In this document: one piece after another, positions 1-64,000 of the stretch | Layout of the letters: each line of letters begins with the position of its first letter | Numbering within the stretch: the stretch's first letter is position 1 | Origin: Janthinobacterium sp. | Lineage (GTDB): Bacteria > Pseudomonadota > Gammaproteobacteria > Burkholderiales > Burkholderiaceae_D | Length of the DNA stretch: 64,000 bases | Assembly (NCBI GenBank): GCA_003133225.1 | Contig: PKWL01000148.1 | Coordinates: 1-64,000 of the forward strand | Reading direction: 5' to 3' | Made by a program: the position numbers and the translations under genes | Notes under the pieces: generated by a model | Database searches by the model: none | The model's input: only the letters and a program-made list of their open reading frames with translations | Told to the model about the DNA's origin: nothing

Positions 1-2
1 CT

Positions 3-707
3 GACTCCGACAGACTCCTAGAAGCGTCGCTGCCATTCGGCGTGTGCAGCTTCGATGTCATCACCTATCGCGATGCCCTCGGCAACGGCGGGCTAAGTCG
101 GTATCGAGAACTAGCTCAGGGGGAGTGGAGCAAGGTCAAGCCGCGTGATGCCAAAGCCGACTACGATGCCTGCAGGAAATCAATCACGCGCATCATGGAG
201 CGACTAGCTGAGGCGAGCGGTGACGCCGACGAACTGGTCGCGATCAAGGCGATGGACCTATCTTCGCCCTTTCACGATATTGCCAACATCTGGACCAAAG
301 CCGGGCAACCGGACAAGGCCCTGGATTGGGCGGAACGGGGCATGAAGGCATTTCCTGAGCGGCCAGACAACCGACTACGCGATTTTCTCGTGGCTGCCTA
401 CCTTGAACGCAAACGCGATGACGAGGCGCCATGCCAAGCCGAGAGCATTTGCCTAACCATTCTGCCGGGCTTGCCCTGCGTGCCCTTGGCCGAACGGCTC
501 ATGTTTTCCGTCTTTAATTCTTCGCTCGCCAGCACGGTGCAGCCCGTCACGATGCCTTCGTCATGCTGCACGTGCGGCGCGGGCCTTGCGTTTGGCGGGC
601 TCAGGCTTGGGCGTTGGCACAGAAATCGACGGAGCCTCAATCGCTCCGGTCAGTTCGCGTGCCAGAGAAATGACACTTTGCGGATCAACACCCAGAGCGT
701 TGATTAG
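3..707 (+). pseudogene. SWIM/DUF6880-like protein fragment, truncated at both ends
   Basis: The reading frame is already open at the window edge and stays open to 707. Only the part up to about 425 looks like a protein family: helical, TPR-like repeats with segments such as DELVAIKAMDLSSPFHDIA and AGQPDKALDWAERGMKAFP, reminiscent of the C-terminal region of SWIM zinc-finger/DUF6880 proteins. After ERKRDDEA (about 425) the translation becomes low-complexity and overlaps the 3' end of the convergent DUF3141 gene, so the native C-terminus appears to be missing. I read this as a 3'-truncated remnant whose 5' part lies outside the window. A GTG at 42 could start the frame, but the frame is open upstream. 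Family assignment is from memory of sequence style and is moderate at best. Confidence 0.5.
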
Positions 708-2849
708 AAACTCGATAATTTCCGAGCGGGGATTAGCCAATGTGGGTTCAATCATCATAACGGCGGCCGACACGGCGAGTGCGCGTTCGCGGCTGGCGGT
801 GTCAGGCAGCAGTTGCTCTAGGGCGTTAAGCGCTTCCACCGGTGCCACGGCGGTAACGCGTGCCTGCTCTTTGAGCAGTCGCACCCAGTCGCTTTGCGCT
901 GTGACACGATTGAACGTACCGCCGGGCATTTGCGCCAAGAGGCGCGCGAGGCGAAGGCTGCGCCGCTCAAACGCACCAATTGAGACCATGCCGGCGAGGA
1001 CGATGCGGCAGACTGCCTCGGCAAAGCCGCCATCGGCAATGTGCTCCAGGGCGGACGTGCGAAAGCTTGCAAGCTCGCGCTGCGCCCGTGCATAGGCAAT
1101 ATCGGCGTCCGCTTGGTCTGGTTTGAACCAGGCGCCCAGCCCCTGCGGGCCGAACATTTGCCGCGTCGTGGCCACGGTCTTGGCGTCGCGCCGGTCGCGA
1201 AACTGGTTGAGGCTGTCGTTGATCTGTGCGGAAACTTGTTGTTCAAGTTGCCGTAGCGGGTGATCCGGCGCGATGTGGACGCGGTTGGCGCGGGCCAGGC
1301 TGGCCTGTTCGCGGATGAAGCCGGCCAGCGGGAAATGATCGGATAACAGTTGGCGCTGCATCCGCATCGGGTTAAGCTTGCCCATGGCATCTGCCAGCGT
1401 GCGGTTGGCGAGCAACTTCACCCATGGACGCAACCAAGTCTTGTAGAGCGCTGCGTTTAGCTCAGAGACCTTGCTGATAGTGGAAAACATCGCTTCCTCT
1501 GCGCGCCCTTCTGGGTTGAGGGCACGGATATCGTCCATGGTGCGGTACTCGTAATGCACCGTGTACTCGCCTGGCTCCAATTGATCCCAGCGCTGCTCTG
1601 CCATGCCGGCCTTGGCCTTCAGTTTCATTTCATAAAGGCCGGGCGGCAGGCTCTCGATCACGTCGAGCGAGGTGACCAGCTGGTCATGTTCTTTGCGCGC
1701 AATACCGGCGCCGACAAAAATGCCCAAATGCCCGACGCTGTCATGTAACACGTAAATGATGGTGCGCCCCGCGGCGGCGATCGCGCGTTCATCGCCCCAG
1801 GTGTCGATGATCCAGTTGAGCGCCTGCGGCGGCGGCGTGATGTTGTCGCCCCAAGAGGCAAAAACAACGATGGGCGCGGTGATCTTGCGCAGGTCGATGG
1901 CTTCTTCGCCGGCCATCATTGCGCCCCGCGCCAGGCGATTGCCGACAAACAGGTTTTCGACAATGGATTCGATTTCGCTGCCCGTCATGCGGAAATAACC
2001 GCCCCACCAGCGCTCGAACTCCAGAAAGCGCTCGGCCTCGGTGTCCACTGCCGACCATAGCTTGTAATATTTATTCCACCAAGTGTTGGCCGGATTTAAC
2101 TTCTCAAAGTTGTCGACAAGTTGCACGCCATCAAAGCGGTCAGCTCCCATGTCACCGCTCAATGAAGCGAGCCAGGATCCGCCAAGCGCGGCGCCGGCGT
2201 AGCGCATCGGATTGAGCGTGGAGCTACCCGCCCAGTACGACATGGGTGCGCCCATGATCATCAGGGGGCCAAACAGCTCGGGGCGCAGGGCGTTAAGTGC
2301 CATCATGGCCCAGCCGGCCTGGCAATTGCCGATGACGACCGGCTTGGCCGCGCTTTGGGGGTGACGTGCGATGACTTCTTCGATAAAGCGGGCTTCGGCC
2401 TGCATCACCGTAAACAAAGTTTGCTGTTCTTCGGGTTCCGGGCGGAACGTGACAAAGTAAACCGGGTGGCCCGCACGCATCGCCATGCCCGCCTCAGAGT
2501 CAATCTTGAAGCCGCCGATGCCTGGTCCGTGCCCGGCACGAGGGTCAACCACAACCACTGGACGCGCCTGCAAATTGACCGGCATGCTCTCGGGCGGAAG
2601 TAAGCGCAGCAACGCGTAGTTGCACGGGCTGGGCAGAGCGCGGCCATCGAGCACCGGCTCATGTTCGAATTTCAGCAGCGGCGGCGTGCCCTGGTCGAGA
2701 TGCGCGATGTCATTGTTACCGCGATCGAGCAGTGTTTCCCAGAATAAAAAAGTGCGCTGTCTGGCATCTTCAAAGTAATCGCTGGCGGACGTGGACGACC
2801 CGATTGACCTTGGTTCCCCTTTGAGACTCGGTTGGCTACGTGCTACCAT
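561..2849 (-). CDS. DUF3141 domain protein, PHA-synthase-like alpha/beta hydrolase
   Basis: A 762-residue protein of the DUF3141 family, distantly related to poly(3-hydroxyalkanoate) synthases. It has an alpha/beta-hydrolase core: the nucleophile elbow reads GNCQAGW (about residues 195-201), with Cys where lipases have Ser, as in PhaC. A later FASWGDNITPP supplies the likely Asp and HDSVGHLGIF the likely His. The C-terminus is Lys/Ala/Pro-rich (PKPEPAKRKARAARAA), resembling phasin-type tails. The ATG at 2849 has a good GGAGCG ribosome-binding site about 6 bases upstream. It faces away from the HDOD gene across about 170 bp that should hold both promoters. Substrate is unknown; a link to polyester storage is inference from the family only. 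Confidence 0.85.
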   Translation of the reverse strand: MVARSQPSLKGEPRSIGSSTSASDYFEDARQRTFLFWETLLDRGNNDIAHLDQGTPPLLKFEHEPVLDGRALPSPCNYALLRLLPPESMPVNLQARPVVVVDPRAGHGPGIGGFKIDSEAGMAMRAGHPVYFVTFRPEPEEQQTLFTVMQAEARFIEEVIARHPQSAAKPVVIGNCQAGWAMMALNALRPELFGPLMIMGAPMSYWAGSSTLNPMRYAGAALGGSWLASLSGDMGADRFDGVQLVDNFEKLNPANTWWNKYYKLWSAVDTEAERFLEFERWWGGYFRMTGSEIESIVENLFVGNRLARGAMMAGEEAIDLRKITAPIVVFASWGDNITPPPQALNWIIDTWGDERAIAAAGRTIIYVLHDSVGHLGIFVGAGIARKEHDQLVTSLDVIESLPPGLYEMKLKAKAGMAEQRWDQLEPGEYTVHYEYRTMDDIRALNPEGRAEEAMFSTISKVSELNAALYKTWLRPWVKLLANRTLADAMGKLNPMRMQRQLLSDHFPLAGFIREQASLARANRVHIAPDHPLRQLEQQVSAQINDSLNQFRDRRDAKTVATTRQMFGPQGLGAWFKPDQADADIAYARAQRELASFRTSALEHIADGGFAEAVCRIVLAGMVSIGAFERRSLRLARLLAQMPGGTFNRVTAQSDWVRLLKEQARVTAVAPVEALNALEQLLPDTASRERALAVSAAVMMIEPTLANPRSEIIEFLINALGVDPQSVISLARELTGAIEAPSISVPTPKPEPAKRKARAARAA

Positions 2850-3020
2850 GATTTCGCTCCCTAAAGATGCACCATATCACTAATCAGTGCCAGATGGCAC
2901 TGTAAAGAGACGGCGGCAGAATGCACTGGAGGCAGAAAGTTTGTCATTAATGCAATGTCAATTTCAAGAAGTGAATTGCCGTCATGAAAAGCCGAGTGTA
3001 CGGACAAAAAGGGAATTAAC

Positions 3021-3881
3021 ATGGAACTCAAGAGTCTGCTCGATCAACCCAACAAGCTGCCCACCATTCCCAAGGTAACGCAGCAGTTGATCAAAAGCTT
3101 TAGCTCTGTCGATGTGTCCTTGGACGAAATCGCGCGCCAATTGGCCACGGATCCCGTCTTAAGCGCCAAGTTGCTGAGGCTGGCAAATTCCGCCTATTTT
3201 CATGTGTCGCGAACCATCGGTACGGTCGATGATGCCCTGCGCATGCTCGGTTTTGTGATGGTGCGCAACTTGGTCATCGGCAACGGAATGGTGGCCGCGT
3301 TTCGCAATACACCGGGCATGAATCTAAACCAATTTTGGCTCTACAACCTGTATACCGCCTGTGCTTCGCGTTGGCTTGCCGGTACGGCAGGCGTCAATGC
3401 AGATATGGTTTTTACGCTGGGCCTGATGCATGGCATCGGCCAATTGCAAATGCATGGCGGGATGCCAGAGGCAATGATTGACCTAGATAGGCAAATGAAT
3501 GTGCTCGATGCCGGGCGTGCCGCCTTGGAAAAGGAGGCGCTGGGTTTCCATTACGGCGATGTCTCGGCCGAACTGGCGACAATCTGGAATTTTCCGCAAG
3601 CCCTGATTGGGGCGCTGCGGGACATACCGCAGCCTTTGTCGGCGCCAACATTCTGCGCGCCCGCCGCATGGGCACATTTGGGCGCATGGCGCGCGCGCAC
3701 CGAGATTTTGGCGATGAGCGACGAACAAGTGGTAGCTAGCTATCCTGCCCAGGTCGGCAAGTTGCTGGGCGTCGCGCCGACATGGGTGCCGGCCCTGGTT
3801 GAGCAAACTCATGGCCGCGCGGGTCCCGTCATGCCGCCACTCGCCGAGCTTGCCGACGGTCTGGACGCCATGCTCGCCTGA
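3021..3881 (+). CDS. HDOD domain-containing protein
   Basis: A 286-residue protein built around one HDOD domain (about residues 5-210), a relative of HD-type phosphohydrolases that usually lacks catalytic residues and acts in signalling or regulation. The opening LPTIPKVTQQLIKSFSS and DPVLSAKLLRLANSAYF are the typical HDOD N-terminal motifs, followed by MLGFVMVRNLVIGN. There is no attached GGDEF, EAL or receiver domain. The start ATG is preceded by AAGGGAATTAAC. It is transcribed away from the DUF3141 gene and is monocistronic; the next gene (miaA) is convergent. The signal or partner cannot be read from sequence. Confidence 0.88.
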   Translation: MELKSLLDQPNKLPTIPKVTQQLIKSFSSVDVSLDEIARQLATDPVLSAKLLRLANSAYFHVSRTIGTVDDALRMLGFVMVRNLVIGNGMVAAFRNTPGMNLNQFWLYNLYTACASRWLAGTAGVNADMVFTLGLMHGIGQLQMHGGMPEAMIDLDRQMNVLDAGRAALEKEALGFHYGDVSAELATIWNFPQALIGALRDIPQPLSAPTFCAPAAWAHLGAWRARTEILAMSDEQVVASYPAQVGKLLGVAPTWVPALVEQTHGRAGPVMPPLAELADGLDAMLA

Positions 3882-4087
3882 AGTCGCTTGGCGCCAGACG
3901 GGCGTTGCTGCAGCGCTTTGTTAACGGAAACGGGGCCGTTGTTTGCACGGTTCCACTGATTCGTCCGTGCCAAGTGCAGCGCCCCCTCCCACTTCGAGTC
4001 GATCACCTTTTGGCTGCGTCGAATCGGACCTGACGCCCGAGATCATGCGGGCACCCGCCTGCGGCCCGCCGCCGCGCGCCCCGGACT

Positions 4088-5077
4088 TTAGTCCACAGCG
4101 GCTAGTCCAGCCCCAACGAGTCCTTGTTTCGCCGGTGACTTCAGGTGGCGCAGTATGAGCGCCGCCGGCGCCCTTGCCAAGCAGTCAATGACGATCCGTT
4201 CTGGCATCGAACGCAGCCAGGTCAGCTGGCGTTTGGCCAGCTGACGCGTGGCGATGATGCAGGTTTCGCGCAAGGCGGCCTGGTCGATGCCGCCATCGAG
4301 ATATTCCCACGCTTGGCGGTAACCGACGCAGCGCATCGAGGGCAGGCCAGGATGCAGATCCCCGCGCGCGCGGAGCGCCTTAACCTCGGCAATTAGGCCG
4401 CCGTTGTCGCCGCCTTTCAGCATGGCATCGCATCGTGTCGCGATGCGCGCATGTAAGATGGCGCGGTCGGACGGCTCCAGCGCAAACGAGCGCAGCTCAA
4501 AAGGCAATACGGTCTTTGCGCGCATGGCGAGCAAGGCCGACATCGGCTTGCCGCTGATGGCGATCACTTCTAGCGCACGCTGAATGCGCTGTGCATCATT
4601 GGGCGCGAGGCGCGCAGCCGTGACGGCATCGAGTGCCTGCAGGCGCGCGTGCATGGCCGGCCAGCCCAGACGCGCGGCCTCCGCTTCCAGTTCGGCTCGG
4701 ATGGTGGGATTGGCGCCTGGCAAGTCATCGAGGCCGTCGCTTAATCCCTTGAAGTAGAGCATGGTGCCTCCGACTAGGAGGGGCAACTTGCCGCGGCTGG
4801 CTATCTCGCCTACCAGACGCAGTGTATGGGCGCGGAACTGGGCCACCGAATACGAGTCGGTCGGGTCAATAATGTCGATCAAGTGATGCGGCACGCTGGC
4901 GCGCTCGGACGCCGTGGGCTTGGCGGTGCCGATGTCCATGGTGCGGTACACCAGAGCGGAATCGACCGAGATGATTTCGGACGGTACCAGTTGCCCGATG
5001 GCCAGTGCCGCGGCCGTCTTGCCGGACGCGGTAGGACCCATGATGGCAACGGCCAGCGGCAGCTTATGGTTCTTCAT
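4088..5077 (-). CDS. miaA: tRNA dimethylallyltransferase MiaA
   Basis: MiaA transfers a dimethylallyl group from DMAPP to N6 of A37 in tRNAs reading UNN codons, the first step of ms2i6A formation in the cytoplasm. The 329-residue length is normal. The P-loop GPTASGKT lies at residues 14-21, followed by the [16 protein letters not shown] substrate-binding motif (about 39-54), [13 protein letters not shown] (about 100-112) and the QRIQRALEV region. It starts 13 bp after the mutL stop on the same strand, so mutL-miaA is probably one operon, an arrangement known in proteobacteria. Confidence 0.97.
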
Positions 5078-5090
5078 CCCGGGCCGCCCT

Positions 5091-6965
5091 TCATTGGCCG
5101 CGCAGGAAGAGCTTGTCGAGTGCCCCGATCTCGACCTGGACCCAGGTTGGGCGGCCGTGGTTGCACTGATCGGCGCGTTCGGTGCCCTCCATCTGGCGCA
5201 GCAAGGCGTTCATTTCAGGCGTTGACAAGATGCGGTTGGCGCGCACTGCCGTATGGCAGGCGAGGGTGCCTAGCAACTCATTGCGGCGCTCGATCAACAC
5301 GCGCGAGCCGCCATAGTCGCGCAAGTCACGCAAGACGTCGCGCGCCAGCGTCTGGGCGTCGGCATTTTTCAAAAGGGTCGGCACCGAGCGTACCGCCAGC
5401 GTGGTGGGCGAGAGCGAGGCGATGTCAAATCCCAGTGCCTTTAAGCTTGCTTGATTTTCGGTTGCCGTGCTCACCTCGACGCTGTCGGCGTAAAAGGTGA
5501 TCGGGATAAGCAGCGTCTGCACCTGCATTTCCTGGCCCGCAACTTGGGCCTCGAGTGCGGTTTTTAGCTGCTCGTACAAAATTCGTTCATGCGCGGCGTG
5601 CATATCGACGAGCACCAGTCCTTTTGAATTTTGCGCCAGCACATAGACGCCATGCAGTTGCCCGAGAGCGAAGCCGAGCGGAAATTCTTCCTGCGCTAAG
5701 GTGCTCGCCGAGGCCATATAGAAGGTTTGAGCAACGGCCGCAGCGCTGCCGGATGCAACCCCATAGTCGGCGCTGCGCTGGGGCACCTCGCTGTTGAACT
5801 CGTTGTACGAGGCCGCTGGCACACGTTGAAAATTCGGCGAAAACGGGGCGTCGAAGGTCGATTGCGCTGGCTCAGGAACGCGCATGGCGCCCCGGCTTGC
5901 GGCGCCGCCAAGTCCGCCGTCGGCCGCTAATTGCGGCGCTGGCGCGTTGCCAAATGATGTGGCCGAGGTCTGGGCCAGCGCGCGCTGCACCGCGTGGAAC
6001 ACAAATTGGTGCACGGCCCGGCTATCGCGGAAGCGCACTTCGATTTTCGACGGGTGCACATTGACGTCCACCAGCGCCGGATCAAGCTCTAGCGCCAGTA
6101 CGTACGATGGAAAGCGGTCGCCGTGCAGCACGTCCTGGTAGGCCGCCCGCACGGCGTGCACCAGTAACTTGTCGCGCACGAAGCGCCCGTTGACATAAAA
6201 GAACTGGCCGTCCGCGCGCGCCTTGGAGGCGGTCGGCAAGCCGGCGAAGCCGTGCAGGCGCAAGGGCCCGGCGCATTCGTCGAGTGCCAGGCGCGCTTCC
6301 GCGAAGCCGTCGCCCAAAATGTGCGCGCTGCGCTTGGCCATCTCGCATATGTTCCACTGGTCGATGACGCGCCCGTTGTGTGTGAGTGAAAAAGACACAT
6401 CCGGCCGTGCCAGCGCGATGCGGCGCACCACTTCGGCGCAGTGGGCAAACTCGGTTTGCTCGGACTTTAGGAACTTGCGCCGCGCCGGGGTATTGAAATA
6501 CAGATCCTGCACCTCGACCGTGGTTCCGGGCGCGCCGGAGGAGGGCGCGACGCTGCCGTTATGCGAGCCGACGATTTCCCAGGCGTGGGCCGCGTCGGCC
6601 GTGCGCGAAGTCAAGGTGACGCCCGCGACCGCGGCGATCGAGGCCAGCGCCTCGCCACGAAAGCCCAGCGTGCTCACGTTTTCCAAGTCACTTAAGGACG
6701 AGATTTTCGACGTCGCATGGCGCGCCAGCGCCAGCGCCAGTTGCTCCGGCGCGATGCCGCGCCCGTTATCGGTGATGGCGATCCGCTTTACACCGCCCTC
6801 CTCAAGGCGGACGGTGATCTGGCTCGCCCCTGAGTCGAGGGCGTTTTCCAGCAGCTCCTTCACCACCGCCGACGGACGTTCCACCACCTCGCCCGCGGCA
6901 ATTTGTGAAATGAGTTGATCGGGCAGCCCTTGAATCGGGCGCTGGGGCAGGATGGCGGTGTTCAT
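5091..6965 (-). CDS. mutL: DNA mismatch repair protein MutL
   Basis: MutL couples mismatch recognition by MutS to strand removal. I chose the ATG at 6965 ([15 protein letters not shown], 624 aa) because family homology begins there; the frame stays open upstream without resembling MutL. The N-terminal GHKL ATPase shows [27 protein letters not shown] and a [15 protein letters not shown] segment; a low-complexity linker follows (about 340-430). The C-terminal dimerisation domain has [13 protein letters not shown], a variant of the DQHAxxE endonuclease motif with Met for Gln, then CNHGRPT near the end. Whether the endonuclease is active cannot be decided here. miaA follows in the same operon. 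Confidence 0.97.
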
Positions 6966-7370
6966 GTGTCGATTATAACGTCTTGCCGTCTGCGTTCGCG
7001 GCCAAAAAATGGATGGCCGCTTGGCCGGTGCGGTGACAGATGCCATGGAGTCAAGACGAACAGGTGCCGGTGGCGGATTCAACGTGGCGGCCCTTGCCTT
7101 GCACCATCGGCGCCAGGCGCCGCCATAGAAATAAAAAAATTTCGTTTCATGGGACGCGGCTGGCAAGGGCCGGTGCGGCCCAGGCCAACGTTGCCACCAT
7201 GCTCTAGCAGGACTGCACCCGCCCATTTCGCCTCCGAAAGTGACGCGCAGATCGGGCCGCGGCCCGTCATCCCAGGCGCACTTCATGCGCCAGTGACTTC
7301 TCGATCCATATTCTCGGCGTGCTCGGCGGCGCGTGGTGTATGATTCCGGCGCAACCTCTAGGGATAATTT

Positions 7371-8015
7371 ATGGATTTGATTCAACTCATCGACATGATC
7401 GTTCATGTCGATAAGAGTCTCGGCACACTCATCGCTCACTATGGCACGCTGGTCTACGCTGTGCTGTTCGCGATCATATTTTTCGAAACCGGGCTGGTCG
7501 TTTTGTTTTTCTTCCCGGGCGACACGCTGTTATTCATCGCGGGCGCTTTCTGCGCGACCGGACAAATGAATTTCGCATTTTTGATTTGTCTGCTAATTGT
7601 CGCCGCCGTCACGGGCAATACGCTCAATTATCGGATCGGGGAAGCGATCGGGCATAAGGTCTTTACGCATGACTACAAATGGATCAACAAGGACGCGTTA
7701 AAGCGCACGCATGAGTTCTTTGAAAAACATGGCGGAAAGACTATCATTTTGGCCCGCTTCGTGCCCGTGGTGCGCACTTTCGCGCCCTTGGTGGCTGGCG
7801 TTTCCGACATGACGCACACCCTCTTTCAAATATACAACATCATCGGCGCCACGTTGTGGGTGATTGCCCTGGTCACGACAGGTTATTTCTTTGGCAATAT
7901 TCCATTGGTGCGCGACCATTTGACCGCGATCGTGCTGGTGGGCGTGGGCGCGGCCGTGGTACCGATCACCCTGCATGGCCTGTGGAAAATTTCCAGGAAA
8001 CTGCTGGGCCGCTAA
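7371..8015 (+). CDS. DedA family membrane protein
   Basis: A 214-residue polytopic inner-membrane protein of the DedA/VTT superfamily, members of which are implicated in undecaprenyl-phosphate or phospholipid translocation and membrane-potential homeostasis. Hydrophobic segments cover about residues 25-75, 150-175 and 185-205. Family signatures are FFFPGDTLLFIAGAF (about 46-60), the charged re-entrant region, and RFVPVVRTFAPLVAGVSDM (about 128-146) with conserved Arg and Gly. The ATG at 7371 is preceded by a weak GGGAT. It diverges from mutL with about 400 bp between starts. Exact substrate is not predictable. Confidence 0.93.
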   Translation: MDLIQLIDMIVHVDKSLGTLIAHYGTLVYAVLFAIIFFETGLVVLFFFPGDTLLFIAGAFCATGQMNFAFLICLLIVAAVTGNTLNYRIGEAIGHKVFTHDYKWINKDALKRTHEFFEKHGGKTIILARFVPVVRTFAPLVAGVSDMTHTLFQIYNIIGATLWVIALVTTGYFFGNIPLVRDHLTAIVLVGVGAAVVPITLHGLWKISRKLLGR

Positions 8016-8623
8016 AAAGTCCTAGAAACACGTGGCTGCGCCGGGAGCTGGCGCCGCTCAACGAGCTTTATTTGGCGCGTTTGTCGCGCCAGCCGTTTTG
8101 GTTCTCGCCGCCCCCCATTCCCGGCGCGCATCAAGGTTCACCCAAGCACTTCTGGTCGCTGCAGGCACGGCGCGAGTCTGCAGCGACCCATTGCCTGTTG
8201 CAGGTTTAAATTGACGCGGATGGCGCCATGCCAAGCCGCGAACCGGATCGCGCCTGCTAATCGACAGCCGTCCGGCCATGCCACGCCAATTGACAAGTTC
8301 CAAGAGCCCGGCGTACCACGCGTTGCGTGCCGCACATTGCCTCCAGCAAGCCCCGGCCGCGGGCGGTTTTGGTCGGCAGCGTCGGTGCTGCCGACGCCAC
8401 AGGCGGTACGCGCCCAAATGCCCGAGGGAACCGAAGAACTGGCATGGGCCGCCGCAAAGGAACCGACCGTCCGCTCTTGGGCCGGTCGGAGTTGCAGCGC
8501 CACGGGGGCAGCACCGGAAAGGGGATGCGAGGGAATACGCGGACTCGGCGTTCAACTTTGGCGTTAAAGTTTTGCCGCAAGGTGGCCGTATACCAGTGTG
8601 TAATTTTCTATTTCTGGAACCCA
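8016..8623. other. Gene-poor interval between dedA and the carbonic anhydrase gene
   Basis: About 600 bp with no convincing gene. Frames are open on both strands because of high GC but give Arg/Ala/Pro-rich peptides without family resemblance. A hairpin with arms TGGCGCG/CGCGCCA (8073-8091) lies about 60 bp after dedA and could contribute to termination, but it lacks an adjacent T-run. The last about 100 bp is less GC-rich and presumably holds the promoter of the carbonic anhydrase gene. Confidence 0.4.
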
Positions 8624-9646
8624 ATGCGAAACTTGATCGCTCTGTTGGCTTGTAGCTTCATCATGACCGCGGCAAACGCGAACGATCTGACGCCCGTTGG
8701 CCGCGCCGAATCGCCCAAGGCCGATCTGGGCAAGGCGCCGCCCGCATCCATCAAGCCAAAACTCGGCTTGCCCGCCGCGTCGCTCGCGGCAGCGGCGCGC
8801 GCCCGCGAAGATCAGGCCGAAGTTGACCTGTCGGCCAAAATCGCTGCGCGCCTGGTCGTCATGCGCGCCAATCAGGTCGCCCGCGCGGCCAACGCAGTTA
8901 GGGCCAAAAAGAAGGTCGCGGCCCAAAAGAGCGCGCTCCCCTTGGTGTCCCTAGTGCCCCCTCTGCTGCATGGCAGCCACTGGTCGTACGAGGGCGAGTC
9001 CGGCCCATCCAATTGGGGCAAGATCAATGCCGACTGGGCCAAATGTGGCAGCGGCGCGCGCCAGTCACCGATCGACATCCGCGACGGCATCAAGGTCGAC
9101 CTGGAACCGATCGCATTCGATTATCATCCTTCATCGTTTAGCGTGATCGACAATGGCCACACGGTTCAGGTCAACGTTAGTCCCGGCAATTTCATCACGA
9201 TCCAAAATCGCATGTATGAGCTGCAGCAGTTCCACTTTCATCGGCCATCTGAAGAACGTATCAACGGCAAGGGTTTCGACATGGTGGTGCACCTGGTGCA
9301 CAAGGACGTCGAAGGCAAGCTGGCCGTAATCGCCGTAATGCTTGAACGCGGTAAGGCGCAAGGCACCATCCAGACCATATGGAACAATTTGCCGCTGGAA
9401 AAAAACGAGGCCGCCACGCCGGCCATTGTGATCGATGTCGCCGACTTGTTGCCGCCACGGCTAGACTACTTCACTTACATCGGATCGATGACCATACCGC
9501 CATGCAACGAGGGCGTGCTGTGGATGGTGATGAAGGATCCGATTCAGGCGTCAGCGGCCCAGATGGCGCTCTTTAGCCGCCTCTATCCGCTCAATGCGCG
9601 CCCCATCCAAGCCAGCTCGGGGCGCATGATCAAGGAATCCAATTAG
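8624..9646 (+). CDS. Periplasmic alpha-type carbonic anhydrase with N-terminal extension
   Basis: A zinc enzyme interconverting CO2 and bicarbonate. I start it at the ATG at 8624 (340 aa) because a signal peptide begins there: MRNLIALLACSFIMTAANA, cleavage expected after ANA. An Ala/Lys-rich, likely helical, extension (about residues 20-105) precedes the catalytic domain (about 105-335). The domain has the QSPIDI motif, two zinc ligands in LQQFHFHRPSEE, the third in MVVHLVH, and TIPPCNEGVLWMV. The extension is longer than in typical bacterial alpha-CAs. It faces amiC convergently. Export to the periplasm is inferred from the leader. Confidence 0.93.
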   Translation: MRNLIALLACSFIMTAANANDLTPVGRAESPKADLGKAPPASIKPKLGLPAASLAAAARAREDQAEVDLSAKIAARLVVMRANQVARAANAVRAKKKVAAQKSALPLVSLVPPLLHGSHWSYEGESGPSNWGKINADWAKCGSGARQSPIDIRDGIKVDLEPIAFDYHPSSFSVIDNGHTVQVNVSPGNFITIQNRMYELQQFHFHRPSEERINGKGFDMVVHLVHKDVEGKLAVIAVMLERGKAQGTIQTIWNNLPLEKNEAATPAIVIDVADLLPPRLDYFTYIGSMTIPPCNEGVLWMVMKDPIQASAAQMALFSRLYPLNARPIQASSGRMIKESN

Positions 9647-9888
9647 GGAGAGCCGACCGCGATCTTGTGGCGGACTGCGCAGCGAGGCCTTCCAAGACAG
9701 CGCACCATTAAAAAAGCGCTTCTCACGTACCTGCAGCGCTCGTTGCACAGCTGGCGGGCAGTTTGGCCGGACAGAGCCCTGCGCGCAGGCGCGTGTTGCA
9801 TTCGTTCGGGTAGCCGCGGCGTCGCGGCCGCAGGCTCGCCGATGTGGATCCGCCGGCGTCAATCAAAATGGGCAAATTTTTCCCGTTC

Positions 9889-11274
9889 TTAGGTCAAGCG
9901 ACTTTTTGCCAGCGGTGGGTTTTTTGCAAAATAGCGCTTGACGCCCTTCACGATCGCGTCCGCAATCTGGTCCTGATAACCGTTGTCGGTCAATTTCGCT
10001 TCCTCTTCCGGGTTCGAGATAAAGGCCGTTTCGATCAAGATCGACGGGATGTCGGGCGCCTTCAGCACGGCAAATCCAGCTTGTTCGACCGACCGTTTAT
10101 GGAGACGGTTAATGCCGCCAATCTCGCCTAGCACGGCCTTGGCGAGCTTGATGCTGTCGTTGATCTGGGCCGTCGTCGATAAATCGAACAAGACGCCGGC
10201 CAGCTCTTTGTCGTGGCTTTTGATGTTCACGCCGCCGATCGAGTCAGCCAGGTTTTCCTTGTTCGCCAGCCAGCGCGCAGCGCCCGAGCTGGCGCCTTTT
10301 TCAGACAGCACGAATACCGACGAGCCGCGCGCGGATGGCTCGACGAAAGCGTCGGCATGAATGGACATGAACAGGTCGGCTTGCACTTTGCGCGCTTTCT
10401 CCACGCGCACCTGCAGCGGGACGAAATAATCGGCGTCGCGCGTTAGCATCACGCGCATGTTCGGTATTTCCTCGATCTTGAATTTGAGACGCTTGGCAAT
10501 GGCCAGCACAACGTCTTTTTCGTGGCTGCCCCTGTTGCCAGTGGCGCCGGGGTCTTCGCCCCCATGTCCCGGATCGAGCGCTATGGTAATCATGCGCGCC
10601 ACCTTTGGGGCCGCTTCCAAGCGTGCTCCAGATCGCGCTTCGCGCCTGGCCAGCGGCGCGGCCTCGGCATTGGACCGTTCCGGCGTTGGCGATGGCATCA
10701 CGGGTTCCGGCGCTATCTGCGGCTCGGCTACTGCGAGCGGCGGCCCTGGCGGCGGTGGCGCCTCGCTCGACCACTCGCCTTTTTCGATCATGGCCGCGAT
10801 CAAATCGGGCTGCTTGACGGGATAAAGGTCGAAAATCAAACGATGACGATAGTTGCCGATGGGCTCCAACGTGAAGACCTGGGGCTTGACTTCTTCTTTC
10901 AGGTCGAACACGAGGCGCACCACGTTCGGTCGGTTCTGACCAACTCGCACCTGCTGAATGTACGGGTCGCCCGATTGGATCTTGGCGACCAGCCCCTTCA
11001 AGGTTGGATTCAAATCCAAGCCCTCGATGTCAACCACCAGCCGCTCGGGATCCTTCACGATGAAGTGGGTGGCCTTCAAGCTGCTGTCATTTTCCAGCGT
11101 GACACGGGTGTAATCATCCGCTGGCCAGACCCGCACCGCTAGGATTTGGGCGGCGCCGGCCGGCAGCGGCGCGAGCACGGCCAGCAGCAAGGTGCCGCCA
11201 GCCTTGAGTATCGTGCGCCGCGTGATGGCCTTGGCAGTTAAAGGTTGGGAGCAAATTTGAGACGATCGAGGCAT
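9889..11274 (-). CDS. amiC: N-acetylmuramoyl-L-alanine amidase AmiC (AMIN + Amidase_3)
   Basis: Zinc amidase that cleaves the lactyl-amide bond of peptidoglycan during daughter-cell separation. The 461-residue protein starts with a twin-arginine signal, ITRRTILKAGG (about 17-27), then an AMIN domain (about 45-150) for septal targeting, a Pro/Ala-rich linker (about 165-225) and an Amidase_3 domain (about 230-455). Visible zinc/catalytic motifs are LDPGHGGEDPGA, GSHEKDVVLAI, MSIHADAF and PSILIETAFISN. Its start codon lies inside the 3' end of tsaE (37-bp overlap), so the two genes are co-transcribed and probably coupled. Confidence 0.96.
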   Translation of the reverse strand: MPRSSQICSQPLTAKAITRRTILKAGGTLLLAVLAPLPAGAAQILAVRVWPADDYTRVTLENDSSLKATHFIVKDPERLVVDIEGLDLNPTLKGLVAKIQSGDPYIQQVRVGQNRPNVVRLVFDLKEEVKPQVFTLEPIGNYRHRLIFDLYPVKQPDLIAAMIEKGEWSSEAPPPPGPPLAVAEPQIAPEPVMPSPTPERSNAEAAPLARREARSGARLEAAPKVARMITIALDPGHGGEDPGATGNRGSHEKDVVLAIAKRLKFKIEEIPNMRVMLTRDADYFVPLQVRVEKARKVQADLFMSIHADAFVEPSARGSSVFVLSEKGASSGAARWLANKENLADSIGGVNIKSHDKELAGVLFDLSTTAQINDSIKLAKAVLGEIGGINRLHKRSVEQAGFAVLKAPDIPSILIETAFISNPEEEAKLTDNGYQDQIADAIVKGVKRYFAKNPPLAKSRLT

Positions 11275-11723
11275 AACAGGCCCAAAGCAGACGACGCCTG
11301 CAATTCTACATCACGTCCTTGTCCCGCCACAGTCAAAAACACATTCAAATCGCCCCGCGGCAACACGGCCTCGGCTTTTTCCGGCCATTCTACGATGCAG
11401 ATGTTGGTGCCGTCGAAATCTTCGCGAAAGCCGGCGTCTAGAAATTCTTCCGGGGCGCCCATGCGGTACAGGTCGAAATGGATCAAGTTGAGGCAGCGCC
11501 CGTCAAGTTCGATGGTATACGGTTCGGCCAAGGTGTAGGTCGGGCTTCTGACGTGGCCGGTGTGGCCGGCCGCGTGCAGCAAGGCGCGCGTGAGCGCAGT
11601 CTTGCCCGCGCCCAGGTCGCCATGCAAATAAATGGTCAAGCCCGGAATGATGGCGCGTGCCAGCGCGGCGCCTAGGGCGATGGTGGCGTTTTCGTCGTGG
11701 AGATGGGCTGTATAGTGCTGCAT
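11238..11723 (-). CDS. tsaE: tRNA threonylcarbamoyladenosine biosynthesis ATPase TsaE
   Basis: TsaE is the P-loop ATPase that works with TsaD and TsaB in making t6A at position 37 of ANN-decoding tRNAs. The 161-residue protein has the Walker A LHGDLGAGKTAL (about 34-45), the RSPTYTLAEPY switch region (about 58-68), IHFDLYRMG and VEWPEKAE. Length is normal. It overlaps amiC by 37 bp, a gene pair common in proteobacteria. The tsaD gene lies elsewhere in this window (31705). Upstream (11730-11759) there is a 15-bp near-perfect tandem repeat in the region shared with queG. Confidence 0.96.
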   Translation of the reverse strand: MQHYTAHLHDENATIALGAALARAIIPGLTIYLHGDLGAGKTALTRALLHAAGHTGHVRSPTYTLAEPYTIELDGRCLNLIHFDLYRMGAPEEFLDAGFREDFDGTNICIVEWPEKAEAVLPRGDLNVFLTVAGQGRDVELQASSALGLLCLDRLKFAPNL

Positions 11724-11729
11724 CGAATA

Positions 11730-11759
11730 GAATATCGTCTTAAAGAATATCGTCCTAAT
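11730..11759. repeat. Tandem 15-bp imperfect repeat in the tsaE/queG promoter region
   Basis: Two adjacent copies, GAATATCGTCTTAAA and GAATATCGTCCTAAT, lie between the divergent starts of tsaE and queG. They differ at two positions. They could be a regulator-binding site or a recent slip duplication; the sequence alone does not say which. Confidence 0.45.
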
Positions 11760-11815
11760 GAGTCGGGGCCGAGGCCGTCCCTGGTCATTGTAACCGCGTG
11801 TTAACCCGTTGCAAC

Positions 11816-12904
11816 ATGTCTATCGTCCAACCTGATTTGACTATACTGGCCCGCAAGATCAAGCGCTGGGGAATCGAACTCGGTTTTGCCGAGGTGCGCA
11901 TCGCCGACGTCGACTTGGCGCACGCCGAAGCGGGCTTGCGCGCTTGGCTGGAGGCGGGCTGTCACGGCGAGATGGATTATATGGCCAGGCACGGTTTGAT
12001 GCGCGCCCGTCCTGCCGAACTGGTACCGGGGGCCTTGCGCATGCTCATGGCGCGCATGAATTACCTGCCCGTGGCTACCGGTGCCAGCTGGCGCGAGGAC
12101 GAGACTGCGCGCGCGCAAGACCCGGGCGCCGCCGTTATCTCAGTGTACGCGCGGGGCCGCGATTATCACAAGGTGGTGCGCGCGCGCCTGCAGCAGCTGG
12201 CCCAGCGGATTGGCGTTGAAGCCGGTGGTTTAGCGTACCGCGTGTTTAGCGATTCGGCACCGGTAATGGAGGAGGCGCTGGCCGAAAAAGCAGGTTTGGG
12301 CTGGCGCGGAAAACATACTCTGTTGATCAACCGCAGCGCAGGATCGATGTTTTTTCTCGGTGAAATTCTGCTCGATCTGGCACTGCCGGTCGACCCCCCG
12401 GTCAGCGCCCATTGCGGCCATTGCCAGGCCTGCATCACGGCCTGCCCGACCCAGGCCATCCTCGGCCCGCACCGGCTTGATGCGCGGCGCTGCATCTCCT
12501 ATTTGACGATCGAACTCAAGGGCTCCATTCCGATTGCGCTGCGCTCACTGATCGGTAACCGCGTGTATGGCTGCGACGATTGTCAGCTTGTCTGTCCCTG
12601 GAACAAGTATGCGCAGCGCGCCGCGGCAATCGACTTCGATGAGCGAAACGGCCTGGGCAGCGCCGCTTTGGTCGAATTGTTCGCCTGGGACGAAGAAGAA
12701 TTCAAGCGCCGGATGGAAGGCAGCCCGATTCGGCGCATCGGTCACGAGTGCTGGCTGCGCAATCTCGCGGTCGCACTGGGCAATGCGGCGGACGGGGAAT
12801 TGGGCGCGCCTCAGATTGTCGCGGCCTTGCTTGCGCGCGCGCAGCATCCGTCGCCGCTGGTGCGGGAACATGTCGAATGGGCACTGGGGCGCCATCGCCA
12901 GTAG
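11816..12904 (+). CDS. queG: Epoxyqueuosine reductase QueG
   Basis: QueG reduces epoxyqueuosine to queuosine, the last step in making the wobble base of GUN tRNAs; it uses cobalamin and two [4Fe-4S] clusters. The 362-residue protein is chosen from the ATG at 11816 (MSIVQPDLT), 18 bp inside a longer frame, matching normal length. Cluster ligands are in CGHCQACITACPTQAI (about residues 201-216) and GCDDCQLVCPWN (about 252-263). The N-terminal half contains the DUF1730-type B12-binding part (DYMARHGLMRARP). It diverges from tsaE. The downstream regulator gene is convergent. Confidence 0.96.
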   Translation: MSIVQPDLTILARKIKRWGIELGFAEVRIADVDLAHAEAGLRAWLEAGCHGEMDYMARHGLMRARPAELVPGALRMLMARMNYLPVATGASWREDETARAQDPGAAVISVYARGRDYHKVVRARLQQLAQRIGVEAGGLAYRVFSDSAPVMEEALAEKAGLGWRGKHTLLINRSAGSMFFLGEILLDLALPVDPPVSAHCGHCQACITACPTQAILGPHRLDARRCISYLTIELKGSIPIALRSLIGNRVYGCDDCQLVCPWNKYAQRAAAIDFDERNGLGSAALVELFAWDEEEFKRRMEGSPIRRIGHECWLRNLAVALGNAADGELGAPQIVAALLARAQHPSPLVREHVEWALGRHRQ

Positions 12905-12970
12905 GGGGGCAGCACATGCGCCGGCGTTTTTCCATCAAACGCAGGGGCGCCGTGTGGCAAGGCGGGCGGG

Positions 12971-13567
12971 TCATTTGATCAATCCTGCCAGCTCGACCGC
13001 CGTCTTGACGTGCATCTTGTCAAAAATATGAGCGCGGTGCACCTCGACCGTGCGCATGCTGATGCCTAGCTTTTCGGCCACGACCTTGTTCATATTGCCG
13101 GCCAGGATCAGCTCGAGTACGGTGCGCTCGCGCGCCGATAGCGCCGCTAGGCGCGCTTGCACCAGCGCCGCCGCGCCCGCTTGGCGTGAGGCGGCCAAGC
13201 CCTCTTGCACCCGATCCATCAGCAAATTGCCGTTGAAGGGTTTTTCAAAAAAATCAAAGGCGCCTCGCTTTAAGGCGTCAACCGCCATTGGCACGTCGCC
13301 ATGGCCCGTCAGGAAGATGACGGGCAGGCGCTGCGTCATGCCGCGCCCCGCCAGTTGATCGAACACAGCCACACCGTTCATGCCGGGCATGCGCACGTCG
13401 AGTAGAACGCAGTCGCCTTGCGGGTCGAACTGGCCATCGATTCCCCTCAAAAAATCCAGCGCGCCGGCGTAGCTCGTCGACGCAATGGCGCGTGAGGTGG
13501 CCAGCCAGGACAGGGAGTCGCGCACGACTTCTTCGTCATCGACGATATGCAACATGGGGCTCTCCAA
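12971..13567 (-). CDS. FixJ/TtrR-type response regulator (DctR-like)
   Basis: A 198-residue two-component regulator. The receiver domain (about 5-118) has acidic DDEE near the start, the phospho-acceptor Asp in VLLDVRMPG, the conserved Thr in FLTGHGDVP and Lys in FFEKPF. A LuxR/FixJ-type helix-turn-helix follows (about 135-195): LSARERTVLELILAG and GISMRTVEVHRAHIFDKM. It lies 9 bp after the stop of the histidine kinase gene, so the two form one operon. Proximity to a TRAP substrate-binding gene suggests C4-dicarboxylate or organic-acid control, like DctS/DctR; that is inference. An alternative start is the second Met (13555). Confidence 0.9.
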   Translation of the reverse strand: MESPMLHIVDDEEVVRDSLSWLATSRAIASTSYAGALDFLRGIDGQFDPQGDCVLLDVRMPGMNGVAVFDQLAGRGMTQRLPVIFLTGHGDVPMAVDALKRGAFDFFEKPFNGNLLMDRVQEGLAASRQAGAAALVQARLAALSARERTVLELILAGNMNKVVAEKLGISMRTVEVHRAHIFDKMHVKTAVELAGLIK

Positions 13568-13576
13568 ATAAACTAG

Positions 13577-15583
13577 TCAAGATAGTTTGGGCGGGGCCGC
13601 CGGCAGCGCGAATGTGAAGCGGGTGCCGCCGCCCGGGTTGGCGCTGTAATTGAGCGTTCCGCCATGAAATTCTATGGCGGTGCGGCAAATGTTAAGGCCC
13701 ATGCCCATGCCCTCGGCCTTGGTCGAAAAAAACGGCGAGAACAGGCGCTCGGCCACTTCCTGCGCGACGCCGTGGCCTTGATCGATGACGCTGATGGCCA
13801 CTTGCGCTTGCGCCGCGTCGAACTGCGCCACCAGGCGCAAGATGCGGCGCTCGGGCACGTTCTCCTGCATCGCTTCAATGGCGTTGCGGGTCAAGTTGAG
13901 AAGGACTTGTTCGATCATCACACGGTCGGCCCGCACTGGCGGCAGGCCGGGCGGGATGCTGGTCTGCACTACCACATAAAATGCCCGCGCTTGCAGTTCC
14001 ATCAGGGCGCGAATGCCGTCGATCAGGGCCTGCACCGACACGTCTTGGCGTTCCGGTTCGCGTTTCTTGACGAATTCGTGCACGCTGCGGATGATTTCGC
14101 CGGCGCGCTGGGCCTGAGCGCTGGCCTGTTCCAGCGCCGGTTTCAGCATTGCGACGTCGACCGGCTGCTTGGCGCCGGCGGCGCGCCCGAGCACGTTCAA
14201 GGCGCCGGTGGTGTAGCTGGCGATGGCCGCCAGTGGCTGATTGAGTTCATGCGCCAGCATCGAAGCGATCTCGCCCATCGTCGCCAAGCGGGCCCCCGAC
14301 TGCAGTTTCTCTTGCTGCTGGTGATTGAGTTCCTCGACCCGTTTGCGGTCCGAGATATCGAGAATGGAGCCCATCCAGCCTGTTTGTTTGCCGTCGCTGT
14401 CGACCAATGGCGCCTCAAAAATGAGGATCGGAACACGGGTGCCGTCGGCGCGCTGGAAGATCGTCTCGACCTGTGGCGTGACGGTCCCGGCCAGCACGCC
14501 GGCGAAGCGCTGCTGATATTCGGCCATCACTTCCGGCGCCCAGTACGGCATGGGCGGCAGCTTGCCCAGCAGTTCCTCCGGTGCATAGCCGACGATCTGG
14601 CAAAAGGCCGGGTTGACATAAGTGACACGCCCTTCCAGATCGCGTGCGCGCAGGCCCGTCACCAGGGAATTTTCCATCGCCGTGCGAAACAACATTTGCT
14701 GGCGCAACGCATCTTCAGCTGCCAGGCGGCGCGAAATGTGGCGCCACAGCGCGACCAGACTCCATAACAAGCCAAAGGAGAGCAGTATCACGGAGCCAAC
14801 CAGCAAATTGGGCAACAGGCGCGGTTCGCTCCTGATGCTGTCGGTGACCAAGGTGAGCGAAGCGCCGGGCAGCTCGAGTGCCCGTTTGTGGGTATACACG
14901 CCGTGTCCGGGACCGCCCGCGGCGCGCCGGGCCAGCAGCACGTCGTCGCCATCGGCCAAGGTGATCTGATTGTCCTGGGCGAACCACCAGGGCACCATGT
15001 CGTCGAGCAGGGCGCTAACTTGATAGGTGGCAACGAGGCTGCCAATGTAACGGTCGCGCCGAAACAACGGCACATGGTAATCCATCAAGATGGCGCCGCG
15101 TGCCACGCCTTGATCGTCGGCTTGGGCGGCCGGTTGACTGTACTGCGGATTGCCGCTCTTGCGCGCGGCCTCGGCCGCCGCCGCTGACGGCGCCGAAAAG
15201 GGGGGCGGGTGGCGCGCCGGGTCGCTCGAGGCCACCACGCGTCCCCGTGCATCGACCCGTACCACGCGCTGCAGCTCACGCCCGTTCTTGAGCATCTGGG
15301 ACAGGCGTTCTTGCAGCATGGCGCCAGACAGGCGCTCACTGCTGATTTCATCACCCAGCAGGTGCAAGCTTTCCTCGTTGCGCGCCAGCTGAAAGCGGAT
15401 GGTCTGCTCGACCCACAGCGTGTCGGCAATCAACTGCTCCTGGCGCTCATTGCTTTCCATCTGGCGTGCCTGCCATGGCAACCAAAGCAAGATCGCCAGA
15501 AAGAACAGTACCAGCATCGCCGGCATGAGCCAGCGCCAAGGGCTAGACAGTTGCAAGCGCAAGAAGGAGAGCGGATTTCTCAT
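13577..15583 (-). CDS. PAS sensor histidine kinase (DctS/DctB-like)
   Basis: A 668-residue membrane histidine kinase. The start is the ATG at 15583 (MRNPLSFLRLQLSS) because AAGGAACG sits just before it; a TTG at 15619 would add 12 residues derived from the adjacent IS end. Two membrane segments (about 20-42 and 268-290) bracket a periplasmic sensor domain of the type seen in dicarboxylate sensors. A PAS domain (about 315-430), HisKA with H-box MLAHELNQPLAA (about 450) and HATPase (NLTRNAIEAM, DQGHGVA, GMGMGLNICR) follow. Its upstream promoter region has been replaced by the right end of an IS200/IS605-type element whose tnpB points into this gene. Ligand is unknown. Confidence 0.92.
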   Translation of the reverse strand: MRNPLSFLRLQLSSPWRWLMPAMLVLFFLAILLWLPWQARQMESNERQEQLIADTLWVEQTIRFQLARNEESLHLLGDEISSERLSGAMLQERLSQMLKNGRELQRVVRVDARGRVVASSDPARHPPPFSAPSAAAAEAARKSGNPQYSQPAAQADDQGVARGAILMDYHVPLFRRDRYIGSLVATYQVSALLDDMVPWWFAQDNQITLADGDDVLLARRAAGGPGHGVYTHKRALELPGASLTLVTDSIRSEPRLLPNLLVGSVILLSFGLLWSLVALWRHISRRLAAEDALRQQMLFRTAMENSLVTGLRARDLEGRVTYVNPAFCQIVGYAPEELLGKLPPMPYWAPEVMAEYQQRFAGVLAGTVTPQVETIFQRADGTRVPILIFEAPLVDSDGKQTGWMGSILDISDRKRVEELNHQQQEKLQSGARLATMGEIASMLAHELNQPLAAIASYTTGALNVLGRAAGAKQPVDVAMLKPALEQASAQAQRAGEIIRSVHEFVKKREPERQDVSVQALIDGIRALMELQARAFYVVVQTSIPPGLPPVRADRVMIEQVLLNLTRNAIEAMQENVPERRILRLVAQFDAAQAQVAISVIDQGHGVAQEVAERLFSPFFSTKAEGMGMGLNICRTAIEFHGGTLNYSANPGGGTRFTFALPAAPPKLS

Positions 15584-15599
15584 CGTTCCTTTTGACCCA

Positions 15600-15625
15600 C
15601 TCCCCGGACTGAAGTCCAAGGATTC
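15600..15625 (-). ncRNA. Putative 3' end of the TnpB omega RNA / IS right-end hairpin
   Basis: Downstream of the tnpB stop, the palindrome GGACT-GA-AGTCC (15606-15617), flanked on the minus strand by CCTT and CCGGGG, forms the right-end stem-loop. In studied IS605 elements this region is the scaffold end of the guide RNA, and the flanking host sequence becomes the guide. Here that flank would start near 15590 and run across the kinase ribosome-binding site and start codon. Inference from family knowledge; no transcript evidence. Confidence 0.45.
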
Positions 15626-17152
15626 TCACAGCGTGCCACAGGACTCTTCGCTTTTGACAAGCGACCTCGCCCTGCGCTCTGACTGCTCTAGTGTGCGAAT
15701 CGCTCTGACGCCCTCAAGGGGGCGTGTGGACACCAGAGGTGTCCAGCTTGCAGCTTTTACCAGACTGGATGGCGCACGCTCTAGTAGCGGGTACGCAACC
15801 GCCCAAACGTTTTGCGCCTGGGATGCATCCAATCTATCGGCTTGAACGAATAACGCCAGCCACGCGCTGTATAGATCGCGCTGCACGGCCTGACCTGAAT
15901 CATCGCGCAGCACGTGCCAGCGGAGCGAAAGTGGCTTCTTTTTGAAGTTCCTTTGCGTATGGTCGTACTGGCTCAGCTTATATCGGCCGGCGTTAAATTC
16001 GGTGAGTGAACCGCCAGCGTTTCCGGCTTTGCGATCCACCTTATTCATGAACATGGCTGGAGCCGTTGCCTTCATGCGGCGGCCCCACCTTTTTTGCCAT
16101 GCCACTTTGCTTAATTTTTCTGTCTTGATGGCGTTGCCAAAGTCACGCAGTACGATGTTCGATAACCGTCCATGCGCGCGATCCCGGCGCTTTGCCATTA
16201 CCCGTTCCCGCTCGGCGAGACAGGTACGCAATTGTTGATAACGCTGCGTATAAACCGTTTGCCGTTGGCCACGCTTCCAGGTGCCATCGGCATTGAAGCA
16301 GTGCGGATTGGTTGCGCGCCGCGAGCGATCCAATGCCCGTTGCAGCACACGCTTGGCGGCAAGATCTTCTTTAATTTCCGGAAGAAACGAGACCAATACG
16401 GCACGCTCAGGCGAAACGATTGCGGCAGTCGATGGGCCAAGATCGATGCCGACCTCTTGCTGCTTCACTTCAAAACGTTGCTTCGGATCGCCTTCGCACA
16501 CCAATTGCACGAACAGCTTCCAGCCGCCCTTGATTCTTCGGCGCAGCAGGCGCACATATTTGATCTTGGACGACAGCGCGTGCGCTTCGACGCCCTGCTT
16601 GTCGCACTTGTCAAAGATGGGACGCAACACCAGGCGCCGGTCGCGACGTTTGCCGCCCCATCCGATGTGATCGTCATTCCATTGCAATGGAGAGGTTGGG
16701 CCTTTGCCTTCAATGGAGGCAATCTCGCCACGGCGCTTGAAGCGGGGCCGACCACGCAGGCCAGTCGAATACTTGTGGCATGCGTCGAATGCGCGAGAAG
16801 CCAAGGTCTGCGCAGTATGCGAATCGATCAGGCCATCGAGATAGCCCGATGCGCGGATATGCTTTGCCACCACCTCATGCGCGGCGAATTCTGAGAACCG
16901 GTATTCCGTGCGCAGGGCGGCGAACAGGGCGTTGCGTGGAGCGCGATCGGCCAGTTCTTTCTTTGGCATTTTACAAGCGACGCCAAAACGTGGATCGGCG
17001 CGCATGGCATCGAGCCGGCCAAGCATGTCCTGCACTACCGCGTTGTACGGGAAATGCGCCACATCGAAACGCTTCACAACGGCGTGCAACTGCATGCGAT
17101 TAACGCGCAATGGCATTTCGTGAATAAACGTCGGCGTGGACTTTTTAGTCAT
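15626..17152 (-). CDS. tnpB: TnpB-like RNA-guided nuclease of IS605 type, zinc finger lost
   Basis: A 508-residue OrfB/TnpB homologue. The RuvC-like residues can be placed: D237 in VGIDLGPSTA, E345 in AIKTEKLSK and D426 in QAVQRDLYSAWLA. The region between E345 and D426, which in ordinary TnpB holds a CxxC...CxxC zinc finger, has no cysteine at all. The N-terminal half is longer than in compact TnpBs (about 400 aa) and contains a basic GLRGRPRFKRRGE motif (about 131-143). The frame is undamaged. Known TnpBs cut DNA matching the element flank, guided by an RNA from the element's 3' end; activity here is inference. The neighbouring TnpA appears dead. Confidence 0.85.
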   Translation of the reverse strand: MTKKSTPTFIHEMPLRVNRMQLHAVVKRFDVAHFPYNAVVQDMLGRLDAMRADPRFGVACKMPKKELADRAPRNALFAALRTEYRFSEFAAHEVVAKHIRASGYLDGLIDSHTAQTLASRAFDACHKYSTGLRGRPRFKRRGEIASIEGKGPTSPLQWNDDHIGWGGKRRDRRLVLRPIFDKCDKQGVEAHALSSKIKYVRLLRRRIKGGWKLFVQLVCEGDPKQRFEVKQQEVGIDLGPSTAAIVSPERAVLVSFLPEIKEDLAAKRVLQRALDRSRRATNPHCFNADGTWKRGQRQTVYTQRYQQLRTCLAERERVMAKRRDRAHGRLSNIVLRDFGNAIKTEKLSKVAWQKRWGRRMKATAPAMFMNKVDRKAGNAGGSLTEFNAGRYKLSQYDHTQRNFKKKPLSLRWHVLRDDSGQAVQRDLYSAWLALFVQADRLDASQAQNVWAVAYPLLERAPSSLVKAASWTPLVSTRPLEGVRAIRTLEQSERRARSLVKSEESCGTL

Positions 17153-17188
17153 GATTAATTATATGCTAACTGATAGTATAGTTGACCT

Positions 17189-17606
17189 GTGGGCGACAAA
17201 CACGACTTAAGACAAGGCACAGTTTTTTTTTGCATTGCATGTGCATTTGATCTTTGTCATAAAATACCGCAAAAAAGTATTCGATGGCGCCGCAATTGAT
17301 GATCGACTCACGAAACACTTTGAGCGCGTGGCGGGTGACCTTGGCGCTACGGGAGTCGAAACCAATGGCGAGGCTGACCATGTGCATTTGCTGGTCGAAT
17401 ACCCGCCCAATATAGTTAGTCCGTATCCTCGCTGGTGCGTAGCTTGAAGGGCGTCGAGTCGCATGCTACGGCAAGAGCGACCTGATATCGCACAGCACTA
17501 TGGGAAGGACATGCTCTGGAGTCCATCGTATGTTGCTGCAAGCTGCGGTGGTGCTCCTCTTTCCATCATCAAACAGGTTGTCGAACAACAGCAACGGCCG
17601 CTCTAA
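17189..17606 (+). pseudogene. tnpA: Decayed IS200/IS605 TnpA (Y1 transposase)
   Basis: Pieces of a Y1 transposase can be read in order but not in one frame: GDKHDLRQGT (from GTG 17189), a shift in the T-run near 17230, then LHVHLIFVIKYRKKVFD and the HUH motif DHVHLLVEYPP (17235-17415), a shift to SLVRSLKGV (about 17423-17455), then back to RMLRQERPDIAQHY...IIKQVVEQQQRPL ending at TAA 17604. The two central shifts (about +2 and -2) compensate but leave a TGA at 17445. The nucleophilic Tyr expected in IIKQYVEQQ is Val (GTT at 17577). This copy should not transpose itself. Confidence 0.85.
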
Positions 17607-17770
17607 CCTACCAAAAACCGCGCCTTATATCCCCGCGCAAATGCGTCGGCTTCGCCTTTGTGCCGCTACGCGGCAGGCGCACTTGGACGGGGCTTTACGG
17701 CGCATCGGGTAAAGATTACACAAATAAATGAATCTAGAATAATAATGGACTTTCGCCGTTGGGAGGCCTC

Positions 17771-18757
17771 ATGAAATGCAAATTGCTGGCGCTGGCGCTG
17801 TGCCTTGCCGTCTGCGCGGGCGCCTGCGCGCAAGCGCCTATCGTCATCAAATTTAGCCACGTGGTCGCGGCCAACACGCCCAAAGGCCAGGCCGCGCAAC
17901 GCTTCAAAGAGCTTGCCGAGAAGGCCACCAACGGCCGCGTCAAAATTGAAGTTTATGCCAACAGCCAGTTGTACAAGGATACGGATGAACTCGAAGCGCT
18001 GCAACTGGGCGCCGTGCAAATGCTGGCGCCCTCGTTGGCCAAGTTCGGCCCGCTCGGCTTGAAGGACTTCGAAGCCTTCGACCTGCCGTATATTTTTCCC
18101 AGCAAGACGGCGCTATACAAGGTCGCCGACGGCGAGATCGGCAGGAAACTGTTAAACGAGCTCGAGTCTAAAGGCATCATCGGCCTAGCCTACTGGGACA
18201 ATGGCTTCAAGGTCATGTCGGCTAACAAGCCGCTCTACACCCCGGCCGATTTTAAAGGCTTGAAGATGCGCGTCCAGTCCTCCAAGGTGCTGGAGGTGCA
18301 AATGCGCGCCTTGGGCGCAATCCCGCAAGTGCTGCCCTTTTCCGCCGTCTACCAGGCATTGCTAACGGGCGTGGTCGACGGCACGGAAAACACACCGTCG
18401 AATATGTATACGCAAAATATGCAGGAAGTGCAAAAATACCTGACCCTGTCCAACCACGGGTATCTCGGTTATGCCGTCATCGTCAACCGGAAATTCTGGG
18501 ATGGCCTGCCGGGCGACATCCGGCACGCACTGGAGCAGGCGATGAAGGAAGCGACCCGGTTCGAAAGGGCGCTGGCGCAGCAAGACAATGACTTGGCGCT
18601 AGAGGCGATCAGGAAAAGCGGCAAGACCCGGATCTATAGCTTGAGTGCGCCAGAGCAGGCGGCATGGCGGCGGGCCCTCATTCCCGTTCAAAAACAGATG
18701 GAAGGACGGATAGGCAAAGAGCTTATCGGCGCGATCAACCAGGCGGGCGCGAGGTGA
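17771..18757 (+). CDS. dctP: TRAP transporter substrate-binding protein DctP
   Basis: Periplasmic solute receptor of a TRAP transporter, 328 residues from the ATG at 17771, which has GGGAGG six bases upstream. The signal peptide is MKCKLLALALCLAVCAGACA. Family motifs include IKFSHVVAANTPKG near the mature start, the Arg-containing ligand-binding strand LKMRVQSSKVLEVQM (about 175-189), and GVVDGTENTPSNMYTQ (about 205-220), which is typical of DctP for C4-dicarboxylates. No dctQ or dctM membrane subunits follow: the next gene is ogt about 550 bp away. The gene was probably divergent from the kinase/regulator pair before the IS element inserted between them. Confidence 0.93.
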   Translation: MKCKLLALALCLAVCAGACAQAPIVIKFSHVVAANTPKGQAAQRFKELAEKATNGRVKIEVYANSQLYKDTDELEALQLGAVQMLAPSLAKFGPLGLKDFEAFDLPYIFPSKTALYKVADGEIGRKLLNELESKGIIGLAYWDNGFKVMSANKPLYTPADFKGLKMRVQSSKVLEVQMRALGAIPQVLPFSAVYQALLTGVVDGTENTPSNMYTQNMQEVQKYLTLSNHGYLGYAVIVNRKFWDGLPGDIRHALEQAMKEATRFERALAQQDNDLALEAIRKSGKTRIYSLSAPEQAAWRRALIPVQKQMEGRIGKELIGAINQAGAR

Positions 18758-18889
18758 AACAGCGCCGGCCGTATAGGCGCAGCGCGCGCCGACAGCCGCT
18801 CATCGCTGTCGATTGTCTATGTGTCAATAAAGTTGTGCAGGAGCGATCGCCGCCCCGGGCGGCGAAATAATTCGGGGACGACGGTTCTG

Positions 18890-19174
18890 GCTGCATAAAA
18901 AATGAGAATTTACGAATCAAATACGATATGATGGATAACTTTTCGAGGCTCCAGCATCCTAAAATTACGAGCCCGATTGCAGGAATTGGCATTACGGTTG
19001 GTGGGGGAGTGGCATAAAAACGGTATTGATACCGGGAATAATTTAAGGAGACACACGTTTTATAGAATGCCGTTGGAGTCCTCGCTGCGCTGCCACAAGC
19101 TAGCTGTCGCGAAGGTCCAAACAGCCGGGGACGTGAAGCAGGATTTGAAGCGCATCGCAAGGTGCGTTTTTTTT
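18890..19174 (+). ncRNA. Possible small RNA ending in a rho-independent terminator
   Basis: The dctP-ogt interval (about 550 bp) has no good coding frame, yet a clean terminator sits at 19151-19174 with nothing coding immediately before it. The stretch before it is locally AT-rich (18890-19060) and includes AATTTAAGGAGACACACG, a Shine-Dalgarno-like run followed by only a short frame (ATG 19068) that reads through the terminator. A short untranslated transcript or a leader peptide is possible. The 5' end is a guess. Confidence 0.3.
19151..19174 (+). terminator. Rho-independent terminator (GCAA tetraloop)
   Basis: Stem CGCATC/GGTGCG closed by a GCAA tetraloop and followed directly by eight T. 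It lies upstream of ogt, so it ends a transcript coming from the dctP side or from an independent small RNA. Confidence 0.75.
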
Positions 19175-19311
19175 CGCCGCTTGCATTCATTTTTTGCATC
19201 CAATTTTGCCGAGCCCGATTCCCGAACATGGGCTGGCTGTCTCCTGTGGCGGGGCCGTGGCGGAGTCTGTTTGGACTGGCGGAACCGGGCGGCAGTGGCG
19301 CTTTTGCCATA

Positions 19312-19827
19312 ATGAGCTACACTGCCGTGATGGAAAAACAACAGGGCAGCGAGTTATTTTCGGCGATCGTGGCGGCGCCGTTTGGCGCCGTCGGCATCCG
19401 CACCGAGGCCGGCGTGTTGCGCGAGCTGGTCTATCTGCCGCCGCACTTCGCCGTAAAAGACGCGCAAGATTCTTTGTCGGAACTGGCAGCGCAGCAGATC
19501 ACGCATTATTTGCAGGATCCGGACTTTGCCTTCGCGCTGCCGCTAACTTGGGTCGGCAGCCCCTTCCAGCGTCGGGTATGGGATGCGATTTCGACGATAC
19601 CGCGCGGCAGCGTGCGCACCTACGGCCAGCTTGCCAAGCACGTCGGCTCGGCGCCGCGCGCGGTTGGCCAGGCCTGCGGCTCGAACTGGTTTCCGCTGCT
19701 GGTCCCTTGCCACCGCGTCACGGCCGCTGGCGGTTTGGGCGGCTTTGCCCATCACGCTGATGGCACCGGCTTTCACCTTGGCGTCAAACGCTGGCTCTTG
19801 GCGCACGAAGGCGTCACGGGGTATTGA
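19312..19827 (+). CDS. ogt: Methylated-DNA-protein-cysteine methyltransferase (Ogt)
   Basis: Suicide repair protein that moves the alkyl group from O6-methylguanine to its own cysteine. 171 residues from the ATG at 19312 (MSYTAVMEKQQGS); an ATG at 19330 is an alternative. The C-terminal domain shows SPFQRRVWDAISTIPRGSVRTY (a winged-helix start; here read as SPFQRRVW then IPRGSVRTYGQLA), GSAPRAVGQACGSN, and the active-site VPCHRV. An N-terminal ribonuclease-like domain precedes it. Its TGA overlaps the xerD ATG (TGATG), so the pair is translationally coupled, an arrangement seen in other Burkholderiales. Confidence 0.95.
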   Translation: MSYTAVMEKQQGSELFSAIVAAPFGAVGIRTEAGVLRELVYLPPHFAVKDAQDSLSELAAQQITHYLQDPDFAFALPLTWVGSPFQRRVWDAISTIPRGSVRTYGQLAKHVGSAPRAVGQACGSNWFPLLVPCHRVTAAGGLGGFAHHADGTGFHLGVKRWLLAHEGVTGY

Positions 19828-20729
19828 TGGTACTGCCAAGCGCGTCACTCATTGACGAATTTTGCGACACCTTGTGGCTGGAAGACGGCTTGTCAAAAAA
19901 TTCTCTGGATGCCTACCGCCGCGATTTATGCCTGTTTGCGCGCTGGCTCGAACTGGCCCGCCCCGGCGTCGCCAACTTGCTCGGCGTGACCACGCCTGAT
20001 ATCAGCGCCTATTTTTCCGCCCGCCACGCCGCGACCAAGGCTAGCACGGCGAACCGCCGGCTCTCAGTCTTGCGGCGCTTTTACCAGTTGGCGTTGCGCC
20101 AGAAAACGATCGGCATCGATCCTTGCTTGACGATGGTGTCGGCCAAGCAGCCGTTGCGTTTTGTGCACACGCTCACCGAAGCCCAAGTCGAGGCGCTGCT
20201 GGAGGCGCCGGACGTGACGACGGCGCTTGGCTTACGCGAACGCACCATGCTCGAGCTGATGTATGCCAGCGGTTTGCGGGTGTCGGAACTGGTGACGTTG
20301 AAATCGGTCGAACTGAGCTTGAATGACGGCGTGCTGCGCATTACGGGGAAGGGCGCCAAGACGCGCTTGGTGCCCTTTGGTGAGCAGGCCCGCAAGTGGC
20401 TGGACCGGTATTTGCAAGAAGCGCGCGCCATCATTTTGGACGGCCAGACTGACGATGCGTTGTTCGTGACGGCGCGCGGCGCCGCCATGACGCGCCAGAT
20501 GTTCTGGATCCTCGTTAAAAAGCATGCGCTGAAAGCGGCGATCAAAGCGCCTCTGTCGCCGCATACGCTGCGCCACGCGTTTGCCACGCATTTGCTCAAC
20601 CATGGCGCCGACTTGCGCGTGGTGCAACTGTTGCTGGGGCATGCGGACATCTCGACGACGCAAATATATACTCACGTGGCGCGTGAACGGTTAAAACAGT
20701 TGCATGCGCAGCATCATCCACGGGGCTGA
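19827..20729 (+). CDS. xerD: Site-specific tyrosine recombinase XerD
   Basis: XerD resolves chromosome dimers at dif with XerC under FtsK control. 300 residues from the ATG at 19827, which overlaps the ogt stop codon. The N-terminal SAM-like core-binding domain (LWLEDGLSKNSLDAYRRDL) is followed by the catalytic domain with R in ASGLRVSELVTLK, K in GKGAKTRLVP, HTLRHAFATHLL, and LLGHADISTTQIYTHV carrying the final His and the nucleophilic Tyr. Length and spacing are standard. It is a housekeeping recombinase, not a mobile-element integrase. Confidence 0.96.
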   Translation: MVLPSASLIDEFCDTLWLEDGLSKNSLDAYRRDLCLFARWLELARPGVANLLGVTTPDISAYFSARHAATKASTANRRLSVLRRFYQLALRQKTIGIDPCLTMVSAKQPLRFVHTLTEAQVEALLEAPDVTTALGLRERTMLELMYASGLRVSELVTLKSVELSLNDGVLRITGKGAKTRLVPFGEQARKWLDRYLQEARAIILDGQTDDALFVTARGAAMTRQMFWILVKKHALKAAIKAPLSPHTLRHAFATHLLNHGADLRVVQLLLGHADISTTQIYTHVARERLKQLHAQHHPRG

Positions 20730-20863
20730 AAAAGCTGCACTTGCCATATCTGCGTCATAATGTGGCTTAGGAGCCTGTCAGGTTGAGGCAGTCCGTGCCG
20801 ACTCTTCCCGGCGCCGGGCTCAAAGGTGTCCTATTTCTTCATAAAAAACTACAGAGGTGGCAA

Positions 20864-21061
20864 ATGGCAAAAACAAATTTCCAGTATGAAAAGCGGCAAA
20901 AAGAGTTAGAAAAGAAGAAGAAAGCCGAGGAAAAAGCCCGGCGCAAAGTGGAGGCCAAGGCCAATCCGAAGTCGGCCGATGATGCCGAAGGCACCGAAGA
21001 AATTGACGCTGACGCCGCCGATGGCGACGCCACTGCCGCCGACGATACGCCGGCCGCATAA
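20864..21061 (+). CDS. Small Lys/Glu-rich conserved protein of unknown function
   Basis: A 65-residue protein from the ATG at 20864 with GAGGTGG upstream. The N-terminal half is strongly basic and helical (MAKTNFQYEKRQKELEKKKK), the C-terminal half acidic and Ala/Asp-rich. Such small proteins beginning MAKTNFQYEKRQKEL occur in Burkholderiales genomes; I know of no assigned function. It lies about 130 bp after xerD on the same strand. Confidence 0.75.
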   Translation: MAKTNFQYEKRQKELEKKKKAEEKARRKVEAKANPKSADDAEGTEEIDADAADGDATAADDTPAA

Positions 21062-21858
21062 GACTTCGCCTGGGGCCGCGCGCCGGCGCGGGGACGATGG
21101 ATCTTGGGCGCGTATCGGTCGCTAAGGGTTCCGCTTCCCGTCTGGCCCGGCAAGGCAATCCGGCTCAAACTAGCTTGCACGCCGGCATGCGCTTGGCTGC
21201 AGGGCCTTCGCCGGCGGCAGCCTGCGCCGGGCCCAGCTCAAGGCGAGCAGCGCTCCGCAGCCGCCGCTTTGATCGCGGATGGCTGCCCTTGATGCGCCCG
21301 CCGACGCACCACTTCCCCGCTCGTCCTGACGGCATGAGCTAGCAGCAGTTGGCGGCGCTGTCCTGTGCACGCAAAGACGACCTTCTTCAATTTTCTTCCC
21401 CCCACCTTTTCCCAGTAATGGCAAGCAGCGCTTTATAACTCATCTATATTCGCGTTGCGGGGCGAGGCCCCGCCTGAGCGCCGCCGGACGGGGAAATCGC
21501 TTCGAGCACGCTCGTGAGCGACTGCAGGGGCGTCTGCGCGCGCCACGGCGCCGACCATTCATTGGACGGGACTGGTTCCGATTGCGGTTTCTCCGTCTGC
21601 AAGAAGGCCAGCTCGCCACTGGCAGCCACTTGCGCCGTCGCGGGCCAATCAGGCTGCGGATCGCGACGGGCACCCTGACGCCCGCGCGCGGCGATTTGAT
21701 CCAAACCGCGCCCCCTGTTTTCCGGCAACTGCGGCGTCAAAAATTCATTTTAAGCAGGTGCGGCGGAATGCGAATGGGCGTTGGATCGGCCACCGATGCT
21801 GTCAATAAGCGCTCCGCCATTGAGTGACGTCAATGGGACATTTTGAATAGCGGCAAGA
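21062..21858. other. About 0.8 kb with no recognised gene
   Basis: GC-rich interval before the GGDEF-EAL gene. The best coding candidate is a 98-codon minus-strand frame (21444-21740, TTG start) rich in Pro/Gln/Arg with high third-position GC; it has no family resemblance and no clear ribosome-binding site, so I do not call it. The AT-richer 21750-21850 region should contain the promoter of the downstream gene. Confidence 0.4.
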
Positions 21859-24504
21859 ATGGGAGGACTGCAAGCATCAGACTTGCAGCGGGCGACCTTT
21901 GGGGGGTGTTTGGTGTCTGACTTGATTTCTAAGCAATCCCCGGCCGCTGCCGAGATGGAGTCTTCCTTTGACTGCGATGCGTTTAAAGAAGGTCGTGCGA
22001 GAGACGAGCGCGACCAGCCGCCTTTCCCCGGCCAAGCGTGGCCCGGGATGCCATGGACGACCGAGGATGCGCTAGAGTTGCTCTCGCGCATAGTCGCGGT
22101 GATCGAGTTGACACCGTCCGTGTCCGTGCATAGTTTCGATCGTAGCGGCACGGTGCGCTACTGGAACATGGCCAGTGCCGAGCTGTATGGGACGCCGATG
22201 GGCGATGCGCTGGGGCAGCCTTGGTCGGCTTTGCTGTCATATGGCGACAAGGAGGGGGAATTTGCCGACGCGGTGGCCCATGTTTGGCGCACCGGGCAGA
22301 GCTGCCCGGCGCGCGACTGGCACGTGCGCACGGCCGCCGGCAAGGCGCTCTGGATCAACTGCGCCATGTTCGCCGTCGCGCGTGGCGGCGAGCCGGAGCA
22401 AATTTTTTGCATGGACGTCGACGTAACCGAGCGCAAGCAGGAAGAAATTGAACCGGCAGTGGGCCTCAATTTCCGCCACTTGTTCGAGCAGTCGGCCGAT
22501 GCCATTTTGCTCATCGAGGATGAGCGCATCGCCGACGCCAATCCCGCCGCCGTCAGATTGTTTCAATGCGAAAACAAAGAACGCATGATGGGGCGCGCCA
22601 TGGCTGATTTTTCGCCTCTGCAGCAGCCCACGGGCGAACTCTCGGCAGCGGCCAACGCCCACATGGCGGCGCACGCCCGTGCCGAGGGCAATTGCCGCTA
22701 CGACTGGCGCTGCCTCACTTCCCAAGGCGAGCTGTTCTGGGCCGAGGTGGTGTTAACTTCGATCACTCTCGACCGTCAATACCTGTCTTACGCCTTGATG
22801 CGCGACATATCGGTGCGCAAGAAGAGCGAGCGCTCGTTGCATCTGGCAGCGCAGGTGTTCGAGAACAGCCGCGACGCCATCTTGGTGACCGACCGCCAGC
22901 AGGCCATCATTTCGATCAATCGCTCGTATAGCGAGGTCACGGGATTTTCCCCCGCTGATATGCTGGGCCAGCAGCTCACGGTGTACCGTGCCGGCGTCGA
23001 GGAGCAGACTTTTTACCACCAAATCTGGTCCGAGATGGCGGTCACCGACCATTGGCAGGGCGAAGTGACGTGCCAGCGCAGCAATGGCGAGCTGTATCCG
23101 GCCTGGATGGCGCTAACGGCCATGCGCGATGGCCAGGGCGCGATCAGCAACTACATGGCCATTTTGTCGGACATCACCGAGCGCAAGAAAAGGGAGGAAC
23201 ATACGCGCCATCTGGCCGAGCATGATTTCCTAACTGACTTGCCCAACCGTGTGCTGTTGCTGGACCGCCTCAGCCTGGCGTTACTGTCGGCACGGCGCAA
23301 ACACAGCATGTTGGCGATCCTGTTCCTTGACCTCGACCATTTCAAAGACATCAACGACAGCATGGGCCATCAGGTTGGCGACTTGCTGCTAAAGGAAGTG
23401 GCGGCCCGCCTGATCCAATGCGTGCGCGGGGTCGACACGGTCAGCCGCCAGGGGGGCGACGAGTTCCTCATCATTTTGGCCGATATCGGCGGCATCGATC
23501 ATGCCGCAAATGTCGCCGCCAGCTTGCAACGGGCGGTAAGCCAAGTGTACCGGCTAGCCGGGGTCGAGCTCAATGTGTCGAGTTCGATCGGCGTTAGCGT
23601 GTTCCCCAATGACGGCCAGGACATGGACACCTTGATCAAAAACGCCGACATTGCTATGTATCACGCCAAGGAACGGGGCCGCAACGGCTTTCAATTCTTC
23701 AATTCCGAAATGAACGAGCGCACCGTCGAGCGCGTCAAATTTGAAAACGGCCTGCGCCAGGCCGTTTGCGATGAGGAATTCTTCCTTGAATATCAGCCCC
23801 AGATCGACATTGGCAGCGGTGCCATGGTCGGGGCCGAAGCGCTGATCCGCTGGCAGCACCCCGAGCTCGGCCGATTGCTGCCGGAACGGTTTATTGGGGT
23901 GGCCGAGGAATGTGGCTTGATGATTCCGATCGGGCACTGGGTATTAAGGCAAGCTTGCCGTCAAGCGCGCATCTGGCTAGAGAGCGGATACCCGGTCGTG
24001 GTCGCAGTCAATTTGTCGGTGGCGCAATTCATGCAAAAGAACTTGGATGGCCGCGTGGCCGACGTGCTGCGCTCGTTTGCTTTGCCCGCCTCCTTGCTGG
24101 AACTGGAGGTCACCGAGGCCATCATCATGAAAGGCGGCGCCAGCGTCATCAGGACGCTGACGGCGCTGCGCGAACTGGGGGTGAAACTGACCATTGATGA
24201 TTTTGGCACCGGTTATTCGCGCCTGAGCTTCCTCAAGAATTATCCGATCGACAAGCTCAAGATCGACCGCTCGTTCATGACCGACATCACGGGTAACGCG
24301 GACGATGCCGCGATCATCACCGCCATCGTTGCCATGGCCAAAAGCTTGAAAATGAAGGTCAGTGCCGAAGGCGTGGAAACGGCCGCGCAACTGGGGTTCT
24401 TGCGCGGTCTCGGTTGCGACCAATACCAGGGGTTTTATGCCAGCTCGGCCATGCGGGCGGCCGAACTTGGCTGTGATGGTGCAAGTTGGTTGGCGCGGCC
24501 GTGA
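21859..24504 (+). CDS. PAS-GGDEF-EAL c-di-GMP signalling protein
   Basis: An 881-residue cytoplasmic protein with three PAS domains (about 85-190, 205-315, 325-445), then GGDEF (about 460-615) and EAL (about 630-875). The GGDEF motif is intact (RQGGDEFLIIL), consistent with diguanylate cyclase activity. EAL shows GAEALIRWQHPELG, DDFGTGYSRLSFLKNYP and KIDRSFM, consistent with a phosphodiesterase. No membrane segment is seen. The ATG at 21859 is used; a GTG at 21913 behind a G-run is an alternative that removes 18 residues. Which activity dominates and what the PAS domains sense cannot be read here. Confidence 0.94.
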   Translation: MGGLQASDLQRATFGGCLVSDLISKQSPAAAEMESSFDCDAFKEGRARDERDQPPFPGQAWPGMPWTTEDALELLSRIVAVIELTPSVSVHSFDRSGTVRYWNMASAELYGTPMGDALGQPWSALLSYGDKEGEFADAVAHVWRTGQSCPARDWHVRTAAGKALWINCAMFAVARGGEPEQIFCMDVDVTERKQEEIEPAVGLNFRHLFEQSADAILLIEDERIADANPAAVRLFQCENKERMMGRAMADFSPLQQPTGELSAAANAHMAAHARAEGNCRYDWRCLTSQGELFWAEVVLTSITLDRQYLSYALMRDISVRKKSERSLHLAAQVFENSRDAILVTDRQQAIISINRSYSEVTGFSPADMLGQQLTVYRAGVEEQTFYHQIWSEMAVTDHWQGEVTCQRSNGELYPAWMALTAMRDGQGAISNYMAILSDITERKKREEHTRHLAEHDFLTDLPNRVLLLDRLSLALLSARRKHSMLAILFLDLDHFKDINDSMGHQVGDLLLKEVAARLIQCVRGVDTVSRQGGDEFLIILADIGGIDHAANVAASLQRAVSQVYRLAGVELNVSSSIGVSVFPNDGQDMDTLIKNADIAMYHAKERGRNGFQFFNSEMNERTVERVKFENGLRQAVCDEEFFLEYQPQIDIGSGAMVGAEALIRWQHPELGRLLPERFIGVAEECGLMIPIGHWVLRQACRQARIWLESGYPVVVAVNLSVAQFMQKNLDGRVADVLRSFALPASLLELEVTEAIIMKGGASVIRTLTALRELGVKLTIDDFGTGYSRLSFLKNYPIDKLKIDRSFMTDITGNADDAAIITAIVAMAKSLKMKVSAEGVETAAQLGFLRGLGCDQYQGFYASSAMRAAELGCDGASWLARP

Positions 24505-24554
24505 AAACTCATCCCTGCCATCGGCTCCGTCGCCATCACGTTTGCTGGCCCCGC

Positions 24555-25520
24555 TCATGCGCCATAGAGGCGCAGACGGGCCAGCACTTGGCCGTGATCC
24601 GACACTTCCGCTCGCTGTTGCAGCAGATGGTCGTTCAGATAGATGACCTCCAGCACTTCCCCGATGGCATTGGGGGAAGCGGGATGCCATTCTTCCGATA
24701 CTAAAATATGGTCGATCGTCATGAAGTGGCCTTCGTGAATTTTGGTGTAGCCGAGGTAACACAGCTGATCCTGGCGCAACTGGATTTGCTTGCTGTCGAA
24801 CATGCAGTCGGCCGTTTCGGCGCCGGGCTGGCCGCCAACGCCGGCGCCCAGCACGATCGAGGTGGTGACGGAGTCGGCCACGTCGTTGAAGTCGCCCAAG
24901 ACGATACGGGGCCGGCGCGCGTCGCGCCAAAGAGCGCAAAGGAGAACGCGAAGAGCGACGGCCTCGGTGCCGCGCCGGATCAACGAACGCAAGTTGGCCA
25001 TCGCGTACAGCAAGGGATCGTCACCGCTGTCGCCGTTGCGGTAGTCGGGGCGCCGCGATTTAAGGTGGACCACCAGCACGTCGGCGCGAGACTGGTCCGG
25101 CAAGATGACTTGGACATGCAGCACGGGCCGGGCAAAACGATCGCCATCGCGGCTATCGGGCGGCAGCGTCACGCCGACGGGGAAATTGGGATAGGCAACG
25201 GCGGGGCCGGCCAAAGGCAGGCGCGACACCAGCGCAACGCTGGGCGTTAGGCGCTCGCAGTTCGGGTCGGGATCGAAACCGGCGTGGTGCGCGCCGCGGT
25301 AACGCTGGGTACGCTCTAGCACCCGGTCCAACACGGCTTGCGAGAACACTTCCTGAAAACCGATCACGTCGGCGTCGAGCAAGTCGAGCTGCTGCGCGGT
25401 CCAGTTCACCTTCGCTTCGTACTCCTCGGTCGTCAGGGGCGCGAGATTGTCGTACAATTTGACGCCCGGGGGCCCCAGGTTGTATGCATTGAAGGTGGCA
25501 AAGCGGATTTCTTGCTGCAT
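24555..25520 (-). CDS. Endonuclease/exonuclease/phosphatase (EEP) family protein
   Basis: 321 residues from the ATG at 25520 (MQQEIRFATFNAYNLGP), which has GGAG at good distance; the frame extends further upstream without support. EEP-fold motifs in order: FATFNAYNL, DVIGFQEVFS (metal-binding Glu), VVHLKSRRPD, IVLGDFNDVADSV (catalytic Asp/Asn), and TIDHILVSEEW with VSDHGQVLARL at the end (Asp-His pair). It could act on nucleic acid, phospholipid or inositol phosphate. There is no signal peptide. It is convergent with the GGDEF-EAL gene and divergent from ybaK. Confidence 0.88.
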   Translation of the reverse strand: MQQEIRFATFNAYNLGPPGVKLYDNLAPLTTEEYEAKVNWTAQQLDLLDADVIGFQEVFSQAVLDRVLERTQRYRGAHHAGFDPDPNCERLTPSVALVSRLPLAGPAVAYPNFPVGVTLPPDSRDGDRFARPVLHVQVILPDQSRADVLVVHLKSRRPDYRNGDSGDDPLLYAMANLRSLIRRGTEAVALRVLLCALWRDARRPRIVLGDFNDVADSVTTSIVLGAGVGGQPGAETADCMFDSKQIQLRQDQLCYLGYTKIHEGHFMTIDHILVSEEWHPASPNAIGEVLEVIYLNDHLLQQRAEVSDHGQVLARLRLYGA

Positions 25521-25558
25521 AATCAAAAACTCCTCATTGAACGAATAGCGTATCACGC

Positions 25559-26050
25559 ATGGCCAAAAAAGAGCACATTTCGGAAACGCAGGCGACACAA
25601 ATGCTGCGCAAACATCAGGTTGTCTTCTCGGAACATCCGTACGCTTATGAGGAACATGGCGGCACGGGCGTTTCGGCGCGCGAACTGGGCGTGCCCGAAC
25701 ATGCGGTGGTTAAGACCTTGGTCATGCAAGATGAAGGGGCGAGACCGTTGATCGTGCTGATGCATGGGGATTGCAAGGTATCGACAAAAAATCTGGCGCG
25801 GGCGATTCCCTGCAAGTCAGTTGAGCCTTGCAAGCCCGAGGTCGCGCAGCGCCATTCCGGTTACCAGATCGGCGGCACGTCGCCGTTTGGCACCAAACGG
25901 ACCATGCCGGTTTTCGTCGAGGCCGGCATTTTGCAGCTGGATATTATTTACATCAATGGCGGCCGGCGCGGTTATTTGGTGGGGATCGTGCCGCAAGTGT
26001 TGCTCGACCTGTTGGCGGCGCGCCCCGTACATTGCGCGCTCCAAGAATAA
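25559..26050 (+). CDS. ybaK: Cys-tRNA(Pro)/Cys-tRNA(Cys) deacylase YbaK
   Basis: A 163-residue trans-editing enzyme that hydrolyses Cys mischarged on tRNA-Pro. The whole protein is the YbaK/ProX fold: GVSARELGVPEHAVVKTLVM, the conserved Lys/Asp segment HGDCKVSTKNLARA, GYQIGGTSPFGTKRTMPVF, and INGGRRGYLVGIVPQ. Length and motifs are normal. It is followed after 77 bp by plsY; a GC-rich stem-loop (26093-26109) lies between. Confidence 0.94.
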   Translation: MAKKEHISETQATQMLRKHQVVFSEHPYAYEEHGGTGVSARELGVPEHAVVKTLVMQDEGARPLIVLMHGDCKVSTKNLARAIPCKSVEPCKPEVAQRHSGYQIGGTSPFGTKRTMPVFVEAGILQLDIIYINGGRRGYLVGIVPQVLLDLLAARPVHCALQE

Positions 26051-26092
26051 CAATGGCCAAGCCGATACGGCAATGGTGTATATTCAGCAGCC

Positions 26093-26109
26093 CCGGCGCA
26101 TAGCGCCGG
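26093..26109 (+). other. Stem-loop between ybaK and plsY
   Basis: Arms CCGGCGC/GCGCCGG with a 3-base loop and no T-run. It might attenuate ybaK transcription or protect mRNA; a complete terminator is not present. Confidence 0.4.
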
Positions 26110-26127
26110 CAAAAGAACAAGGATGAC

Positions 26128-26766
26128 ATGAATACAGTATTGATGACGCTGGCCGCTTATTTGATCGGCTCGATTTCCTTCGCCGTGGTGACGAGCAAGC
26201 TGTTCGGCCTGGCCGATCCCCGCACTTACGGCTCAAAAAACCCGGGCGCGACCAACGTTTTGCGCAGCGGCAACAAAGCGGCGGCCGTGTTGACTCTGTT
26301 GGGCGACGGCGCCAAGGGCTGGCTTGCGGTTTGGCTGGCCGACCGCTATGCACAAGTGCTAGACGTGACCGACCTGGCTGTCGCGCTGGTCGCCATTGCC
26401 GTGTTCCTGGGCCATTTGTGGCCCGTGTTTTTCCGTTTCGTGGGCGGCAAGGGTGTCGCCACGGCCTTGGGTGTGCTGGTCGGCATCAATCCATGGCTTG
26501 GCTTGGCCACCCTCGTGACCTGGGCCTTGGTCGCGTTTATGTTCCGCTATTCGTCGCTGGCCGCCTTGGTGGCGGCCCTGCTCGCGCCCCTGTACTACGG
26601 CCTGCAGTTCGGGGTCGATGAAAAACTGTTTGCCGTGATTGCCATGAGCATGCTGTTAGCTTACCGCCACAGCGGGAATATTTCAAACCTGCTGGCCGGC
26701 AAAGAGCGGCGCCTCTTTAGCAAGAAGGTCGCACCGGGCACGGCCATGTCCAAGAAGAAAAAGTAA
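26128..26766 (+). CDS. plsY: Glycerol-3-phosphate acyltransferase PlsY
   Basis: Integral membrane enzyme that acylates glycerol-3-phosphate from acyl-phosphate at the start of phospholipid synthesis. 212 residues with about five hydrophobic segments. Family motifs are [29 protein letters not shown] (the GSxNxGxTN substrate motif), [13 protein letters not shown] and [20 protein letters not shown]. The Lys-rich C-terminus is cytoplasmic. tsaD, often adjacent to plsY in proteobacteria, lies about 4 kb away on the other strand, with eutBC between. Confidence 0.96.
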
Positions 26767-26934
26767 CGGGGACGGAAAACGGTGCACCCAGCATTTTTTT
26801 TATGCGCCCCTGTCTTTCTTCCATGTTTGCGCAATATCAATACGGTAGTGTTCCAACTCCCTACACTAGAGTTCTTGCATGAGCACGCACTACCGGCGCT
26901 GGCGGTCGGGAAATATACCAGCACCAATTTTAAA

Positions 26935-26970
26935 GAAGGCCCGCGCCGAGAGGTTTGCGGGCCTTCTTTT
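26935..26970 (+). terminator. Strong rho-independent terminator downstream of plsY
   Basis: Perfect 10-bp stem GAAGGCCCGC/GCGGGCCTTC with a 12-base loop, followed by TTTT and preceded by AAA, so it could work in both directions. It lies about 170 bp after the plsY stop. Confidence 0.8.
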
Positions 26971-27030
26971 CGCTAGCGCGCCGATGGCCCGTAGTTCCAA
27001 TTGACGGACGATTTTCGGCTGTCGTCACGG

Positions 27031-27198
27031 CTATTTTTTTCGGCGGCCTCCCTGCCGCCGGTCCGTGAGGTCCCACCCAAGTTCTCGTCTAATTTGTTCC
27101 ATGTCGTGCAAAGGCGAGCGTTCGCACGTGCGACGCTCAGCTTGGCGGCGCTCGATATACGCCCTTACCAATTCCTTTTTTGTCTTAGGTTGATCCAT
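27031..27198 (-). CDS. Small basic protein of unknown function (55 aa)
   Basis: A short frame from the ATG at 27198, starting MDQPKTKKELVRAYIERRQ and ending DRRQGGRRKK. It is highly charged, predicted mostly helical, with a WDL segment near the C-terminus; the amino-acid mix looks like a real protein rather than a GC-rich shadow. No strong ribosome-binding site is seen. The neighbouring stretches have no competing frame. I do not recognise a family; it could also be a fragment of a lost regulator. Confidence 0.45.
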   Translation of the reverse strand: MDQPKTKKELVRAYIERRQAERRTCERSPLHDMEQIRRELGWDLTDRRQGGRRKK

Positions 27199-27950
27199 TG
27201 TAATCTCGCAATGTCGCCATTAAAACGGGCGGGCAGCTCGCTGGGCCAAGCCTTCCCGACCATCATGGCCCATAAAAAAGTTAGACCTTCTATGCACACG
27301 GAAGTTTCATTTTAAAAATATCGGCCATCGCCCTGAACGTCGAGTTCCTCATTTGAGGATTGCAAACGGGCGCAACGAACCCTTGCATGAGTACGGTCAA
27401 TTAATTTGAGGGCTTGATGTTCGCCGAGCGCCTGCCATTTCTCGCGCACGTGGAAGGTGCGAACCTCGCTGCCAAGCCAAGCGGTGTTAATTTGCCGATA
27501 TGGCCTTGCCCGCCATTCTCACCATGGCAACGCAGCGACCGTCTCCCGTTCTATGGGTTTAAGTGTCGATGAGCGCTGATTCGTCCGCCTGCAACTTCAA
27601 TTAAGTTGTAGTCACAATGAGACTACAAATCAAGTTGACATTTGCAAAACGTGCTGATGGCGACCTTTGCAACAAGCAATTTTGTCGAGGCGCGCCTGCC
27701 GGCCCCAGCGCGGCAGCTCTCGAGAGCGACGGGGCAAAACCCCCTGCGGCGAGCCCGCACGACCCCTTATTGCGCACTGTTTTGATGAAAAGCTAAGGAC
27801 GACGCCGCGCCTTTCGCACTTGCTAGAGTATGTGACTACAATGAAATTGTAATGGACGCCAGGAAAATTGAAGATTTCCGTGCGCCATAGGGAAGCGGGA
27901 ATGACTGGTCAAGCGCGAGCATCGGCACGAGTTTTTGGGAGGGACGGGAC
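27199..27950. other. Sparse intergenic region between plsY and the DUF427 gene
   Basis: Contains no confident gene. On the minus strand, 27312-27518 is an open 68-codon frame without a good start codon (segments such as FHVREKWQALGEHQALKLID and VRCARLQSSNEELDV) that looks protein-like and may be a gene remnant. A perfect palindrome is at 27606-27628, followed by a TTGACA (27635). The last about 100 bp leads into the DUF427 gene. Confidence 0.45.
27606..27628. promoter_or_regulatory. Perfect palindrome, possible operator
   Basis: Arms TTGTAGTC/GACTACAA separated by ACAATGA. A partial copy (GTGACTACAATGAAATTGTA) occurs about 220 bp downstream near 27831, just before the DUF427 gene. Dimeric repressors bind such dyads; no regulator gene is adjacent, so the role is open. 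Confidence 0.4.
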
Positions 27951-28241
27951 ATGCCTAAGGCAATTTGGAATGGTGTCGTGATCGCCGAAGCGGGCGATGA
28001 CGAAGTGGAAATTGTTGAAAGCAATATTTACTTCCCGCTCGCAAAAGTGGATCCGCAGTATCTGCGAAGTAGCAGCCGGGTGACCAGTTGCCTATGGAAA
28101 GGCAAGGCCAACTATTATCATATAACGGTGGGCGGCAAGGTCAATCAAGACGCGGCCTGGACTTACCGGCAACCGCTCGACGCAGCCAAACAGATCGCCG
28201 GCCACGTCGCGTTCTGGCGCGGCGTCGTCGTGCAGCGCTAG
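27951..28241 (+). CDS. DUF427 domain-containing protein
   Basis: A compact 96-residue protein of the DUF427 family, small beta-rich proteins of unknown biochemical role. Recognisable features are KAIWNGVVIAEA at the N-terminus, VEIVESNIYFPLAKVD, and LWKGKANYYHITVGGKVNQDAAWTYR-type sequence (residues about 48-72), ending with a Trp-rich AGHVAFWRGVVV. The ATG at 27951 follows GGGAGGGACGGGAC. About 150 bp downstream eutB starts; a shared role with ethanolamine metabolism is not supported by anything I see. Confidence 0.9.
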   Translation: MPKAIWNGVVIAEAGDDEVEIVESNIYFPLAKVDPQYLRSSSRVTSCLWKGKANYYHITVGGKVNQDAAWTYRQPLDAAKQIAGHVAFWRGVVVQR

Positions 28242-28317
28242 CAGTTTTGAAAGTGGCGCGTTCAGGTCGCTTGGGAAAATCGTCTCCGTTCCCCGCGTTT
28301 CGGGCTCAAGGCTAGTC

Positions 28318-28346
28318 TTGACATGTGTGCCTAAGCTCACTACAGG
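28318..28346 (+). promoter_or_regulatory. Candidate promoter upstream of eutB
   Basis: TTGACA (28318-28323), 17-bp spacer, TACAGG (28341-28346). The -35 is perfect, the -10 weak (3/6), which would suit an activator-dependent promoter. It is about 50 bp before the eutB GTG. Confidence 0.4.
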
Positions 28347-28394
28347 TACGGCTGCGCGCCGGCGGGCGGGCCCGCAACGGGGGGAAGGCAGAAC

Positions 28395-29792
28395 GTGACG
28401 ATTAATCAATTCAAGCACGTGGTCGGGGCTAGGACGTATCTCTTTGCCGACCTGAAAGACTTGATGGCCAAGGCCACGCCGGCCCGTTCGGGCGACTATC
28501 TGGCGGGCGTGGCGGCGCTGACGGCGGAAGAGCGCGTGGCCGCGCAGATGACCTTGGCCGAGCTGCCCCTGACCTTCTTTCTCAACCATCTCGTGATACC
28601 GTACGAAGACGATGAAGTCACGCGCCTGATCGTCGATGTGCACGACGCGGCGGCGTTCGCGACGATCGCACATTTGACCGTTGGCGATTTCCGGAACTGG
28701 CTGCTGAACGACGCCGTCGATGGCGCGCTTCTGAGCGCCGTCGCGCCCGGCATCACGCCGGAAATGGCGGCGGCGGTGTGCAAGATAATGCGCATCCAAG
28801 ACCTGATCTTAGTTGCCAAGAAGTGCCGCGTCGTCACTTGTTTTCGCAACACGCTCGGGCTGGAAAACCGCATCGCGACCCGCCTCCAGCCCAACCATCC
28901 GACTGATGATGCGAGCGCCATCGCGGCCAGCATTTTAGACGGCCTGTTGTACGGCAGCGGCGACGCGGTGATCGGCATCAATCCGGCTAGTGACAATCTG
29001 GCGCAAGTGATCAAGCTGGTGACCATGCTCGAGGCGATCATCGATCGTTATGCGATCCCAACCCAGTCCTGCGTCCTGACGCACGTCACGAATACGCTCA
29101 AGGCAATCGAGCGCGGCGCGCCCGTCGACTTGGTGTTTCAGTCGATCGCCGGCACCGAGGCCGCCAACCACAGCTTCGGCATCAACTTGAACTTGCTGGC
29201 CGAAGCGCGCGCCGCGGCCCTGTCGCTTGGGCGAGGCACTTTGGGCCAGCATGTCATGTACTTCGAGACGGGGCAGGGCAGCGCGCTGTCGGCCAACGCC
29301 CACCATGGCCTCGATCAGCAAACTTGTGAGGCGCGCGCGTACGCGGTGGCGCGCAGATTCCAGCCCTTGCTGGTGAACTCGGTGGTCGGTTTCATCGGTC
29401 CGGAATATCTGTACGACGGCAAGCAGATCATCCGCGCCGGGCTGGAAGACCATTTTTGCGGCAAGTTGCTGGGGCTGCCTATGGGCTGCGACATTTGCTA
29501 CACCAATCACGCCGAAGCGGATCAGAACGACATGGATATTTTGTTGACCCTATTGGCGACGGCAGGATGCAATTTCATCATGGGCGTGCCGGGCTCGGAC
29601 GACATCATGCTGAACTATCAAAGCACGTCGTTCCATGATGCGCTGTACGTGCGCCGTGTGCTGGGCTTGCAGGCGGCGCCTGAATTTGAAGCTTGGCTAA
29701 GGCAAATGGGAATGGTCGCTGGCAACGGCAAATTGAGCGAAGCGCTGCCGGCGCCGTTTCAAGCCGCCTTGCTGGGGCTGTCCGGCGCATGA
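28395..29792 (+). CDS. eutB: Ethanolamine ammonia-lyase large subunit EutB
   Basis: Large subunit of the adenosylcobalamin-dependent enzyme splitting ethanolamine to acetaldehyde and ammonia. 465 residues, normal length; TIM-barrel type sequence with AVIGINPASDN, THVTNTLKAIERGAPVDLVFQ-type segments, GTEAANHSFGINL, YFETGQGSALSANAHHG and LGLPMGCDICYTNHAEAD. The start is a GTG preceded by a GGGGGAAGG ribosome-binding site. eutC follows after 73 bp. No microcompartment genes, EutA reactivase or ethanolamine permease are nearby, so this is the short cytosolic form of the pathway. Confidence 0.97.
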   Translation: MTINQFKHVVGARTYLFADLKDLMAKATPARSGDYLAGVAALTAEERVAAQMTLAELPLTFFLNHLVIPYEDDEVTRLIVDVHDAAAFATIAHLTVGDFRNWLLNDAVDGALLSAVAPGITPEMAAAVCKIMRIQDLILVAKKCRVVTCFRNTLGLENRIATRLQPNHPTDDASAIAASILDGLLYGSGDAVIGINPASDNLAQVIKLVTMLEAIIDRYAIPTQSCVLTHVTNTLKAIERGAPVDLVFQSIAGTEAANHSFGINLNLLAEARAAALSLGRGTLGQHVMYFETGQGSALSANAHHGLDQQTCEARAYAVARRFQPLLVNSVVGFIGPEYLYDGKQIIRAGLEDHFCGKLLGLPMGCDICYTNHAEADQNDMDILLTLLATAGCNFIMGVPGSDDIMLNYQSTSFHDALYVRRVLGLQAAPEFEAWLRQMGMVAGNGKLSEALPAPFQAALLGLSGA

Positions 29793-29865
29793 TGGATCAA
29801 GGTACAACCGCTCGAAATCCTTACCGAAAATCCGAAAAATGCGATATTTGATCTAACATCATGCG

Positions 29866-30663
29866 ATGAGCGAGCCCAAGACCGTCGTGATTGCCAATTC
29901 GTGGCAGGCGTTGCGCCAGATTACCCCTGCGCGCATCGCCTTGGGCCGCGCGGGAGTGAGCTTGCCGACGGCGGCGCAGCTCGACTTTCAGCTCGCTCAT
30001 GCGCGCGCGCGCGACGCGGTCCATGCCGAGCTCGATGCTGGTGCGCTGGCGCAGGCCTTAAAGGCATCCGGCCAAGACTGCCTGATTTTGCATAGTGCCG
30101 CTGCCAATCGCAAAAGCTATCTGCAGCGACCGGATCTGGGACGCCGACTCGACGCCCAATCGCGCGCCAGGCTCGAGCAATTAGCGCCAGGCGCCTCCTG
30201 CGACCTCGCCCTAGTTGTCGCCGATGGCCTGTCCGCCCTCGCCATCGAGCGCAATGCGCTTGCCTTCCTGGCCGCGCTGCTGGCCCGGTTGGCGCCCGAT
30301 CACTGGTCGCTGGCGCCGATCATCGTCGTCAGTCAGGCCCGGGTTGCCGTCGGCGACGAGGTGGCGCAATTACTGGGCGCACGCGCGGTATTAGTCCTGA
30401 TCGGCGAGCGCCCCGGTTTAAGTTCTCCCGACAGCATGGGGCTGTACTTGACGTGGGCGCCGCGCGTGGGCTTGACCGATGCTAGGCGCAACTGTGTCTC
30501 TAACATCAGGCCGGCCGGCCTAGCTTATGAGGCGGCCGCCTGCAAAGTGCATCATCTGCTGTCGGCGGCGCAAAAATGCGGCACTTCGGGCGTCAGCCTG
30601 AAGGACGAGACGGCGCTGGACAGCGCGGCACCTGTCCCAAACAACGATTTTTTGCTGGGTTAG
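29866..30663 (+). CDS. eutC: Ethanolamine ammonia-lyase small subunit EutC
   Basis: 265-residue small subunit, which with EutB completes the B12-binding active site. It shows TPARIALGRAGVSLPT near the N-terminus, LDFQLAHARARDAVH, LVVADGLSALA, LIGERPGLSSPDSMGLYLTW and DARRNCVSNIRP. Spacing and order match eutBC pairs in Burkholderiales and pseudomonads. The gene is convergent with tsaD, with only one base between the stop codons. Confidence 0.96.
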   Translation: MSEPKTVVIANSWQALRQITPARIALGRAGVSLPTAAQLDFQLAHARARDAVHAELDAGALAQALKASGQDCLILHSAAANRKSYLQRPDLGRRLDAQSRARLEQLAPGASCDLALVVADGLSALAIERNALAFLAALLARLAPDHWSLAPIIVVSQARVAVGDEVAQLLGARAVLVLIGERPGLSSPDSMGLYLTWAPRVGLTDARRNCVSNIRPAGLAYEAAACKVHHLLSAAQKCGTSGVSLKDETALDSAAPVPNNDFLLG

Positions 30664-30664
30664 A

Positions 30665-31705
30665 TCAAACCATCTTGATGTCGTCGAGGGCCCAGCGCGG
30701 ACGCACGTTGAAGGAATAATCGTACTTGGCTGCATGCGGATTGATCTGCAGGCGCATGGCGCCGGCGAAGGCGATCATGGCGCCGTTGTCGGTGCAAAAT
30801 TCGAGCTCCGGATAAAACACGCGGAAGTGCTTTTTGAGGGCGGCCGCGTCGAGGGCGGCGCGCAGTTGCGCATTGGCGCCGACGCCGCCGGCGATCACCA
30901 GCCGCTGCAAGCATGTCTGTTTTAGTGCCGTCACGCATTTCGCCGTCAGCACGTCGACGATCGCGTCGACGAAGCCGCGCGCAATGTCGGCCTTGTCTTG
31001 CTCGCAGATGTTAGCGATTATTTTTTCCTGGTGGTTCTTCACCACCGTGAGCACGGCCGTCTTCAAGCCGGAAAAACTGAAATTGAGATCTTTCGAGTGC
31101 AGCATCGGGCGCGGCAGCTGGTAGGCCGACGGGTCCCCAAATTCAGCCAGGCGCGAGATCGCCGGGCCGCCCGGATAACCGAGTCCGAGCAATTTGGCCG
31201 ACTTGTCGAAGGCCTCGCCGGCCGCATCGTCGAGCGTTTCGCCGAGCAGCGTGTATTGGCCCACGCCATCGACGCGCATGAGCTGCGTGTGGCCGCCCGA
31301 GACCAGCAGCGCGACGAACGGGAATGCGGGCGGATCGCGCGCCAACAGCGGCGACAGCAGGTGGCCTTCCAGATGGTGGATGCCGAGCACCGGCTTGCCG
31401 GCCGCCAAGCCCAAGCTGCATGCCACCGAAGAGCCAACGAGCAGGGCGCCGGCCAAGCCGGGGCCTTGGGTGTAGGCGATGGCGTCGATCTGGTCGAGCT
31501 TGAGATTGGCCTTGGCCAGCGTCTCTTCCAGCAATGGGATGGCGCGCCGGATATGGTCGCGCGAGGCCAGTTCCGGCACTACGCCGCCGTATTGCGCATG
31601 CATCGCCACTTGCGAATAAAGGGCATGGGACAAAAGGCCGCGCTCGGTGTCATACAGTGCTAGGCCGGTTTCGTCACAGGAGGATTCGACGCCGAGAACG
31701 ATCAT
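30665..31705 (-). CDS. tsaD: tRNA threonylcarbamoyltransferase TsaD
   Basis: TsaD transfers the threonylcarbamoyl group to A37 in t6A synthesis with TsaB and TsaE. 346 residues from the ATG at 31705 ([14 protein letters not shown]); the longer upstream frame is unsupported. ASKHA ATPase motifs: [15 protein letters not shown], the metal ligands in [16 protein letters not shown] (His and neighbouring His), [21 protein letters not shown], and a C-terminal [13 protein letters not shown] with the metal-binding Asp. Gene order relative to rpsU is not the classical direct adjacency; aroG, ybiB and a flavoprotein lie between. Confidence 0.97.
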
Positions 31706-31956
31706 GAAGGTGCATGGGAATGGAGTAAATGCGCCATTGTAAAGGAAAGCGCAGCTGGGCAACGATCCGGCCCTGCGCTGCCAAGCGCAACGCGCGCCGG
31801 GGCCGCAGCGGCCGCTTGACACTGTAGGCGAGGATGGCCGCCCCGCCCCCAGCGGCGACGCCGGTCGCGTTTGGCCGGCGCCGCCGGCGCTCTAGTTCCC
31901 GTCATGATTCATGCAACATGGGCATGCATGTCCTGCGCATACGTTCACGACAGTTG

Positions 31957-33027
31957 TTACCACCCGGCCGCCGCGCGCTCCCGCAGTTGGGCCGCGGCGT
32001 GGCGCAGCATCGCTTCCGTCGTGTCCCAGTCGATGCAGCCATCCGTAACGGAGCAGCCATACTTGAGTTGCGTCAAGTCTTGCGGGATCTCTTGATTGCC
32101 GCCAGCGATGTTCGATTCGATCATCACGCCCACCAGCGACTGGTTGCCGTGGCGTATTTGATTGACCACGTCGGCCATCACCAAAGGCTGCAGTTCCGGG
32201 TTCTTGTAGCTGTTCGCATGCGAACAATCGACTACCAAATTGGCCGGCAACCCGGCCTTGGTCAGAGCCCGTTCGGCCATGGCGATCGAAACCGAGTCGT
32301 AGTTCGGGCGTCCGCCGCCGCCGCGCAATACCACATGGCCGTAAGCGTTGCCGGTGGTGCGCACGATCGCCACCTTGCCTTCGCTGTTAATGCCAAGGAA
32401 AGCGTGCGGGTGCGCCGCCGAAAGGATGGCGTTGACGGCGATGCTGATGTCGCCATCGGTGCCGTTCTTAAAGCCGACCGGGGTTGACAGGCCGGACGAC
32501 ATTTCGCGGTGGGTCTGCGATTCGGTGGTGCGCGCGCCGATCGCGCTCCAGGCGATCAGGTCGCCCAGGTATTGGGGCGAGATCGGGTCGAGCGCCTCGG
32601 TGGCGGTCGGCAGCCCCATCTCGCACACGTCGAGCAGAAACCGGCGCGCTCTCTCCATGCCGACGTCGACGCGGAACGAGTCGTCCATGTCGGGGTCGTT
32701 GACATAGCCTTTCCAGCCGGTGGTGGTGCGGGGCTTCTCGAAGTACACGCGCATCACCAGCAACATGCTCTCGGCCACGTCCGCTTGCAAGGCCTTGAGG
32801 CGGCGCGCATAGTCCAAGCCGGCGATCGGATCGTGGATCGAGCACGGGCCGACCACCACGAACAGACGCTTATCCTTGCGGTCGATGATGTTGCGCAGCG
32901 CCATCCGACCCTGGGCAACGGTCTCGAAAGCGGCCTTAGTCAGGGGCAATTTTGCATGCAGGGCTTCCGGCGACGGCATGGCCGCGAAGGACGTGATGTT
33001 GATGTTTTCAATTTCTGGTGCGGTCAT
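31957..33027 (-). CDS. aroG: DAHP synthase, class I (AroG type)
   Basis: Condenses PEP and erythrose-4-phosphate, the first step of the shikimate pathway. 356 residues, normal for the AroF/G/H class. Motifs: VVVGPCSIHDP (about 57-67), MRVYFEKPRTTTGWKGYVND (about 90-109), ARTTESQTHREMSSGLSTPV, GFKNGTDG, and CSHANSYKNPELQ with the metal ligands, then GVMIESNI and the Asp in DPxxDW-like CIDWDTTE. Which amino acid inhibits it cannot be told reliably. It is monocistronic, diverging from ybiB across 260 bp. Confidence 0.96.
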   Translation of the reverse strand: MTAPEIENINITSFAAMPSPEALHAKLPLTKAAFETVAQGRMALRNIIDRKDKRLFVVVGPCSIHDPIAGLDYARRLKALQADVAESMLLVMRVYFEKPRTTTGWKGYVNDPDMDDSFRVDVGMERARRFLLDVCEMGLPTATEALDPISPQYLGDLIAWSAIGARTTESQTHREMSSGLSTPVGFKNGTDGDISIAVNAILSAAHPHAFLGINSEGKVAIVRTTGNAYGHVVLRGGGGRPNYDSVSIAMAERALTKAGLPANLVVDCSHANSYKNPELQPLVMADVVNQIRHGNQSLVGVMIESNIAGGNQEIPQDLTQLKYGCSVTDGCIDWDTTEAMLRHAAAQLRERAAAGW

Positions 33028-33287
33028 GATGGGATTGGCTCGAGGCGGTGCGGGAGCCGATAGTGTAGCGGAAATGGGAGCTGCTGCCCCAAGAAAAACA
33101 CACGAGTCCGGTCTCGCCCGGCGTCAGGTTGCGCGAAACGGGCGCCATGTGCGCCGTTTGCGGCAGCCTTAAACGGGTAACCGGGTGCAACGATTTTGCG
33201 GATTTGCTGTGAGCCCTGGCCGGCCGCTGCACGCGGCAAAAAATGGCGCCCCGGGAGACGGCTGAAATTCGTGTAAAGTCTTGCCCC

Positions 33288-34289
33288 ATGATCCCTATTG
33301 CCCCATCCCTTGCTCCAGCTCATGCGCCCGATCCGTTCCCGGCGGCGCGCTTCATTAGAGAGATCGGGAGGGGCAAGCATGGTGCGCGCAGCCTGACCCG
33401 CACGGATGCGCACGCCTTATACGCAGCCATGCTGGCCGGCCGCGTTTCCGAACTGGAAATGGGCGGCATCATGCTGGCCATGCGCATCAAGGGCGAGTCG
33501 GTGGCTGAAATCGCGGGCTTTTTGGATGCCGCCGAAGCTTCGTTCGTGCCGCTGACGGCGCCCGCCGGCAGCTACGCGCCGGTGGCCGTGCCCAGCTATA
33601 ACGGCGCGCGCAAGGAGGCGAACTTGACGGCGCTGCTAGCTCTCCTGCTGGCGCGCGAAGGCGTGCCCGTGCTGGTGCATGGGCTCGCCTTCGATCCTGG
33701 GCGCACCACGACGGCCGAAGTGTTTCAGGCTTTGGGCCTGGCGCCGGCGCGCTCCCGTCAGGAGGCGGAGGCCGTTTTCGTGCGCGGCCTGCCAAGCTTT
33801 ATCACAGTCGATGTTCTGGCGCCGCAAATGGCTCATTTGCTGTCCTTGCGGCGCATCCTCGGGGTGCGCAATTCGACCCATACCTTGGTTAAGATCATGC
33901 AGCCGTTTGCCGGCCCGGCCTTGCGCCTCGTGTCCTACACCCATCCGGAATATCGGGACCTGTTGGCCGACTACTTCACCACGGCCGCCTCGCATGAGCG
34001 CGGCCACGTGTTCCTGATGCGCGGCACGGAAGGCGAGACCGTGGCGAATGCCACCAAGGCCCAGCAGATTGAATGGTTGCATGGCGCCGAGCGCACTGTC
34101 CTGGTGCAAAAACAAGATTTGGTGCGCGAATTGCCGGCGCTGCCCGGCGCCAGGGACGCGCAGACGACGGCAAATTGGATCGCGGCCGTGCTGCGCGGGG
34201 AACTGGCGGTGCCAGCGCCGATCGCCGAACAAGTGGCGCAGTGCCTGCTCGTCTCAAAGGCATTGCAAGCTGACCCCTGCGGCCAATGA
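33288..34289 (+). CDS. ybiB: YbiB-family DNA-binding protein (TrpD2-like)
   Basis: 333 residues from the ATG at 33288. The fold is that of anthranilate phosphoribosyltransferase, but the PRPP-binding motifs of TrpD are not kept; YbiB of E. coli binds DNA non-specifically and is linked to the SOS response. Visible segments are FIREIGRGKHGARSLTRTDA, the helical domain ELEMGGIMLAMRIKGES, LLAREGVPVLVHG, and ILGVRNSTHTLVKIMQPF. A long Ala-rich C-terminal part follows. It diverges from aroG. Function in this organism is inferred from E. coli work only. Confidence 0.9.
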   Translation: MIPIAPSLAPAHAPDPFPAARFIREIGRGKHGARSLTRTDAHALYAAMLAGRVSELEMGGIMLAMRIKGESVAEIAGFLDAAEASFVPLTAPAGSYAPVAVPSYNGARKEANLTALLALLLAREGVPVLVHGLAFDPGRTTTAEVFQALGLAPARSRQEAEAVFVRGLPSFITVDVLAPQMAHLLSLRRILGVRNSTHTLVKIMQPFAGPALRLVSYTHPEYRDLLADYFTTAASHERGHVFLMRGTEGETVANATKAQQIEWLHGAERTVLVQKQDLVRELPALPGARDAQTTANWIAAVLRGELAVPAPIAEQVAQCLLVSKALQADPCGQ

Positions 34290-34568
34290 CCAAGCTGGTT
34301 TGAGCGAGCCGCTGCGGCCCCGCCCGCGCCACCCAACTGAGCACCGGGCGCCCCGCAGGTCGCGCGATGCCTTCGGCGTCGGCGGGCGCCCCGGATTGGC
34401 CAATAGCGCCGCCCGGCGCCCTTGGAACTGCGGCCGTCGCCTGCCTTCGGGCCGCGTTTGAAGCCCACCCGCAGGCCCCGTCTATCGAATGTCGAGCGCT
34501 ACCTGACACGTGGCGCGCAAGTTGCGGCCGCGGCAGTTTACAATGACGCCTTTGCAGGCGGAATCGAT

Positions 34569-35768
34569 ATGGCGAACCAATTTGACGTGGCAGTGATCGG
34601 CGCGGGCGCGGCCGGCATGATGTGCGCGGCCGTGGCCGGGCAGCGCGGCAAGCGCGTCGTGCTGCTCGATCACGCCACGAAACTGGCTGAAAAAATCCGC
34701 ATCTCGGGCGGCGGGCGCTGTAATTTCACGAATCTTTATGCGGGAGCTGCGAATTTTGTGTCGGACAATCCGCACTTTTGCAAAAGCGCCTTGTCGCGCT
34801 ACACGCCGCAAGACTTTCTGGCCTTGCTCAAGAAACACCGCATCGCTTATCACGAAAAGCACAAGGGTCAGCTGTTTTGCGACGGCTCGGCCGAGCAAAT
34901 CATTCAAATGCTCAAGGACGAGTGCGCGGGCGGCGACGTGCATTGGCGCATGCCTTGCAAAGTGGCCGACATCAGTCAGGATGCGGACGGCAGCTTTTGC
35001 TTGCATACGGATGGCGGCGCCGTCAACGCGGCCAGCGTCGTCGTCGCCAGCGGCGGGCTGTCGATCCCGAAGATCGGCGCCACCGGTTTCGGGCACCGCA
35101 TCGCCCAACAGTTCGGCTTGAAGGTGGTGGCGCCGCGCCCGGCGCTGGTGCCCCTTATCTTCGACGCGGCCGCCTGGGCTCCCTACGTGCCCTTGGCCGG
35201 GATCTCGCTCGACGTCGATGTCGCGACCGGACGGGGCGCATCGGGCGCGCGTTTTCGCGAGGACCTGCTGTTTACCCATCGCGGCTTATCGGGCCCGGCG
35301 ATCTTGCAAATTTCCAGTTTTTGGCAGCCCGGGACGCCCATTACGATCAATCTGTTGCCCGAGATCGATGTGGGCCACGTGCTCATCGAAGCGAAAGGGA
35401 AGGTCAAGAAACAGTTGGAAAACGTCTTGTCGCAATGGCTGCCGGCCCGTCTGGCCGAAGGGCTCCTGGGCGCGCACGGCTTTGCCTTGGATGCGCGCCT
35501 GGCCGACATGAAAGATGAACAATTGCGCAAGCTGGGACGAGCGCTCAACGACTGGAGCATCGTGCCTTGCGGCAGCGAAGGCTACGGCAAGGCCGAAGTC
35601 ACCCGCGGTGGCGTCGATACGCGCGAACTGTCGCAACGGAGCATGATGGCGGCCAAGGTGGAGGGCTTGTATTTCATCGGCGAGGCGGTTGATGTGACCG
35701 GCTGGCTGGGCGGCTATAATTTCCAGTGGGCGTGGGCCTCCGGCATGGCGGCCGGACTCGCCTTGTGA
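34569..35768 (+). CDS. HI0933/YhiN-family FAD-dependent oxidoreductase
   Basis: A 399-residue flavoprotein from the ATG at 34569 (MANQFDVAVIGAGAAGMMCA). The N-terminal dinucleotide-binding motif GAGAAG and the KIRISGGGRCNFTN signature define the HI0933-like (YhiN) group, with VASGGLSIPKIGATGFGHRIA and a C-terminal FIGEAVDVTGWLGGYNFQWA FAD motif. Substrate of this family is not known. It lies 143 bp before rpsU on the same strand. Confidence 0.93.
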   Translation: MANQFDVAVIGAGAAGMMCAAVAGQRGKRVVLLDHATKLAEKIRISGGGRCNFTNLYAGAANFVSDNPHFCKSALSRYTPQDFLALLKKHRIAYHEKHKGQLFCDGSAEQIIQMLKDECAGGDVHWRMPCKVADISQDADGSFCLHTDGGAVNAASVVVASGGLSIPKIGATGFGHRIAQQFGLKVVAPRPALVPLIFDAAAWAPYVPLAGISLDVDVATGRGASGARFREDLLFTHRGLSGPAILQISSFWQPGTPITINLLPEIDVGHVLIEAKGKVKKQLENVLSQWLPARLAEGLLGAHGFALDARLADMKDEQLRKLGRALNDWSIVPCGSEGYGKAEVTRGGVDTRELSQRSMMAAKVEGLYFIGEAVDVTGWLGGYNFQWAWASGMAAGLAL

Positions 35769-35911
35769 GGGATGGCAAGTGGCAATCGGCGCCGCGCTTG
35801 GCTGCGGATGGGGCGACATATCGGGCGGCGCTTTCAGCTTGCCTCTTCCATTTGCTGGAAAAAGCTGCTACTATCTGCCTCTTCCTATAAATCAACGGTT
35901 TGAATTTTTAC

Positions 35912-36124
35912 ATGACCACTATTCGCCTTAAAGAAAACGAGCCGTTCGAAGTCGCCATGCGTCGCTTCAAGCGCACTATCGAAAAAACCGGTCTGCTGAC
36001 CGAACTGCGCGCACGCGAGTTCTATGAAAAGCCTACGGCTGAGCGCAAGCGCAAGCTAGCTGCTGCCGTCAAGCGCCATTACAAGCGCATTCGCAGTCAG
36101 CAATTGCCGAAAAAATTATTCTAA
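35912..36124 (+). CDS. rpsU: 30S ribosomal protein S21
   Basis: A 70-residue basic protein, [20 protein letters not shown] at the start and [10 protein letters not shown] at the end, typical betaproteobacterial S21. It opens the rpsU-yqeY-dnaG-rpoD macromolecular-synthesis cluster. A terminator-like hairpin (36225-36252) follows, so part of rpsU transcription can stop before the rest. Confidence 0.97.
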
Positions 36125-36224
36125 GACAGTTTATTCAGAATTGACCCCCGTTGTACGGCGCATTGTCTGCCATGGGTTATCGTTTTGTTTCGTTTGAATG
36201 CAATTAATTCAAATGTGTCGCAGG

Positions 36225-36252
36225 CCCGCTCCGGTTCACCGCAGCGGGTTTT
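36225..36252 (+). terminator. Terminator-like hairpin between rpsU and yqeY
   Basis: CCCGCT/AGCGGG stem with a 12-base loop followed by TTTT. In E. coli a partial terminator between rpsU and dnaG sets their relative expression; this site is placed to do the same. Confidence 0.6.
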
Positions 36253-36279
36253 CGCATTTATATCGATCGACGTGAGGGC

Positions 36280-36732
36280 ATGATGGGCTTGAGAGAACAA
36301 ATTACGGAAGACATGAAGGCCGCCATGCGCGCCAAGGAAACAATCAGGCTGGGCACGATCCGCTTGCTGCTGTCCGAGATCAAGCGCAAGGAAGTCGATG
36401 AGCGCATCGTCGTCAACGACACCCAGGCCGTGGCCATCATTGAAAAGATGATCAAGCAGCGCAAGGACTCGATCAGCCAGTTCGAGGCCGGCGCCCGCCC
36501 TGACTTGGCCGACATCGAAAAAGCCGAGCTTGCCGTGCTGCTGGCCTACATGCCGGCCGGCCTGTCGGAGGCGGAGGTGGCGGCCGAAGTGGCCGCGGCC
36601 GTGGTCGCTTCCGGCGCCCTCGGCCCACAAGACATGGGCAAGGTCATGGCGCTCGTCAAGGCCAAGCTGGCCGGTCGCGCCGACATGAGCGCGGTGTCCG
36701 CTTTGGTCAAGAAAGCGCTGGCGCCGGCATAA
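36280..36732 (+). CDS. GatB/YqeY domain-containing protein
   Basis: A 150-residue YqeY protein, a free-standing relative of the tRNA-binding tail domain of the amidotransferase subunit GatB. Segments: LREQITEDMKAAMRAKETIRLGTIR, LSEIKRKEVDERI, IEKMIKQRKDSISQFEAG, EKAELAVLLAYMPAGLSE and MGKVMALVKAKLAGRADM. It is regularly found between rpsU and dnaG in proteobacteria. Its precise role is not established. The first of two adjacent ATGs is used, preceded by GAGG. Confidence 0.94.
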   Translation: MMGLREQITEDMKAAMRAKETIRLGTIRLLLSEIKRKEVDERIVVNDTQAVAIIEKMIKQRKDSISQFEAGARPDLADIEKAELAVLLAYMPAGLSEAEVAAEVAAAVVASGALGPQDMGKVMALVKAKLAGRADMSAVSALVKKALAPA

Positions 36733-36823
36733 GCGATCCTCCCCTGCATGTTGGTAGGCTTCAACTGCGGGGCGGGGGCCGCAGGCGGCGGATAATCGTG
36801 GCCAACAACCAGACACTCTCCAA

Positions 36824-38620
36824 TTGATTCCACAATCTTTCATTTCCGACTTGTTGAACCGGATCGATATCGTCGATGTCGTAGGTCACTACGTGCAGCT
36901 GAAAAAGGGCGGCGCCAATTTCACGGGCCTGTGCCCGTTTCATAGCGAAAAATCGGCCAGCTTCAACGTCAGTCCGACCAAGCAGTTTTATCATTGTTTC
37001 GGCTGCGGCGCGCACGGCAATGCGATCGGATTTCTGATCGAGTATTCCGGCATGGGTTTTATCGATGCCGTCAAGGACCTGGCGCTAGGGGTCGGCATGG
37101 CAGTGCCGGAAGCGGACGACAAGATCGCGCCCGCGCAGCGCGCGCAAATCCAGGCCGCCACCATGGCCCTGTCGGAAGCGATGACACAAGCTTGCGATTA
37201 TTACCGCGCCCAGTTGCGCCATGCCGCCACCGCCATCGCCTACCTGAAAAACCGCGGCTTGACGGGCGAGATTGCGGCCCGCTTCGGCATCGGCTTCGCG
37301 CCCGCCGGCTGGGACAACTTGCGCGCCGTGTTTCCCGATTACGCCATGGCCGCTCTGGTCGAGGCTGGCCTGGTGATCGAGCGCAGCGACGAAGATGGCG
37401 CCAGCCGCAAGCGCTATGACCGTTTCCGCGACCGTATCATGTTCCCAATTAGAAATATCAAGGGCCAAGTGATTGCGTTTGGCGGGCGCGTGCTCGACCA
37501 TGGCGAACCGAAATACCTGAACTCGCCCGAAACGCCCCTGTTTTCCAAGGGCTTCGAACTGTACGGCTTGTTCGAGGCGCGCCAAGCCATCCGCGATGCG
37601 GGTTACGTGTTGGTCACCGAAGGCTATATGGACGTGGTTGCCCTGGCGCAGATGGGCTTTCCGCAAGCGGTGGCCACGCTAGGCACCGCTTGCACGACGA
37701 CCCACGTGCAAAAACTGTTGCGCCAAACGGACAACGTCGTCTTCAGTTTCGATGGCGACAAGGCGGGCCGGCGCGCGGCCAGGCGCGCCTTGGAAGCGAG
37801 CTTGGCGCACGTGTCGGACAATAAGACCATCAAATTTTTGTTCCTGCCGACCGAGCACGATCCTGACAGCTACATCCGGGCCCACGGCACGGAAGGCTTC
37901 GAACAGCAAGTGCGCGAAGCGATGCCCTTGTCGCAATTTTTGCTAAAGGAAGTGTCCGCCGACCATGATTTGTCCGAACTGGAAGGGCGGGCGCGGACCC
38001 AGTTCGACGCCAAGCCCCTTCTGCAGGCCATGGCGCCGTCGGCGCTGCGCCTGCAGATCGTGCGCGGGCTCGCATCCTTGACCCACACCACGCCGGCCGA
38101 GATCGAGGCTTTGTTCGAGCTGGCCAAGCCGGTTGCGGTGGCGCGCAAGGCGCCACCGCGCAGCGGGCGCCCGGTGCCAGTCGGGCTGGAATTGCAGATC
38201 ATGCGCATTCTCGTCGCGCATCCGCCGTTGGCGCTCGACGTCGATCAGGCGGCGCTGGACTCGTTCGCCCACTTCGGGCCGGATTCGGCCGAACGCTTGA
38301 CGCAATTGGTGGGCGCAGCGCAAGGTCTGGGGCAAGCCGGCAGCTTCGCGGCACTGGCCCAATACTTGGAGACGCAAGGCAACGAGTACGATGCCATCAT
38401 CGGCAAAATCGCCGCCGACCCGGAATTGGACTACGAAAGCGTGCGCTTGTGGATGGTGGGCGCGCTGCGCCAGATCAAGATGGAAGCCTTGGAGACGGAG
38501 CTAAGGCAGCTGTTCGCGGCCGGCCTGCCTTCCGATGAGATGGGCATGCGCTATCGCGAGATTACCGTGAAACAGGATCAGATGAGGCGCGAGGCGGAAG
38601 CGGAATTGGCCTCGCGCTAG
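36824..38620 (+). CDS. dnaG: DNA primase DnaG
   Basis: Synthesises RNA primers at the replication fork. 598 residues; the start is a TTG at 36824 (reads IPQSFISDLLNRIDIVDVV), since no ATG or GTG fits the conserved N-terminus. Zinc-binding domain: CPFHSEKSASFNVSPTK then HCFGCG (about 38-65). The catalytic core has the TOPRIM motif EGYMDVVALAQMGF (about 266) and DGDKAGRRAARRAL (about 310). The C-terminal DnaB-binding helicase-interaction domain covers about 450-598. A weak start codon for dnaG is a known way of keeping its level low. Confidence 0.97.
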   Translation: MIPQSFISDLLNRIDIVDVVGHYVQLKKGGANFTGLCPFHSEKSASFNVSPTKQFYHCFGCGAHGNAIGFLIEYSGMGFIDAVKDLALGVGMAVPEADDKIAPAQRAQIQAATMALSEAMTQACDYYRAQLRHAATAIAYLKNRGLTGEIAARFGIGFAPAGWDNLRAVFPDYAMAALVEAGLVIERSDEDGASRKRYDRFRDRIMFPIRNIKGQVIAFGGRVLDHGEPKYLNSPETPLFSKGFELYGLFEARQAIRDAGYVLVTEGYMDVVALAQMGFPQAVATLGTACTTTHVQKLLRQTDNVVFSFDGDKAGRRAARRALEASLAHVSDNKTIKFLFLPTEHDPDSYIRAHGTEGFEQQVREAMPLSQFLLKEVSADHDLSELEGRARTQFDAKPLLQAMAPSALRLQIVRGLASLTHTTPAEIEALFELAKPVAVARKAPPRSGRPVPVGLELQIMRILVAHPPLALDVDQAALDSFAHFGPDSAERLTQLVGAAQGLGQAGSFAALAQYLETQGNEYDAIIGKIAADPELDYESVRLWMVGALRQIKMEALETELRQLFAAGLPSDEMGMRYREITVKQDQMRREAEAELASR

Positions 38621-38720
38621 GTGTCGCCTGGCTGCGGGCGTGCGGGTTCGAGCCTGGCAATTCCCGGCAAAAAGAGGCGCGCCCCGTTGCCTTGACGACC
38701 CTGGAATAGGGGGCCATACG

Positions 38721-38729
38721 TGCTATAAT
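38721..38729 (+). promoter_or_regulatory. Extended -10 promoter upstream of rpoD
   Basis: TGCTATAAT is a perfect extended -10 (TGn plus consensus TATAAT) in the 530-bp dnaG-rpoD gap. A TTGACG at 38692 is too far (26 bp) to be its -35, which an extended -10 can do without. It would give rpoD an about 415-nt leader; no coding frame in the leader is convincing. Confidence 0.55.
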
Positions 38730-39150
38730 GAAAAGCCAATTGCTATGCCCTTTGATTGTCGCAATGTAAATGGTGTGTCCGCTTTGAAAATGGCAATTTT
38801 TTAGTATTTAGGCTCTTGAGCGGCGCCTGCTGATGGCATCGGCGGCCACGGCCAGCTAGGGCGGCCGCGGCGCGGCAATGGACGATGCGAAGGTGTGTTG
38901 CGTTGGCGGCTAGTCAGCCTTGACTTGGCTCCCAATTCGTTGTCAAAATGCAGTAAAATTTCTGTTGAGCATGGCCGGATTGAGGCTGGCAGGGGTAAAC
39001 TGCCATGTACAGGGTGCAGCGTGTTGCCAGTAAAGCAAGTTTCGCACTTGCGCAGTCGGCAGGTGCGACGAGGTAGGTCCTATTTCGGGACTGCAGCAAA
39101 CTTTATCCTAATTCACCGCAAAGCTAGTCGTTGTGTAATCGAAAGCGCCT

Positions 39151-41382
39151 GTGCCAATCAAGAAACCCGAAACCAAAGTGGCTGCAAGGCCAAATAAAGT
39201 GACCGCCAAAGTTGAAGCGACGCTCGAACGACCCGAGGCGAGGGTGAGCAGCGCGCCGGCGGTCAGTCAGACGACCGACGCGGCCACCTTAGCCGCCATC
39301 GACACCTCCGGCTACATCTTGCCGTCCGTGAAAGTGCCGGGGCGGCGCGGGCGCAAACCGAAAGAGTTCCAGCCCGAGAACGACGAGGTGGCGGCCCTGA
39401 ATGCCGTCGAGCGCGCCGAGCTGAAGGCGGTCGACAAAGCCAAGGCCAAGGACCGCAAAGCCAAGGAGCGCGCCTTGCTGAAGGACGCGTTTTCCTCGGA
39501 CACCGAGGCGACCGAGGAAGAGCTCGAGCGGCGCCGTCAAAAGCTCAAGACTTTGATCAAGTTCGGCAAGGAGCGCGGCTTTTTGACGTATGCCGAGATC
39601 AACGACCATTTGCCGGAAAATATCGTCGATCCGGAAGCGATCGAAGGCATCATCGGCACCTTCAACGACATGGGGATCGCCGTCTACGAACACGCGCCCG
39701 ATGCCGAGACGCTGCTGTTGTCTGACAACGTGGCCATCGTCACCAGCGACGACGAGGCGGAAGCGGCGGCGGAGGCGGCGCTGTCCACGGTCGACTCCGA
39801 TTTCGGCCGCACCACTGACCCCGTGCGCATGTACATGCGCGAAATGGGCTCGGTGGAATTGTTGACGCGCGAAGGCGAAATCGAAATCGCCAAGCGCATC
39901 GAAGGCGGGCTGAAAGACATGATCCAGGCCATCTCCGCCTGCCCGGTGACGATCGCCGAAATCATCGCCGCGGCCGAGCGCATCGGCAACGATGAAGCGA
40001 GGATCGACGAAATCGTCGACGGCCTAGTCGATCACAGCCAAGGCGAGCCCGAGGTGTCGGCGGCGAGCGAGGACGAGGACGACGAGGACGAGGAGGACGA
40101 AGAGGAAGTGGTCGAAGAAGACGACAGCAACGCGTCCGGCGCGGCCGGCTTCTCGGCCGAACAGTTGGAAGCGCTAAAGCGCAATGCGCTGGAAAAATTT
40201 GCTGTGATCTCGCAGCAGTTCGACAAGATGCGCAAGGCGTTCGAGAAGGAAGGTTACAACTCGAAAGCCTACGTCAAGGCGCAAGAAGCGATCTCCAACG
40301 AGCTGCTGGGCATTCGTTTCACGGCCAAGGTGGTGGAAAAACTGTGCGACACCTTGCGCGGCCAGGTCGACGAAGTGCGCTACATCGAGAAGCAGATTTT
40401 GGACGTGGCCGTCAATAAGTGCGGCATGCCGCGCGCCCACTTCATCAAGGTATTCCCGGGCAACGAGACCAATTTGAACTGGGTCGATGGCGAGGTGGAC
40501 GCCGGCCATGCCTACAGCGCCATCTTGGGGCGCAACATCCCGACCATCAAGGAACTGCAGCAGCGCTTGATCGACTTGCAAGCGCGCGTCGTGCTGCCGC
40601 TGCCGGACTTGCGCAACATCAACCGCCAGATGGCGGCCGGCGAGATGAAGGCGCGTAAAGCGAAGCGCGAAATGACCGAGGCCAACTTGCGCCTGGTGAT
40701 TTCGATCGCGAAAAAATACACCAATCGGGGCCTGCAATTTCTCGACTTGATCCAGGAAGGCAACATCGGCTTGATGAAGGCGGTCGACAAGTTCGAATAC
40801 CGGCGCGGCTACAAATTCTCGACCTACGCCACCTGGTGGATCCGGCAAGCCATCACGCGTTCCATCGCCGACCAGGCGCGCACCATCCGCATTCCCGTGC
40901 ACATGATCGAGACGATCAACAAGATGAACCGCATTTCGCGCCAGATCTTGCAAGAGACGGGCGCCGAGCCCGATCCCGCGACCTTGGCCATCAAGATGGA
41001 GATGCCAGAGGACAAGATCCGCAAGATCATGAAAATCGCCAAGGAGCCGATCTCGATGGAAACGCCGATCGGCGACGACGATGATTCCCACCTGGGCGAC
41101 TTCATCGAGGACAACAACACCTTGGCGCCGGCCGACGCGGCGCTGCATGCCTCGATGCGCGGTGTCGTAAAAGATGTGCTCGACTCGCTCACGCCGCGCG
41201 AAGCGAAAGTGCTGCGCATGCGCTTCGGCATTGAAATGTCGACCGACCACACGCTAGAAGAAGTGGGCAAGCAATTTGACGTGACGCGCGAGCGCATTCG
41301 TCAGATCGAAGCGAAAGCGCTGCGCAAGCTGCGCCATCCGTCACGTTCGGACAAGCTAAAGAGCTTCCTCGAAGGCAACTAA
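39151..41382 (+). CDS. rpoD: RNA polymerase primary sigma factor RpoD (sigma-70)
   Basis: 743-residue housekeeping sigma factor, with a GTG start at 39151 ([15 protein letters not shown]). A Lys/Ala-rich N-terminal extension precedes region 1.1 (about 120-200). An acidic run ([19 protein letters not shown], about 304-322) lies in the non-conserved region. Regions 2-4 are complete: [40 protein letters not shown], and the 4.2 helix-turn-helix [20 protein letters not shown]. Length, order and neighbours are typical of Burkholderiales. The downstream tRNA-CAU is the usual neighbour. Confidence 0.98.
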
Positions 41383-41481
41383 GACTTGACTCGCGTCCTT
41401 GATACCCCTATCCTCCCCACTTCGTTTATCGACGATCATGGGGAGCCGGGCATTCAAGGTTCCTGCGCGTAGCAAAAAAAT

Positions 41482-41560
<79 letters not shown>

Positions 41561-41584
41561 GAATTTTCATGTGGAAAAATCAAG

Positions 41585-41613
41585 CCCTTACGAGAGATCG
41601 TTAGGGTTTTTTT
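41585..41613 (+). terminator. Terminator after the tRNA
   Basis: Stem CCCTTACGA/TCGTTAGGG (one mismatch) with GAGA tetraloop, then seven T. It ends the tRNA transcript. Confidence 0.8.
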
Positions 41614-41703
41614 CGTCTATACGCTTATAAATTCTTCTCAAAAACGGGCCTTTGCCGGAATACTTCAGACCAAGCGTTCTTTCAACGAGTGGAGAAACTA
41701 GGA

Positions 41704-41844
41704 ATGGCATATATTAAACAACGCGGTTCATTCTGGCGTGCAGAAGTTCGCCGCAAAGGCTTTAAGAGGTTATGCCGCGTACTTGTCCCTACCGCTGCAG
41801 GCGGTAGCGATAAGTTGATGAGCTGCACAGGAATAGACTGCTGA
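41704..41844 (+). pseudogene. N-terminal stump of a phage-type tyrosine integrase
   Basis: The ATG at 41704 (TAGGA just upstream) begins AYIKQRGSFWRAEVRRKGF, the arm-site-binding N-terminus of P4/phage-type integrases, which sit next to their tRNA target. After about 22 codons the resemblance ends and the frame stops at 41844 (46 codons in all); no catalytic domain follows. I read it as a deletion relic of the integrase that put the element in the tRNA. Confidence 0.7.
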
Positions 41845-41867
41845 AACGCGGTTTATTTTTGGCTCAT

Positions 41868-41887
41868 AAGGTTGCAAAAGGTTGCAA
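41868..41887. repeat. Perfect tandem 10-bp repeat before the toxin-antitoxin genes
   Basis: AAGGTTGCAA occurs twice back to back, about 50 bp before the antitoxin start. It may be an operator of the toxin-antitoxin pair, or an integrase arm site left from the truncated integrase. Confidence 0.5.
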
Positions 41888-41936
41888 ATAGCGTCATTAT
41901 GTAGTACATGTTTTCATCTTTTGAAGGAGCGTACAC

Positions 41937-42158
41937 ATGGCGACCGCATTGAAGTTATCGGATGAACTGATTGATCTTGCAAAGCCTCACGCAGCTGCGG
42001 AACATCGCTCTGTGCCGAAGCAAATTGAATATTGGGCTCGTCTTGGCAAGGCTGTTGAAGACAATCCAGAGTTGCCGTTTCAGTTCATTAAGGATACGTT
42101 GCTCGCCATTGCGGAAGCAAACGCTGGTCATCTTTCTGAATACAAGTTTGGTGTGTGA
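41937..42158 (+). CDS. ParD-like antitoxin
   Basis: A 73-residue protein, MATALKLSDELIDLAKPHAA at the start, of the ParD-like group with a short N-terminal DNA-binding segment (ribbon-helix-helix-like) and a helical toxin-binding tail. GAAGGAG lies well placed before the ATG. Its stop overlaps the next start (TGATG), the usual coupling of antitoxin to toxin. It would neutralise the downstream RelE/ParE-like protein and repress the operon; that is family inference. Confidence 0.75.
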   Translation: MATALKLSDELIDLAKPHAAAEHRSVPKQIEYWARLGKAVEDNPELPFQFIKDTLLAIAEANAGHLSEYKFGV

Positions 42159-42445
42159 TGGTCCTTAAAATTCGCGTCACCCCTTCGTTTAACCGTATTG
42201 TGAAGAAATTGCACGCGAAAGACAAAAAGATCGTTGATAAAGTTGTTGGCGAGATTGCTGTTGATCCGTCAATCGGTGAAGAAAAGAAGGGCGACTTAGC
42301 TGGAATATTTGTCTACAAGTTCAAACTGAACAAGCAGGAGGTATTACTTGCTTACCGATTGGAACCGGACAAATTCAAGCCACAAGAAGTTATCTTGATG
42401 ACACTTGGTTCGCATGAAAATTTTTACAGCCACGTGAAACACTAG
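42158..42445 (+). CDS. RelE/ParE-superfamily toxin
   Basis: A 95-residue basic protein from the ATG at 42158, overlapping the antitoxin stop. Segments: LKIRVTPSFNRIVKKLHAKDKK at the start (first 20 decisive), VDPSIGEEKKGDLAGIFVYKF and the strand VLLAYRLEP, matching the compact RelE/ParE fold (mRNA endonuclease or gyrase poison). Which target is used is not predictable. The pair probably stabilises the element. Confidence 0.78.
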   Translation: MVLKIRVTPSFNRIVKKLHAKDKKIVDKVVGEIAVDPSIGEEKKGDLAGIFVYKFKLNKQEVLLAYRLEPDKFKPQEVILMTLGSHENFYSHVKH

Positions 42446-42465
42446 GGAAATATTGGGTCACGAAA

Positions 42466-42651
42466 TTGACTATCAAGACGTGGCAAGAGCGCATGCAGGA
42501 CCAAGGCTGGGGTTGGTGCGCGCTAATGTCCCCACAAGAGGTGTGCATGGCCGTCGAGATTGCTAAATTGCGGATCGCTTTGGCGCCGAAAGCTAAAAAT
42601 CGCCCAGCGCCGTCGCTGCGCAAACAGATTCTCGAATTCGCCAAATCGTAG
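42466..42651 (+). CDS. Small prophage-type protein of unknown function
   Basis: A 61-codon frame with a TTG start (TIKTWQERMQDQGWGW...), followed by a helical VEIAKLRIALAPKAK. Small proteins with a WQER...AEIAxLRxAL pattern are common in prophages and integrated elements. No ribosome-binding site stands out. Function unknown; might be a remnant. Confidence 0.45.
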   Translation: MTIKTWQERMQDQGWGWCALMSPQEVCMAVEIAKLRIALAPKAKNRPAPSLRKQILEFAKS

Positions 42652-42825
42652 GAAGGAAAATAAATGAGTGCCAAAAATGATGACTCGGAGCCGGCCACAT
42701 GGGCGTAACTTCAATTTGTCCAAGCTGCTGATTTCGCTTGGCCTTGGCGAACTTGCGCAGTGGTTCCGTGCGCCCATTGTCCTCCCGCAGCTCCAAAGGT
42801 AAGGGCCCTCGGGTACCTGCTCCCC

Positions 42826-43227
42826 TTATGCGAGCTTGATCGCGGCGCGCACCTGGCGCATCGCTTCGTCATGCGGAACAGTCGGGTTGCTGTCGCCAAT
42901 CGCCTCCTGCAGCTCTGACTTGAGCCACTTCGTATAGCGGCAGCGGCGTGCGCGTCCTTCATCGCAGGGGCCCGGTCCGGGCGCTTGGTGGCGGTGACGC
43001 TCTTCGGGTCGTAATTCACGGCGTCCATGTCGAAGCTGGCGGAAGATGCGCACCCGATGGCTGCGCTGCGCCGCCAAGGCGCACTCGGTCATACCGTACT
43101 TCACCAGAATGACCCGGCCGCCATCTTGTCCGCCCGCATACGCGCTGCGCACGACGCCAGCCTCGGCCAGGTTCGTCAAAGTTGTGTGGTCAATCGCTTC
43201 GGTCCCCGTTTTTTGCTGGACTTTCAA
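42826..43227 (-). pseudogene. Frameshifted stability-determinant (antitoxin-like) relic
   Basis: Reading 43227 to 42826 gives three pieces of one apparent protein in two frames: an N-terminal part (HTTLTNLAEAGVVRSAYAGG, then ECALAAQRSHRVRIFRQL), a middle part in another frame (VNYDPKSVTATKRPDRAPAM, about 43015-42960), and a C-terminal part back in the first frame (YTKWLKSELQEAIGDSNPTV and HDEAMRQVRAAIKLA), the latter typical of stability-determinant antitoxins. At least two indels separate them. No partner toxin is next to it. Confidence 0.55.
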
Positions 43228-43317
43228 TTATTGTAATGTCCGCAAATTATAGAAGATTGCACGATGAATTTCCGATGCCTGCGCCTGAAATTGGACATAA
43301 GACCGCTTGCGCGACAT

Positions 43318-43322
43318 GCTCA
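43318..43322 (+). repeat. Left target-site duplication of the ISNCY element
   Basis: GCTCA immediately before the element's first TG; the same five bases follow the right end (45060-45064). Confidence 0.65.
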
Positions 43323-45059
43323 TGTAGCAGCTATGTTCAAATGTCCAAAAGTAGCCAAGTTCAAATGTCCATATGAACGAATAAGGTCCATCCTGATGGC
43401 TCCACAGCGCACTGGGAGTCTGATGATGGGAAACTTGAGGACGATTACGATGACCATGCGCGAATTAGATCGGCTTAAAACGATACAAGCCGTGGTCGAC
43501 GGCAACTTGCGTGCCGTCACAGCGGCCGGTCGGTTGCAGCTGACCAGACGCCAGGTGGACCGGCTTGTCGAACGATTGCGGGTCGAAGGCGTGGCCGGAT
43601 TGAAGTCACGCAAGTGTGGACAACGCCATCACCAACTGTCCCCAGGTTTGGCGAATCAGGCGTTGGCAATCATCCGTGATCGTTATGCAGATTTCGGCCC
43701 AACGCTAGCCTGCGAGAAACTGCTGGAACGGCATGGGATCGTATTGGGCAAGGAAACGGTGCGTCGGCTGATGTCTGAAGCCGGTTTATGGATTCCACGC
43801 GCGCTACGTTCGCCGAAGATTTACCAACCGCGTAACCGGCGCTATTGCGTTGGCGAACTGGTCCAGATCGATGGTAGCGATCATCGTTGGTTTGAGGACC
43901 GTGGGTCGGCATGTACCTTGCTGGTGTATATCGATGATGCGACGAGTCGACTGATGTACCTGCACTTCACCTATTCGGAGTCGACGTTCAGTTACTACGA
44001 GGCGACCCGCAGGTACATTGAATTACATGGCAAGCCGCAAACGTTTTATAGCGACAAGGCCAGCGTGTTTCGGTGCAATCAGAAGAGCGCGACCGGCGGC
44101 GATAGCCATACGCAATTTGGTCGCGCGATGTATGAACTCAATATCGAGAGCATTTGCGCCAACAGCAGCCAGGCAAAAGGGCGGGTAGAGCGAGCCAATC
44201 TGACCTTACAGGACCGGCTGGTGAAAGAAATGCGGCTTGAAGGGATTTCGGACATGGCAGCGGCCAATGCTTGGGCACCCTCTTTCATGGCTGATTTCAA
44301 CAACCGTTTTGCGAAACCTCTGCGTAACGATTTCAATGCGCATCGACCGCTGCGCGTCGACGAGGATCTGGATCTGATTTTTACGGTCAGGGAAAAGCGC
44401 AAGGTATCGCATGCACTGACGCTGCGCTATGACCTGGCGATTTACATGTTGACCGATGGGAAAGCGACGCGCAAGCTGGTTGGTAGCTACATTGACGTCT
44501 ACGAATATCCGGACGGGAAGATTGAAATTCGCGCAGATGGCGCCGCCCTGCCCTATACGCTATATGACCGCTTGGGAGAGATCGATCAGGGCGAGATCGT
44601 GGAGAACAAACGGCTCGGCCATGTGTTGCAGATTGCGCAGCTGGTGCAGGCGCAGCGCGACAGTCGACACGGCCTCTCGGCGCCGGCGCGCACGAATCAA
44701 GGACGTCCATCGGTGAAACCGAAAGCGGCACCGGGGACCAAACCGCAGCGTGCGCTCAATGCACAGGATGTTGAGGCTGCGATCCGAAAACTGGCGCTGG
44801 CATGAACCTCGGCGACCGCATCCGCTTCGACACGCGCCTACGATGATCGAACTAATTTCGATGACAACACCATTCCGCTGTCGCGGCTGCATTTCTTTTA
44901 ACGGCTCGAAATAATCCCGGCAAAACCGTGAGGTAACCAAAAATCACCAGAAAACCGCTCAAATCCGCACCGAAATCAGCAAAAAAAGTGTTTTCGGACA
45001 TACCGAATGTGGACATTTGAATTTGGCTGACGTTGAGACATTTGAAAAAGGTTGCAACA
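43323..45059 (+). mobile_element. Complete ISNCY-family insertion sequence
   Basis: The 1737-bp element starts TGTAGCAGC and ends GTTGCAACA (imperfect inverted repeats). Each end has two copies of TTCAAATGTCC in the same relative positions (43336 and 43360 left; inverted at 45011 and 45037 right), giving about 45-bp imperfect terminal repeats with two transposase-binding-like boxes. GCTCA is duplicated at both flanks. One intact transposase gene fills it. Completeness and a clean duplication point to a recent insertion. Confidence 0.85.
43423..44805 (+). CDS. ISNCY-family DDE transposase
   Basis: 460 residues from the ATG at 43423 (GGGAG upstream); the frame is open back to 43264, partly through the left end. 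An N-terminal helix-turn-helix region (MTMRELDRLKTIQAVVDGNL, RLQLTRRQVDRLVERL) precedes an rve-type DDE core: LVQIDGSDHRWFED (first Asp), TFYSDKASVF (second Asp) and KGRVERANLTLQDRLVKEMR (Glu). The C-terminal RALNAQDVEAAIRKLALA is typical of ISNCY transposases. All catalytic residues are present, so it should be functional. Confidence 0.93.
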   Translation: MMGNLRTITMTMRELDRLKTIQAVVDGNLRAVTAAGRLQLTRRQVDRLVERLRVEGVAGLKSRKCGQRHHQLSPGLANQALAIIRDRYADFGPTLACEKLLERHGIVLGKETVRRLMSEAGLWIPRALRSPKIYQPRNRRYCVGELVQIDGSDHRWFEDRGSACTLLVYIDDATSRLMYLHFTYSESTFSYYEATRRYIELHGKPQTFYSDKASVFRCNQKSATGGDSHTQFGRAMYELNIESICANSSQAKGRVERANLTLQDRLVKEMRLEGISDMAAANAWAPSFMADFNNRFAKPLRNDFNAHRPLRVDEDLDLIFTVREKRKVSHALTLRYDLAIYMLTDGKATRKLVGSYIDVYEYPDGKIEIRADGAALPYTLYDRLGEIDQGEIVENKRLGHVLQIAQLVQAQRDSRHGLSAPARTNQGRPSVKPKAAPGTKPQRALNAQDVEAAIRKLALA

Positions 45060-45064
45060 GCTCA
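45060..45064 (+). repeat. Right target-site duplication of the ISNCY element
   Basis: GCTCA, identical to the five bases before the left end (43318-43322). Confidence 0.65.
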
Positions 45065-45208
45065 TGACGGCACAGCGGAACGGGAAACCGGGTTAAGCAA
45101 GCCTCCGGAAGCCGCGCTAGACACGGGCCCTCACGCTCCGTGTACGTAGCTTTTTTGTTTCGTGTCTGGTCCCTATTACATCAATTGAACTCGACGCGAT
45201 TTGGGCGC

Positions 45209-46345
45209 TCAGGGTGCATAACGTACTCGGTAGATCACGCCCGCGAGGTCGTCACTGATCAGCAGCGAGCCGTCAGGCATGACCAGTACGTCGGCGGGGC
45301 GGCCCCACACGCGTTCCTTGCCGCTGGCATCCCTTTGCAGCCAGCCCTCAACAAACGGCTCATGGCGAACGGCGCGACCTTGACGGTCCAGCACGACCCG
45401 CACCACCCGGTAGCCGACTTTCGAGCTGCGGTTCCATGAACCGTGTTCGGCAATGAACAAGTTGTTGCGGTACTCATTGGGAAATTGCCGGCCGCTGTAA
45501 AAGCGCATGCCGAGGGCCGCGACATGCGCGCCAAGCTTGAGCACGGGTGGCACGAATTCCTCACACCGGCGCTTGGAGCCGAATGCGGGGTCCGGCGTAT
45601 CGCCCTGGTGGCAATACGGATAGCCGAAATGCTGGCCGGCCTTCGTGAGGTGATTAAGTTCGTCGCTAGGCAAATCATCGCCCATCATGTCGCGCCCGTT
45701 GTCGGTAAACCAAAGCGTCTGATCAATCGGACTCCAGTCGAAACCGACCGAGTTTCGTACGCCGCGCGCCACCACTTCGACTGCGCTGCCATCCGCTTTC
45801 ATGCGCTCGATATTGGCGTAGCGCGCGCTTGGGTCGCAGATGTTGCAAGGGGCGCCGACCGATACATAAAGCCAGTCATCCGGCCCGAAGGCGATGAACC
45901 TCCCGCCGTGGTGTGTGTCGGCAGGGAAGCGGTCGGTGACGGTAACGGGCGTGGGCGGATTGGCCAGCCGGTCGTCAATGCCATCCAGACGAAGAATCCG
46001 GGACACGGCCGACACATACAACTGGCCCCGACGGTAAGCCACGCCAATGGGAAGCTGTAGGCCGGAGGCGACGATGTGGACTGCCGTGGCCCGATCCTGC
46101 TCCAGTTCGACTGCGTAGACCTTGCCGGCGCCCATGCTGCCTACGTAAATGACCCCGTGCCCGTTCGCATACCGGCCCAAGGTCATCTGGCGCGCATTCG
46201 GAACGGCGCCAGTCAATACCTCGATTTGAAAGCCGGCCGGAAGGTGCAGCTCATCCAGGCGCAGCTTGGCGGCAAACACCACATTGGTGAGGAGCGCCAG
46301 TAGGATGAGGCCGATAGACAATAATCCCCGTTTGAAGCTTTGCAT
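45209..46345 (-). CDS. PQQ-type sorbosone/sugar dehydrogenase family protein
   Basis: 378 residues from the ATG at 46345 (MQSFKRGLLSIGLILLALLT, a signal peptide ending near VFA); the longer frame upstream is unsupported. The mature part is a beta-propeller of the soluble glucose/sorbosone dehydrogenase type: LPAGFQIEVLTGAVPNARQM, HHGGRFIAFGPDDWLYVSVG, RNSVGFDWSPIDQTLWFTDNG, AEHGSWNRSS and GRPADVLVMPDGSLLISDD. It probably oxidises an aldose in the periplasm with PQQ. It is a metabolic cargo gene between the IS and the mobilisation genes. Confidence 0.9.
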   Translation of the reverse strand: MQSFKRGLLSIGLILLALLTNVVFAAKLRLDELHLPAGFQIEVLTGAVPNARQMTLGRYANGHGVIYVGSMGAGKVYAVELEQDRATAVHIVASGLQLPIGVAYRRGQLYVSAVSRILRLDGIDDRLANPPTPVTVTDRFPADTHHGGRFIAFGPDDWLYVSVGAPCNICDPSARYANIERMKADGSAVEVVARGVRNSVGFDWSPIDQTLWFTDNGRDMMGDDLPSDELNHLTKAGQHFGYPYCHQGDTPDPAFGSKRRCEEFVPPVLKLGAHVAALGMRFYSGRQFPNEYRNNLFIAEHGSWNRSSKVGYRVVRVVLDRQGRAVRHEPFVEGWLQRDASGKERVWGRPADVLVMPDGSLLISDDLAGVIYRVRYAP

Positions 46346-46444
46346 GATGGTGGCAGTCGTGGTGGCAAGCGTTGAGTGGCACGTGTCAGAAGGCAAGTAT
46401 AAAACGAACGGCGGGCCCTTTAGCCCCATTTCGTCAAGCTCTCT

Positions 46445-46594
46445 TCATGACCACGAATCGACTCCGGCCGTCGCCAACTGGGAAAGCAATTTTCCAACAA
46501 ATGAACGCCATGAAAAGCTCCTCGGCCCTTTCTGGCCGCCATGTTTTTCCAGCATATTTGCGCGGCGCTCGGCCTCATCCGGTGTGCAGATCAA
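46445..46594 (-). CDS. Possible small protein overlapping the relaxase stop
   Basis: A 49-residue frame starts at a TTG that overlaps the relaxase stop codon and contains EAERRANMLEKHGGQKGPRS and FVGKLLSQLATAGVDSWS. The overlap looks like translational coupling, and the composition is protein-like. It may equally be the shifted C-terminal end of a longer relaxase-type protein. No family recognised. Confidence 0.35.
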   Translation of the reverse strand: MICTPDEAERRANMLEKHGGQKGPRSFSWRSFVGKLLSQLATAGVDSWS

Positions 46595-47574
46595 CGTTCC
46601 TTGTCGGCGTCGCGATTTCGTGCCGGTTCTTGCGCTTGTTGCCGACTAAATACCTGTTGCGCTATTTTGCGTTTCATTTGGTGGCGCTCGGTGTCCAAGG
46701 GCGGCAGCATCGTCGCCAGTCGATCAACGGACGCGGCCAGCGTCACGTCTCCCTCTTGGCGCAGCCTGGCGGCGTTTGCAGCTAGCTCGCGCACGGCATC
46801 ACGCCGGCGGGCCGCCATGGCCAGCTCCCACGGTTTCAAGGCGGTGTCGCCGAGTTGCAACTCCTTGCCGGCTTCCTCAAAGCGCTTGGCCAGTGCCGTC
46901 GATTTTTCTTTACGCCCGGTGATGTGATATTCGGCCGACGATTTCGACTTTTGCGTTACACCGCGGCTGTAACGTTTGGTCGCATTCGCTTCGATTGCTT
47001 GCTCGCGTAATTTTTCGGCAAATGATTCGCGCCAGATCTGCAGCGTCACCTTGCGGATATTGAGGCGCCTGCCGTTGCGGTCCTCGGCTTTGACGATGAG
47101 GTGCACGTGCGGATGCTTGGGCGGCTTTTTGTGCGGGTCGGTTTCCTGTGTGTGCAAGACCATGGCGTAACGATGCCGCCCGCCAAACTGGTCACGCGCG
47201 AAATTCTGAGCCGCCTTCAACAACCTTGCAGGATCCGTCCCGGACGGCATGGATAAAACGAGGTTGAACGCCTGCCGGTACTTGCCCTGGCCGTTGCTCA
47301 TATCCAGATCCCACGAATCATGCAGTCCGGCCACGGCGAACTTGCCGCAGATTGTGTCGTCCTTGTCGTCCGCAGCTTCCAGTTCGCCGTGGCGGGTGAT
47401 GTAGTCGAGGTGATCCTTGACGTGCGCATCCGTCTTTGCGCCGCCCGACACGCGAACCACCACTTCCGGCGTGCGAGCGACCATGCGTTTGAGTTGTTCC
47501 GTCGTTTCGCTCCAAGTGAGGCGGCCGGCGCGTGATTTGCCGTTCAGGTCGAGCAAGATGTTTTCATTTGGCAT
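46591..47574 (-). CDS. MobP-type relaxase (mobilization nuclease)
   Basis: A 327-residue relaxase that would nick the transfer origin and pilot the strand. The N-terminal domain has VVVRVSGGAKTDAHVKDHLD, YITRHGELE (catalytic region), and the metal-binding HPHVHLIVKAEDRNGRRLN (HxH, about 172-174). It is short: only a helical, charged C-terminus (about 230-327) follows, without the primase or LPD domains of long TraI proteins, which may instead be supplied by the LPD7 gene at 62172. It starts inside the end of the MobC-like gene (11-bp overlap). Confidence 0.88.
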   Translation of the reverse strand: MPNENILLDLNGKSRAGRLTWSETTEQLKRMVARTPEVVVRVSGGAKTDAHVKDHLDYITRHGELEAADDKDDTICGKFAVAGLHDSWDLDMSNGQGKYRQAFNLVLSMPSGTDPARLLKAAQNFARDQFGGRHRYAMVLHTQETDPHKKPPKHPHVHLIVKAEDRNGRRLNIRKVTLQIWRESFAEKLREQAIEANATKRYSRGVTQKSKSSAEYHITGRKEKSTALAKRFEEAGKELQLGDTALKPWELAMAARRRDAVRELAANAARLRQEGDVTLAASVDRLATMLPPLDTERHQMKRKIAQQVFSRQQAQEPARNRDADKER

Positions 47575-48106
47575 CGCTCACTCCCCATGATTTCAAGTTG
47601 TTTTGGACCAAATTTTTGACGGCCGTGCGTTCAACATCGATCAGTCTTTTCATCGCTTCAACATCGGCCGCCAGCACCGGGTGCGTATGGCCTGGCGCCG
47701 CATTTAGAGCATGGGCGAACTGATTGATGTTGCGCCCCATGTCGGCAAGCTGCTCGGCAACCCGGCGCAGGGCTTCGATTTCCTCGCCGTCAAAGTGGGG
47801 CTTGCTGGAGAGATGAACATCGAGGAGGAAGGCAAGGTAGGTGCTGCGATGCCAGTTGCGGATGGCTGCGAGGCGGCGCAGTTCGGCGTGTTTGAAAGGA
47901 GTCAGGCGGACGAAGACGCCCTTTGATTTGATGTTGTCGGGCGCCTGCGAAACGGGGATCACCGCTGGCGCATTGTTGAGAAAGTCGGCGACGATAGTGG
48001 CCAGCAGCTTCGATTTTGTCAGCGCCCGGGCCTGCGCGAAGGCATGAAAGGCGGCTTTTAAGTCTGGAGCTATAAATGCTGACAGTACGCATTTTGTGGA
48101 AACCAT
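47564..48106 (-). CDS. MobC-like relaxosome accessory protein
   Basis: 180 residues. The C-terminal half has the MobC/bacterial mobilisation signature: EEIEALRRVAEQLADMGRNI and NQFAHALNA. The N-terminal half (KSKGVFVRLTPFKHAELRRL, RSTYLAFLLDVHLSS) resembles a ribbon-helix-helix DNA-binding segment. Such proteins bind oriT next to nic and help the relaxase. It is just downstream of the oriT-like sequence (minus-strand sense) and overlaps the relaxase gene. Confidence 0.82.
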   Translation of the reverse strand: MVSTKCVLSAFIAPDLKAAFHAFAQARALTKSKLLATIVADFLNNAPAVIPVSQAPDNIKSKGVFVRLTPFKHAELRRLAAIRNWHRSTYLAFLLDVHLSSKPHFDGEEIEALRRVAEQLADMGRNINQFAHALNAAPGHTHPVLAADVEAMKRLIDVERTAVKNLVQNNLKSWGVSDAK

Positions 48107-48139
48107 AAAAAATTTTCCTCCGCAACGGCTGTTTGTTGG

Positions 48140-48200
48140 AATGGGAAGGCAGGATAGGCGCGCGCCTTAGAAGCTAGAGTTTTTGGATCTATCTTGTCCG
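48140..48200 (-). other. oriT: Candidate origin of transfer (oriT) with IncP-like nic core
   Basis: On the minus strand the sequence reads GCGCGCCTATCCTGCCTTCC (48164-48145), containing CTATCCTGCC, which matches the IncP/MOBP nic core (YATCCTG with the nick before the following C). A GGCGCGCGCC palindrome lies just on its 5' side. The position, between the MobC/relaxase genes and the korA-parA-parB operon, is where a relaxase nic site is expected. The nick itself is inferred from RP4, not shown. Confidence 0.7.
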
Positions 48201-48312
48201 CGCTGCCACGGGCGCGACGATGACGCGACTGATTGCGAATTCTCGTTATAACGAAACTTTTTGTGTTTGCTGCTGGCGTTCGTACACGACAATAAATTGC
48301 CGCTCCGAGGGT

Positions 48313-49305
48313 TCATGTTGGCCGCGCCTTCCGACTTACAATCTGAACATCATCCAAATAAACTTCGGCCACTTCGTCGGAATCCTGGTAGATGATTTTC
48401 ACCATGCTGCGTGGCATCACTGCCGCCATTCGCCCGTTGTGCTTGACCAGTACGACAACGGCGGCCGGCGCTTTTTTTATCGCGGTTAAATTTGCCGTTT
48501 CAGCTAAATTTGGAAAAGGTGACCCATCAAGCTGTTTGATTTTTTGGTCTTGACCAAATTTTTCTATTGCCTCGCCTTCCAAAGGGGGCGGATTGGAGGC
48601 CATCGCATCTTTTATGACGTCGGCGTTGCCATGACGTCGGTCAGCGCCCAGTTCTAATTTTTTGTCATGACAAAATTTCTCTGTCAGTTCGGCCACCGCT
48701 CGGCGTGTGATGTCTGGCTCGCCCGAGTACCAGGCGTCCACTTGTGCCGGGAATTTCTCATGCAAGACCCGTAACTCATACAGTGTCTTCGGTGACATGC
48801 ATTTGCCGCTGGCGTAGGCGTCTTCAATACACGCTGGCGGGTCGATCAAGGCGAGGTGAAATGAGATAACGGATGCCGCCTTGCCAAGCCGCCTCGCAAT
48901 ATTGCCTTTCGTGTCTCCGGCATCGATGCGCTTCTGGATGAACATCGCCAGTTCCATCGGCGTCAAGTTCTCGCGCTGCACGTTCTCGGTCACCTGATCG
49001 TATCCGTCGTACACTTCGTCAATAAACGCTGGAATCGTCGTCTTGCCGGCCAGGATCGACGCCCGCAGCCGGCGCGTGCCGTGGTTGATGATGTACTGGC
49101 CCGGCCGCGCTGGGTTGTCATGCACGGAGATTGGCGTTTTGACTCCACGTTCTTTGATGCTGGCCGCTAGCTCGCGCAAGCTGTCCTCGTCGAATGCCTT
49201 ACGCGGCTGATTGGAGTCTTCCATGACCTTCGAAATTGGCAATTCAAACGGCTTGCCCTTTGAATCATCCGTAAAATCGGCCAGTGCCGTCAGATCCAAT
49301 TTCAC
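48313..49305 (-). CDS. parB: ParB/KorB-family partition and regulatory protein
   Basis: 330 residues. The N-terminal ParB domain has VMEDSNQPRKAFDEDSLREL and NHGTRRLRASILAGKTTIPA, and the helix-turn-helix part GNIARRLGKAASVISFHLAL. The C-terminal stretch VVVLVKHNGRMAAVMP and AEVYLDDVQIV resembles the SH3-like end of IncP KorB, suggesting a dual role in partition and repression of transfer genes. It overlaps parA by ATGA and is last in a korA-parA-parB operon. I could not find a perfect KorB operator. Confidence 0.85.
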   Translation of the reverse strand: MKLDLTALADFTDDSKGKPFELPISKVMEDSNQPRKAFDEDSLRELAASIKERGVKTPISVHDNPARPGQYIINHGTRRLRASILAGKTTIPAFIDEVYDGYDQVTENVQRENLTPMELAMFIQKRIDAGDTKGNIARRLGKAASVISFHLALIDPPACIEDAYASGKCMSPKTLYELRVLHEKFPAQVDAWYSGEPDITRRAVAELTEKFCHDKKLELGADRRHGNADVIKDAMASNPPPLEGEAIEKFGQDQKIKQLDGSPFPNLAETANLTAIKKAPAAVVVLVKHNGRMAAVMPRSMVKIIYQDSDEVAEVYLDDVQIVSRKARPT

Positions 49306-50096
49306 GATTTAGCCTCCATCTTGTCTTGAATCATCTTGAAAACAGCCTTGATTTCATGGCCTGCTACGCGCGCCGCGGTTTTCACCTTGCCTTTGCCGCC
49401 GTCCTCGTCGCTGTCCGCTTCCAGGCGCCATACAGGGACGCCGGCGCCGCATGCCTCGCGGTAGGCCGACCGGTCCACGACAAACGCCGGCAACATAAAA
49501 TCCCGGTAACCGCTCATCAATTGCTTGAGGCCTGCTACTTGTGCGGGCTGGCGCGCGTCATACTCATTGGCCAAGATCCCGAGATTGATCAGGCCCTGGT
49601 TCCATTTGCCTTGAATGAACTTAATCCGTTTGAGCATTACGCCGGCAACGCTGATGCTGTACGGGTCGATTTTGCATGGGATGAGCGCAAAATCGCTGGC
49701 AACTAATAACGCATTCGCCACCCTGCTATTCGAGCCGGGCGTGTCGATCACACAATAATCAAATTCGTGCGCGATGTCGGCTAGGCGTGCGCGCACCGTC
49801 ATCACCATTTCCACGTCGCTTTTGTCCGAGCGCTCGACCTCCCGCAAGGCGGCGCTGCCGCGTAGTAAGGCGATGTTTTGCGATGCCGCCAGGCGCTTGA
49901 TCGGCGTATCGCCAAACAGGTCGCCGGCGCTCGGTGGCGCCAGATGGGCGGCCAAGCTCTTGCTGCTATTGGCCTGTTCGTCGGCGTCGACAAATAGGAC
50001 GCGCTGGCCCGAATCGGCCAGGCAGTGCGCCATGTTGTAGGACAGGATCGACTTGCCGCTGCCCCCTTTTTGATTTACAAAAATGAGTTTCTTCAC
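49302..50096 (-). CDS. parA: ParA/IncC-family partition ATPase
   Basis: 264-residue deviant-Walker ATPase of plasmid partition. The Walker A is VNQKGGSGKSILSYNMAH (residues 8-25), then FVDADEQANSS and CVIDTPGSNSRVANALL (Walker B region), and ANEYDARQPAQVAG. There is no N-terminal regulatory extension, as in the short IncC form. The start overlaps the korA stop, and the stop overlaps the parB start (ATGA both), a tight three-gene operon. Confidence 0.92.
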   Translation of the reverse strand: MKKLIFVNQKGGSGKSILSYNMAHCLADSGQRVLFVDADEQANSSKSLAAHLAPPSAGDLFGDTPIKRLAASQNIALLRGSAALREVERSDKSDVEMVMTVRARLADIAHEFDYCVIDTPGSNSRVANALLVASDFALIPCKIDPYSISVAGVMLKRIKFIQGKWNQGLINLGILANEYDARQPAQVAGLKQLMSGYRDFMLPAFVVDRSAYREACGAGVPVWRLEADSDEDGGKGKVKTAARVAGHEIKAVFKMIQDKMEAKS

Positions 50097-50422
50097 GGCT
50101 TCACCAAGAATTCTTGCTGTTTGAGTCGCGCTTTTGTTTGACGCGCCATGTCCGTCACCAGATCGGCCAAGTCGGGCGCCATCACGCCAATACTCAGCCT
50201 GCCCTCGGGCCGGCCATCGCGCTCGACGGGCGATAACGACACTTTGCCAGCCATCCGGCGCGCCGCTTCGTTAGAAAATTCCAACTCTGCCGCGACCGCC
50301 TTCGGCGCACGTCCGCCAGCAAGAGTTTCTTGAATGGCATGGACGTTGCGCTTCTTCAGGTTTTCCAGGCGGGGACGGATCGCATCAAATTCCTGTGCCG
50401 TGCAACGTTTCTTGCCTCGCAT
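50093..50422 (-). CDS. korA: KorA/TrfB-like transcriptional repressor
   Basis: 109 residues from the ATG at 50422 (MRGKKRCTAQEFDAIRPRLE); the frame is open further upstream. A TrfB-type helix-turn-helix reads AIQETLAGGRAPKAVAAELE then SNEAARRMAGKV, and PEGRLSIGVMAPDLADLV corresponds to the KorA dimerisation part. In IncP plasmids KorA and KorB repress replication and transfer promoters together. It is first in the korA-parA-parB operon and divergent from the virB operon across an AT-rich 130-bp promoter region. Confidence 0.78.
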   Translation of the reverse strand: MRGKKRCTAQEFDAIRPRLENLKKRNVHAIQETLAGGRAPKAVAAELEFSNEAARRMAGKVSLSPVERDGRPEGRLSIGVMAPDLADLVTDMARQTKARLKQQEFLVKP

Positions 50423-50554
50423 AATGTCCTCATCAACCAAGGTCAACAAAGCGCAAAGCATACATAATTGCCAATAAATTAATTTTGATTTTTGCCAAAC
50501 TAAATATCAATGAAGACGTTATATTTAATTCTTTGATTTTTTAAAGAAGCGCCA
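50423..50554. promoter_or_regulatory. AT-rich divergent promoter region between korA and the virB operon
   Basis: About 130 bp, far richer in A/T than its surroundings, between two outward-facing operons. TTGCCAA appears twice (50468, 50495). No perfect KorA (GTTTAGCTAAAC) or KorB operator is present. It is the natural place for co-regulation of partition and transfer. Confidence 0.5.
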
Positions 50555-51010
50555 ATGGATAAGCTTAACATTTCAAAAATGGCGTTCTACGCTATCGCGC
50601 TTGTGTGCGCCGCGCCGGCGCCGGGCGCCTTTCCCGTCGTGGATCAAGCCACGCAAAAGACCCGCGACGCCATGCGCCGGACTATTCTGGAAACAGAGTT
50701 GGAGGCGGAAAAGAGCGCCTTGGACGCCGCCAAAAAGGCGCTGGCTGAGGCCGCTCCCGGCAAGCTTGATCTGCAACAGAGGGAAGTTGATCGACACGCG
50801 GCCAACGTGGATTCGATCAACATGGAACTGTCCGGAGTCGCCAAAATGACGGTGGTCAAGGCGTCAGGAACAGTTCGCTTGCCAGGCGCGCCGGCAGTTC
50901 GTCCGGCCGTTGGTGCCGAGCAGGTGCCGTTCTGGGATGTGTACCGGCGCCCCAAAACCAATGTGCCGGATGCGTCCGATGAAGCAGATGCAACCGTTGC
51001 GAATCATTAA
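50555..51010 (+). CDS. Exported coiled-coil protein at the virB1 position, function unknown
   Basis: A 151-residue protein with a signal-like N-terminus (MAFYAIALVCAAPAPGAFP, from residue 9), then a long helical, Ala/Glu-rich region (about 40-95) likely to form a coiled coil, and a Pro/Val-rich tail. It is the first gene of the transfer operon, where virB1 lytic transglycosylase often stands, but no transglycosylase motif is present. I do not recognise a family. Confidence 0.7.
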   Translation: MDKLNISKMAFYAIALVCAAPAPGAFPVVDQATQKTRDAMRRTILETELEAEKSALDAAKKALAEAAPGKLDLQQREVDRHAANVDSINMELSGVAKMTVVKASGTVRLPGAPAVRPAVGAEQVPFWDVYRRPKTNVPDASDEADATVANH

Positions 51011-51035
51011 CCGACCACCACCCAGGGAACATCTG

Positions 51036-51326
51036 ATGAATTCGAAAATCGTCCGACCTGTTGCGGCGCTCTGTCTGGGTGCTCTCGCCTTGACCCCCGT
51101 TCTCGCATTGGCGACCGCTCCGTTCACGGCCGCCGCGAGCGGACTGTCCGCCGACATCATGACCATCATCACACCCCTTGCCGGCTTGGCCGTCATCGTC
51201 ATTGGCCTTCTCGCCATCGTCAACATCGTCCATTGGGCCTGGTTGGGTGGCGCCTTGATCGGCATGGGCTTGATCTTCGGCCACGATCAAGTCGTGACCT
51301 GGTTCCGCACCCTGATGGGCGTCTAG
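51036..51326 (+). CDS. virB2: VirB2/TrbC-type pilin precursor
   Basis: 96 residues from the ATG at 51036 (GGGAA upstream). A long signal sequence (about 1-28, ending ALA) is followed by a short pilin with two hydrophobic segments, PLAGLAVIVIGLLAIVNIV and AWLGGALIGMGLIFG, typical of VirB2 major pilins. It starts the virB2-B11 run; virB3 follows two bases later. Confidence 0.88.
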   Translation: MNSKIVRPVAALCLGALALTPVLALATAPFTAAASGLSADIMTIITPLAGLAVIVIGLLAIVNIVHWAWLGGALIGMGLIFGHDQVVTWFRTLMGV

Positions 51327-51327
51327 C

Positions 51328-51690
51328 GTGGAAAAAAACGAAGGCATCACCGTCGATGGCCTTGCCGTCGGGCTGACCCGGCCCTCGACCAAGTGGGGCG
51401 TCACCTACCCGGCCATCATGCTCAACTTGATAGTGTCGATGGAAGCGTTCATCTGGAGCCACAACCTGCTATGGGGGCTGATATTCGTCCCTGTCCACGG
51501 CATTTTCTATCTGATCTGTCTGAAAGACCCGCGCGCCTTCGAGTTGCTGTTCTTGTGGGCGCAAACCAAGGGGCGCACGCATCTGCTCACGCTTGGGTAT
51601 TGGAAATCGTCATCGTACGGCCCGCTCGAGCTACACAAAAAACCGGGTTACGTCAGCCGGCGAAAGTTTGGAAAATCGGGGAAACAATGA
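51328..51690 (+). CDS. virB3: T4SS protein VirB3
   Basis: 120 residues with a GTG start. Typical VirB3: an N-terminal DGLAVGLTRPSTKWGVTYP stretch, two hydrophobic segments (about 28-65), and a basic C-terminal tail. An inner-membrane protein working with VirB4. The stop overlaps the virB4 start (ATGA). Confidence 0.88.
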   Translation: MEKNEGITVDGLAVGLTRPSTKWGVTYPAIMLNLIVSMEAFIWSHNLLWGLIFVPVHGIFYLICLKDPRAFELLFLWAQTKGRTHLLTLGYWKSSSYGPLELHKKPGYVSRRKFGKSGKQ

Positions 51691-54152
51691 CGCCCGCTGC
51701 CGCAAAGCGCAGGAAGGCGATGCAGCGCGACGTAGCGGTGTCGGCAAACATTCCCTACGAATGCCATTTGACGCCCACCATCGTGCTCACCGACAAAGGC
51801 GATTACGTGTGCGCCTTGCGCCTGGCCGGCGCCAGCTTCGAGTGCGCCGACGACTGTGTGCTAAACAACCGGCATGAACGCCTCAACAAGATTCTCCTGA
51901 GTCTGGCCGACCCGCACATCACGATCTGGCAGCACATCGTCCGGCGCGAAGAGCACACCTACCCCGACGGCCATTTTCCCGATGGTTTCGCCAAAGACTT
52001 GAACGCCAAATACGCCGCTCGCGTCAGCAGCGAGACCCTGATGGTCAACGAGCTGTATCTGAGCGTCGTGTATCGGCCGCAAACTTCATGGATCGGCAAT
52101 ATTCTCTCCAACTTGATCGCATCGGGCGACCAGGCGTCGATTGCCGCCGCCAGGACGGAACACGTCGCCACGCTAAATGAAACTGTATCGGAGTTGGAGG
52201 CGTCGCTCGGCTACTACGATGCGCAGCGTCTGTCGGCCTACACGCATAATGGCGTGCTGTTTTCCGAGGCGGCAGAATTTTTCGGATACCTGGTCAACGG
52301 CCAATGGGAGAGAGTCGCCCTTGCACCCTGTCCGTTGAAGCACCTGATAGCGACCTCGCGCCCGTTCTTCGGCAACGAAACGATCGAAATTCGCGGCCCG
52401 ACAAAAACCGCCTATGGCGCGATGCTCGGCATCAAAGGCTATCCGCCAAATACCAGTTCAACCTACCTTGACGACTTGCTGACGGTGCCGTGCAAGATCG
52501 TGGTGACGCAGTCATTTTCGTTCAAGCAGCAGGACGCGGCTCTCAGGCAACTGGGCAAGGCCAGCAATATCATGATCAATGCGGGCGATGCCGCCCGCTC
52601 GCAAATCGATGAACTACCTGATGTGGCCGATGACCTGGTGTCGCGCCGCGTCGCCATGGGCAGTCACCACTATACCGTGCTCGTCAAAGCCGACACGCTG
52701 CATGAATTGGCCCGCAATATCTCGGCCGTGCGCGCCATCCTGACGGGCGCTGGCATCGTCGCGGCGCGCGAAGACCTTGCCAATGAAGCAGCTTATTGGG
52801 CGCAGCAGCCGGGAGTTTTTACGAAGCGCCCGCGCTTGTCCATGGTCAACAGCCGCAACGTGTGCGGCTTCATGCCGCTGCATAATTTCCCGCTCGGCCG
52901 GCGCCAGGGCAATCATTGGGGCGATGCGCTAACGATGCTCATCACGGCGGCTGGTACGCCGCATTATCTCAGCTTGCACGCCTCGGACCCCAACGCGGCG
53001 ACGGGTGGATCAAAAAAAGACGTGGCGCATACCCTGGCGTTGGGTCCGAACGGCTCAGGCAAGACGGCGACGACCATGTTCATGCTGTGCATGCTGCAAA
53101 AATTCGGGGTCACGTCGATCCTGTTTTCCAAGGACCGCGACACTGAAATCACGGTGCGCGCTCTGGGTGGCACGTTCTACCCGATCGAGACGGGCGTGCC
53201 AACCGGGTGGAATCCGTTCTCGCTCGATGCGGACGAACCCGGCACCCTCGCTTATTTGAGGCAACTGGTACGCAAGCTGGTGTCGCGTCCGCGCATGACG
53301 GACGGCGGCCTCGAGATTGACAGCGCGCCGCTAACAAGCGCCCAGGAAAAAGAGTGCGACGGCGCCATTGCATCGGTGCTGCGCCTCGACCAGGAAAACC
53401 GGCGCTTGGGCCGTGTCCTAGATTACCTGCCAAAAGGTGAGGGCAGCGTTTATGAGCGCTTGGCAAAATGGTGCTATTCACGCGAAGCGGGCCGGGCCGA
53501 CGGCAACAACGCATGGGTCTTCGACAACCCGGTCGATACCCTGGCCAACACGCTAGGGTCGGTGCTCACCACAGCGTTCGACATCACCCAGTTCCTTGAC
53601 GATCCGGAACTGCGGACGCCAATTAACATGCACTTGTTCCATCTGGCCAGCCGCTTGATCGATGGACGACGCCTGGCGCTGTTCTTTTCGGAGTTCTGGA
53701 AGGCGCTGGGAGATGCGCAGTTTGCCGCTTTCGCCAAAGACATGCTGAAAACCCTGCGCAAGCAAAACGGCTTCGTCGTGCTCGACTCACAATCTCCCAG
53801 CGATGCTCTGGCCCACCCCATCAGCCGCACTCTGATAGAGCAGGTGGCAACCATGCTTCTCTTTCCCAATCCGGGTGCGGACCGCGTCGAATACACGGAA
53901 GGGCTGGGCTTGTCCGAGCGCGAGTTCAATCTCATCAAGACCGATATCCCAGAAGGTTCCGGCATGTTCCTTTTAAAACAGGGCCATCACTCGGTGGTCG
54001 TCAAACTGCCCTTGGAAGGCTTCGATGACGAACTGGCGGTGTTATCGGCCAGAACCAGCAACATCGCGCTCATGGAAAAACTAATCGCGCAGCATGGCGC
54101 GGCGCCACAGCTGTGGCTACCCCATTTCAATGAGCAAAGGAGTGTGTCATGA
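51687..54152 (+). CDS. virB4: T4SS ATPase VirB4
   Basis: 821-residue ATPase powering pilus assembly and substrate transfer. The N-terminal CagE/TrbE/VirB domain (about 150-370) is followed by Walker A LGPNGSGKTATTMF (about 451-464) and a Walker B region (NGFVVLDSQSPSDAL, about 690-704). ATG at 51687 overlaps the virB3 stop; the frame is open further upstream but only in another gene's shadow. The virB5 start overlaps its stop (ATGA), showing a tightly coupled operon. Confidence 0.95.
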   Translation: MTPAAAKRRKAMQRDVAVSANIPYECHLTPTIVLTDKGDYVCALRLAGASFECADDCVLNNRHERLNKILLSLADPHITIWQHIVRREEHTYPDGHFPDGFAKDLNAKYAARVSSETLMVNELYLSVVYRPQTSWIGNILSNLIASGDQASIAAARTEHVATLNETVSELEASLGYYDAQRLSAYTHNGVLFSEAAEFFGYLVNGQWERVALAPCPLKHLIATSRPFFGNETIEIRGPTKTAYGAMLGIKGYPPNTSSTYLDDLLTVPCKIVVTQSFSFKQQDAALRQLGKASNIMINAGDAARSQIDELPDVADDLVSRRVAMGSHHYTVLVKADTLHELARNISAVRAILTGAGIVAAREDLANEAAYWAQQPGVFTKRPRLSMVNSRNVCGFMPLHNFPLGRRQGNHWGDALTMLITAAGTPHYLSLHASDPNAATGGSKKDVAHTLALGPNGSGKTATTMFMLCMLQKFGVTSILFSKDRDTEITVRALGGTFYPIETGVPTGWNPFSLDADEPGTLAYLRQLVRKLVSRPRMTDGGLEIDSAPLTSAQEKECDGAIASVLRLDQENRRLGRVLDYLPKGEGSVYERLAKWCYSREAGRADGNNAWVFDNPVDTLANTLGSVLTTAFDITQFLDDPELRTPINMHLFHLASRLIDGRRLALFFSEFWKALGDAQFAAFAKDMLKTLRKQNGFVVLDSQSPSDALAHPISRTLIEQVATMLLFPNPGADRVEYTEGLGLSEREFNLIKTDIPEGSGMFLLKQGHHSVVVKLPLEGFDDELAVLSARTSNIALMEKLIAQHGAAPQLWLPHFNEQRSVS

Positions 54153-54817
54153 GCTTCATGCGCCAAGCATCCGTGAGCGCTGCGGTGATCGCCGCAGCGC
54201 TATTTTCTGCTCCGGCCGGCGCTCAGTGGGCTGTGTTCGATGGCGCCAGCCTCACGCAAGCGCTCAAGCAGGTACAGGCGTGGCAGCAGCAGTATGCGCA
54301 GATGCAAAGCCAGATTGCTTCCATGACGGGCAATCGTGGCATGTCGACGCTGCTGCCGACCATCGTTCCCGCATTGCCGTCCAACTGGAATGGCGCAATG
54401 ACAACGCTCTCGCCAGCGGCCCAACAAATTAAAAGCGCGCAAACCGTTTTGACGCCGCAACAGACCGCCAGCCTGACGCCGCAATTGCAAAACTATCTGG
54501 GACAGATCCAAACCCTGTCGGCCGCGACCCAGGCAATGGGACAGGCGGCGTTCAATGACGCCGCGGCGCGTCAAAGCCGGTTGCAAACGCTGACCAACAC
54601 GCTTGCTACAACCAGCGATCCCAAGGCCGCCTACGACTTGTCCAACGCTATTGGCATTGAGCATGCCGGCCTCTTGAAAGATCAGAACCAACTGATAGCT
54701 GCTGCGAACAGTGCGGCGGCGCAGTCTCAGGCGCAGCAGCAAATGGAGAACCAGATGCGGGCAACCTCTGCCGGATCAGGCAATTTCCCGAAAATTGATA
54801 CCTCCCTACCTTACTGA
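54149..54817 (+). CDS. virB5: T4SS minor pilin-type protein VirB5
   Basis: 222 residues with a cleavable signal (about 1-25, PAGAQ). The mature part is helical and Gln-rich (ALKQVQAWQQQYAQMQSQIA), as in VirB5/TrbJ tip adhesins. The C-terminus GNFPKIDTSLPY is nearly repeated at the end of the next protein. It overlaps virB4 by ATGA. Confidence 0.85.
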   Translation: MSFMRQASVSAAVIAAALFSAPAGAQWAVFDGASLTQALKQVQAWQQQYAQMQSQIASMTGNRGMSTLLPTIVPALPSNWNGAMTTLSPAAQQIKSAQTVLTPQQTASLTPQLQNYLGQIQTLSAATQAMGQAAFNDAAARQSRLQTLTNTLATTSDPKAAYDLSNAIGIEHAGLLKDQNQLIAAANSAAAQSQAQQQMENQMRATSAGSGNFPKIDTSLPY

Positions 54818-54830
54818 CTTGGAGCAGGCC

Positions 54831-55094
54831 ATGCTGAAATTCTATGTTCCGCTTATCGTTTTGCTCGTAGGCTGTTCCGCCAGCGGGACGCAAGTTCCAT
54901 TCCTTGATCGTGTCATGACGGTAGCCGAATTTACCGCGCAGCCTGCATTACGTAAAAAAGTAGATGCATTTTGTGCAAACGATCCGGGTCGAACCATGCA
55001 GGATTCGAACTGTATCAACTCGCAGCAAGCAACGCGTATTGCTAGCGTGGGCAACGGCAATTTCCCGAAGATTAGCACCGCGCTACCGTGGTAA
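54831..55094 (+). CDS. EexN-like entry-exclusion lipoprotein
   Basis: 87 residues from the ATG at 54831. A lipoprotein signal (LIVLLVGCSASG, lipobox LVGC) is followed by a small Cys-containing domain (VDAFCANDPGRTMQDSNCIN) like EexN entry-exclusion proteins, which limit uptake of a related element by the same cell. Eex genes often lie between virB5 and virB6. Its C-terminus GNFPKISTALPW matches the end of VirB5. Confidence 0.75.
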   Translation: MLKFYVPLIVLLVGCSASGTQVPFLDRVMTVAEFTAQPALRKKVDAFCANDPGRTMQDSNCINSQQATRIASVGNGNFPKISTALPW

Positions 55095-55104
55095 GGAGTC
55101 CATC

Positions 55105-56109
55105 ATGGCGACGACATTCTACGGCGACAACTTAACGTACATCAACAATGTTTGCACCGCTTATATCGGGGAGAATGTGGCTGCCGTGGCCGCCGCCATT
55201 GCGCCGGCTGCTTTCATGCTGCTGGGTGTCTACGTGATGCTGTGGGGATATGCGAGTCTGCGCGGCTTGATCGAAGAACCGATCATGGATTTGGCCGCGC
55301 GCCTACTGAAGATCTCGCTGATCTTCAGCATTGGTATTGGACTGGCGGAATTCAACGTGCTTATCACCGACACGCTTTTCAACGGACCCGAGCAATTGGC
55401 GGCAGTGCTGACGCACGCGCCGAGCAGCAGCGGAGTCGTCAACAGTCTTGATGCTTTGTTCGATCAAGGCTTCCAGATTGGAAAACAGTTTTGGATTAAA
55501 GGCGGAATTTTGCATGGTGACTTTGGAATGTACATCGTCGCATTGACGGTATGGACCGAAACCGTCGCCGTGACGGCTTATGCGTTTTTTCTGATGGTGC
55601 TCTCGAAATTTGCCTTGACCATCATAATTTCGCTTGGCTCTCTGTTTATTATTTCGCTGCTGTTCGATTCCACCGCGGCTTATTTCAATTCTTGGGTGCA
55701 GCAAATGACGAACTACTTCCTGGTTCCGGTGCTGGTTGTTGCCACCAATTTGCTCGTTATGACACTGTTCTCACGGGCGGCCGAAGGGGCTGTGGCCATG
55801 ACCAGCACAACCGATATTGACCAAATTTTTCCGTTTTTCGCCATGGGTCTGGTTTCTCTGCTAGTGCTTGGTTCCATCCTGACCATGGCCGCTGGCCTGT
55901 CCGGCGGCATGGCACTGTCATCGTTTGGCGTGGGCCGGCTTGCCGCAAGGATTCTGGGGACCGGTGCCAAAAAGGCGCTTGGCACTGGTGCAAAAGTGGC
56001 CGGCATCGGAACGAAAAAGGTGGCGCGGGCTGGATGGACTGCCTATCAGAACAGAAACCGCAACTCCATATCGACGCCAAAAGGAGAGCTCCATGCGCCG
56101 CCTTACTAA
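55105..56109 (+). CDS. virB6: T4SS inner-membrane protein VirB6
   Basis: 334 residues from the ATG at 55105 (TAAGGAG upstream). At least six hydrophobic segments (about 28-50, 60-90, 150-215, 225-250, 265-300) form the polytopic channel component VirB6/TrbL, with a basic C-terminus (KKALGTGAKVAGIGTKKVAR). virB7 begins inside its 3' end (ATG 56093). Confidence 0.9.
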   Translation: MATTFYGDNLTYINNVCTAYIGENVAAVAAAIAPAAFMLLGVYVMLWGYASLRGLIEEPIMDLAARLLKISLIFSIGIGLAEFNVLITDTLFNGPEQLAAVLTHAPSSSGVVNSLDALFDQGFQIGKQFWIKGGILHGDFGMYIVALTVWTETVAVTAYAFFLMVLSKFALTIIISLGSLFIISLLFDSTAAYFNSWVQQMTNYFLVPVLVVATNLLVMTLFSRAAEGAVAMTSTTDIDQIFPFFAMGLVSLLVLGSILTMAAGLSGGMALSSFGVGRLAARILGTGAKKALGTGAKVAGIGTKKVARAGWTAYQNRNRNSISTPKGELHAPPY

Positions 56110-56248
56110 AATTGCCGCTGTAACTGTTGCACTGGCGCTTGCCGCCTGCGGCAGTGCCCCGCCATCCTGCGACGGCGCCGACCGCCGGCCCGTAAACCAG
56201 CCGCCGCAAGTGGGCGTCACGTACCTTAGCTGCGGCGCAACCGCATAG
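56093..56248 (+). CDS. virB7: VirB7-type lipoprotein
   Basis: 51 residues. MRRLTKIAAVTVALALAAC ends in a lipobox (LAAC, Cys 19), then a short Pro-rich tail with two more Cys. Such small lipoproteins stabilise VirB9 in the outer-membrane core. AAGGAGAG lies just upstream; it overlaps virB6 by 17 bp and virB8 follows. Confidence 0.75.
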   Translation: MRRLTKIAAVTVALALAACGSAPPSCDGADRRPVNQPPQVGVTYLSCGATA

Positions 56249-56262
56249 GGCAGGGGATATCG

Positions 56263-57147
56263 ATGCCTACTCTCAAAAAAGATGCGCCCGATGACAAGAT
56301 GCAGCAACAGTTGAACGAGTTGCGCGATTTCATCGCGGTGCATGACGATATCCAGGTACTGCTGGATCACTCGGCCTCATGGGCCGACAGCCGGACCGAA
56401 TCCGAACAGCGCTCGCGCCGCGATGCATGGCGGGTCGCGTTTGGACTCGGAGGCTTGACTCTGATCGCTTTCGCTATCGCCGGTGGCGCGATCCGCACAT
56501 CGCTTCAACCAGCTCCCCCGCCGCAAATCCTAGTCGTTGACCGGGCGACGGGAAAAGCGGAACCGCTCGTGTCCCTAGCCGTATTTCAGGCGACACCGGA
56601 AGACGTGACGATCCGGCGCTGCGTGACCACGTTCATGCGCGCGCGCGAAAACTACAGTTTTGACACCGCCGAAGAAAATTATCGTGACGCGGCCGCATTC
56701 ATGGATGCTCCCATGCAAGCGCAATGGGGCGCGTATTGGGATACCTCGAATCCAAAATCGCCCATGAACACGTTCAAAAAAGACGGCAAAGTGCGAATCG
56801 AACTGGGCTCCATCACGCTTAACCGCAATGCGGCCGGGGTGGCAACTAGCGTTCGCGCTGGATTCACCCGTACCATCAAACGCAACGATCAACTTGTCGG
56901 TCCGGTGACGTCATGGATCGCCACCATACCGTTTCATTGGGTCAATGCGCCAACCCAGGAGCGCGAGCGCCGGGTGAACGATCTAGGCTGGGAGGCCACA
57001 GGCTACGATGTCGACGCCGACATCGGCGCGAGCGCCAGCGCACTGCCACCGCCATCCATGCCGCAGCAGCAAGCGGCCTCGGCCCAGGCACCGGTGTTGG
57101 CCCTGGTCGCGCCGCCGGCAAATCGGGTGCCTGGAGACGCCCGATGA
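56263..57147 (+). CDS. virB8: T4SS protein VirB8
   Basis: 294 residues. A short cytoplasmic N-terminus, one membrane segment (GLGGLTLIAFAIAGGAI, about 62-78) and a periplasmic NTF2-like domain with RRCVTTFMRARENYSFDTAE and GPVTSWIATIPFHWV are the VirB8 signature. The Pro/Ala-rich C-terminus is longer than usual. Stop overlaps the virB9 start (ATGA). Confidence 0.92.
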   Translation: MPTLKKDAPDDKMQQQLNELRDFIAVHDDIQVLLDHSASWADSRTESEQRSRRDAWRVAFGLGGLTLIAFAIAGGAIRTSLQPAPPPQILVVDRATGKAEPLVSLAVFQATPEDVTIRRCVTTFMRARENYSFDTAEENYRDAAAFMDAPMQAQWGAYWDTSNPKSPMNTFKKDGKVRIELGSITLNRNAAGVATSVRAGFTRTIKRNDQLVGPVTSWIATIPFHWVNAPTQERERRVNDLGWEATGYDVDADIGASASALPPPSMPQQQAASAQAPVLALVAPPANRVPGDAR

Positions 57148-57950
57148 TCCTCAAAGCCTTGGCCGTCTGCTTGGTTCTGGCTGGCGCTGGCCCAGCGCTG
57201 GCCGCTCAGGCGACCCAAGCGGCGCCTGGCGACCCTAGGATCCGCTTCGTCGATTACGACCCTAATAATATCGTCACGATCTATGGGCGCGTCGGCACCG
57301 ATACCCTGATTCTTTTTGAAAAGGGCGAGGTGCTGGTTGACATGACCGGCGGCGACACGGCCGCATGGGGTGCCGATACTCCGAAAGCGCGCAACGGTAT
57401 TTTCGTCAAGCCGAAGGCGACCGTCGCGAACACGAATATCCACGTCATCACCAATAAGCGCGTCTACAACTTCGACATGAAACTGGCGCCCAAGGGGCAA
57501 AAGGGCTATCTGATGGTGTCGTTTCGCTATCCCAGTGCGGAAGCCATCCGCATGGCGGAAGCGGCCAACAAAAACAAGGCCCGCAACTTGCTGATGGGAG
57601 CCGCATCCGTGGCCGGTAATCGCCGCTACACGGTGCAAGGATCAAGCGCCATCGCGCCCATTGAGGCCGCGGACGACGGCACATCGACGTCCTTCCGCTT
57701 CGCCGCGCATGGTTCCGTGCCCGCCATCTATACCGTGGAGGAAGACGGCAAAGAACACCTGGTCAATTTCAACTCCGAACCGAACGACACGCTGACGATC
57801 CACGTCGTCAGAAACAAATTCGTGTTCCGCTCCGGCGAGCTGGTGGCCTGCGTATACAACGAAGCTTATGCCCCGGCAGGGGTTCGAGCGCCAACCAATA
57901 CGGCATCCCCGGACGTGGAACGGGTCCTTAAACGGGGAAATTCTCAATGA
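57144..57950 (+). CDS. virB9: T4SS outer-membrane core protein VirB9
   Basis: 268 residues with signal peptide MILKALAVCLVLAGAGPALA. The mature part shows DPRIRFVDYDPNNIVTIYGR, HVITNKRVYNFDMKL and the C-terminal domain AIYTVEEDGKEHLVNF, GELVACVYNEAY of VirB9/TrbG. With VirB7 and VirB10 it builds the outer-membrane core complex. Overlaps virB10 by ATGA. Confidence 0.94.
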   Translation: MILKALAVCLVLAGAGPALAAQATQAAPGDPRIRFVDYDPNNIVTIYGRVGTDTLILFEKGEVLVDMTGGDTAAWGADTPKARNGIFVKPKATVANTNIHVITNKRVYNFDMKLAPKGQKGYLMVSFRYPSAEAIRMAEAANKNKARNLLMGAASVAGNRRYTVQGSSAIAPIEAADDGTSTSFRFAAHGSVPAIYTVEEDGKEHLVNFNSEPNDTLTIHVVRNKFVFRSGELVACVYNEAYAPAGVRAPTNTASPDVERVLKRGNSQ

Positions 57951-59134
57951 GCATCTTTCCCCTGCGTCGCCGTGACCATGACGCCAACGACGCCGCGGAT
58001 GAAAACACCGTTGAAGGCGAGCGCAGCGTCACCTCGGTGAACAAAGGCTTGGGCATCCAGGCGAGAATCACGAATTTCGTCATTATCTGCGCCGTCATCT
58101 TGCTTGCCGTGGTCCTGCTATGGAAATACTATTCTGCTGCCTATGACAAGCGCCAGGAAGCTGGCGTGGCCACGCAGAAAGACGCCAAAAAGACGATCAC
58201 TAGCAATTTGCCGCCCTTAATCGCGCCGGCCTTTCCCGACGTGCCGGCAGCGCCCGCCGCATCCGCCACAGGCGCCTCCGTGCCGCCGGCGAATGCTTCG
58301 GCCGCTGCCACGGCAGGCGCGGATGGCAAGGTGGCACTGACGCCGGCGCAACTGGTCTTGAACCGGCGCCTCGATTCGCCGCTATCGTTCAAGACCGAGG
58401 GGGCGAACGCAAGCGCCAGCCCGGCGGCAGTTGGCATGCCAGGCGCCCACGGCGACGAACGTGGACCAGCAACCTACGGCGCTGACGATCCGCTCTCCAA
58501 AACGCTGCAAGCGGCGCGGTTTTCCGGCGCCAGGGCTTATCTGCTGCCAGATCCGAGCATGATGCTAACGCAAGGCGCCGGGATTCCGTGCATAGTGGTG
58601 CCTGCGATCGACACGACGCTGCCCGGCATCGTCACCTGCATTCAAAGCGCCGACGTGCGCGGCGCGGACGGCAAGGTTGTGCTGCTCGAACGTGGCACGA
58701 AATGGGTAGGCCAGCAGAAATTCGGCATGGCGCAAGGCCAGCGCCGCGTCGGCATTTTGTGGGCGCGCGGCGAAACGCCAAACCATGTGCTGGTCGATGT
58801 CGATTCAGCGGGCGCCGACGCGCTCGGGCGCAGCGGCGTCGATGGCGTCATCGACAACCACTTTTGGGACCGCTTCGGCGCCGCGATCATGCTCAGCTTG
58901 ATCAGCGACGTGGGGCCGTACCTGACTGCCACCCACCAAAGTGGCGGCAACAACAATACGACCATCGCATTTCCAAGCACGGTGGCGGGTGCGCAAGGCG
59001 TGATGAGCGACGTCCTTAAAACCACGCTCGCCATTGCGCCGACGCTGACCAAAAACCAGGGCGCCGAAATCATCATTTACGTGGCACGCGACCTCGATTT
59101 CCGCGACGTCTACGAATTGCAGGAAAAAAAATGA
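57947..59134 (+). CDS. virB10: T4SS core protein VirB10
   Basis: 395 residues spanning both membranes: an N-terminal cytoplasmic part, one membrane helix (FVIICAVILLAVVLLW, about 44-59), a Pro/Ala-rich linker (about 85-165) and the TrbI/VirB10 beta-barrel domain (DPSMMLTQGAGIPCIVVPAI, PNHVLVDVDSAGADALGRSG and a C-terminal ADVxxxD-like region). It couples ATPase energy to the outer-membrane pore. Confidence 0.94.
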   Translation: MSIFPLRRRDHDANDAADENTVEGERSVTSVNKGLGIQARITNFVIICAVILLAVVLLWKYYSAAYDKRQEAGVATQKDAKKTITSNLPPLIAPAFPDVPAAPAASATGASVPPANASAAATAGADGKVALTPAQLVLNRRLDSPLSFKTEGANASASPAAVGMPGAHGDERGPATYGADDPLSKTLQAARFSGARAYLLPDPSMMLTQGAGIPCIVVPAIDTTLPGIVTCIQSADVRGADGKVVLLERGTKWVGQQKFGMAQGQRRVGILWARGETPNHVLVDVDSAGADALGRSGVDGVIDNHFWDRFGAAIMLSLISDVGPYLTATHQSGGNNNTTIAFPSTVAGAQGVMSDVLKTTLAIAPTLTKNQGAEIIIYVARDLDFRDVYELQEKK

Positions 59135-60225
59135 AGGACGTCAACGCCCTCATGATGTTGAAACACCTTCCAAAAGAAGAGAAATCCACGCTCGCCATTC
59201 ACCTCGAGGTATTAAATCACTTCCTCGACGATTCCAGTATTACGGAAATCGTCATCAACAAGCCCGGCGTCGTCATGACCGAAGGCCGCGCCCGGCGCTG
59301 GATGACGCATCATGTACCCGCCGTTACCTTCGACTGGTGCATGGACGCCGCCAACTTGTTGCAGAACCGCTCCAGCCAAAACATCACGGAGGGTTCGCCC
59401 CTGCTGGGCGCGCAACTGCCCGATGGCCAGCGGGTGCAGATCGTCATTCCGCCGGCGGTGCCGGCCGGCACGATATCGATCACGATTCGCCGCCCCGGCA
59501 CCGAGGTGCTGAGCCTGGATGGCATCATTGCCGGCGGCGCCTTTGCGTCCACCCGCTGCGAGCAATCGTCGCTCCTGACCGGCGAGGAACGAGCCCGCCT
59601 TGAAGCCGATCTGCCCGAGTCCGACAAGGCGCTGCTAGAACTATTTCGCGCAAAAAATTGGCGCGCGTTTTGGCATGGGTCGGTGTCGGGCAAAAAAAAC
59701 ATCGTTTCATCGGGCGCCACCGGGGCCGGGAAAACGACCTTAGGCATCGCCCTGGCGGCCTTGATTCCGCCTGGCGAGCGCATCATCACGGTCGAAGATG
59801 TGCCAGAAATGCGGCTGCCGCATGAAAATCTTGTCAGCTTGTACTACTCGAAGGGCGGCAAGGGCGTCTCGAAGCTCACGCCCCGCGATCTGCTAGAAGC
59901 GGCGCTGCGCATGCGCCCCGACCGCGTGCTGCTGGCCGAATTGCGCGGCGACGAGACGTTCTTTTTCATCCAGAACGTGTTAAATAGCGGCCATCCGGGG
60001 ACCATCACGACGCTCCACTCAACCCGCGCCAAACTGGCGTTCCGGCGCCTGGCCTTGATGATCAAGGGCAGCCCGGAAGGCTCCGGCATCAACTTGGCCG
60101 ACATCATGGAGACCCTGTATGCGCTGATCGACGTGGTGGCGCAAATGGAGCGACCGCCAAGCGGCCAGCGCGTTGTGTCCGAAGTGTATTTCGACCCGGC
60201 ATTCGCCGCCAAACAACTCGGCTGA
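59131..60225 (+). CDS. virB11: T4SS ATPase VirB11
   Basis: 364-residue hexameric traffic ATPase. The N-terminal domain (about 1-170) is followed by Walker A SGATGAGKTTLGIAL (about 191-205), ITVEDVPEMRLPHEN (Asp box), LRMRPDRVLLAELRGDE (Walker B) and GHPGTITTLHS (His box). All catalytic motifs are intact. ATG overlaps the virB10 stop. Confidence 0.95.
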   Translation: MKDVNALMMLKHLPKEEKSTLAIHLEVLNHFLDDSSITEIVINKPGVVMTEGRARRWMTHHVPAVTFDWCMDAANLLQNRSSQNITEGSPLLGAQLPDGQRVQIVIPPAVPAGTISITIRRPGTEVLSLDGIIAGGAFASTRCEQSSLLTGEERARLEADLPESDKALLELFRAKNWRAFWHGSVSGKKNIVSSGATGAGKTTLGIALAALIPPGERIITVEDVPEMRLPHENLVSLYYSKGGKGVSKLTPRDLLEAALRMRPDRVLLAELRGDETFFFIQNVLNSGHPGTITTLHSTRAKLAFRRLALMIKGSPEGSGINLADIMETLYALIDVVAQMERPPSGQRVVSEVYFDPAFAAKQLG

Positions 60226-60238
60226 CCAGGAGAAGAAT

Positions 60239-62170
60239 GTGCTTATATCCCACGCAGACAGCGCACGAGCCAAAGTTGGCGCCATAGTCGGCCTCGTCGC
60301 GGTCGGCTTCATCGTGGCTTTTTACCTGGCCGGATATTTTTTCCTGATCAAGCTGCACAACGCCGCGCTGCCGCCCTCCATGGCCACGCCATATACGCTC
60401 GTCGCCTACTGGAGCGACTATGGAGACGAGCCTTACACGCGCCGCTGGCTGACCATCTGCCTGATCGGCGGGTGCGTGCCGGCCTTCGCCTGCGTGGCTG
60501 CCCTGCTGGCCCCCGTGCGCCGCTCTCTGCATGGCGATGCACGGTTCGCCACGCGCCGCGAGGTGGAAAAAGCGGAACTATTTGGCGAATTTGGCTTGAT
60601 CTTGGGTCAATGGGGCGGCCGCTTCGTGATGCTGGGCAAGCAGATGGGCGCCATCTGCGCCGCCCCGCCGCGCAGCGGCAAGGGTGCCGGCCTGGTGCAG
60701 CCGAACGCGTTGAGCTGGTGCGCCAGCTTTGTCGTGCTCGATATTCGGAAAGAGTGCTGGCGCATCAGCGCCGGCTGGCGCGCCACATTTTCCGACACGT
60801 TCCTATTTGATCCGCTGGCCGAGGACGGCCACACGGCGCAATGGAATCCATTGTCTTATGTGCGCGACGATCCGGCTCTACGCATCAACGATTTGCAAAA
60901 GCTTGGCAACATGCTTTCTCCCGATCCGGCGGTGGGCGATCCATTCTGGCCCGCCTCGTGCCGCGATCTCTTGACCGGCTTAGGTCTTTACGTTTTGGAG
61001 ACGGCCAGCCTGCCGCGCACGATGGGAGAGATCATGCGCCAAATCATGCACGGCCAGGATGAATCGGTCAGTGAACACTGGAAAGCCGTGATCGAAGCAC
61101 GCGATGCGGCAGGCAAGCCTTTATCGAACGCCTGCAAGGCAATGCTCTTCGACTTCATATCGCTTAGCCCGAACACGCAATCATCGGTGCGCAAGACCTT
61201 CACGGCCAAACTTCAACTGTGGGCCAATCCTTTGATCGACGCGGCCACCAGCAGCGATTCCTTTGACCTTAGCGAGTTGCGCCGCCAAAAACTGTCAATC
61301 TACGTTGGCGTCAATCCCGGCGACCTTGGGCGCTTGGGCTTGCTGCTCAATTTGTTCTTCACGCAAATGTTCGACCTGAACATGCGTGAGATGCCGGAGG
61401 ATAACTTGGAGCTCAAATACGAATTGCTGGCCTTGATGGACGAATTCACGTCGATGGGACGGATGCCGATCTTTTCCGACGCCATCGGCTCCATGGGCGG
61501 TTATGGCATCCGCCCCTTCGTGATCGTGCAAAGCCTGTCGCAACTGCGCGCGACCTACGGCCCAGACATCGCGGAAACCATCGTTACCTGCTGCGGCGGC
61601 ATGGTGGTGTACGCGCCAAAGGAACAAAAACATGCGGACGACATATCGAAGATGCTCGGCAATACGACGGTAAAGGCGAAGTCGCGCTCGCGCCAGATCA
61701 TGACCGGCAGGCCCGGCAGCGTCAACACGTCGGATGCCGCCCGGCCGCTGATGAACCCGCATGAAGTCAAGCAGATTGGCAGGAACAACGAACTCATTTT
61801 TGTCGAAGGCGCATTGCCGATTCTCTGTAAAAAAATCTGGTACTGGAAGATTCCCGTCTTTAGTCGCCGCGCCAACCTGCCCTTGCCGCACATGGAGCCT
61901 ATCGTCATCACGATGGCGCCACCCCACCTCTTGGCACCGAAATCGCAAAAGGTTGGCGTCACCAAAGACGCCAACGGCAATACCGTCACCATCACGGAGC
62001 GCGCCCTCAAGGCGGCCGACATGGACAAGCTCGATGGCCTCAGCTTGACTGATTTTGTGGCCGATTTCAGCAAGGTCGAATTGCCCAAAGGAGAAGCAAT
62101 CACGGACGACGATTTTGCAAAAGCATTTGATTCTTTTCTAAGTGCTGTCGAAACCGCAAAGGAGAATTGA
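60239..62170 (+). CDS. virD4: T4SS coupling protein VirD4
   Basis: 643 residues from a GTG at 60239 (CAGGAGAAGA upstream), the longer frame being part of virB11. Two N-terminal membrane segments (about 15-38 and 75-95), Walker A APPRSGKGAGLV (about 142-153), VVLDIRKECW, ALMDEFTSMGRMPIF (Walker B) and an all-alpha domain. It hands the relaxosome to the channel. The long C-terminal tail (about 560-643) is acidic and may bind the relaxase. Confidence 0.94.
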   Translation: MLISHADSARAKVGAIVGLVAVGFIVAFYLAGYFFLIKLHNAALPPSMATPYTLVAYWSDYGDEPYTRRWLTICLIGGCVPAFACVAALLAPVRRSLHGDARFATRREVEKAELFGEFGLILGQWGGRFVMLGKQMGAICAAPPRSGKGAGLVQPNALSWCASFVVLDIRKECWRISAGWRATFSDTFLFDPLAEDGHTAQWNPLSYVRDDPALRINDLQKLGNMLSPDPAVGDPFWPASCRDLLTGLGLYVLETASLPRTMGEIMRQIMHGQDESVSEHWKAVIEARDAAGKPLSNACKAMLFDFISLSPNTQSSVRKTFTAKLQLWANPLIDAATSSDSFDLSELRRQKLSIYVGVNPGDLGRLGLLLNLFFTQMFDLNMREMPEDNLELKYELLALMDEFTSMGRMPIFSDAIGSMGGYGIRPFVIVQSLSQLRATYGPDIAETIVTCCGGMVVYAPKEQKHADDISKMLGNTTVKAKSRSRQIMTGRPGSVNTSDAARPLMNPHEVKQIGRNNELIFVEGALPILCKKIWYWKIPVFSRRANLPLPHMEPIVITMAPPHLLAPKSQKVGVTKDANGNTVTITERALKAADMDKLDGLSLTDFVADFSKVELPKGEAITDDDFAKAFDSFLSAVETAKEN

Positions 62171-62171
62171 C

Positions 62172-64000
62172 ATGGATAGCGTAGATTCAGCCACTCCAGA
62201 TCCGGCCCCCGCCAAAGTTGCGAAAGCAAAGGCCAAGGCGGCAAAAAGCACGACGCTGGAGGCCGGGGTCGCCAAGCGGGCCAGGGTCAAGGCCAAAGTC
62301 AACGCGCCGGCCAAGCCAGGCGCCGCGGTTAAGTTGGTCAAGGGCGATCCCGAAAAAGAGGCCGCCCGGGGTCTTGATGAACGGGCCGCCGCAGTCGAGC
62401 AGGCCCAGCGCGAAGGCTGGAATGCCTCCGTGAAGACGGGTTTCGATACTCCAAGCGAAAAGATGAATGCGGGTAAGAAACCCCTGGAACCCGTGAGCGC
62501 GGTTCAAAGCGCGGCACGCGTGCGTCGGCAGCGCGCGCCAGAAGCCCATGCAAAGGCGCTCGGGGTCGAAAACGCGATTGAATTGGGCCTTGAGCGCGCG
62601 CCGCCGCACGCGCTCTTGTTTGCCGAAAAAATGGACGATGCGGCCCAGGCCTGGAATGCGCACGATGCCAAGCTGCTGCGCTCGGTAATTGGCAACGCCG
62701 CATGGATGTTGAACGCGCCGAACGGCCAAGTGACCCGAGATGAGGCCAGCAATGCCGTCACCGATGATGTGCTGGCATGGCGGGAGATCAAAAATGATGC
62801 GACACGCCAGCGGGCCGCCCTGGCTATTTTGGAAAGCAAAAGCGCCCACTTCCAGTATGCCATCGAGCTTGAGCGGCAAGCGCCCGAGATCGCCGCAGAA
62901 CATGGCGCGCGGGTCGGGAAGGGACGCGCGAACGCGCCAGCAAATAATGCGGAGACCCGCGCCCCCAAAGCGCGCTGGAGCAACGTCGGCTCTCAAACGC
63001 GGGCACGCAGCGCACAAGAGGCAGCCGAGGGTTTCGCCATACGCCACCCGGCGCAAGGGCTGCCCTTTGCCGTGGCAGCCGTTGACCGCTCGCAGGCCGT
63101 GCCAGACGCCGTCATGAAGCGCTTCTTGAAAGTCGAGAACGACTACTTTTTCCCCGACCGGTCACCGGCGTTCATCGATCGCGGCACCAGGCTCGCGACC
63201 CGAGGCGAAAACGGGGAAGTCATCCGGTGCCTGGTAGCCATCGCAAAGGCGCGCGGCTGGGGCCACGTCACCGTGCGCGGCAGCGAAATATTTCGCAGGG
63301 CGGCGTGGCTTGAAGCGTGCGTGGCGGGGCTCGACGTGGATGGCTACACACCATCCAAGGTGGAACTGGCCGACCTGGCGCAGCGCAAAGGCTTGTTGCC
63401 CAGTGCGCCGGAAAACAGCGTCGAGCGCGGCGGCGAAAGGCAGCGCACCCGGTCCGATCCGGCCAATTGGCAGCGGGCACAAGACGCGAATCTGGAAGGC
63501 TTGGGCGCCAACTCGAGCTTAAGCCGGGATGCTCCAGTCAGTGCGCCAGTCGGTACCCCAGTAAGTACGCCTGCGGCGCCGGCGACCCCTTTGGGGCCGC
63601 TGCCATCGGGCGCGGTGATCGGCAAGCTGCTCGAACACGGCCCGGCGCAGTACCAGAATGATCCAACGATGGAAAAAAGCTATTTCGTGAAAATGCAGAC
63701 GGGCCATGGCGAAAAAACCGTGTGGGGCGTTGATCTGGCGCGCGCCGTCGCTCACGCCAGTGTTGTTATTGGTGAGACCATTTCGGTCGAAAAACAAGGC
63801 AAGTGGTGCGTTGGTTCACTTGACAAGGCGGCAGCGTTCGCGCAAGGCGAGCGCGCCGCGGTGGTTCAGCGCTATCCGGAATTGGCGCCAGCCTACGGCA
63901 CCGTGGCGGCGGCGCAAAAGTTCGCGGAACGGCATTTTCCCGGCCATGAAGAACGGTTCGTTGCCATCGGAAAGCAAATCATCGCGGCCAAGATCGCCCG
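62172..64000 (+). CDS. Large LPD7-domain protein of the conjugation region (partial)
   Basis: An open frame starting one base after the virD4 stop and running off the window (at least 609 residues). An Ala/Lys-rich N-terminus (about 1-60) precedes a helical part. About residues 318-395 match the LPD7 domain found in TraI C-termini and conjugative primases: YFFPDRSPAFIDRGTRLATR then CLVAIAKARGWGHVTVRGSE and RRAAWLEACVAG. Later, MEKSYFVKMQTGHGEKTVWG and VDLARAVAHA are segments common in such proteins. It may supply the functions missing from the short relaxase. The 3' end is outside the window. Confidence 0.8.
   Translation, partial: MDSVDSATPDPAPAKVAKAKAKAAKSTTLEAGVAKRARVKAKVNAPAKPGAAVKLVKGDPEKEAARGLDERAAAVEQAQREGWNASVKTGFDTPSEKMNAGKKPLEPVSAVQSAARVRRQRAPEAHAKALGVENAIELGLERAPPHALLFAEKMDDAAQAWNAHDAKLLRSVIGNAAWMLNAPNGQVTRDEASNAVTDDVLAWREIKNDATRQRAALAILESKSAHFQYAIELERQAPEIAAEHGARVGKGRANAPANNAETRAPKARWSNVGSQTRARSAQEAAEGFAIRHPAQGLPFAVAAVDRSQAVPDAVMKRFLKVENDYFFPDRSPAFIDRGTRLATRGENGEVIRCLVAIAKARGWGHVTVRGSEIFRRAAWLEACVAGLDVDGYTPSKVELADLAQRKGLLPSAPENSVERGGERQRTRSDPANWQRAQDANLEGLGANSSLSRDAPVSAPVGTPVSTPAAPATPLGPLPSGAVIGKLLEHGPAQYQNDPTMEKSYFVKMQTGHGEKTVWGVDLARAVAHASVVIGETISVEKQGKWCVGSLDKAAAFAQGERAAVVQRYPELAPAYGTVAAAQKFAERHFPGHEERFVAIGKQIIAAKIA

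What the first reader, a model, noticed from the sequence alone, without database searches (positions are those of the whole stretch)
15626..17606. TnpB with intact RuvC residues but no zinc finger, beside a TnpA that cannot transpose
TnpB keeps Asp237, Glu345 and Asp426, yet the segment between Glu345 and Asp426, normally holding a four-Cys zinc finger, contains no cysteine. Meanwhile tnpA shows at least three frameshifts (two compensating, leaving a TGA at 17445) and Val in place of the nucleophilic Tyr. An intact TnpB outliving its transposase suggests selection to keep the nuclease or a helper role, or a very recent loss. Either is worth testing, as is the diversity of zinc-less TnpBs.
Basis: partly seen in the sequence, partly recalled or inferred. 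Interest (0 to 1): 0.75.

Follow-up and report, generated by a model that had tools for sequence, protein, structure and literature searches.

The report
Zinc-free TnpB in a crippled transposon
A small bacterial jumping gene here has lost its own jumping enzyme but kept an apparently intact RNA-guided DNA cutter, and that cutter belongs to a widespread group in which the zinc-binding finger usual in such enzymes seems to have been replaced by a metal-free version several separate times.

Summary
TnpB (15626-17152, minus strand, 508 aa) keeps RuvC D237/E345/D426 and has no Cys between E345 and D426. The adjacent tnpA is a frameshifted remnant (TGA at 17445, Val for the catalytic Tyr). The element runs about 15592-17713, with TTTAC at the left end and a covarying omega-RNA-like right end.

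The finger is replaced, and not only here. Of 142 unique family sequences (the window's included), 70 keep at least 4 Cys, 5 keep 3 and 67 keep 0-2; 141 keep D-E-D. On trees built without the finger columns the Zn-less state needs at least 5 changes. 48 of the 67 share SQ[YF][DN]Hx4[YF]x[KRP]K. AlphaFold2 models the segment confidently; the best fold match is ISDra2 TnpB (Z 21.6).

"Cannot transpose" holds only in cis. A second full copy at another site shares two tnpA frameshifts, so the tnpA-dead lineage probably moved afterwards; an intact tnpA of the same element lies on another contig. Between the two full copies tnpB is under purifying selection (dN/dS 0.28, no indels), weakest on the window's branch.

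Best reading: a trans-mobilised IS200/IS605 copy carrying a functional zinc-independent TnpB. Cleavage is inferred. New variant of a known kind.

The parts
15592..17713 (-). whole IS200/IS605-type element, TTTAC included (left end at 17713, right end at 15592, in tnpB orientation)
   Evidence: homology with C52 and with L030 breaks off at these two points
15626..17152 (-). tnpB, 508 aa, RuvC D237/E345/D426 intact, Cys-less TNB segment
15875..15976 (-). Zn-less TNB segment, residues 393-426 (L, then SQYDHTQRNFKKKPLSLRWHVLRDDSGQAVQRD)
   Evidence: AF2 pLDDT 93-96 in the blocks covering 391-420; residues 392-425 are 85% identical to L030 against 78% over residues 1-470
15592..15750 (-). predicted omega-RNA scaffold and right-end hairpins, overlapping about the last 41 codons of tnpB
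   Evidence: RNAalifold: 40 pairs, 11 with two-sided changes in 6 sequences; controls; no Rfam match in 15500-17800
15570..15591 (-). predicted guide: host flank abutting the right end; it covers the ATG (15581-15583) of the sensor-kinase gene
   Evidence: flank differs between copies; only match to TTTAC+16 bases in the own genome, up to 3 mismatches, is this junction, with the mismatches in the TTTAC part
17229..17591 (+). tnpA (Y1/HUH transposase) remnant, frameshifted, TGA at 17445, Val for the catalytic Tyr
17606..17713 (.). left-end region; TTTAC (GTAAA on +, 17709-17713) is the presumed target site/TAM
   Evidence: TTTAC in C32, C52, C101, C100 and L030; TTTGC in C135; not kept in the C111 fragment

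Best explanation
This is a non-autonomous copy of an IS200/IS605-type element. It keeps both ends, an omega-RNA and a TnpB nuclease whose TNB domain folds without zinc. Its own TnpA is dead, and it has been moved in trans by TnpA from sister copies such as the one on C135. TnpB presumably binds its 3'-terminal omega-RNA, takes as guide the host flank abutting the right end (here the start of a sensor-kinase gene), and cuts the empty TTTAC-flanked site left by excision, so that the copy is restored or kept. It should not cut its own junction, where the TAM is replaced by the right end. In this TnpB subfamily the C4 finger between RuvC-II and RuvC-III has been replaced several times by a Cys-less segment, often [YF][DN]Hx4[YF]xKKxLSxRW, with D-E-D kept. 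Shown by computation: element ends, copies, lesions, purifying selection between the copies, RNA covariation, Cys-less lineages, a confident predicted fold. Inferred: expression, RNA binding, zinc-free cleavage, mobilisation in trans.
For: Fold: AF2 mean pLDDT 91.4; best VIA-align rows are ISDra2 TnpB 8exa (Z 21.6, 326 aligned, 3.2 A, model 6-440) and 8h1j (Z 20.9). Relatives 39-41% identical with a C4 finger exist; of 10 Zn-bearing members scanned, 6 pass the NCBIfam guided_TnpB cut-off. Finger: 67 of 142 unique sequences have 0-2 Cys, 70 have at least 4, 5 have 3; D-E-D in 141 of 142, the other (L132) truncated. Repeated change: 6-7 changes on 82 rows; 5 changes, all forced by starred branches, and 0% of 200 bootstrap trees with a single origin on 51 rows. 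Selection: dN/dS 0.28 between C32 and C52 (22.5 S, 20.5 N), binomial p 3e-5 to 1e-4; 0 indels in tnpB against 3 in the tnpA remnant (Fisher p 0.008). Trans-mobilisation: shared +5/-2 tnpA lesions, different flanks at both ends, intact C135 tnpA with HVHLL and KQYVEQQ. omega-RNA. Self-protection.
Against: No activity data of any kind. Polarised on L030, the C32 branch alone shows weak, non-significant constraint (12 N, 8 S, ratio ~0.48, p 0.085); C52 carries most of the signal (7 N, 10 S, p 0.002), so the window copy may be starting to decay. In codons 392-426 C32 and C52 differ by 4 non-synonymous and 1 synonymous changes, and the TNB segment is less alike between them (31 of 34) than the protein as a whole (455 of 470). 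Gene conversion could spread tnpA lesions without transposition. The query has no Pfam TNB or OrfB match and is under the NCBIfam cut-off (54 against 100 bits). One RNA measure is only modest: further pair types 24 against 20.3, reached by 25 of 500 shuffles. The trees cannot tell loss from regain.
Confidence: 0.7

Rival explanations
1. The Zn-less TnpB keeps D-E-D but no longer cuts; it works as an RNA-guided binder, for example repressing the kinase gene whose start codon the guide covers (TldR-like use).
For: The predicted guide spans the start codon of the kinase gene. TNB domains of Cas12 enzymes help load DNA into RuvC (PMC10097598, passages), so changing the domain could weaken cutting; the same passage says the TnpB TNB lies far from the heteroduplex end, which argues for tolerance.
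Against: D-E-D is kept in 141 of 142 sequences, 66 of 67 Zn-less ones included, hard to explain if cutting is not selected. The guide differs at each insertion, and the only own-genome match found is the junction without a TAM. The element is absent from the same site in 9 of 9 same-genus loci examined.
Confidence: 0.1
2. tnpB is a passenger in early decay: the copy is young, tnpB is open by luck, and there is no current selection on it.
For: The C32 branch has 12 N and 8 S changes, not significantly below neutral (p 0.085). tnpB fragments exist on C135, C61 and C100.
Against: Over both branches the N/S split is well below neutral (p 3e-5 to 1e-4), with no indel or stop in 1527 bp of either full copy while the tnpA remnant shows three indels between the same copies.
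Confidence: 0.18
3. The segment still binds metal through other residues (for example Asp397/His398 with His413 and an Asp at 417-418).
For: His398 and His413 occur in the query clade. Cas12m2 uses an HCCC finger (PMC10442227, passages), so a non-Cys ligand occurs in a TNB domain.
Against: In the large all-Zn-less clade RWH is mostly RWN, and three rows have YNP instead of YNH (L118, L119, L148), leaving no His pair; the cyanobacterial rows L021 and L027 have a different Cys-less segment.
Confidence: 0.12
4. The Zn-less segments came from one source and were swapped between TnpB lineages by recombination, rather than arising by many losses.
For: Four branches carry the strict SQ[YF][DN]Hx4[YF]x[KRP]K motif (the large clade, the query clade, the L036/L040 clade, L028) and L115 nearly so, while the cyanobacterial pair differs.
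Against: The KKxLSxRW part is shared with Zn-bearing members, so only a few residues need to converge. No recombination test was run, and the segment is too short for its own tree.
Confidence: 0.2

Closest known systems
ISDra2 TnpB (PDB 8exa, 8h1j, 8bf8)
   Same: Predicted fold over residues 5-441 (Z 18.6-21.6), D-E-D RuvC with an inserted TNB domain, omega-RNA-like 3' end.
   Different: ISDra2 has a CCCC zinc finger at C331/C334/C351/C354 and ends at residue 408 (PMC10097598, passages); here no Cys and 508 aa. 16-17% identity.
C4-bearing members of the same subfamily (L042 Halorhodospira, L035/L037/L038 delta-proteobacterial MAGs, L017 Acidithiobacillus pLAtc1)
   Same: 39-41% identity, same length class, same KKxLSxRW-like TNB core.
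   Different: They keep a compact CxC...CxC finger; the window protein does not.
L030 element (Sulfuritalea MAG) and L031 (Azohydromonas australica)
   Same: L030: same element from end to end at 74% DNA identity; TnpB 76% (L030) and 69% (L031) identical, both Zn-less, with right-end RNA that covaries.
   Different: L030 has a full-length tnpA; none was seen near L031.
Non-autonomous TnpB-only elements (IS1341 type)
   Same: TnpB with element ends and no working own TnpA, which PMC3627910 suggests may be non-autonomous derivatives (passages).
   Different: Here tnpA is present but broken, and an intact tnpA of the same element is found in the same genome.

Membership tests
TnpB (IS200/IS605 RNA-guided endonuclease family) | RuvC D-E-D triad in order | tested here: met
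   D237/E345/D426; kept in 141 of 142 family sequences
TnpB (IS200/IS605 RNA-guided endonuclease family) | TnpB fold (WED/REC, RuvC, TNB) | tested here: met
   predicted model only: pLDDT 91.4; 8exa Z 21.6 over 326 residues, model 6-440
TnpB (IS200/IS605 RNA-guided endonuclease family) | Homology by sequence to accepted TnpBs | tested here: met
   NF040570 matched by 80 of 80 members of A3 at E<=0.001. Curated cut-off (100 bits): query 54, 0 of 10 Zn-less members pass, 6 of 10 Zn-bearing pass
TnpB (IS200/IS605 RNA-guided endonuclease family) | Element ends, Y1 TnpA partner, omega-RNA-like right end | tested here: met
   ends, Y1_Tnp remnant, covarying right-end RNA
TnpB (IS200/IS605 RNA-guided endonuclease family) | omega-RNA-guided DNA cleavage | not testable with these tools
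   needs biochemistry
TnpB/Fanzor C4-finger signature of PMC3627910 | C4 zinc finger between RuvC-II and RuvC-III | tested here: not met
   no Cys in residues 346-425; no PF07282 match. Not filed under this signature; PMC10711439 says only that 'many' TnpBs have the finger
TldR (nuclease-dead TnpB regulators) | Inactivated RuvC triad | tested here: not met
   triad intact. That TldRs lack the triad is recalled; a TldR paper was seen only in a listing
Autonomous IS200/IS605 element | Intact Y1 transposase in cis | tested here: not met
   frameshifts, TGA, Val for Tyr

The most novel reading that the evidence does not exclude
A large TnpB subfamily has turned the zinc-dependent TNB finger into a metal-free segment at least five separate times, largely with the same recurring motif, and these proteins remain active RNA-guided nucleases: zinc-independent relatives of the ancestors of Cas12. 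They are under-detected, since none of 10 Zn-less members scanned reaches the NCBIfam TnpB cut-off or matches the Pfam TNB profile.
Probability: 0.5. Interest if true: 0.65.

Novelty: new variant of a known kind. Interest (0 to 1): 0.5.

Why it matters
The C4 finger has served as a signature for TnpB and Fanzor proteins (PMC3627910; regular expressions in PMC10711439; passages), so Zn-less nucleases are easily missed: 0 of 10 scanned reach the NCBIfam guided_TnpB cut-off and 0 of 10 match Pfam's TNB profile, against 6 and 9 of 10 Zn-bearing members, and several relatives are annotated only as hypothetical. If they cut, zinc in the TNB domain is dispensable, and natural pairs about 40% identical, with and without zinc, can test what the domain does. 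The locus is also a natural case of a tnpB under selection in copies whose own tnpA is dead, with an intact sister tnpA in the same genome.

Tried and rejected
Misread finger or alignment error: rejected, since the Cys-less segment recurs in L030 and L031 and across separate branches. Single origin of the Zn-less state: not favoured by either tree; loss and regain cannot be told apart. The tree has long branches (canonE3, L170, L168, L022, L028), so one search was run without them; no AU test was run. Link between Zn loss and tnpA loss: none seen. Second target for the guide: none in the own genome with up to 3 mismatches over TTTAC plus 16 bases, apart from the junction. Known RNA family: none at E up to 1 in 15500-17800. 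Solved-structure match by sequence: none at E up to 1. Single-protein searches hit only the own genome among 195 genomes of the family sample and 398 of the phylum sample; the viral scan with P0001 alone found nothing; alignment-based scans did find relatives.

Rows: of 24 plasmid and 8 phage records with hits, 13 and 1 were fetched. The genome scan kept the best 80 of 531 confirmed relatives, itself a capped list. In one search seven loci were dropped for short coverage (L032, L107, L144, L164, L169, L172, L173) and a skip list of fifteen was used (fourteen own-genome loci that repeat the window copy, hold pieces or hold tnpA, and L120, a copy of L025); 153 proteins became 142 after removing identical ones, P0001 and L002 included. 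A2 holds 103 of the 110 representatives, A3 80. One search used 81 representatives plus one canonical TnpB; one search used 51 of those 82. In one search, 141 loci were counted: 49 full tnpA, 20 part, 68 none, 4 cut by a contig end. Searches scanned 10 Zn-less and 10 Zn-bearing members chosen by me across branches.

Literature: no description of Zn-less TnpBs was seen in the listings (open-licence library; one search was on another question; not all matching papers were listed) or in the passages read. A 2023 survey of TnpB diversity is recalled and was not searched for by title or read, so priority is not claimed. Papers seen: PMC10097598, PMC10711439, PMC11423790, PMC10442227, PMC9956272 and PMC3627910 as passages; PMC10278001 as section 13 and passages; the rest as listings.

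Full report
What is there. TnpB lies on the minus strand at 15626-17152 (508 aa, one open frame). A Y1 transposase remnant lies divergently at 17229-17591. Homology with the C52 copy and with L030 stops at 15592 and 17713, with unrelated sequence beyond, so the element is about 2.1 kb. The left end reads TTTAC in C32, C52, C101, C100 and L030; C135 has TTTGC and the C111 fragment does not keep it. The right end finishes ...GTGGGTCAA in C32, C52, L030 and L032, with small variants in C135 and L031, and abuts a different flank in each. A Y1 gene, hairpin ends, a short 5' motif and a variable 3' flank fit an IS200/IS605 element.

Copies in the genome. A second full copy lies on C52, its TnpB 96% identical. 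C135 holds an intact tnpA beside a tnpB with a large internal deletion. Fragments lie on C61, C100, C101 and C111. C32 and C52 share the +5 and -2 lesions in tnpA, the C111 fragment shares the +5, and C32 and C52 have different flanks on both sides. The simplest reading is that their ancestor had already lost tnpA and moved afterwards, hence with TnpA from elsewhere; C135 is a candidate. Gene conversion is an alternative I cannot exclude: the Tyr-to-Val codon is shared by C32 and C101 but not by C52. In the same genus the kinase and dctP-like genes lie next to each other without the element in 9 of 9 loci examined.

Selection on tnpB. Between C32 and C52, tnpB shows 22.5 synonymous and 20.5 non-synonymous changes, dN/dS 0.28, below neutral (p 3e-5 to 1e-4). 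There are no indels in tnpB, 3 in the tnpA remnant and 1 in the left end between the same copies (tnpB against tnpA, Fisher p 0.008). The tnpA remnant differs at 5.3% of sites, near the synonymous level of tnpB (6.1%). Against this, most of the constraint is on the C52 branch; the C32 branch alone is not significantly below neutral (12 N, 8 S; p 0.085), and codons 392-426 show 4 non-synonymous and 1 synonymous differences. Against L030 the ratio is 0.14.

The finger. Relatives came from plasmids (24 records, 13 fetched), phages (8 records, 1 fetched), genome contigs (80 kept of 531 in a capped list) and viral contigs (65). Of 142 unique sequences, 70 have at least 4 Cys in the finger, 5 have 3, and 67 have 0-2, of which 59 have none. 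D-E-D is kept in 141; the other, L132, is cut short. Zn-bearing members have compact CxC or CxxC pairs. Zn-less members keep a KKxLSxRW-like core, and 48 of 67 match SQ[YF][DN]Hx4[YF]x[KRP]K; the cyanobacterial L021 and L027 differ. The 3-Cys rows (L086, L091, L093, L097, L104) may be intermediates.

How often. On a tree of 82 rows with the finger columns left out, the Zn-less label needs 7 changes, 6 forced by starred branches (6 if the outgroup is not counted and 3-Cys rows count as Zn-bearing); that tree has long branches. A careful tree of 51 rows without them needs 5, all forced; bootstrap range 5-6, none of 200 bootstrap trees with a single origin. A canonical TnpB from Geobacillus phage E3 has the four Cys, so repeated loss is the likelier direction, but the trees cannot show direction. 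The recurring motif could also reflect swapping of a short segment.

Detection. Of 10 Zn-less members, none reaches the NCBIfam guided_TnpB cut-off (54-98 bits against 100) and none matches Pfam's TNB profile. Of 10 Zn-bearing members, 6 reach the cut-off, the other 4 score 92-98, and 9 match the TNB profile.

Structure. AF2 gives mean pLDDT 91.4 for the window protein, 93-96 in the blocks covering 391-420, and 91.2 for the C4 relative L042. Both match ISDra2 TnpB best (8exa: Z 21.6, 3.2 A, 326 aligned; and Z 20.9, 3.4 A, 325 aligned). The Zn-less segment is therefore predicted to fold as a TNB insert without metal. Coordinates were not on hand, so the packing that replaces zinc is not described.

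omega-RNA. Six right ends (C32, C52, C135, L030, L031, L032) share a predicted 40-pair structure with 11 pairs changed on both sides. The covariation score is 0.303 against 0.178 in shuffles (0 of 500 as high) and at most 0.13 in slid versions; further pair types are less clear (25 of 500 shuffles as high). Three of the six are near-copies, and the structure was derived from the same rows, so the support is less than the numbers suggest. The scaffold overlaps the end of tnpB, and a terminal hairpin lies close to the guide, as found for most TnpBs surveyed in PMC10278001 (section 13).

How it most likely works. TnpB with its omega-RNA would cut the TTTAC-flanked empty site made by excision; its own junction lacks the TAM. 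TnpA supplied in trans moves the element. The Cys-less TNB would do what the zinc finger does elsewhere. These functional steps are inference.

Known or new. The protein belongs with TnpB by homology, predicted fold, triad and element context, but fails the published C4 signature (PMC3627910) and the Pfam TNB profile. I saw no description of Zn-less TnpBs in the searches made (open-licence papers only), which is no proof that none exists. I rate it a new variant of a known kind.

Noticed in passing
15584-15591 and 17714-17780: In same-genus relatives the kinase-dctP intergenic region carries a TTGTGG...CCACA palindrome (strict pattern in 7 of 9 loci, near-variants in the other 2). It was not found beside the insertion here, so a regulatory site may have been lost.
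   Followed up: partly
15581-15592: tnpB and the right end lie on the same strand as the sensor-kinase gene (13577-15583), whose probable ATG starts 8 bases past the right end, so read-through could now drive the kinase.
   Followed up: no
window 17577-17579; L013: The C101 fragment shares the Tyr-to-Val codon with the window copy but not the +5/-2 lesions, while C52 has the lesions but keeps Tyr: a sign of recombination or gene conversion among copies.
   Followed up: no
L025: Geobacillus phage E3 carries a long Zn-less TnpB beside an annotated tnpA and, close by, a canonical C4 TnpB.
   Followed up: no
L028 (Vibrio breoganii plasmid) and L022 (Mycobacterium avium plasmid): Divergent members on long branches, one Zn-less and one Zn-bearing, each with an annotated divergent tnpA.
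   Followed up: no
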